A stretch of DNA of 24,493 nucleotides. Source: a virus. The position numbers were made by a program, and so were the translations under genes. The stretch's first letter is position 1; the number at the start of each line of letters is the position of its first letter. Where the stretch lies: positions 1-24,493 of the IMG/VR virus record IMGVR_UViG_3300045119_000366; one strand, given 5' to 3'. Below are positions 1 to 24,493 of the stretch, in pieces. Under the pieces are notes generated by a model. That model worked only from the letters and a program-made list of their open reading frames with translations, had not been told where the DNA came from and did not search any database.

Positions 1-43
1 AGGGCACCGCTCAAGAACACAAGCAGACACAGAAAAAAGATTC

Positions 44-610
44 TCACTTTTTCTCTGGTTTCGATTTTAGGGCAGCATGTCTCTGCTTCAAAAGCTCCAA
101 CCTGTTTGGTACCTTCGACGAAGGTTCAGTCTTCTGAGACGGAACTGAGGCCCGCTGTCCCGGCTTGCTCTCGACCCTGTGGAAAAGGGGGCGTGCGTTG
201 GAGACGTGAGTGACCTTTCCTTGGACTGATGACTGGACGACGACTGTGATTCCACGCATCTTGCGTGGATAATAGGTACGATACGCGTCCTTGTCTTTGA
301 GGAAGACCTTGACAAACTTTGAGTAGAAAGAGATCGGATTCTTGACATCCCTCACAGGATCCATGCGTCTCATGATGTCGTTCACGAGCGGGATCGGATG
401 CGTCTTTCCCTTAGATTCTGGATTGAAGATGAGTGTCAACACCTCTCGTTCGGCCGCGGTCAATCTCTTGAGATCGATCGCATGCGCCTTTCCTTGAAAG
501 TTCGCATTGAGGATCATGACCTCTTTCTGGTCGTCTGTCAGTTCCTCGGGTGGAGCTCCCGTGTGAAATCTGTACGTGAACCTGACGATGCTTCCCGGGA
601 TCAACCTCAT
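44..610 (-). CDS. Conserved-looking phage protein of unknown function, 188 aa
   Basis: I do not recognise a named family. The N-terminal half looks folded: a short beta-like start (MRLIPGSIVRFTYRF), then a stretch with the pattern 'hhhhLNANFQGKAHAIDL' that resembles small phage proteins of unknown function whose core reads roughly 'NPxxxGKxHxLxL'. A middle part (about residues 70-130) is rich in Lys/Arg and aromatic residues (ISFYSKFVKVFLK, YRTYYPRKMRG). The last 50 residues are Ser/Pro/Lys-rich and probably disordered. The start ATG overlaps the stop of the 65-aa gene upstream (ATGA), which implies translational coupling and supports this start. It is the last gene of the recombinase operon inside the window, so a DNA metabolism role is possible but is only inferred from position. 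Confidence 0.75.
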   Translation of the reverse strand: MRLIPGSIVRFTYRFHTGAPPEELTDDQKEVMILNANFQGKAHAIDLKRLTAAEREVLTLIFNPESKGKTHPIPLVNDIMRRMDPVRDVKNPISFYSKFVKVFLKDKDAYRTYYPRKMRGITVVVQSSVQGKVTHVSNARPLFHRVESKPGQRASVPSQKTEPSSKVPNRLELLKQRHAALKSKPEKK

Positions 611-804
611 GTCTCATCAGCCTCCGGTGGATCGATCACGACTGCCAACACAGACTTCTCATCGAATATCTTCAGGATCGATGTCAATAGCCGATCATGA
701 TCCGGATCATCGTGATCGATGGAGATCCACTGATGATCCGGATCGTTGGACCTGAGAGGCATGTTCTTAGGCCACGCAAACATGGCTCTGATCATGCATC
801 TCAT
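607..804 (-). CDS. Small acidic protein, 65 aa, unknown function
   Basis: This short ORF fills the space between the RecA-like gene (6-base gap) and the 188-aa gene (ATGA overlap), and this fit is the main support for it. The middle is strongly Asp/His-rich (SNDPDHQWISIDHDDPDHDR). The C-terminal half, ILKIFDEKSVLAVVIDPPE, reads like a beta-alpha-beta fold. Several in-frame Met codons near the N terminus leave the exact start uncertain. The DNA encoding the Asp/His stretch holds a dense cluster of GATC palindromes, so its composition may be shaped by DNA sequence as well as by protein function. No family is recognised. Confidence 0.55.
   Translation of the reverse strand: MRCMIRAMFAWPKNMPLRSNDPDHQWISIDHDDPDHDRLLTSILKIFDEKSVLAVVIDPPEADET
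697..744. repeat. Two GATC-centred palindromes 35 bp apart
   Basis: A perfect 14-bp palindrome, ATGATCCGGATCAT, lies at 697-710. A second copy of its 10-bp core, GATCCGGATC, lies at 735-744. The surrounding 60 bases contain seven GATC tetramers. The palindromes lie inside the 65-aa ORF. They could be a protein binding site or methylation-sensitive site, or a by-product of the Asp-rich coding sequence. Confidence 0.5.
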
Positions 805-810
805 TTTCGA

Positions 811-2097
811 TCAACCTTCAGATTCGACGGCTGACTCTGCCATCTCAGCGACTGCCTCAGCGTCCGTGAATGACTCCGGATCGATCTCCTGATCTGGGAT
901 CGACTTGGCATCGTACTTGACGATTAGGTGCTTGTCGAGCAGGTTCATGCAGTGCTCGTAGAAGGCGGTGTCTCCCGTGAAGAACTCACTGAATTTCCCG
1001 GCACGAAACTGGAGATCATCTTTCACCTCGATCGTCTGGTTCCCCTTCTCATCCGTCGATTTGACCATGGGAACCTTGTACATGTGCATCCATCCGGTCT
1101 TCTTCTTGATCTCTCCGCGATGGTGCAGATAGTCTCGGATGCTGTTCGCATCGTCGATACCGTTCGAGAAGAGGATGTCAAACTCACATGCACGCAGAGG
1201 AGGTCCGAGTCGACCCTTGACGACCTTGGCCCGAGTATGCACCCCGGTCACGACCACGTCCCGTTTCTTCTCCTTCTTCTCTTTCTTGTCCTTCTTACCC
1301 TTCTTCTCATCCTCACTGTCATCGTCATCATCGTCGACGATCGCGGCCTCGACTGACTTGAGCTCGGTCGATCTGAAGAGACGCACGCGCACGGAGGCAT
1401 GGTAGGGGACGGCCTTACCACCCGGTGTTCCCATGGGATCTCCGAACCTGACCCCGATCTTCGTCTTCATCTGGTTCGTGAAGACGAGCGTCACCCTCTC
1501 ACGACCCACCGTCTTCGTCAGCTTTCGCATCATCTTGGCGATCGCCTTGGCCTGCAGACCGACTCGGGAGTTGGGATCCCAGTCGCCCTCCAGCTCAGCC
1601 CGTGGAGGAGTCGCGGCGATGGAGTCCCACACGATCGTGATCACTCGCTTCACGTCCTTGGCACGGGCCAAGTTGATCACTTTCTCGATGTTCTCACCGA
1701 CCGCCTCCACCGATCCGCACTGGAGGTAGACCAACCTGCTCAGATCCAGACCGACCCGCTGCGCGAACTCCGGGTTCAGAGCATTCTCCTCGTCAATGTA
1801 GACGGCGAGACCACCCTTACGCTGTGTGTTCGCGAGAATGTGGGTCACGAGGAGAGACTTTCCAGTCGCCTCCTCACCCATGATCTCAGTGATCTTCCCG
1901 ACAGGAACACCACCGTTCCTCCGATTACAGATGATGTAGTTGAGGAGCGTGCTGCCCGTGTCGACGAAATCCTTGACATCTGTCGGATTGTCCTCATCGC
2001 TCGCCAGCGACCAGGCCATCTTCTCATCAGTGTCCTTGTTGAGAGCGTTGATCAGAGCCTTGCTGATCTGTAGGACCTCGTCCTCCTGCTTCTTCAT
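811..2097 (-). CDS. recA: RecA/UvsX-like recombinase with a charged insertion, 428 aa
   Basis: ATP-dependent strand-exchange protein for phage recombination and recombination-dependent replication. Walker A is GEEATGKS (residues 74-81), followed by the RecA-type IDEENALNPEFAQRVGLD. Walker B is VITIVWDSI (D158). The L2 region with its NQ pair (FTNQMKTKIGVRF, about 207-219) and GTPGGKAV follow. HTRAKVVKGRLGPPLRACEFDI matches the conserved RecA beta-strands near the end of the core. Between two of those strands, at residues 250-279, sits an insertion of about 30 residues: an Asp run followed by a Lys/Glu run. The C terminus is acidic, as in other RecA proteins. The start has a good Shine-Dalgarno (GAGGAAGG) and overlaps the stop of the upstream 166-aa gene (ATGA). 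It lies in one operon with the gp32-like protein. The family call is secure; RecA versus UvsX subtype is not resolved. Confidence 0.95.
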   Translation of the reverse strand: MKKQEDEVLQISKALINALNKDTDEKMAWSLASDEDNPTDVKDFVDTGSTLLNYIICNRRNGGVPVGKITEIMGEEATGKSLLVTHILANTQRKGGLAVYIDEENALNPEFAQRVGLDLSRLVYLQCGSVEAVGENIEKVINLARAKDVKRVITIVWDSIAATPPRAELEGDWDPNSRVGLQAKAIAKMMRKLTKTVGRERVTLVFTNQMKTKIGVRFGDPMGTPGGKAVPYHASVRVRLFRSTELKSVEAAIVDDDDDDSEDEKKGKKDKKEKKEKKRDVVVTGVHTRAKVVKGRLGPPLRACEFDILFSNGIDDANSIRDYLHHRGEIKKKTGWMHMYKVPMVKSTDEKGNQTIEVKDDLQFRAGKFSEFFTGDTAFYEHCMNLLDKHLIVKYDAKSIPDQEIDPESFTDAEAVAEMAESAVESEG

Positions 2098-2597
2098 CAG
2101 GCCTTCCTCACTGTGTTCTTCAACTCTTGAAGCATGAAGACGAGGTCGTCAGGATCGTATTGGATGGGATTTTGGAAGAAGTGGCTGATGCTGTCTTTCA
2201 CCTCTTCCACGCTGGTGAAAAAATTCTCACAGAGGACAGTCCTGATCGGAGAGTTGCTCGTGTCCTTGATGTCGACCGTCAGGGCTCGTTCGAAGTGACT
2301 GACAGTCACGCGCAATGTTCCTCGCTCATACTGACACTTGTCGATGAAGTTTCCGAACGGATTGTCAGAGGCGAACTCCCTCCTGCCCGGATCGTCGCAG
2401 GGAGAAAGGTTCCGATCAGAGATGAAGAGAGAGTCAGGAGTCACAGGCAGTGTCACCTGCCGATCTCCCAAGATCGCGTTAGGATTGATGATCTTGTCGA
2501 TCTCTATCTTGTTGGCACCCGCCCTCTTGATCCCCTCGACGATCAGCCCATCGAGTCCTGGACTCAGGTCATGAATGCGAAAGAAAGAGCCCATCAC
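2097..2597 (-). CDS. Unknown protein between SSB and recombinase genes, 166 aa
   Basis: No family is recognised. The start overlaps the stop of the gp32-like gene (2594-2597) and the stop overlaps the start of the RecA-like gene (2097-2099). Such double coupling is strong evidence that it is translated and suggests a stoichiometric partner of these two proteins. The protein is mixed alpha/beta with no membrane segment. Residues 30-60 look strand-rich (INPNAILGDRQVTLPVTPD), and the C-terminal 40 residues contain amphipathic helices (EEVKDSISHFFQ, DDLVFMLQELKNTVRK). In T4 the loader UvsY bridges gp32 and UvsX, but I see no sequence likeness that would justify that name. A mediator role is inference from location only. 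Confidence 0.8.
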   Translation of the reverse strand: MMGSFFRIHDLSPGLDGLIVEGIKRAGANKIEIDKIINPNAILGDRQVTLPVTPDSLFISDRNLSPCDDPGRREFASDNPFGNFIDKCQYERGTLRVTVSHFERALTVDIKDTSNSPIRTVLCENFFTSVEEVKDSISHFFQNPIQYDPDDLVFMLQELKNTVRKA

Positions 2598-3526
2598 TCA
2601 TCATCTCCTGCCAACTCTCCGAAGGCATCATCGATGCTCTGGGTCCCCACGGTCGCCGCCTTCTCGTTCGAGTGAGTCTCAGCCTTCTTGGAAGAGGGCT
2701 CCTTTCCTTCCTTGCTCCCACTGTACTTCTCAGTTCCACCGCCCACGGAGGCCTCAACCTCCCCGTTGCCCATCCACTTCCTGAGCATCTTCTCGACCTC
2801 AGAACTGGGCACCGCCGGGTACACGTCCTTGATGTTCTTGATCTTGGAGATGATCTCTGCGGAAAACTTCTCATCCTTGCTGATGGGCTTCGCCTTGATC
2901 CCGGCCTTGATCTTGATTGCGGGAAAGCTCTTCGTATTTCCCTTCTCTCCCGGCTTCGCGAAGCTGACGTGCAGGTCGTACGCCTTCTTCGGATTCAGGA
3001 GGATGGTCAGGATCTTCTTGACGTCCTCCTCACCAGGATCGACGCCACACTCCTGCATGCGATCCGGATCGAGAGCCTCAGAGAGGATCTCGGTTCCCTG
3101 GTTGGGAGTCACACCCCAGAACCAGGGTCCCGTCACGACCTCAGTCTTACCGTCAGGACCCTTCGCACGTTCGACCATGGGCACGAAGACGCGGGCCTTC
3201 GCCTGGATCTTCTTGAAGAGCTCCCAGTCGGCCTTGCGGGTCGCCTCTGGCTTGTCCTCTCCATCCGGACCCTTCCAATTGCGCAGTCCTTCCGCGAAGT
3301 CGCAGATGGCACAGTCTTCACCGAAGTTCTTGCTGGGGCAGAGGATCGATGTGTTCTCACCGATCTCGTAGTGGAAGTGCAGCTCGATGAACGTCTCGTC
3401 ACCGAAAGGGTACGCGAGCAGTCGTACGTCGTGCTCATCGCGCGGCTTCCAGATGTCCTTGGCCTTGTCCGTGCGCCTGTTCAGACCTGCCAACTTGGCC
3501 TTCAGCTCAGTGATCGTCATTCCCAT
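2594..3526 (-). CDS. gp32: T4 gp32-like single-stranded DNA binding protein, 310 aa
   Basis: Binds and protects single-stranded DNA during replication and recombination. The N-terminal region ends in a zinc-binding pattern: H50-x12-C63-x8-C72-x2-C75 (CPSKNFGEDCAICDF). This is nearly the spacing of the T4 gp32 ligands (H64, C77, C87, C90). The C terminus is acidic (DDAFGELAGDDE), as expected of the SSB tail that recruits replication partners, and is preceded by a Ser/Lys-rich flexible linker (about 245-295). Its length is close to T4 gp32 (301 aa). A strong Shine-Dalgarno (AAAGGAG) lies upstream; either of the two Met codons at residues 1 and 3 could be used. It is the first gene of the cluster leading to the recombinase. 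Confidence 0.9.
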   Translation of the reverse strand: MGMTITELKAKLAGLNRRTDKAKDIWKPRDEHDVRLLAYPFGDETFIELHFHYEIGENTSILCPSKNFGEDCAICDFAEGLRNWKGPDGEDKPEATRKADWELFKKIQAKARVFVPMVERAKGPDGKTEVVTGPWFWGVTPNQGTEILSEALDPDRMQECGVDPGEEDVKKILTILLNPKKAYDLHVSFAKPGEKGNTKSFPAIKIKAGIKAKPISKDEKFSAEIISKIKNIKDVYPAVPSSEVEKMLRKWMGNGEVEASVGGGTEKYSGSKEGKEPSSKKAETHSNEKAATVGTQSIDDAFGELAGDDE

Positions 3527-3558
3527 GTTCGTTCTTCTCCTTTGTCAGTCGTCACTTA

Positions 3559-4242
3559 TCAGTTGTTCCTGAGCCCCACACGAGGGCGCATATAATTAGG
3601 TTGTCCTGTTCCATCCCGTCCCTTTGCCGAGCATCTGATCAGCTCTTTTACGTACTCTTCTCGAAGTACGTAACGTGGGGTCCCACTAGAGATCCGATGG
3701 AACTTGAAGGCGAGATCGTACTGACAGCGTGGGACCATGATCCATCCTCTTGGGAGGACGAGCACCATGGCGACGTACTCAGCGAGGACGAGAGAGGGAC
3801 GGCACAGTCCATCGATGAGATCGAAAACAGGAGCCGGCAGACAGGAGAAGAGACCTGATGAGATCTCGCCTCTCTTGATCCGATCGAGCTGATCTATTTT
3901 TAACAGAGATCGAAAACCACGCTCTCCCAGGGAGAGACAGATCTCTCCGACAAATCCTCGACTCTCGTTTCCCAACCTAAAGCGCGTTTCCCCTTCCAAG
4001 CTCTTCACCTCATGCCCCAACTCAGGTACGTCGACGCTGTCAGAGTGACCCACAGACATGGGAGGCAGTCCATTGTGGACCCGCCAGGCACGCTCACCGC
4101 AGCCCTCTCCCTCCCTCATGTCAGTGGGATGATATAGGACAGATTCGCTGGGAGTCCACAGTCCTGCGACTGTCCCGGAGAGGGCAGCTCCTAACTCACA
4201 GGCTCCTAGGAAGAGGCTTACGAAGGCGCGTGACGTGCCCAC
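3559..4242 (-). CDS. Uncertain ORF, possible unknown protein, 227 aa
   Basis: This is the only long open frame between the gp32-like gene and the 1211-aa gene. The C-terminal 120 residues look protein-like, with alternating hydrophobic helices and aromatic residues (LLKIDQLDRIKRGEI, YVAMVLVLPRGWIMVP, KFHRISSGTPRYVLREE). The N-terminal 90 residues are Gly/Ser/Glu-rich and less convincing, so the true start may be one of the internal Met codons. Codon choice includes more TTA, CTA, AGG and NNT codons than neighbouring genes, which may mean recent acquisition or no coding at all. No strong ribosome binding site is visible and no family is recognised. A 9-bp inverted repeat lies near its 3' end. 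Opposite-strand reading frames here are less protein-like. Confidence 0.5.
   Translation of the reverse strand: MGTSRAFVSLFLGACELGAALSGTVAGLWTPSESVLYHPTDMREGEGCGERAWRVHNGLPPMSVGHSDSVDVPELGHEVKSLEGETRFRLGNESRGFVGEICLSLGERGFRSLLKIDQLDRIKRGEISSGLFSCLPAPVFDLIDGLCRPSLVLAEYVAMVLVLPRGWIMVPRCQYDLAFKFHRISSGTPRYVLREEYVKELIRCSAKGRDGTGQPNYMRPRVGLRNN
3648..3673. repeat. 9-bp perfect inverted repeat, possible hairpin
   Basis: TTACGTACT at 3648-3656 and AGTACGTAA at 3665-3673 are perfect complements separated by an 8-base loop (CTTCTCGA). No T-run follows on either strand, so it is not a standard terminator. It lies within the uncertain ORF, upstream of the gp32-like gene in the direction of transcription, so it could be an operator or an RNA hairpin in the SSB/recombinase mRNA. 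Confidence 0.45.
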
Positions 4243-4285
4243 GTTCTATGTAATATGTCGATTGGCAGAAGGAACAGAATCTGTC

Positions 4286-7200
4286 TCACTCCTGCCTACC
4301 GGGACGGCGCGGATCTCCGACGGACCTCGCATAGGAGACGGGCTCGTCCCTGTCGTCATCTCTCACTCGAGACTTGGCAGACGACCAACTAGATGAACCG
4401 GCGCTCAGTCCAGAGTGAGAGTCCCCGATCCCCGTGAATGGTCCCATCTCCTTGACGATGTGCTCGATGGCACGTTCGAGGACAGGTGGTTCCGCGCCAC
4501 CACTGCGAGATCGACCGATGTCGTTGATCACGTACAGTGGACCCCTCTTCATGAGATTTCCCGAGTGGAAGTCACCGAAATCGATCCCGAGGTGCTTGAG
4601 CTGAGGGATGATCTTGTCGATCTGAAAGTGCTTCAGCTGGGCCATCACCCTCTTGGTCTCCGTCTCCACTTCACGCTCGACCTCCTGGTCCTGCGGTCCA
4701 CCTCCACCGACGGGCGCGCTCGGACGAGCCTTGGCCGTGCTGGCTCGGAGATTGGGAGCATTTCCCTTCGTCATGACGTCAGGCGCGACTCCATGCGAGT
4801 TTCCCGGCCTGATGTTCGCGTATGGCAGTCCACGTCGCTTCCGGACATCCCGTTCGATCCTGTTCCTGATCATCGCCGTGATCTTCTCAAAGGATCCGTA
4901 GAACACTTCTGCGGCGACGGTCCCCTTCTTACCATCAGGCTCCTCGAAGTAGTTCACGAGACGATCGAACTCATCAGCCTCATCATCAGAGAGTGGTTCG
5001 AGCTGTTCCTGGATCGTCCCGTACACGGGCATCGTCGTGCCAGGAGTCTGCTCGAACCTGAAGACGTCGAAGATCTTGACGATGTTCGGCATGCCACGGC
5101 CCTTCTCCTTGAGCAGGTTGCTCGTGCGTGCCTCCTGGGCGTCGGTCGTCACCTTGAGCACGAGTCCATCCTTGATCAAGTAGGCGACGCCCATCATCCC
5201 CTTTCCGAGTCGTCTCAATGAGGGGACGAAGATCCCCTTCTTGTCCTTGAGCTTCTTGGAGTTTGCCACGAGGACTTTCATCGCACCTGCCAGTCCACCG
5301 AGTTTATCCAGATTCGGAAAATCTGCTTCATTCATCTTCAACTTTACCTCCGCGATCGGTGGTTCTGATCCAGGAGACTCACTGCGTGAACCCAAGTCGA
5401 TCACGACGTAGTCTGACCCTCTCTTCATGACATTTCCCGAGTGCAGGTCATCGTACTTGATCCTATTCGCCTTCAGCTCGTCCAGGATCTCCTTGAGCTG
5501 GAACCTCTCTGCGAATGAGAGGAACCCAGGAAGGAGGGAAGAGTCGTACTTCTTCACTTTCTTGACGATCCCGTTCCAATCGCCTTCCTTCATATTGGCA
5601 AGGGCACCCGATTTGACGATCAGGGTGTCCATGATGGAGAACTTGCGTTCCTCATCGTCACTCATCGGAGAGAGACGTTCCTCCACGATCCCGTATGCGG
5701 AGATGTCAGGAAACCTGAACACGTCGTAGATGTGGACGATGTGCTTTGAGTTCTTTCCCTTGATGTGGTTTGACGCTCTCGCCTCAGTCGGATCTTTCGT
5801 CAGCTTGAGGATGACGGACTTTCCATTGTACTGTGCCTCATACGCCATGCCGTTGTCGCCGCCGCCGATCCCCGTCCTCTTCGATAGGGTCACACCCCGT
5901 CGACCGAGACGATCGATGTTCGATCCCAGGGTCTTGTCCATACGATCCCATGTCGACTCGTCGTCTTCCTGGATCCTCTTCCGTGAATTCCTCTTCATCT
6001 CAGACACGGTCGACTTCATCTCCTTACGCATCCTCCTATAGATCGATGAGAACTCGTCGGAATTCGAGACCAGGTGCGGGTCCATCAGCTGCGAGACCTT
6101 CTTCTTGTCGTTCTCCAAGAGGGACGTGCGGACCGCTGTGGCTGACACACGCCCACCCTCTGACGTCGACTGATCGGGCATCTCTTCGACAACGGCAAGT
6201 GAGGGATCAAACGACATGCCCGGCTCTTGAGGACGAGAGAGCATGCGTCTCATGTCGGAGATCCGATCGCTTCCGACGACGATCGTCACGGCTGTCCCGG
6301 ACTTCATGACACTGTCTCCCTGATCGATCAAGTTTCCCAGGAGACCGGGGACGTAGCCGCTGGATTTTCCGTCGATCTCGGCAGGGTGTATCTCGACACG
6401 AGCCTGCATGTCAGGCAATGATTTCCTGACGATCTCCTCACGCAGGTCCATGGAGAATGGATCGCGCGCGTCCCTCTTCCCATTTCCTGCGATGAAGACG
6501 ATGACCTTGGAGAACCTCTTCCCCAGCTTTCGCATGAGGGCACCGTGGGCCTTCGTGAACGGCTGGTAGCGTCCGATCGTCACTCCGACCTGGTCGGCCT
6601 TGGTCTCAAGCAGGGGGCGCTCCTGGATGGAGCGCTGGAGCTTCTCGATCCTGTTCGGACCCATCGCTACCTGCAGGATGAACCGCTCACCCATCCTGGA
6701 TCGACCGGACCCTCCGATCATGTCGAGGGTATAGCGATAGACACCGAGCAGGCTGCTGGCCTCCGAGAATGCCCGCTCAGTGCGTTGGCTGATGATCGGA
6801 TCGAACTCCTGACGATCGGTGGAACTCGCCCAGTCCTCGTGCAACGCGTTGAGCTCACATCCAAACTGCTCGACGACCGCGCGAGATCGATCGATCGCAC
6901 CTGGGGACGGGGGTTTCGATGAGAGGTAGGAGTCCAGGACCTCCTGCAGTCCTCGCCCAGGAAGTCTCAGGAGCACGCGGGAGAAGGACGGTGACTTTGG
7001 AGAGCGATCACCGAGTCCCTCTTCGAGCAGTGACCATGACAGGCGTGCCATCAGTCCTGGACGCCAGTGTCCATCTGACTCAGTGAGGCCGCGACCCAGT
7101 CGATCCCTCCAGCACCACAACCGACGATTGAGCGCCGTGAACGACTCTCGATCCACGATCTTGCACATGGCACCCGTGTTCAGGTCACGCAGGACGACTC

Positions 7201-7921
7201 CCTCGACCTGTCCACCTCCGAAGTGAGATCGGAGCGCCTTGACAGACTCGAGCATCGAATTCCTCGTGAGTCTTCCCCTGAAGACCTCGTGTACGGGAAG
7301 GACCGGCTTGTGCGTCAGGATCCAGGGACCGGGAAGTCCACCGATCGAACGATCGAGATCCATGACGATGCGGGATGAGAGACCGGGATGGGTCACTCCG
7401 CCTGGCATGAGCACACCGTGGACGACGATGGCCTCCGGACCGTACGGGATGGAGTTCGGGATCCGAGTGTGCAGCACGTCCGCCCCAAAGACAACATCAT
7501 TCTGGACGAACGGCTTGGGGACCCTGAACCATTCGACGATCCTGTCGGATCGAGACTCCAGGGCCTCATGGGCGAGCCTGATGGACTCGTGGGAGCTCAG
7601 TGGAGACCACTCTCGCGAACTGTACCTACGCGGAGAGTTCTTTGACTGCACCCAGAGCCTCCTGTCATCATCCACCCCGAATACCATGCGGACGGCCCCG
7701 TCGATCTTCTCAGAGATCTCGACTGTCCCGCGACGCAGTCCCTCGGTCCAACGATCGACCTCATCGTCACCCAGGTCATCAAGGTGGGGAAGACGATCTG
7801 GAAGTGGCTTACGAGATCCGGGAGGCAGCGGATATCCCGGGATGCCCCTGTTCCGTGGGCCTCCCTGGGGCACGCCCATGGACATGAACGTGTCTCGGAC
7901 GAGCTCGTGAATGTGATCCAT
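4286..7921 (-). CDS. 1211-aa fusion: ligase-type nucleotidyltransferase + NMNAT-fold domain + two kinase-like domains
   Basis: Four enzyme-like domains are visible. (1) Residues 60-275 resemble the covalent nucleotidyltransferase domain of RNA/DNA ligases: motif I EKIDGAVRMVFG (candidate lysine K72), motif III-like DVVFGADVL (142-150), motif IV VEGVVLRD (239-246) and motif V MCKIVD (252-257). (2) Residues 445-615 look like an NMNAT/cytidylyltransferase fold: GRYQPFTKAH (450-459, the TxGH-type motif) and SATAVR (593-598, the IS(T/A)xxR-type motif). (3) Residues 668-850 are protein-kinase-like: glycine loop GIGGGDNGMAY, K706, catalytic DLHSGN (D825, N830) and metal-binding DLG (D842). (4) Residues 900-1150 repeat this: GKGMMGVAY, K923, DFHSGN (D1117, N1122) and DIG (D1134). 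All key residues are kept, so all four may be active. Substrates are unknown. RNA end repair, NAD metabolism and modification of host proteins are possibilities. The start codon is ATG with a hairpin over its Shine-Dalgarno. Confidence 0.9.
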   Translation of the reverse strand: MDHIHELVRDTFMSMGVPQGGPRNRGIPGYPLPPGSRKPLPDRLPHLDDLGDDEVDRWTEGLRRGTVEISEKIDGAVRMVFGVDDDRRLWVQSKNSPRRYSSREWSPLSSHESIRLAHEALESRSDRIVEWFRVPKPFVQNDVVFGADVLHTRIPNSIPYGPEAIVVHGVLMPGGVTHPGLSSRIVMDLDRSIGGLPGPWILTHKPVLPVHEVFRGRLTRNSMLESVKALRSHFGGGQVEGVVLRDLNTGAMCKIVDRESFTALNRRLWCWRDRLGRGLTESDGHWRPGLMARLSWSLLEEGLGDRSPKSPSFSRVLLRLPGRGLQEVLDSYLSSKPPSPGAIDRSRAVVEQFGCELNALHEDWASSTDRQEFDPIISQRTERAFSEASSLLGVYRYTLDMIGGSGRSRMGERFILQVAMGPNRIEKLQRSIQERPLLETKADQVGVTIGRYQPFTKAHGALMRKLGKRFSKVIVFIAGNGKRDARDPFSMDLREEIVRKSLPDMQARVEIHPAEIDGKSSGYVPGLLGNLIDQGDSVMKSGTAVTIVVGSDRISDMRRMLSRPQEPGMSFDPSLAVVEEMPDQSTSEGGRVSATAVRTSLLENDKKKVSQLMDPHLVSNSDEFSSIYRRMRKEMKSTVSEMKRNSRKRIQEDDESTWDRMDKTLGSNIDRLGRRGVTLSKRTGIGGGDNGMAYEAQYNGKSVILKLTKDPTEARASNHIKGKNSKHIVHIYDVFRFPDISAYGIVEERLSPMSDDEERKFSIMDTLIVKSGALANMKEGDWNGIVKKVKKYDSSLLPGFLSFAERFQLKEILDELKANRIKYDDLHSGNVMKRGSDYVVIDLGSRSESPGSEPPIAEVKLKMNEADFPNLDKLGGLAGAMKVLVANSKKLKDKKGIFVPSLRRLGKGMMGVAYLIKDGLVLKVTTDAQEARTSNLLKEKGRGMPNIVKIFDVFRFEQTPGTTMPVYGTIQEQLEPLSDDEADEFDRLVNYFEEPDGKKGTVAAEVFYGSFEKITAMIRNRIERDVRKRRGLPYANIRPGNSHGVAPDVMTKGNAPNLRASTAKARPSAPVGGGGPQDQEVEREVETETKRVMAQLKHFQIDKIIPQLKHLGIDFGDFHSGNLMKRGPLYVINDIGRSRSGGAEPPVLERAIEHIVKEMGPFTGIGDSHSGLSAGSSSWSSAKSRVRDDDRDEPVSYARSVGDPRRPGRQE

Positions 7922-7924
7922 GTG

Positions 7925-7943
7925 GGAGGTATCTATGTCCTCC
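7925..7943 (-). promoter_or_regulatory. Hairpin sequestering the Shine-Dalgarno of the 1211-aa gene
   Basis: On the minus strand GGAGG (7943-7939) is followed by nine bases (ACATAGATA) and then its exact complement CCTCC (7929-7925), three bases before the ATG. GGAGG is the only strong ribosome binding sequence for this gene, but it is about 17 bases from the start codon, further than usual. Pairing could either hide it or shorten the distance to the start. A translational control role is inferred; only the complementarity is seen. Confidence 0.45.
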
Positions 7944-7954
7944 GTCAGCGACGA

Positions 7955-8308
7955 TTATGGGATCACGCTCAGATGCATCGGAGTCGCGGTATTCGCGCGA
8001 CGGTAGATCAGTAGCTGTCCCTCAGGATCTCGACGATCGACGATCGTCCGGATGTCCTTGACGTCATCTCGGGTCTGACGACAGAGCTCGATCGTCGTCT
8101 TGATCCCCTCGCAGATTCCCGTGAGACGCTCCTCGATCTCAGGAGAGAAGTGGGCCAGGATGGTCGGTCCACCTTCCTTGTGTGCCCTCTTTCGCATGAT
8201 GAGCCTGATGCAGCCCTTGGCAAGCTCGACGAAGGCGACAGAAAGTCCCAGGAGGATGGGCAACAGGAGGTTGACTGAGGGTGCCTGTGTCACTGCTTCA
8301 GTTTCCAT
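7955..8308 (-). CDS. Small membrane-anchored protein, 117 aa, unknown function
   Basis: After a short N-terminal stretch there is one hydrophobic segment (LLLPILLGLSVAFVELAKG, about residues 14-32) followed by basic residues (IRLIMRKRAHK). This predicts a single membrane span with the long C-terminal part on the cytoplasmic side. The rest (about 50-117) is charged and helical (IEERLTGICEGIKTTIELCRQTRDDVKDIR), with coiled-coil character. I chose the Met at 8308 because a strong Shine-Dalgarno (GGAGGAG) lies about 8 bases before it; a frame extending upstream to 8401 exists but overlaps the previous gene more. The 11-base overlap with that gene implies coupling. An i-spanin-like or membrane-scaffold role is conceivable but unsupported. 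Confidence 0.7.
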   Translation of the reverse strand: METEAVTQAPSVNLLLPILLGLSVAFVELAKGCIRLIMRKRAHKEGGPTILAHFSPEIEERLTGICEGIKTTIELCRQTRDDVKDIRTIVDRRDPEGQLLIYRRANTATPMHLSVIP

Positions 8309-8819
8309 CTTCATCTCCTCCGAAAAAGATCTCGTCGTCAGCATCGTCATCTGACTCATCCTCATCATCGGAGGACGGATCAAAATCGATCCCTCCGTCA
8401 CCGATGATCGACGCTATCAGCTGTAGGAAATCCGAGTCCTGAGGCTCGAAGCACTCACTGCTCGGATAGTCCACCGTCTCATGCACGTAGAACTTCTTCC
8501 AGACAGAGGGCAGCACGGGCATGTTCTTGACATCTTCTGCACCGCCTCTCCGGGTCGTCCCATCCTTTCCGAATATCTGCCAGGCGCCGCGGCCGAGATC
8601 GCCCGCGACGTCGGTGGTCTTGATCAGGTTCATGACAGCCTTCTTCTCATCGGAAGAGATGGGCCACTTCTCGACCTGGAGGTCAGAACCATCTCCCGAC
8701 TCTCCATCTGAGAAGTGTGGCATCTCCTCGACCTTCGAACCCTCACGATCCCACTTCGCCGCGATCCGCGGGTGGTGGATGTGCATGAAGGCGGCTTGTT
8801 TCTTGCTGGAATATGGCAT
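8298..8819 (-). CDS. Phage protein with 'SKKQAAFMHIHHPRIAAKW' N terminus, 173 aa
   Basis: The N terminus MPYSSKKQAAFMHIHHPRI is typical of small phage proteins of unknown function that begin with M-P-x-x-S-x-x-Q-x-x-x-hhxx-x-P-x-hA-x-x-W. I use this to place the start at 8819 rather than at the upstream GTG (8852), which would overlap the preceding gene. The middle region includes a segment with GAWQIFGKDGTTRRGGAEDVKNMPVLPSVWKKFYV. The C-terminal 35 residues are almost wholly acidic (SSDDEDESDDDADDE), which would suit binding to basic proteins or nucleic-acid mimicry. Position between two other small genes gives no functional clue. The 3' end overlaps the membrane protein gene. Confidence 0.75.
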   Translation of the reverse strand: MPYSSKKQAAFMHIHHPRIAAKWDREGSKVEEMPHFSDGESGDGSDLQVEKWPISSDEKKAVMNLIKTTDVAGDLGRGAWQIFGKDGTTRRGGAEDVKNMPVLPSVWKKFYVHETVDYPSSECFEPQDSDFLQLIASIIGDGGIDFDPSSDDEDESDDDADDEIFFGGDEDGN

Positions 8820-8829
8820 GGAGAAAGGA

Positions 8830-9339
8830 TCAGAGCGTGTTATGCATTCCACGGAAGTAGAAAGCCGTCCGACCGCTCTTCGTCAGGATGATGCGCAGTG
8901 GGTCGGTGATCTCATTGAACGTCAGCACGATCTCCTGCGCGCCTGGCATCAGCTTGCTCTTGGGTTCCATCGTGATGCTCTGGACGGTCTTTCCAGTGAT
9001 CTCGTCCGAGATGTCACTCCGAGCCTCATCCTCCGCGTCCGATTCCGCCTCAGGACCCGTCTTGTCGCTCTCGGGATCATCCTCGACCGGAGGTTCAGCG
9101 GGTTCCTTCTTTTTTCCGCTGGGAGGATCTGACTTGTCAGATCCCTGTCCAGGACTGGGAGTCAGCTTCTTCTTCTCACCTCGACCGCCACCCTCAGGAT
9201 CTTCCTTCCTCTTCTTGTCCTTGTCCCCGTCATCGACAGAAGGAGCCTCGATGAGTTTACGACGGACCAGCTCCTCACGCACAAATTGCAGGAGCTCCTC
9301 ACGCACCATCTCTTTCAACCGAGATCGTCTGACTTTCAT
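8830..9339 (-). CDS. Unknown protein with charged linker and conserved-looking C-terminal domain, 169 aa
   Basis: Three parts are visible. Residues 1-32 form a basic amphipathic helix (RRSRLKEMVREELLQF) like the N termini of many small phage proteins. Residues 33-115 are low-complexity Lys/Glu/Pro/Gly/Asp sequence and probably disordered. Residues 116-169 look like a small beta domain (ITMEPKSKLMPGAQEIVL, DPLRIILTKSGRTAFYF). The start has a good Shine-Dalgarno (GGGGAG, 7 bases before ATG). No family is recognised. The architecture of anchor helix, long linker and small domain would suit a virion or scaffold component, but its neighbours are replication-type genes, so this is only a suggestion. 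Confidence 0.7.
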   Translation of the reverse strand: MKVRRSRLKEMVREELLQFVREELVRRKLIEAPSVDDGDKDKKRKEDPEGGGRGEKKKLTPSPGQGSDKSDPPSGKKKEPAEPPVEDDPESDKTGPEAESDAEDEARSDISDEITGKTVQSITMEPKSKLMPGAQEIVLTFNEITDPLRIILTKSGRTAFYFRGMHNTL

Positions 9340-9371
9340 CGATTCGCTCCCCGAGACAGGCGTGTCATCAT

Positions 9372-10001
9372 CTAACTATGGTCGACATTCGGATCGGTCT
9401 CATTGGACGTTTTTTCTCTCCTCGTCGTCCATAGATCGGCGAAGTGAAGGAGGATGCCGAGATCGGGCTCACGCATCGCAAATGACCGGTTTTCTTCGAC
9501 ATATTGTCCATCGCTCACTCGAATGGCAGCCCACTCTTCCATGGAGACCTCGATCCCGTGTTTCTGAAGCAAGTAGAGTCCTCGCTCAGCGTTCGGCGCA
9601 TAGGCACACTCCTTGTTGATTTCGTAGAGGAATCCCCGACGACGACCGTACTCGTTCGGATTGGGCACGTAATTCGGAACGACACCGTCACCCACTTTTC
9701 CGAGATCGTGAAAGAGTCCCACGAAGATGATCGTGGAATTCGAGTACTGGTCAGGAGCAAGCACGTCCGAGATTCGCTTCAAGTTATTGACGACCGACAG
9801 GGAGTGCGCTGCCAGCCCCCCCGGAAAGCAATTGTGATAGTCCTCTCGAGACGAGGCAGGAGCCAGGAAGTACTGCTCTCCGACAGGACCATCGAGCATC
9901 TCACGAACCTTCTCTTTTCGAGGAGACGGAAGTCGTGACACGAGCTTCATGATCGAGTCCATGGTCTTCTGCAACTCTTCGGCGCTAACCTGTTTCGTCA
10001 T
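9372..10001 (-). CDS. HD-domain phosphohydrolase, 209 aa
   Basis: Metal-dependent phosphohydrolase of the HD superfamily, which includes nucleotidases, (p)ppGpp hydrolases and YhaM-type 3'-5' exoribonucleases. Visible ligands are H56 (DYHNCFPGGL), H66 (AAHSLSVVNN), the H98-D99 pair (VGLFHDLGKVG) and a downstream HFADLW (H186, D189). The order H...HD...D matches the superfamily, and the GGLAAHSLSV segment is like the helix seen in YhaM-like domains. The length is that of a bare HD domain without an OB domain. The start has a purine-rich ribosome binding site (GAAAGGGA) and overlaps the end of the polymerase gene by 17 bases, suggesting coupled expression. A role in nucleotide-pool or RNA turnover during replication is inferred; the substrate is unknown. 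Confidence 0.85.
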   Translation of the reverse strand: MTKQVSAEELQKTMDSIMKLVSRLPSPRKEKVREMLDGPVGEQYFLAPASSREDYHNCFPGGLAAHSLSVVNNLKRISDVLAPDQYSNSTIIFVGLFHDLGKVGDGVVPNYVPNPNEYGRRRGFLYEINKECAYAPNAERGLYLLQKHGIEVSMEEWAAIRVSDGQYVEENRSFAMREPDLGILLHFADLWTTRREKTSNETDPNVDHS

Positions 10002-11409
10002 AGTTTTTCCCTTTCTTCACTTTCACGACCGATCTCATCTGTCCAGAATCGTGATCCGGACACTCCATCCCCCGTGCGATCTCATCGATCTGTCCTATCT
10101 CGTCGGGATGAAAGTCAAAGACGAGCTCATCATGCACTGGAAATATGGGGACACTGCGCGGAGCGATCACATCAATGTTCCTATCGACCCACACGAGCGC
10201 CCGCTCAAAAACCCATGAACTATAGCTCTGAGCGTAGAGTCCCAGGACCTTGCCAGGATGCGCGTCTGGTAGAATCTCTATTAGGCGTCCCGTGGGAAGG
10301 GTGACGCTGCCATGATCAAGGTAATGCTGATAGAGTCTATTTCGAAAGTCGTGGATGGGAGCCATGACCTTTCCCAGGCTCTCCACCAACCCGTGACAAC
10401 GATCTTGATCTATGCCCAGCTGCTTCGCCAACGTCTGCTCACTCCCTCCATAGACAGAGGTGTACGTCGCCTGCTTGACGATCTTTCTGAGCAACGGAGA
10501 GGGATGCTCACCAGAGGAGCTCCACGGATCATCAGGATACCCTCGCAGGATCTGACAGGTTCGCTCATGAAAATCGTTAGCTCCATCGTAGAGATGGATA
10601 AAACGCGCATCTTCCGTCGATGAGACGATGCGCCTGTAATCGATCGCATTAAAATCGAACGAACAGATCATCCCTCCTGAAAAACGACTGACGATCTTCC
10701 GACGTTCATCCCCATGGGGAATGGCCATGCAGTTGAATCCTGACGAGACACGGAAGCGCCCAGTCTTTCCCATGTATGGATCGAGCTCAAATTTGACAAC
10801 ATCTGAGTCTCTCTGTATTCCTGACCTCTCGATCCTATATAAGGCCCTGACGACATCGAGACGATCCCGACCCAGCATGTGAGCGGGAGTCCGCTGACCC
10901 AGTTCACGGAACAGTCGAGACCTGATACTCAACCACTCGTGCAAGAGATGATCGAGTCCACGAAACAGGGAGTGACGTGAGTTATCGATCTTGGCCAGTC
11001 GACGCGCGCGTCGCTCAGAATCGATGAGAGAGTCCAAAAACTTCAGACGAGAGATCAGTTCGATGTCCCCACCTTCCCGAGATCGGGTCAAGAGTCTCTT
11101 CCCGTACGGGACACGCAGGTCGATGAGTCCTGCGGGAAATTCCACTCCCATCTCGATGAAGGGTCGAGCATCAGGGGTGAACACCGTGCTCGCCGACAGC
11201 GAACGCGCCACATCGAGTTTCAGACGGGCGACATTCTCATCCTTGCAGACCACGGTCCTGTGCTCATCTCCCATGATGACGCCGAGGACAAATGTCCCCG
11301 ATTCATCGCTCATCAACTCGATGAACGAGACCTCATTCGACGATGTCAAGAGATGGGACCGAGCAGGAGGCGCTGCGGACGAAGACAGGCCATTCCGCAG
11401 TTTCCGCAA
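9985..11409 (-). CDS. Family A DNA polymerase lacking a clear exonuclease domain, 474 aa
   Basis: Template-directed DNA polymerase of the Pol I/T7 type. Motif A is DFNAIDYR (D252; the usual DYSQIELR), motif B is RKIVKQATYTSVYG (R308, K312, Y316, Y320-G321) and motif C is VHDE (H426-D427-E428). Tyr at 316 corresponds to T7 Y526, associated with easy dideoxynucleotide use. The glutamate that forms the sugar steric gate is replaced by Asp (D257). At 474 aa it is shorter than T7 polymerase (about 700) or E. coli Pol I (928). The first 150 residues may be a remnant exonuclease domain, but I see no DxE motif. The start is TTG with a poor ribosome binding site, inside the zinc-ribbon gene, so coupling is likely. 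It is probably the phage replicative polymerase; a repair role is the alternative. Confidence 0.92.
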   Translation of the reverse strand: MRKLRNGLSSSAAPPARSHLLTSSNEVSFIELMSDESGTFVLGVIMGDEHRTVVCKDENVARLKLDVARSLSASTVFTPDARPFIEMGVEFPAGLIDLRVPYGKRLLTRSREGGDIELISRLKFLDSLIDSERRARRLAKIDNSRHSLFRGLDHLLHEWLSIRSRLFRELGQRTPAHMLGRDRLDVVRALYRIERSGIQRDSDVVKFELDPYMGKTGRFRVSSGFNCMAIPHGDERRKIVSRFSGGMICSFDFNAIDYRRIVSSTEDARFIHLYDGANDFHERTCQILRGYPDDPWSSSGEHPSPLLRKIVKQATYTSVYGGSEQTLAKQLGIDQDRCHGLVESLGKVMAPIHDFRNRLYQHYLDHGSVTLPTGRLIEILPDAHPGKVLGLYAQSYSSWVFERALVWVDRNIDVIAPRSVPIFPVHDELVFDFHPDEIGQIDEIARGMECPDHDSGQMRSVVKVKKGKNYDETG

Positions 11410-11555
11410 CAGACATTTCCGATAGAGACAGCGATCTTGAAGAGATAGACCTCTTCACAGAGCATGCACTTCCAACGACTGCAAAGATCCTCTAGAAGAA
11501 AAGATTTGACTGCGAGTGAAAATCCGACATTCGATTCAATCTCTTCCTGGGTCAT
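11346..11555 (-). CDS. Small zinc-ribbon protein, 69 aa
   Basis: The protein has two CxxC knuckles, C30-x2-C33 (KCMLCEE) and C50-x2-C53 (CCGNCGMAC), separated by 16 residues; C25, C49 and C57 are further cysteines. This is a standard small zinc-ribbon layout, used by many nucleic-acid-binding or transcription-modulating phage proteins. The N-terminal 25 residues form an acidic helix. Its last 64 bases overlap the polymerase gene in another frame. An extended -10 element lies just before its ATG, so it may be the first gene of the replication transcript and could be translated from a very short leader. A regulatory or replication accessory role is inferred. Confidence 0.7.
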   Translation of the reverse strand: MTQEEIESNVGFSLAVKSFLLEDLCSRWKCMLCEEVYLFKIAVSIGNVCCGNCGMACLRPQRLLLGPIS

Positions 11556-11561
11556 GGGCAG

Positions 11562-11570
11562 ATTATATCA
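11562..11570 (-). promoter_or_regulatory. Extended -10 promoter candidate (TGATATAAT)
   Basis: The minus strand reads TGATATAAT, a perfect extended -10 (TGnTATAAT), with no clear -35 hexamer about 17 bases upstream. The element shares the TGA with the stop codon of the 605-aa virion gene. Transcription would begin close to the ATG of the zinc-ribbon gene at 11555, giving a nearly leaderless mRNA. It lies exactly at the border between virion and replication genes. Confidence 0.5.
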
Positions 11571-13385
11571 CTGAGAACCCGGAGGTGCACGCCTTCCGGG
11601 TTTCTTGGAACGATTGACGATCGTCGCCTTGTCTTGAGCGACCAACGCGTCTTTATCGATCCTGCCCTGGGTCCCCAGCGGATCGGTGCCCGCGGACCTG
11701 AAGCCAACCTTCGTCGTAAAAGATCCCGGAGAGATGACGTCCTCTCGACTCATGACGTAGAACGGTCCGTCCCAGGCGCTCACTCCGAACTCCAACCAGA
11801 CAAGACCGAACACGTCTAGGGCAAAATTGCCCAGCATCGTGATCTCTCCCTGGATGGCACTCGAGTAGAGGATCTGCCTAGGATCGACCGCCCGGTCGAG
11901 CTTGAGACGCTTGCTGATGTCAAGAACGTCGCTGCGAGTCGGTTGCAGGTAGCGCCTCATGAGGATGGACTTGATCTGATCGTCGTTCATGACATCGAAG
12001 CTCGATGTCTCGATGTATGACAGTCCCCGTTGGAACGTGATGAGCGGTATGCCCCTCTGCCTGAGGACAGACCTCACCCGCTCTCGGGTGGCGGGTCCCC
12101 CGAGCAGCTCCTCGTTCGTCATGCGATCGCTCTCGGCAAACTTCGTGAACTCACGCTCGATGTCGAAGATGTAGACGGCGACCGTCTTCCCGTTGATGAT
12201 CGACCTGATGGCGACCTGCGGGATAGTGTGGCGCTGTGATCCATCTTTGTCGATCCGGGCCTGGGAGCGATCCCAATTACGAGGATCTCGAAAGAATGTC
12301 AGGAACGGGTTGATGAAGTTGTACAGTGTCAACTGGTCTCCCGTCTTCAGGAGATTGGAGAAGACGGTCTCCACCATGCGAAGAGGGATCGAAAAGTCTC
12401 CCAGCGGTCTCCCGGACATGTCAGTTGATGTGAACTTCGGGGCGGGTCGCCCCGCGCGCTCATTGAAAAATCCCAGCCAGAGCGTGGGAGGATTGTATCC
12501 CAGCTCACGGTAGGTATCATCGATCGTCCGAGCGAACAGCACGTCGCACACGTCCCTGAACAGGACATTACCGCGCTTGTCTGCTCGGGACCTGAGGTCC
12601 TCTCCCACCATCTTCTGGAGCGACTCCACCACCCGTAGACCGTCCTCGTTGTACGCCTCGGTGGCCGGTGAGATGAGGATTCGAGGTGGGGCATTCGCGA
12701 CACGAGCCCGGACAGCCGAGGCGCCGAGAACAGCCTGCCTGAGGTTGAACTCACCGTCCTCGTACGCGGAGACCGAGATCGAGATCTGATTGTCAGGAGA
12801 GATGTGAAATGTGTAGTTGGTGACGGCGAACCTGATGCGAGAGACGGCTGGCACGACGACAGGCGGACTCGGATGTGGATCGGAGAAACCCTCACCGTTC
12901 AGCAGCTCGTTCTTCACGCCGCGGGACGCGCGCCACCCGTACTCAAGAGCGAAGACATTTCCCGGGATCAATAGGTCGGACCAATTGTCCGCGTCCCGAT
13001 CGATCTCTCCGAAGAGCACGTCAGGCCTGTGTATGACAAACGTGAGCTCAACAGTGCGATACGTGATCACACCCCGGGGGGCCTCTGAGCGTATGGAAAC
13101 GCGCTCCATGGAGACCGGTGGCCGCTCACGGAACCTGATCTCAGGTGAGTCGAGGGTGGCCCCGAACATCGGCGGCTCGACCATCTTGTTTGACAGCGGT
13201 GCGCTGGGCACTCCGTCCCTTCCGTGGACCGGATCTCCCGTCCTCGGATCGATCCTCCAGATGCGCATGAGCGGCACGGCCTGCGCCTTCTCAGCTGCCG
13301 TGACCGACTCCAGGACGTCGATCACGTCCTGACTGATGGAGAGAAACGGGCGGCTCGTAGCCGGCAGATCATCAAACTGTGGCAT
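11568..13385 (-). CDS. Virion structural protein, probably tail/baseplate, 605 aa
   Basis: The protein is beta-rich with few charged runs and no signal peptide. Residues about 95-240 contain features seen in contractile-tail baseplate or hub proteins: a strand ITYRTVELTFVIHRPDVL, then the phrase VFALEYGWRASRG, then strands IRFAVTNYTFHISPDNQISI. An 'EYGW' phrase followed by 'N/GYxFxxxxDGxxxI' recurs in phage structural proteins of uncertain name. The C-terminal 100 residues (LGNFALDVFGLVWLEFGVSAW, DGPFYVMSREDVISPGSFTTKVGF) also look like beta domain. It is followed by the replication module and preceded by the gp53-like gene with a 4-base gap, so it belongs to the tail/baseplate operon. The precise role is not determined. 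Confidence 0.8.
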   Translation of the reverse strand: MPQFDDLPATSRPFLSISQDVIDVLESVTAAEKAQAVPLMRIWRIDPRTGDPVHGRDGVPSAPLSNKMVEPPMFGATLDSPEIRFRERPPVSMERVSIRSEAPRGVITYRTVELTFVIHRPDVLFGEIDRDADNWSDLLIPGNVFALEYGWRASRGVKNELLNGEGFSDPHPSPPVVVPAVSRIRFAVTNYTFHISPDNQISISVSAYEDGEFNLRQAVLGASAVRARVANAPPRILISPATEAYNEDGLRVVESLQKMVGEDLRSRADKRGNVLFRDVCDVLFARTIDDTYRELGYNPPTLWLGFFNERAGRPAPKFTSTDMSGRPLGDFSIPLRMVETVFSNLLKTGDQLTLYNFINPFLTFFRDPRNWDRSQARIDKDGSQRHTIPQVAIRSIINGKTVAVYIFDIEREFTKFAESDRMTNEELLGGPATRERVRSVLRQRGIPLITFQRGLSYIETSSFDVMNDDQIKSILMRRYLQPTRSDVLDISKRLKLDRAVDPRQILYSSAIQGEITMLGNFALDVFGLVWLEFGVSAWDGPFYVMSREDVISPGSFTTKVGFRSAGTDPLGTQGRIDKDALVAQDKATIVNRSKKPGRRAPPGSQ

Positions 13386-13389
13386 GGGA

Positions 13390-13704
13390 TCAGGGCAGGA
13401 TCTTTCCCAGGACGTCGTTCACGTTGACCGGGATGTGCAGGGTCACTCCCGCAGAGAACCCTCCGGACGCGAACGGATAGCTGATGTCGTTCACGAGGGC
13501 GATCACCCACCAGTACGACTCATCGTGGAGGAACCGGGACGCCAATTGATCGATGCGATCTCCGACACGGACGACATAATCGACCGTCTGGACTCCAGAG
13601 AGCAGGTCATTCCCCTTCAGTCCCATGGATCGGATCGGCAACCTCCACGGTGCGAAGTGGTGATTGTCTATGATCGGAGTGCCGCTGTACCTGCTCTTCG
13701 CCAT
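13390..13704 (-). CDS. gp53/LysM-like baseplate wedge protein, 104 aa
   Basis: The protein matches the layout of T4 gp53-type baseplate wedge proteins, which carry a LysM-like module. A short N-terminal part is followed by a LysM core (YVVRVGDRIDQLASRFLHDESYW, about residues 42-64) and WVIALVNDISYPF, where 'W..ia..N.i.dp..' is the hallmark of this family. It ends in a strand that opens into the usual polar tail (LHIPVNVNDVL). It would act in the baseplate, where the LysM fold is used as a structural element rather than for peptidoglycan binding. The length is about half that of T4 gp53 (196 aa), so only the core is present. It lies between two tail/baseplate genes. Confidence 0.8.
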   Translation of the reverse strand: MAKSRYSGTPIIDNHHFAPWRLPIRSMGLKGNDLLSGVQTVDYVVRVGDRIDQLASRFLHDESYWWVIALVNDISYPFASGGFSAGVTLHIPVNVNDVLGKILP

Positions 13705-13736
13705 TCTGTCAGAACCCCATTAAATGGTCATCACGA

Positions 13737-15617
13737 TCAGTGCCTGGCCGGATCTCCAGAATTACGCAGCTGATCGTAGTCATTCATCGAGTCAGTGTCG
13801 CTGACCCCCAGGGATCGGAACGAGTCCATGCCGTTGATGACCTCCGGGAAGGGAGTGCTGTCATTCGAGCCGGCGGACGGAGGATTGGAGCGACTCGGCG
13901 GAATGAACTTTCCATCCTTGATGGTGCCCAGTCCACCGAACTTTCCAGCAGCACCCCGACCGATCGGTCGATCGTGCAGCACCAGGAAGGAGAGAGAGAC
14001 AGAGACGTGCCGGGGGACCTTGAGCCCCGGCCGCAGTTCCCAGGGAGACTCCGAGTAGTCGAACTCGAGAGACTCGATGATCCCCGGCAGTCCACGGGCA
14101 CCCTCCGGACCGAGGGCATTGATGACATCTCCCACTCGCAGCCTGACGACGGGTCCCGAGAGATAGAGCAGCTCCTGATCGTACTCTGGATAGACCATCG
14201 ACGTCAGCCAGCCCAATTTCTGATAGATGACCTCGACATCCTCAGGAGAGAACGCGACGAGCTTGAATCCCAGCGTCACGGATCGGTTAGTGCTGGTGTA
14301 GGTCGCGACAGGATCCGTGCGACCGAAGAATCCCTGCTTGTTCCACTCCGGAGCGAAGCTCTCATGGAGATCGGTGATGAACGGCCTGAAGTAGACGGTG
14401 CGAAAGGACCCATCGGCTGGACGGAGGTCTGTGAACGAGAGCGGCATGTACGCCGTGTCATCATCGATCACGTCGGTCGGTGACTGTCCGGCGGTGGTGA
14501 CGATGAACCCGTTCGCGTTGTCTGCGGCGAACCTGACAGGTATGATCCCACCCGGGAAGGCCGAGACCTCCAGCTTCGATGTCCCGATCGAGCTCGCCCG
14601 CTGGGCCTCTCCCGTCTCCGGCCTCCACTCTCCGGTCGGCAACTGGATCCGGTCCGCGGAGAACGCCGCGGCAGATGAGACGAGTCCCGCGGTCGGCTGC
14701 GGACCGTCAGCCCCCGGCGCGGCTCCCTTCGATGATCGGTACACGTAACGGGTGACTCCGGCGACGGGCACCATGTGTCCGCTCTTGTTCGTCCCGTCGA
14801 GGGCATCATCGACGAGCATCGAGATGGGAGCGACGGCGTGCTCTGGAAACACCGCGCCGTCGGCCAGGCTGTCCTGTCCCGGGAAATACTTGTTGCGTAA
14901 CTCGAGGGCGGCCTGGACGATGGGTTTCGGGATCCCGTCAGATCCCTTGACGAGATCGTCGACGAGCGAGGTGTCCTGGCTCCTGGCTCCCACCAGGCGC
15001 CCGCCGAAGTCTCGGGCGATGTTCTGCGGTCCGGTGGATCCGACCCCGATCGCTGCCTGGACGAACGGCGGATAGTGCACCACCCGGAACTCGTCATAGT
15101 TTCCCTGGGCCAGGGCGAGCTGCCGATCGTCGGCACCCGGACCGTGATTGACCTCGAAGAATCCTGGACGGGCAGTGATGTCTGAGGTCCCGAGTGAGTC
15201 GTCGAATCCGGTCAGGACCTGCGGGGTTCCTGTCAGGACATCGAGAGCGGCCGGGATGAAGTTCTGGGCGATGGGCGGCGGCGCGAGCGTCGCCGGGTTC
15301 CAGATCTTCCCGTGTCGATTGAGGACGAACAGTCCCAGCTGTTCAGCGGCGAATAGCGCGAGACCCGACGTCCCCAGGGCCGATCCCATCCGAGCGAGTT
15401 GTCGCGCATAGAGCTCAGGATCGGCAGCCAGCATTCCCGGTCCGGTCGCGATGGCAGAATATCGATCGCCGGCGTCCAGGTGCTTGAAGAGATCGACGAT
15501 GGCCCGATCTGTCGACCTGAGTGCGGACAGGACGTCGTTCTGCGGGTCTATGTCTCGAGATGAGAGGCCATGCGGCTGGGACGGGGTGGACTGGATGAAC
15601 TGACCGATGGTGGCCAT
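13737..15617 (-). CDS. Large tail/baseplate structural protein, 626 aa
   Basis: This virion protein is encoded immediately after the tape measure gene. The C-terminal third has strand-rich segments that resemble tail-tube-fold proteins of the baseplate/tail-tube junction: VTLGFKLVAFSPEDVEVIY, LGWLTSMVYPEYDQELLYL, GPVVRLRVGDVI and, after GLPGIIESLEF, a final VSLSFLVLHDRPIG. Such patterns occur in T4 gp48/gp54-like tube initiators, but the match is by feel only. The N-terminal 100 residues are helical. The ATG at 15617 overlaps the tape measure stop (ATGA) and has a Shine-Dalgarno AGGAG five bases upstream; a GTG one codon earlier is less likely. I place it with the tail tube initiator complex with moderate certainty. 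Confidence 0.75.
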   Translation of the reverse strand: MATIGQFIQSTPSQPHGLSSRDIDPQNDVLSALRSTDRAIVDLFKHLDAGDRYSAIATGPGMLAADPELYARQLARMGSALGTSGLALFAAEQLGLFVLNRHGKIWNPATLAPPPIAQNFIPAALDVLTGTPQVLTGFDDSLGTSDITARPGFFEVNHGPGADDRQLALAQGNYDEFRVVHYPPFVQAAIGVGSTGPQNIARDFGGRLVGARSQDTSLVDDLVKGSDGIPKPIVQAALELRNKYFPGQDSLADGAVFPEHAVAPISMLVDDALDGTNKSGHMVPVAGVTRYVYRSSKGAAPGADGPQPTAGLVSSAAAFSADRIQLPTGEWRPETGEAQRASSIGTSKLEVSAFPGGIIPVRFAADNANGFIVTTAGQSPTDVIDDDTAYMPLSFTDLRPADGSFRTVYFRPFITDLHESFAPEWNKQGFFGRTDPVATYTSTNRSVTLGFKLVAFSPEDVEVIYQKLGWLTSMVYPEYDQELLYLSGPVVRLRVGDVINALGPEGARGLPGIIESLEFDYSESPWELRPGLKVPRHVSVSLSFLVLHDRPIGRGAAGKFGGLGTIKDGKFIPPSRSNPPSAGSNDSTPFPEVINGMDSFRSLGVSDTDSMNDYDQLRNSGDPARH

Positions 15618-18325
15618 CACGTCTCCTGGGAGAGCATCTGCCTGACGATGTGACGACCGACCATCTTCCCATCGAGGTACACGTCACCTGCGATCAACTT
15701 CATGGCCTCGGGTCTGCCTCCTCGGACAGGTCCACGGGTGGTCGGACCGTCTCCCAGGGCCTGGGTGAGACGACGGATGGCGGCGACGGGACTCTGCACG
15801 TGTGAACCGGCCGATGACCGGAGCGGGACGACCGCCTCCGGTCCAGACTCTCCGATCAGGGCATGAGTGGGGCCGGTGACGATCCCGCCGGCAGCCATGT
15901 GCGGCTCGTTGGTCATGTGAGTGATGAGTCCTGACATGAGCTTCCTGATGCTCTTGGCCGAGTCGAAGACCGCCTCTCCCGTCCTAGAGACGGCGTCCTC
16001 GAGGTCCTTGTCGATGTCTCCCGCATATCCCAGCTCGACGGACTTGGCGCGCAGGTAGTCCTGCAGGCGCAGCTGGAAGAGCTTGCGATCGTACTCGCTC
16101 TCGTTCTTCAGCCTCTTCTTGAGGTGCTTCTCGATCTCGACCTCGGCCTCCTTCCCCTTCTCGAGACGATAGCGTTCCATCTCCATCTTCTTGAGGCGCA
16201 GGGCCTCGGCCTTGGGATCCTTCAGCCTCATCCAGTCGGGGGTCCCATTCTCATCGACGTCATCTTCGCCCAGCTTCCTGAAGTGGGCCGCCGGCTGGTT
16301 GGCGAGATGCTCGATCTTCGCCTCCTTGCGCATCCTCTCCTTGCGCTCGTCTCCCGTCTCGGTGATCATCTCGTAGAAGTTCTTCGATCCGAAGTGCTTC
16401 CCGATCGCGTCGAGCAGCACTCCCAGACCGTAGCCAGCAGCGAGACCGACGGCGGCGGCGGTGACGACGGCACCGATCGTCACGGCAGTGGCTCCACCGA
16501 CCGCGGCTGTCCCAGCCCCACCCGCCACCGTCGCCGCGGCGGGCGCGCCCGCCGAGGTGGCGGCACCTGCCCCGATCTTTCCCAGGGCACCGAAGGCGGA
16601 TCCCATGCCACCCGCCACGTTGGCCACCCCGATCGCACCCTTGATCCCGAGCCAGGCCGCGAGGATCGCCTGACTGTGTTCCAGCGTGAACTTCAACACT
16701 GGCAGGAGCTTCTCGCCCACGCTGACCGCGGTCGCCCCGATGTCCTTGAGAGAGCGGTAGAAATCCTGGGCGCCTGTCACGGCGGACTTCAGCCACGACT
16801 GGAGCTCCTTTCCCTGTGCGAAGGCGCTGATGCGGTGGAAGAGGTCTGTCGCGTCCTTCGCGAGCTTCTTCATGAATCCCTTCCACTCGGGATTGCTGGC
16901 CACGTCATCGATGAACTTCTCGAGACGACCGAAGACGGCGCCCATGACCTGACCGAAGCTCTTCGACTCCTTCCCGCCGGCGCGGGTCAGACCGAGGACA
17001 TCAGTGAAGGGTCGGATCAGCTTCGTGATCGATCGCGTGATCCGATCCCAGGCGGCTCCGAAGGCGAACATGGTCTGGGCGGTCGCGGCCATCTCCTTCC
17101 GGATCAGGACCTCGCTCTTGGCCTGCTTGGCCTTCGCCTGCTCCTGCTGGGCACGGAACTCCTCCAGCGTCTGCCCTGACTTGAGCATGCCCGCCACCTC
17201 CTCCTGGGTGAGGTGGAGGGTCTCCCCGATCAGCTCCCGCTCCTGACGAGAGATCTGATCGAAGCTCTTTCCCTGGGAGAGGAGCTGCTGACGGACGATC
17301 TCAAAGCGCTCGCCCGGATCCTGCTTGAGCATGAGATCCAGCGAGTCGATGGTCGTCCCGAAGACCGTGTTCAGCTTGGCGACAGACTGGGTGGTGGCGT
17401 CGAACGTGTCGGTGGCGTGCGTGAAGGCCTCGAGAGACTTGAGACTCACGCCCAACTTCTTGACGAACGCGGCCGACTGGAGCCAGACCCGCTGGCCCTC
17501 CTTCCCAAAGGAGATGACGTGGTCCCGACTCTCGACGACCTCCTTCGAGAACTGGTTGACGGAGATGTTGGCCGACTTCGCTCCCGCGAAGATCTCCCCG
17601 AACGCGTCCGAGGTCTCATCGGCGGTCTCATTGAGCTGGTACATCGACTTGAGGAATGCGCCGGCGGCGTCCCCGCCGAGCCCCAGTCCTCGAGAGATCC
17701 CGAGTCCGAGCTTTCCCCACTTCTTAAGCTCGTTCTCCGGAAGGATCCGACCGAATCCCTCGACGAACTCCTGGGCCATCTCGAGGCCCTGACCGAAGTT
17801 GTCTGTGAGACCCCGGATCTGTCCCTCCCACCGGATCGCCTCTCGGGTGAATCCCTTCATGTTCGGACTGAGGGATCCGATGCGCATGTTGAGCGCGCCG
17901 AGGGCCCGGGTCCACCTCTCGGAGAGCTCCCAGACCTTCCGCAGTCCGAGGTCCAGGTTGTGGATGCCCGAGTCGAACGTTCCCAGGCCGACGCTCAGCA
18001 TCGATTTTCCGAGCTTGTCGAAGGCCGCGACCATGTTCTTCCCGACGAACCTGGAGACGACGTTCCACTTTCCCGGGAGACGAGAGATCTCCTTGTTCAG
18101 GTCCCGCAGCTGGTTGATCTGAGCGCTGGTGTAACCGCCGCTCTTCTTCGCCGCAGAGGCGATCGCGTCCATCTGGTTCGTGATGTCGTTGTACTGGGAG
18201 TTGACGCTGGATATCTCGGCCGACCAGGACGTGTTGACCTTGCTGATCTTATCGAGCTTGGTCGTGATGTCTCCGAGATACGAGTCGATGGCCCGCAGGT
18301 CCGCTTTTGAGGGTAGGTGGGCCAT
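15617..18325 (-). CDS. Tail tape measure protein, 902 aa
   Basis: This protein sets tail length and is placed inside the tube during assembly. Long N-terminal helices with coiled-coil character span about residues 1-500. A hydrophobic Ala/Gly-rich stretch (about 562-642) includes segments like AVTIGAVVTAAAVGLAAGYGL that could form membrane-spanning helices on DNA ejection. Near the C terminus (about 810-837) is the phage tape measure signature GGIVTGPTHALIGESGPEAV. It is the longest gene of the tail operon and is followed by baseplate genes. At roughly 0.15 nm per residue the length predicts a tail near 135 nm. The start ATG is 5 bases after the small ORF upstream, without an obvious ribosome binding site, suggesting translational coupling. 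Confidence 0.93.
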   Translation of the reverse strand: MAHLPSKADLRAIDSYLGDITTKLDKISKVNTSWSAEISSVNSQYNDITNQMDAIASAAKKSGGYTSAQINQLRDLNKEISRLPGKWNVVSRFVGKNMVAAFDKLGKSMLSVGLGTFDSGIHNLDLGLRKVWELSERWTRALGALNMRIGSLSPNMKGFTREAIRWEGQIRGLTDNFGQGLEMAQEFVEGFGRILPENELKKWGKLGLGISRGLGLGGDAAGAFLKSMYQLNETADETSDAFGEIFAGAKSANISVNQFSKEVVESRDHVISFGKEGQRVWLQSAAFVKKLGVSLKSLEAFTHATDTFDATTQSVAKLNTVFGTTIDSLDLMLKQDPGERFEIVRQQLLSQGKSFDQISRQERELIGETLHLTQEEVAGMLKSGQTLEEFRAQQEQAKAKQAKSEVLIRKEMAATAQTMFAFGAAWDRITRSITKLIRPFTDVLGLTRAGGKESKSFGQVMGAVFGRLEKFIDDVASNPEWKGFMKKLAKDATDLFHRISAFAQGKELQSWLKSAVTGAQDFYRSLKDIGATAVSVGEKLLPVLKFTLEHSQAILAAWLGIKGAIGVANVAGGMGSAFGALGKIGAGAATSAGAPAAATVAGGAGTAAVGGATAVTIGAVVTAAAVGLAAGYGLGVLLDAIGKHFGSKNFYEMITETGDERKERMRKEAKIEHLANQPAAHFRKLGEDDVDENGTPDWMRLKDPKAEALRLKKMEMERYRLEKGKEAEVEIEKHLKKRLKNESEYDRKLFQLRLQDYLRAKSVELGYAGDIDKDLEDAVSRTGEAVFDSAKSIRKLMSGLITHMTNEPHMAAGGIVTGPTHALIGESGPEAVVPLRSSAGSHVQSPVAAIRRLTQALGDGPTTRGPVRGGRPEAMKLIAGDVYLDGKMVGRHIVRQMLSQET

Positions 18326-18330
18326 ATATG

Positions 18331-18555
18331 TTATCTGGTGTCAGGGGTAGGCTTTCTGCCCTTCACCCAGTCAGGAACCCTATTCGGACGTGCCTCGACG
18401 GCAGAGTTGGACTGCTCCCGATTGTGTCTGAGGATCCACCAGCGTCGGACAGCGACTGGCATGTCCCAGGCCTCCGAGTATGAGACCCCGCACTTGACGA
18501 CCTCCCAGATCTGTTCGTAGATGAACTCCTTACCTGGAAGGCCAAAAGAACTCAG
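18331..18555 (-). CDS. Small tail-assembly ORF lacking a usual start codon, probably made by frameshift
   Basis: The frame reads ...GKEFIYEQIWEVVKCG, then YSEAWDMPVAVRRWWILRHN, followed by a basic tail ending VPDWVKGRKPTPDTR. The compact helical pattern, with an aromatic/hydrophobic core and an 'MPxxxRxWW' turn, looks like the small proteins encoded just before tape measure genes. The frame is open from about 18600, but before the conserved-looking part it has no ATG, GTG or TTG, only a CTG (used here as the nominal limit). An internal ATG at 18462 would delete the first third. It overlaps the end of the gp26-like gene in the +1 frame, and the tape measure ATG follows by 5 bases. I infer that it is made as a frameshift extension of the gp26-like protein, like lambda G/GT-type tape measure chaperones. 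Confidence 0.7.
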   Translation of the reverse strand: MSSFGLPGKEFIYEQIWEVVKCGVSYSEAWDMPVAVRRWWILRHNREQSNSAVEARPNRVPDWVKGRKPTPDTR

Positions 18556-19354
18556 GGCCCATGGGCACGTCCACCTCCGAGGACTCGGAGCAGGATGGGC
18601 AGACGAACTCCTGGTTCATCTTGATGCCAGGCGTGATGTCCTTGATCTTCGTGCGGAGGTCACGGGCGTCCCGGGCAGACATGTTCCTGATGGCCTGGGC
18701 GAGCCGGTCCCTGTTCGTCTCTCCATTGATCGAGACGACGCTGGCGATGAGGCGCTGGGTGACCGCGCCCTCGACCGCCCCGGAGCGTCGGATCTTGTCC
18801 ATCACCTGGGAGAGCTCGCGCTCATCGTTCCCCGTGAGGAGCTTGAAGACCACCTTCTGTCCCGAGGGAGAGGTGTGAGCGAACAGGTTCTGCCCCGGAG
18901 TGATCGGCTCCTGACCCAACCGTGTGATCTCGAGATCGGAGAGGTTGAACTGGTAGTCCTTGGAGACCGCGTCGCACTGTCCGCAGGTGACCGGGATCCG
19001 ATACTCTGGACCGTATCCCGTGATGCGGATGGCGACGAGGATCGCGTTACGGTCGCCGACGATCAGTGACTCGGAGTCGATCGCCTTGTTGACCAGGCAG
19101 CTCCTCAGGAGGGAACCGATCGCTCGTCCCTGCTTCAGCAGGGCGCTGGACGTGAGGATGTCCTCATCCTTCGCCGTCATGGACCTGATCTCGACGCTCT
19201 CGGCGCCCCCTGCCGGGGAGTCAGGTGGATATACCTTCCCCTGACTGGGGAGTGGCACCAGCGAGGTCGGAGGGACATATCCGAGGTCTCCGGGACCGGG
19301 AGTGGGGACCGGCTCAGGTGATGACGTGCTGAGGCTGACCTTCTGCTGTTCCAA
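18530..19354 (-). CDS. T4 gp26-like baseplate hub assembly protein, 274 aa
   Basis: The protein resembles the T4 gp26 family, which acts in baseplate hub assembly. The segment LPSQGKVYP (about 35-43) followed by VEIRSMTAKDEDILTS is typical of this family and its relatives. It carries two CxxC pairs, C124/C127 (VTCGQCD) and C252/C255 (VCPSCSE), which may bind zinc together. The start is TTG, chosen because a strong Shine-Dalgarno (AAAGGAG) lies 6 bases upstream. The N-terminal 30 residues are Pro/Ser-rich. The gene ends at TAA 18530-18532, inside the next ORF, and a TTT-T run 12 bases before the stop could support a +1 shift into it. It lies between the tRNA cluster and the tape measure gene. 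Confidence 0.8.
   Translation of the reverse strand: MEQQKVSLSTSSPEPVPTPGPGDLGYVPPTSLVPLPSQGKVYPPDSPAGGAESVEIRSMTAKDEDILTSSALLKQGRAIGSLLRSCLVNKAIDSESLIVGDRNAILVAIRITGYGPEYRIPVTCGQCDAVSKDYQFNLSDLEITRLGQEPITPGQNLFAHTSPSGQKVVFKLLTGNDERELSQVMDKIRRSGAVEGAVTQRLIASVVSINGETNRDRLAQAIRNMSARDARDLRTKIKDITPGIKMNQEFVCPSCSESSEVDVPMGPEFFWPSR
18532..18555 (-). other. Candidate programmed frameshift region at the end of the gp26-like gene
   Basis: In the gp26-like frame the last codons are GAG TTC TTT TGG CCT TCC AGG TAA. After decoding TTT (18547-18545) the tRNA could re-pair with TTT one base downstream (18546-18544), moving into the small ORF that precedes the tape measure gene. The shift needed is +1 (or -2). 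I cannot tell whether slippage occurs at this run or at another site, such as AGG at the stop. Confidence 0.4.
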
Positions 19355-19409
19355 TCGATTCTCCTTTGGGACTTCAGGTAAGTAGTGTCAGGGAATAAAA
19401 TGAGAAGGA

Positions 19410-19481
19410 GCGCCTGGAGGGAATCAGACCCCCGACCACCGGATCATTACTCCGATCGCTCTATCACTGAGCTACAGGCGC
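19410..19481 (-). tRNA. tRNA-like gene, apparent anticodon AAT (Ile), atypical
   Basis: Acceptor arms GCGCCTG and CAGGCGC pair perfectly. The D arm is GCTC-AGTGATA-GAGC. The anticodon arm folds as a 6-bp stem (ATCGGA/TCCGGT, one T-G pair) with loop GTAATGA; with T at position 33 the anticodon reads AAT, isoleucine by the standard code. The T stem is GGGGG/CCCTC, but the loop reads TCTGATT instead of the usual TTCGATT, so positions 55-56 look swapped. No CCA is encoded. A34 is unusual for bacterial tRNA-Ile, so identity and function are uncertain. It begins 5 bases after the preceding tRNA-like element and lies in the long gap upstream of the gp26-like gene. Confidence 0.65.
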
Positions 19482-19486
19482 GCGCT

Positions 19487-19698
19487 TGGTGACCCGTCCA
19501 GGACTCGAACCTGGAACTTTCGTGAGAACTCTCACGTGTGTCTTATCCTGAGAGGACGTGAACATTGGATCGATGATCCTTCCTAGGTGATCTCGACAGA
19601 TTGAAATCGACGCTCTCTCAGGTACCTTCCTCGAGACAATGATGAGACACTAGTTTCTCGATTCATCGCTCGATTGGGTCCAATTAGACTAACGGGCC
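19487..19698 (-). tRNA. tRNA split by a ~120-base insertion in the D loop
   Basis: The 3' part is standard: T arm CCAGG-TTCGAGT-CCTGG, acceptor ACGGGTC, discriminator A and encoded CCA (ends 19487). The matching 5' part starts at 19698 and reads GGCCCGTTAGTCTAATTGGA: an acceptor complementary to the 3' side (one G-T pair), TA, then half a D arm. Its partner half, GGATAAGAC, lies about 120 bases further on. Joining them gives the normal D arm GTCT-AATTGGATA-AGAC. The repeated GGA at the two edges leaves the joint ambiguous. The inserted DNA is too short for a group I intron and I see no ORF in it. In the remaining anticodon region a 5-6 bp stem forms (CGTGAG/CTCACG) without a normal 7-base loop, so no amino acid can be assigned. 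It may be a broken gene or two fused remnants. Confidence 0.55.
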
Positions 19699-19701
19699 AG
19701 T

Positions 19702-19767
19702 GGGCGGGGCCGGCGTCGAACCGGCATCTCCGTAGTTTCCTGGGCGCTGACGTTCAGCTACCCGCCC
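19702..19767 (-). tRNA. Degenerate tRNA-like sequence
   Basis: Acceptor GGGCGGG/CCCGCCC, a D arm GCTG-AACGT-CAGC and T arm GCCGG-TTCGACG-CCGGC all pair perfectly, and the T loop has the standard TTCGA start. The 20 bases between D and T arms (GCCCAGGAAACTACGGAGAT) do not fold into a 5-bp stem with a 7-base loop. The D loop also lacks the usual GG. No CCA is encoded. Its only T in a possible position 33 would give anticodon ACG (Arg), with no supporting stem. It may be a decayed tRNA, or a tRNA mimic with a changed anticodon arm. Confidence 0.45.
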
Positions 19768-19773
19768 GAAAAT

Positions 19774-20061
19774 TCATCTCACAAGAGGCAGGTCCAAGAA
19801 GTGCCCCCTCACACTTGAGCGAGGTGCAGGACAGACTCCGATGGACATGGCCTGACCGGCATACCTCCCATCATTCTCGACGATCAGTCGATGGTCGACC
19901 CCTTTCGACACGAGGTCACGAGAGATGTCTCGAAGATGGTCCTCGTCTCGAGCATGGAGAGCGATGGCAAAGGTGCCGTCGGCAAGGTCTCCCGGACTGC
20001 TCTCTCCAGCCGCGTGGATCAGCTGGGCTGCCTGAAAACCGTGGGGCAGGTCCGCCCGCAC
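19774..20061 (-). CDS. Peptidyl-tRNA hydrolase 2 (PTH2)-like protein, start unclear
   Basis: The core reads like the PTH2 (Pth2/Bit1) family: a first strand and helix with RADLPHGFQAAQLIHAAGES, a middle strand and helix FAIALHARDEDHLRDI, then GVDHRLIVENDGRYAGQAMS and IGVCPAPRSSVR. PTH2 enzymes cleave peptidyl-tRNA to recycle tRNA; they are typical of archaea and eukaryotes but also occur in phages. The GTG at 20061 falls inside the first strand (the open frame continues upstream as HYCIV...), so this start would truncate the fold. Upstream the frame has no ATG, GTG or TTG before a stop at about 20116. An ATG at 20146 is in another reading frame, one base off, and runs for 19 codons. A +1 frameshift or a rare start (ATT) would be needed. 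It lies next to the tRNA cluster. Confidence 0.7.
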   Translation of the reverse strand: MRADLPHGFQAAQLIHAAGESSPGDLADGTFAIALHARDEDHLRDISRDLVSKGVDHRLIVENDGRYAGQAMSIGVCPAPRSSVRGHFLDLPLVR

Positions 20062-20162
20062 GATGCAGTAGTGGGCTACGTGCTCGGCCTCAAGCCGAGT
20101 GACAATGGGAAGAGTTCGCGATCATACTCTCATCTGAAGCTTTCATGATCTAACCTATGTCC

Positions 20163-20417
20163 TCACTTGGGCGCGATGACCAGGTTGGTGACAGATGCCA
20201 CCGGCTTGATGATCGGAGGACTCGGTCCCAGCAACGGATGAGGGGAGGCAGAGACCTTGAGGGCCACGGCTCCGATCGCTCCGAAGAGGGTCGCGATGCC
20301 CGTGGCCACCGCGAGATATTTCGACGGAATGAGCGACGTCTTCTGGAGATAGACATCGGCGGCGACGATCGCGGCAGACAGCGCAGAGATAGAGTTCAGG
20401 ATCGTGTTCAGGTCCAT
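20163..20417 (-). CDS. Small membrane protein, possible holin, 84 aa
   Basis: Two hydrophobic segments are visible: ILNSISALSAAIVAADVYL (about residues 5-24) and YLAVATGIATLFGAIGAVAL (about 34-53), joined by a short polar turn, with a Pro-rich soluble tail. Size and the two-span layout are those of class II holins, which form pores in the inner membrane at lysis. No endolysin is visible in the window, and the tail part is not basic as in many holins, so the call is tentative. The start at 20417 is chosen because GAGG lies 9 bases before this ATG; a TTG at 20432 is the alternative. It lies immediately after the 145-aa gene. Confidence 0.6.
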   Translation of the reverse strand: MDLNTILNSISALSAAIVAADVYLQKTSLIPSKYLAVATGIATLFGAIGAVALKVSASPHPLLGPSPPIIKPVASVTNLVIAPK

Positions 20418-20428
20418 GATGTCATTCC

Positions 20429-20866
20429 TCAATCCTGATCGGCGTGGATCTGCTTGACGGTCGGAAGTCCGAACTTCTGAGCGAGGAGATCGACCTCTTT
20501 CGCGAGGGCTCCACGACGCTCGTTCCAGTGGTGTTTGTCCTCAGAATCCTTGGCGCTCTTGGCCATCCGACCAGCGAACGTGAAACGACCGAGCTCAGAG
20601 TAGTACTGATCGTGCTCCGGATCCTGTTCCTCGGTCGGATCATCTCCAGAACCCTTGGCCGACTTGAGCTTCTCCTTGTCGGCCGGATGGATGTTGCCCG
20701 CGTACTTCTTGGCACCCTTGAGGCTCTTGAGAGAGTCCATCGAATCATCGGGACCTTCCTCGACCCGTCCGTCGGGCTGCAGCGGTCCGCCGCAGTTGGC
20801 GCAGACCGATCCGGAAGCCTCTTCCAACTTCCGCCTTCTCGTGAACACTTCTTTCAATGTCGTCAT
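20429..20866 (-). CDS. Unknown protein with one CxxC motif, 145 aa
   Basis: Residues 1-15 are a basic helix (TLKEVFTRRRKLEEA), followed by one CANCGGPL knuckle (C22-x2-C25) that may bind a metal with partners elsewhere or by dimerisation. Residues 35-100 are rich in Lys, Asp and Glu (KLKSAKGSGDDPTEEQDPEHD) and are probably disordered. The C-terminal part contains helices with aromatic residues (YYSELGRFTFAGRM, HWNERRGALAKEVDLLAQ). The start has the ribosome binding site AAAGGAA. No family is recognised. Position between the lipoprotein and the holin-like gene may indicate late expression. It is cytoplasmic by sequence. Confidence 0.7.
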   Translation of the reverse strand: MTTLKEVFTRRRKLEEASGSVCANCGGPLQPDGRVEEGPDDSMDSLKSLKGAKKYAGNIHPADKEKLKSAKGSGDDPTEEQDPEHDQYYSELGRFTFAGRMAKSAKDSEDKHHWNERRGALAKEVDLLAQKFGLPTVKQIHADQD

Positions 20867-20878
20867 GTCTGATTCCTT

Positions 20879-21562
20879 TCACTCAGGGATAACTTCGAAG
20901 GCCGAGATGCGCTTGGTGTCCGTCCACCCAGAGGCGGAATAGATTCCTAGGTGCGAGATCCCACAGAACTGTCGATGTTCGGCGGCACTGCCCGTGTGAC
21001 CTGCACAGAAGAATGAGTTTCCCACGTCGTACGGTCCGCCAGTCGGATTGGCATGACGAGGATCGTCGGACGTCAGATCCATGTAGAAGAGAAAGAGCAT
21101 GGCCGATGTGGACGAAGTCCCCAACTCAAAGCTCTTGATGCTCGTCCAGACAGGATCGGTCTTGAACATCCTGACCGCATTCCAGCCGTTGACCGCGACA
21201 TGAGGCCAGTCCCAGACAGAGGCACCGTTCACCCGGGCGCACGCTCCGGTGAAGTTCGTGCCCGACCAGATGTCGACGGTCCCGACAGGTGGGATGCCGA
21301 CGCAGTCCGAGAGACCGACCGTCGTGAATCCCGCGCGCGGTTGCCAGGCACACCAACCGTGGACAGGATATCCCTGTCCGACAGAGAACGGATCGTACGG
21401 ACCGAACAGCCCACTGCAGAGGAAGGGCTCATTGAACCCATCTTCTGGATTGAAGACGGGATTCGAGACAAATGCCTGCATCGACTTACCGATGTCGTCG
21501 ATCGCAGGCGTCCCACATGCGATCGTCGCAAAGATGAACAGGGCGATCAAGTTACGGATCAT
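20879..21562 (-). CDS. Secreted Cys-rich lipoprotein with crystallin-like motif, 227 aa
   Basis: The N terminus MIRNLIALFIFATIAC is a lipoprotein signal peptide: basic start, hydrophobic core and lipobox T-I-A-C with C16 as the lipidated residue. The mature part has six further cysteines (C49, C71, C87, C108, C186, C200), suggesting up to three disulfides and hence a location outside the cytoplasm. Around residues 95-115 the segment VDIWSGTNFTGACARV resembles a Greek-key repeat of beta/gamma-crystallin or inhibitor-I36 type. The protein is otherwise aromatic and Gly/Trp-rich, with many strands. It is not a known tail part. It could be a superinfection-exclusion or host-surface-altering lipoprotein, or a virion-associated decoration. 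The start has an AGGAG site and follows the 78-aa gene directly. Confidence 0.75.
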   Translation of the reverse strand: MIRNLIALFIFATIACGTPAIDDIGKSMQAFVSNPVFNPEDGFNEPFLCSGLFGPYDPFSVGQGYPVHGWCAWQPRAGFTTVGLSDCVGIPPVGTVDIWSGTNFTGACARVNGASVWDWPHVAVNGWNAVRMFKTDPVWTSIKSFELGTSSTSAMLFLFYMDLTSDDPRHANPTGGPYDVGNSFFCAGHTGSAAEHRQFCGISHLGIYSASGWTDTKRISAFEVIPE

Positions 21563-21563
21563 C

Positions 21564-21800
21564 TCATCTCTCCTCTGCCGGATCCTTGAATCTCAGCAAT
21601 TTCCTGAACCTCTCCTGCTCCTGGAGGGAGAATCCCGCCTGATCGATGAGTCCCATGATGAGCTCGCGAGCGTCGTCGGTATCTCCGATCCAGTCCCCAT
21701 CATTCATGCTTGAGATCCTGTCGATCACTGCTTGGATCTTCGGACCTGTCGTCCCAGCGGGCGTGCGTTCGAAGACGAACGCTTCTTTCAGGGAGAACAT
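21564..21800 (-). CDS. Small unknown protein, 78 aa
   Basis: A mostly helical, acidic protein with two probable helices: GPKIQAVIDRISSM and DDARELIMGLIDQAGFSLQEQERFRKLLRF. The N terminus MFSLKEAFVFE is hydrophobic. The DW(IG)DTDD turn between the helices is notable. It starts 5 bases after the tail tube stop and its stop lies next to the lipoprotein start, so it belongs to the same transcript as both. Size and location, right after the tube gene, would suit a small tail-assembly or scaffold factor. No family is recognised. Confidence 0.7.
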   Translation of the reverse strand: MFSLKEAFVFERTPAGTTGPKIQAVIDRISSMNDGDWIGDTDDARELIMGLIDQAGFSLQEQERFRKLLRFKDPAEER

Positions 21801-21805
21801 GTGGA

Positions 21806-22294
21806 TCAGAACTGGAGAGTCGCGTTGTCGAAGCGCATCGTGAAAGAGATCTCGGCGTTGTCTGACGTCGCATAGTCGAGGTCTCCCCAGTTGATGTCCT
21901 GGGCCCAGGCTCCCGTGAGATCCCAGAGCTCAACCACGGTCCCCTGCGGATCGAGCAGCTTGAGCGTGATGTCCTTCTTGTAGAAGGTGGCATATCCCAT
22001 GCGACCCGTGAGGGGCTCGTAGTTCAGCCTGAGCCACTCCATGATCTTCTGTGCGGCCGATGGGGCGATCGGATCGTGCATCGTGACAGCGACGGGACTC
22101 CACGTCATCTTTCCGGAGACGTACCTCTTCGCATTGATGTAGTCGATGACAGTCTCTTCGAAGGTCGCCTGAGGCCGGGCAGCCGTCTTCATGACGAACG
22201 CGTCGAGTCCCTCGATCTGCAGCAACCAGCGGAACTTCCTCTTGGGCTCGTACGTGTTGGCCAAGAGCTGCGCGGTTTCCAGTGTCTCAGCCAT
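21806..22294 (-). CDS. T4 gp19-like tail tube protein, 162 aa
   Basis: Forms the inner tube of the contractile tail through stacked hexamers. The sequence has the family features: N-terminal EPKRKFRWLLQIEGLDAFVM, a long WSPVAVTMHDPIAPSAAQKIM, then a strand-loop KKDITLKLLDPQGTVVELWDLTGAW and the terminal ISFTMRFDNATLQF that is very typical of gp19. The length matches T4 gp19 (163 aa). The start has a purine-rich site (GGGAGAAA) before ATG. It comes after a 260-base gap, so it may be a transcription or translation unit of its own. No tail sheath gene is present in the window; it is expected upstream, beyond the right edge. Confidence 0.92.
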   Translation of the reverse strand: MAETLETAQLLANTYEPKRKFRWLLQIEGLDAFVMKTAARPQATFEETVIDYINAKRYVSGKMTWSPVAVTMHDPIAPSAAQKIMEWLRLNYEPLTGRMGYATFYKKDITLKLLDPQGTVVELWDLTGAWAQDINWGDLDYATSDNAEISFTMRFDNATLQF

Positions 22295-22554
22295 TTTCAG
22301 TTTCTCCCATCAGGATGTCAAGAGTGTCCATTTCGAATGTGTCCCTTGAAACTACGTAGGGCATGTCTCATCATTTTGTCTGCATCTCACGGAATTGAGA
22401 CCATAGCCGTAGACGATCAGTACTCCGAATCGATGACACGATCGGGACGGCGCCGCGCGCGGCGCTCCCTCCCTCGACCCCGACTCGACTTGTCAGGACA
22501 GCACCTGCAACGTGCACGACCCCGTTCAGATCTCGAAGATCCGTAGGGTCTCAC
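22295..22554. other. Intergenic region upstream of the tail tube gene
   Basis: No protein-like frame or tRNA is visible in these 260 bases. It contains a 16-bp palindrome (22450-22465). I see no convincing promoter (no TATAAT with -35) and no T-run that would make a standard terminator. It separates the small virion protein gene from the tail tube gene and may hold the tube promoter and leader. Confidence 0.6.
22450..22465. repeat. 16-bp perfect GC palindrome
   Basis: GCGCCGCGCGCGGCGC reads the same on both strands. It lies in the non-coding region upstream of the tail tube gene and is the most GC-rich stretch I noticed here. As RNA it could form a 6-7 bp hairpin with a very small loop; as DNA it could be a dimer binding site. 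No T-run follows it on the coding strand. Confidence 0.6.
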
Positions 22555-22875
22555 TCAGACGAACTCCGTCACCAGCAGGTTTCCTGTCGTCGGAGATGTC
22601 TGCCAGATGGCGGCCCAGGGACCCCAGTAGGGCGGCAGTGGGACCTGCAGGGATGAGCTGGCCGGGATCCTGATCGTGCAACGAGACGTGTCGGCCGTGA
22701 AACCGGCCGCCAGGCTGACTGTCGAATTGCTGTCGTTGTAGAAATACACGCCGACCCTCAGGTTGTTCGCAGGAAGTGCCAATTGCGGGGTGACCGATCC
22801 GGTGACCTGGACCAGACTTCCCGAGAGAGAGCTGAACCTGTTTCCGTTCCAAACGGCGGCTGGCAGTACGGGCAT
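22555..22875 (-). CDS. Small beta-rich virion-like protein, 106 aa
   Basis: Strand-rich protein with the segments NLRVGVYFYNDSNSTVSLA, CTIRIPASSSLQVPLPPYW and IWQTSPTTGNLLVTEF. Such an alternating pattern, without catalytic motifs or charged helices, fits small phage head or tail decoration proteins. The start has a good Shine-Dalgarno (GAAGGAG, 6 bases before ATG). It lies between the Pro-rich structural protein and the tail tube gene, which puts it in the virion block. No named family is recognised; a neck, sheath-associated or decoration role is inference. Confidence 0.8.
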   Translation of the reverse strand: MPVLPAAVWNGNRFSSLSGSLVQVTGSVTPQLALPANNLRVGVYFYNDSNSTVSLAAGFTADTSRCTIRIPASSSLQVPLPPYWGPWAAIWQTSPTTGNLLVTEFV

Positions 22876-22994
22876 CTTTGACTCCTTCTATCGTGATAAC
22901 TGGGGAGGAAGCTGACATTTCATCCAGAGTGAACAGGAGTGACTCCGATTATGGGAGACGATCGTCCTCAGAGGACTAGGACAGGCAGGTCCCG

Positions 22995-24493
22995 TCACCT
23001 CGTACGCTTCCCGAAGATGCGCTCCATCTCATCGGGGTCATCGACCAGGTGGAAGTTCTCGTCTGAGAACTTGAGACCGAATGAGGTGAAGTCGATCTGG
23101 ACAGAGGGACGCTCCCCCTCAGGATCGAGCTGGAGGGTCGCTGGGACCCGGATGGAGGTCGTATATCGGACGATGCGCTCCTGATCGGTGAACTCCTCGA
23201 AATTTCCCGCGTCTCCTTCCTCCGACTCGAGGAACCCGATGAAGTAGTGTCCGGGCAGTGGCGGACGCTCCTCGAAGGGAATGCCGATGGGCGGGTGACG
23301 GACGCCGCCGCCGACAGTCGCCACGAAAGACTTCTGGATGGTCAGCTGGTTGAAGATCTTCTCCAAGATCTCATTCATCTGGGTGATATACTGCGTCCAG
23401 ACCATCAGCTCATAGTTCATGATGGATCGGTCAGGGAATGGGATCGTCGCCACCTCGAAGAGTGAGCCGGGAGCCGGGATGCCGACCGAACCAGCGCGGC
23501 GCGCCGCGTTGTTCTTCAGGAAGCTGGACTTCGGAGATATGCGCTTGGAGATGGTCAGGGTCGGGGTCTCAGTCCCCAGCGCCTGCATGCTCGGATCAGG
23601 GATGATCCCTGAGCGTCTGATCGAGATCAGCGGCAGGATGAGCACACCGTTACGATCCCTGATGCCCTCTTTACGAGAGGTGGCGAACCTCTCTCCCGAT
23701 GAGAAGATCACGGGGACCTTGTGTCGATCGCTGGTCGGACTCTTGACATGCACATCGACGGTCTGATCGAACCAGTCTCGGATCGCCGTGTCGATGGTCT
23801 GGATCGTGATTGGATCGTATGGCATGAAGATGGGCCCCCTGAACGGATTCGGATTCGCCGGCATGGCCTGGACGCCGGGCGGAAGGATGGGACTCTGATC
23901 GATCGACGGCGCCGGAATGAGGGCACCCACCATGAAGGCAGGCACGATGGTGAAGGCCGACGGTGGCAAGATCGATGGGACCAACGCAGAGGGAGTGATC
24001 TTGGGCTCCGCGTCAGGAGCAGGGATCGTCGGAGAGACGAGGAATGTCGGAACGATCGCGAGATCATGGAGTGAGATGGAGCTTGCCAGGAACGGGACAG
24101 GGATCAGTCCGAGATCGTCGGAAGAGAGGGAGTTGGGGATGAGTCCCGATCCGACGAGACCCATCGACGAACCTGAGAGAGAGAATGGGACAAACGCTGG
24201 GACATAGATGGCCAGGTCAGGAGAGAAGATCGTCGGTACCGTGAATGATGGAGAGACGATCCCGAGATCATCGTCTGAGAACTGGTTGGGAGTCATCCCT
24301 CCGCCCGCGATCCCCATCGACGCTCCGAACGATGTCGCTGGAGAGAATGACGAGGGGACGAGGCCCAGGTCAAAGACGGATGACGTCAGTGGGACGAGCT
24401 GAGTCGGGACGATGGCCGGCGGAGCGACAAAGAGAGAGGGAGACGGGATCGCGAAGGGAACTAGGGACGTCGGAACGATCGACAGAGAGAAGA
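22995..24493 (-). CDS. Virion structural protein with Pro/hydrophobic repeats, 5' end outside window
   Basis: Open from the window edge to TGA 22995; the start lies beyond 24493, so at least 498 residues are present. The N-terminal part (about the first 220 visible residues) is made of Pro- and Ser-rich, almost uncharged repeats (see the repeat entry). The C-terminal part is globular: TIDTAIRDWFDQTVDVHV, then VPVIFSSGERFATSRKEG, then NGVLILPLISIRRSG, then FVATVGGGVRHPPIG and a final ERPSVQIDFTSFGLKFSDEN. This second part looks like conserved proteins in the neck/tail region of T4-like phages, but I cannot give it a gp number. It precedes the tail tube gene, consistent with a tail or neck role. 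The repeats may act as a rod, spacer or hydrophobic core. Confidence 0.8.
   Translation of the reverse strand, partial: FSLSIVPTSLVPFAIPSPSLFVAPPAIVPTQLVPLTSSVFDLGLVPSSFSPATSFGASMGIAGGGMTPNQFSDDDLGIVSPSFTVPTIFSPDLAIYVPAFVPFSLSGSSMGLVGSGLIPNSLSSDDLGLIPVPFLASSISLHDLAIVPTFLVSPTIPAPDAEPKITPSALVPSILPPSAFTIVPAFMVGALIPAPSIDQSPILPPGVQAMPANPNPFRGPIFMPYDPITIQTIDTAIRDWFDQTVDVHVKSPTSDRHKVPVIFSSGERFATSRKEGIRDRNGVLILPLISIRRSGIIPDPSMQALGTETPTLTISKRISPKSSFLKNNAARRAGSVGIPAPGSLFEVATIPFPDRSIMNYELMVWTQYITQMNEILEKIFNQLTIQKSFVATVGGGVRHPPIGIPFEERPPLPGHYFIGFLESEEGDAGNFEEFTDQERIVRYTTSIRVPATLQLDPEGERPSVQIDFTSFGLKFSDENFHLVDDPDEMERIFGKRTR
23850..24493 (-). repeat. Diverged ~50-codon repeats within the structural protein
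   Basis: At protein level a phrase of the form DLG(I/L)(V/I)P...DLA(I)VPxF...SMG(I/L)xGxG(M/L)(T/I)PN recurs with a period of about 50 residues: FGASMGIAGGGMTPNQFSDD and SGSSMGLVGSGLIPNSLSSD are aligned copies, each followed by DLG. Shorter 20-25-residue IVPxxLVP units lie on both sides. The DNA copies (for example around 24108-24175 and 24258-24325) are similar but clearly diverged, so the duplication is old. The array continues to the window edge. Confidence 0.7.

Follow-up and report, generated by a model that had tools for sequence, protein, structure and literature searches.

Several described systems resemble parts of the protein analysed here. The polyvalent proteins of phages and conjugative elements, as presented in the text of Iyer et al. 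2017 (PMC5512222) drawn on here, carry kinases without a C-lobe, InPase and Pol-beta nucleotidyltransferase (NTase) domains and are described as injected. Cyanophages hold relatives of two of the domains discussed below, one ligase-like and one NMNAT-like, as neighbouring genes. The run there consists of an unassigned gene, the ligase-like gene and a cytidylyltransferase, beside uvsX and gp41. The ligase-like gene, DUF6267 (PF19782) of Kyanoviridae, occurs in 471 phage records, and a literature search for DUF6267, or for 'cytitidyltransferase' in cyanophages, found no paper. Here we describe a protein, P0001, in which such domains are fused. It is encoded by an uncultured T4-like bacterial virus, on a stretch of 24,493 nucleotides that we call the window.

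Four domains in one reading frame

The fused gene reads from 7921 down to 4286 as a single open frame with an ATG start and no internal stops (Table 1). The motifs named for this frame in the initial annotation are all present at the residue numbers it gave. Its four fold assignments also hold, two of them by structure model, one by profile and one as the paralogue of a modelled domain. The possibility that a region had been given the wrong fold was checked, and the ligase and kinase models both take the folds expected.

Table 1. Features of the fusion locus, in window coordinates.
Feature	Coordinates	Strand	Basis and remarks
Whole fused gene	4286..7921	-	1211 aa; order ligase, NMNAT-like, kinase, kinase
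RNA-ligase-superfamily nucleotidyltransferase core, residues 41-290	7052..7801	-	Model, Foldseek, residue census; K72, K94, D148, E240-G241, K254
Ligase C-terminal extension, largely helical, residues 291-430	6632..7051	-	Model DSSP; aligned in relatives
HIGH-superfamily NadM/NMNAT-like nucleotidyltransferase, residues 434-642	5996..6622	-	PHROG, Pfam, PDB profile and NCBIfam matches
Protein-kinase-fold domain 1, residues 664-863	5333..5932	-	K706, D825, N830, D842; model and invariant residues
Protein-kinase-like domain 2, residues 882-1156	4454..5278	-	K923, D1117, N1122, D1134; paralogue of domain 1, long insert
227-aa ORF (P0004), possible divergent PD-(D/E)XK-like partner	3559..4242	-	Weak: single-sequence HMM i-E 0.0086, C-terminal part
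Small ORF upstream of the fusion, hydrophobic segment	7955..8401	-	Related by BLASTP (8.9e-7) to the L030 gene that precedes the fusion
gp32-like single-strand DNA-binding protein, syntenic marker	2594..3526	-	PHROG 1192, 2e-5; homologues in six relatives' contigs
UvsX/RecA-like recombinase, syntenic marker	811..2097	-	Pfam RecA, 3e-53; 63% identical to L023

The ligase region has K72 within EKIDG, EGVV at 240-243 and CKIVD at 253-257. Its AlphaFold model has a pLDDT of 92.6, and Foldseek matches it with probability 1.00 to fungal Trl1 (6n0v, 1e-5, the best match), T4 Rnl1 (5tt6, 9.7e-5) and also Rnl2. The TM-scores to T4 Rnl1 and Trl1 are low, about 0.33-0.41, at about 10-17% identity. By sequence, the ligase profile matched none of the PDB chains, so we base the assignment on the structure model, the motifs and weak Pfam RNA-ligase matches. 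In the residue census, K72, D74 and G75 of motif I and E240 and G241 of motif IV are kept in every ungapped row, and the motif V lysine, K254, in 31 of 32. At position 148, which we take to be ligase motif III, P0001 has D, and 30 of the 31 ungapped aligned rows have E. The earlier reading of motifs III to V stands for IV and V, with an atypical residue at the apparent motif III. Computation shows the region to be an RNA-ligase-fold nucleotidyltransferase, as judged on the predicted structure.

The second domain contains GRYQPFTKAH, ending at H459, and SATAVR at 593-598. Residues 440-643 match PHROG 395 (2.5e-14) and Pfam CTP_transf_like PF01467 (2.2e-4). The best PDB profile matches of a profile built from six relatives are NadM 2qjt (5.8e-10) and MJ0541 1f9a (1e-9). 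The best NCBIfam NadM/NMNAT match (E 2e-8) falls below the cut-off, with 34 bits where 397 are required. The domain had been described as an HxGH-type nucleotidyltransferase. The fold family is right, with NadM nearest by profile, but the motif is not, as it reads TKAH, with T456 where five of five aligned relatives have H. For that reason we call the domain NMNAT-like and not NMNAT. D148 and T456 depart from the E and H of relatives and may mean reduced activity in one nucleotidyltransferase or in both.

The profile matches to NadM and archaeal NMNAT, together with the known occurrence of NAD salvage in phages (PMC9503650), would suit a plain NadM-like NAD+ salvage enzyme with accessory domains that refills NAD+ after host depletion. 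The fusion family has the GRFQPFHxGH, NPF(S/T)xxxR and ISxTxxR pattern in common with NadM (MJ0541, Francisella NadM). We nevertheless regard this explanation as very unlikely. Unlike NadM, P0001 has TKAH; in the window proteins that were scanned, neither NadV nor Nudix nor a NadR kinase domain turned up; and the ligase and the kinases are left unexplained.

The two kinase regions are diverged paralogues (BLASTP 2e-14). The first has K706, D825-x4-N830 and DLG at 842-844, and the second K923, D1117-x4-N1122 and DIG at 1134-1136, so the catalytic residues of both are intact, as had been noted. The K, E, D-x4-N and D-x-G residues are invariant in all 17 kinase copies aligned. The model of domain 1 has a pLDDT of 93 and finds protein kinases in Foldseek with probability 1.00 (best E 6e-7); its BFVD structural neighbours include entries annotated as phage protein kinases, and there is a weak PHROG match (E 0.04). 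The catalytic Lys, Asp and Asn, the DxG Asp, the glycine loop and the N-lobe fold of the superfamily are present. By DSSP, domain 1 stops soon after DxG, leaving the C-lobe largely missing. Searching contigs of bacterial genomes with the kinase alignment turned up no relative, and a kinase tree built for the orthology of the copies has long branches and resolves little.

Fused relatives and separate-gene counterparts

The fusion gene is surrounded by genes for gp32, UvsX and DNA polymerase A (PolA), with HD genes also near, and is syntenic with L023 across the locus. Neither of the usual RNA-repair partners, a P-loop polynucleotide kinase and a phosphatase, was identified in the 24-kb window. 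By eye, an E-x-K motif can be seen in P0004, whose syntenic position corresponds to L012:11453-12376.

Relatives of P0001 were found by alignment-based scans only; tblastn against GenBank phages (1e-5) and a single-sequence scan of viral contigs returned nothing. An isolated arrangement, which is how the initial annotation could be read, is not supported: ligase, NMNAT and one or more kinases share a frame in seven other IMG/VR lineages, six of which have gp32/UvsX homologues downstream of the fusion. The 1904-aa protein of L015/L023 is a homologue across nearly the full length of P0001. Phage proteins pairing the first two domains had also been mentioned, and the 703-aa NMNAT-ligase protein of L062 is one. 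P0001 is a short member, with fused relatives reaching 2507 aa. Their kinase copies vary in order and number from one to four, and the domains added are a Polβ-type nucleotidyltransferase, InPase (PF18823, 1.9e-33, in L012 only) and a lytic transglycosylase (SLT, PF01464, 6.4e-27, in L030). The fusion proteins form a previously unlisted family of multi-enzyme phage proteins. PD-(D/E)XK-like and ART-like segments were spotted by eye in relatives, the latter having no Pfam match, and RlaP (PF10127) did not match the relatives' Pol-beta domain in 10 records.

An assembly chimera or a decayed gene could be suspected from a single metagenomic contig with two atypical active-site letters. It is barely credible given an open frame without stops, the fusion of these domains in seven further, independent contig lineages, the synteny with L023 across the locus and the intact kinase residues. 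We dismissed assembly error on the synteny and the fused relatives.

Among the separate-gene counterparts, the ligase HMM reaches DUF6267-type proteins at 3e-4 at best in a 16-protein test set, a weak similarity. On inspection of the HTVC008M sequence, a P-loop-kinase-like gene lies between the ligase-like and NMNAT-like genes. About 15 other viral contigs have ligase and Pol-beta genes close together. EST35_0231 (HMM 3.9e-17), the ligase's Pol-beta partner in jumbo phage PA5oct, is annotated as a structural protein by ESI-MS/MS. The ligase gene, EST35_0228, is three genes away, and its product has no MS-detected annotation; many of its neighbours have one.

What the fused chain may do

It had been proposed that the polypeptide phosphorylates and then nucleotidylates one substrate. 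Kinase number and order vary, and Pol-beta NTase, InPase and SLT domains are fused in, so separate activities fit better than an assembly line. The explanation we favour, and to which we give about an even chance, is that P0001 is a polyvalent-style chain of separate enzymes deployed together early in infection and possibly carried in the virion. Its role is probably in host-cell takeover or in repair of attacked RNA, and the counter-defence role suggested initially is plausible. The ligase would form Lys72-AMP and then join or cap RNA ends, the joining resembling T4 Rnl1-type tRNA repair after attack by a host anticodon nuclease. The NMNAT-like domain would make NAD+ or a similar dinucleotide, to offset depletion of the pool by host defences. 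The kinases would phosphorylate host proteins, in the style of the T7 kinase, or the adjacent nucleotidyltransferase domains. One chain would be shared because the activities must reach the cell together.

The polyvalent-style explanation is supported by the folds and motifs, by the InPase, SLT and Pol-beta NTase domains and the by-eye PD-(D/E)XK-like and ART-like stretches that relatives carry in the chain, by the structural annotation of the PA5oct Pol-beta partner, and by the closeness of ligase-like and NMNAT-type genes in cyanophages and of ligase and Pol-beta genes in other viral contigs. The peptidoglycan-cutting domain in the L030 chain suggests that virions eject this member at least. 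Against the explanation as a whole, the fusion gene sits among replication genes, as do the separate cyanophage genes; the PA5oct ligase lacks MS annotation; the family has no Kinase-PolyVal, ART-PolyVal or RlaP match; D148 and T456 are atypical; and the usual RNA-repair partners were not identified in the window. A fuller version has C-lobe-less kinases, RNA ligase and NMNAT-like enzyme entering as one molecule, joined in relatives by a template-independent nucleotidyltransferase, a nuclease and a peptidoglycan hydrolase, to reprogramme host proteins and repair defence-cut RNA before phage gene expression; we think it unlikely.

The same neighbourhood suits an unpackaged intracellular repair machine, in which the ligase, accompanied in relatives by the Pol-beta NTase and a nuclease of PD-(D/E)XK-like type, mends nicked RNA or DNA beside the replisome, leaving the NMNAT-like and kinase domains to adjust nucleotide pools or to phosphorylate ends. 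The RNA-ligase-like fold, the UvsX, gp32, DNA polymerase A and HD neighbours, the cyanophage run beside uvsX and gp41 and the HTVC008M gene order all point that way. However, the kinases have the protein-kinase fold and not that of P-loop polynucleotide kinases, the SLT and ART-like segments of relatives have no obvious repair role, and the PA5oct partner is annotated as a virion protein. We judge this alternative somewhat unlikely.

In most members there are kinase copies on either side of the NTases, and a precedent has been reported in which phosphorylation governs NTase toxins (PMC11375011). Kinases acting in cis might then switch the ligase, NMNAT or Pol-beta domains on or off, as with MenT-type NTase toxins. 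This self-regulation is distinctly unlikely, because most ligase/Pol-beta phage loci have no kinase match in the DNA examined and the NMNAT-ligase protein of L062 has no kinase.

Comparison with known systems

With T4 Rnl1 and fungal Trl1, the P0001 ligase shares the fold seen in its model, a helical C-terminal extension and motifs I, IV and V; it differs from them at the apparent motif III, where D replaces E, and in its fusion to NMNAT and kinases. With T7 gp0.7-type kinases, the P0001 kinases share a phage-encoded protein-kinase fold. Unlike those, they stand in tandem in a multi-enzyme chain, have largely lost the C-lobe and show no close sequence kinship.

Like polyvalent proteins, P0001 combines numerous enzymatic domains of unrelated kinds in a single long chain and has kinases without most of the C-lobe. 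Its relatives add InPase PF18823 and Pol-beta NTase and, in one, a peptidoglycan hydrolase. RNA-ligase and HIGH-NTase domains are absent from the portions of PMC5512222 drawn on here, in which 'ligase' refers to 2H/RNA repair. Kinase-PolyVal and ART-PolyVal had no match in the window or in the records of the seven relatives, and the Pfam scan of P0001 gave no other class-typical domain such as InPase, MPTase or ArdC. The fusion family is built like polyvalent proteins, without a Kinase-PolyVal, ART-PolyVal or RlaP match.

The Kyanoviridae pair, DUF6267 and 'cytidylyltransferase', agrees with P0001 in a ligase-like sequence (KxDG ... EGxV ... KLVDR in the pair), an adjoining HIGH NTase and the place in the replication region beside uvsX. 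Unlike P0001, its genes are separate, and no kinases were seen. The family described here fuses RNA-ligase-like, HIGH-nucleotidyltransferase and repeated kinase domains that known phages hold on separate genes or do without. In the manner of a Rosetta stone, the fusion ties this widespread cyanophage pair to polyvalent-type effectors, and it therefore gives a direct handle on the role of the pair and on virion delivery of RNA repair enzymes.

The fused frame and its domains

The fused protein, P0001, is encoded on the minus strand by an ATG-initiated frame of 1211 residues with zero stops. This bears out the single open frame claimed in the initial annotation, whose motifs and residue numbers were all recovered. 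The window is an entire IMG/VR record of 24,493 bases; the phage genome from which it derives was probably larger. Its remaining genes are T4-like (UvsX, gp32, and T4 baseplate and tail-tube proteins), and a family A DNA polymerase is also encoded. A lipoprotein-like ORF among the tail genes gave no match in Pfam or PHROG.

The ligase region was modelled using 32 sequences derived from the window and the loci (pLDDT 92.6, pTM 0.85). The model matches fungal tRNA ligase Trl1 (1e-5), T4 Rnl1 (9.7e-5), T4 Rnl2 and the Naegleria RNA ligase. Since TM-scores are low (about 0.33-0.41) and DNA ligases rank further down the match list, the predicted fold is most safely assigned to the RNA-ligase superfamily. 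P0001 retains the KxDG of motif I, the EG of motif IV and the Lys of motif V. At another conserved position, which we take to be motif III, P0001 carries D148; Glu occupies it in 30 of the 31 ungapped rows.

The second domain is a HIGH-superfamily nucleotidyltransferase. A six-member family profile matches NadM (2qjt, 5.8e-10) and the MJ0541 NMNAT (1f9a, 1e-9); NCBIfam NMNAT models also match, with scores far under their cut-offs. P0001 has TKAH where all five aligned relatives have HxGH. The two kinase regions are tandem paralogues (2e-14), and Lys, Glu, D-x4-N and D-x-G are invariant across 17 aligned kinase copies. The AlphaFold model of kinase 1 (pLDDT 93, pTM 0.88) matches protein kinases in the PDB (best 6.3e-7, probability 1.00) and viral protein kinases, phage ones included, in BFVD, with modest TM-scores of 0.4-0.5. 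The chain stops shortly past D-x-G, leaving little of the usual C-lobe.

Fused relatives and gene neighbourhood

Distant relatives in viral contigs were retrieved with alignments as queries, and domain orders were taken from HMM scans over all fetched ORFs. InPase (PF18823, 1.9e-33) and SLT (PF01464, 6.4e-27) are assigned by Pfam. The Polβ name reflects a G-S ... D-x-D pattern seen by eye; the C-terminal PD-(D/E)XK reading and the ART-like segments (L012, L015, L024) were likewise assigned by eye, and Pfam gave no match for the Polβ, PD or ART-like pieces. Ligase and Polβ-like domains are also fused in L033/L034, and their genes adjoin in about 15 more contigs.

Coordinates and domain orders of P0001, its relatives and nearby features
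Sequence	Position or length	Feature
Window	7921-4286 (-)	P0001
P0001	residues 38-430	ligase
P0001	residues 434-642	HIGH-superfamily nucleotidyltransferase (PHROG 395, 2.5e-14; Pfam CTP_transf_like, 2.2e-4)
Window	19407-19481	tRNA-Ile, AAT anticodon, within structural region (ARAGORN)
Window	20879-21562	lipoprotein-like secreted ORF; signal-like N-terminus ends in C
L012	2507 aa	InPase - ligase - kinase - NMNAT - kinase
L015	1904 aa	ligase - kinase x3 - NMNAT - kinase
L017	partial	kinase - ligase - kinase - NMNAT - kinase - PD-like
L018	partial	ligase - kinase x2 - NMNAT - kinase - PD-like
L019	2262 aa	Polβ - ligase - kinase x2 - NMNAT - kinase - PD-like
L024-L026 (single phage or close variants)		Polβ - ligase - kinase x2 - NMNAT - kinase
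L030	2012 aa	Polβ - ligase - SLT transglycosylase - kinase - NMNAT - PD-like
L062	703 aa	NMNAT - ligase
L012	1640-2836	TubZ/FtsZ-like tubulin just upstream of fused protein (Pfam Tubulin, 1.1e-10)
L019	4191-5378	gene resembling L012 tubulin (by eye)
L023	8725-9492	short, apparently degenerate tubulin relative (by eye)
L012	12282-12800	HExxH gene between fused protein and gp32
L023	15584-16114	HExxH gene between fused protein and gp32
L006 (LR756508), 484-kb uncultured phage	3001-4462	ART-like ORF adjoining standalone kinase relative (by eye)
L004 (Atu_ph07)	6561-8404	ART-like ORF adjoining ligase/Polβ-like genes (by eye)
L007 (pelagiphage HTVC008M)	7715-8377	gp129, P-loop-kinase-like, between ligase-like and cytidyltransferase genes (by inspection)
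Pseudomonas phage Paride (OR805295)	21839-25115	ligase and Polβ-like genes

Synteny between the window and contig L023 spans the tail genes, PolA, HD, the fused protein, gp32 and UvsX. In the fetched DNA, gp32 and UvsX homologues lie downstream in six of the seven other fused lineages (L012/L029, L015/L023, L017/L061, L018, L025, L030); the contig of the seventh, L019, ends before they could be judged. An assembly chimera of separate genes is therefore very unlikely, as independent contigs carry such fusions in a syntenic setting. No tubulin gene like that of L012 was seen in the window. The HExxH genes (HEVGH/HELGH) look by eye metallopeptidase-like.

Counterparts in known phages and possible role

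In Kyanoviridae cyanophages, ligase-like and HIGH nucleotidyltransferase genes sit near each other in the neighbourhood of uvsX and gp41. The ligase-like family of these phages is PF19782/DUF6267 (S-RIM2, 4.9e-95), with relatives in 471 phage records, annotated 'hypothetical' among the matches listed. Sequence ties it only weakly to the P0001 ligase family (in a 16-protein test the HMM gave 3e-4 for C48C1; one row of alignment A7 matches DUF6267 at 0.023), and the link rests on common motifs and neighbourhood. The ligase also lies beside or near a Polβ-like gene in the jumbo phages Atu_ph07, Phosso and the PA5oct/Paride group.

We rate as an even chance that P0001 works early in infection as a multi-enzyme factor of the polyvalent type. 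Computation establishes the folds, the conserved residues, the family of fusions and the gene locus; activities, substrates, timing and packaging are inferred. The initial annotation had envisaged phosphorylation followed by nucleotidylation of one substrate; the mixed and variable domain set across relatives argues against such a single ordered two-step reaction. Association with the virion is favoured by the SLT fusion and by the Polβ-like partner in PA5oct (EST35_0231), annotated 'structural protein, ESI-MS/MS'; it is opposed or left open by the replication-gene neighbours and by the PA5oct ligase (EST35_0228), which is undetected, lacking that annotation. Phage RNA repair and NAD salvage are described as counter-defence in PMC9503650 and PMC7824862.

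Comparison with polyvalent proteins

The domain folds and the multi-domain strategy are already known. Neither the combination nor the sequence families of the kinases, ligase and Polβ-like domain were found in the curated libraries searched, barring weak RNA-ligase and APH/ABC1 matches, and no ligase/HIGH nucleotidyltransferase/kinase fusion is described in the available portions of PMC5512222, PMC9503650 and PMC7824862. The family should surprise phage-host specialists and offers a way to test what a common cyanophage gene pair does, though any function of P0001 itself is putative. None of the Pfam models Kinase-PolyVal, ART-PolyVal and RlaP matches the fused-protein family, so we class it as built like polyvalent proteins rather than as a proven member. 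The similarity is one of build: kinases lacking the C-lobe, Polβ nucleotidyltransferases and InPase are all reported in polyvalent proteins in PMC5512222.
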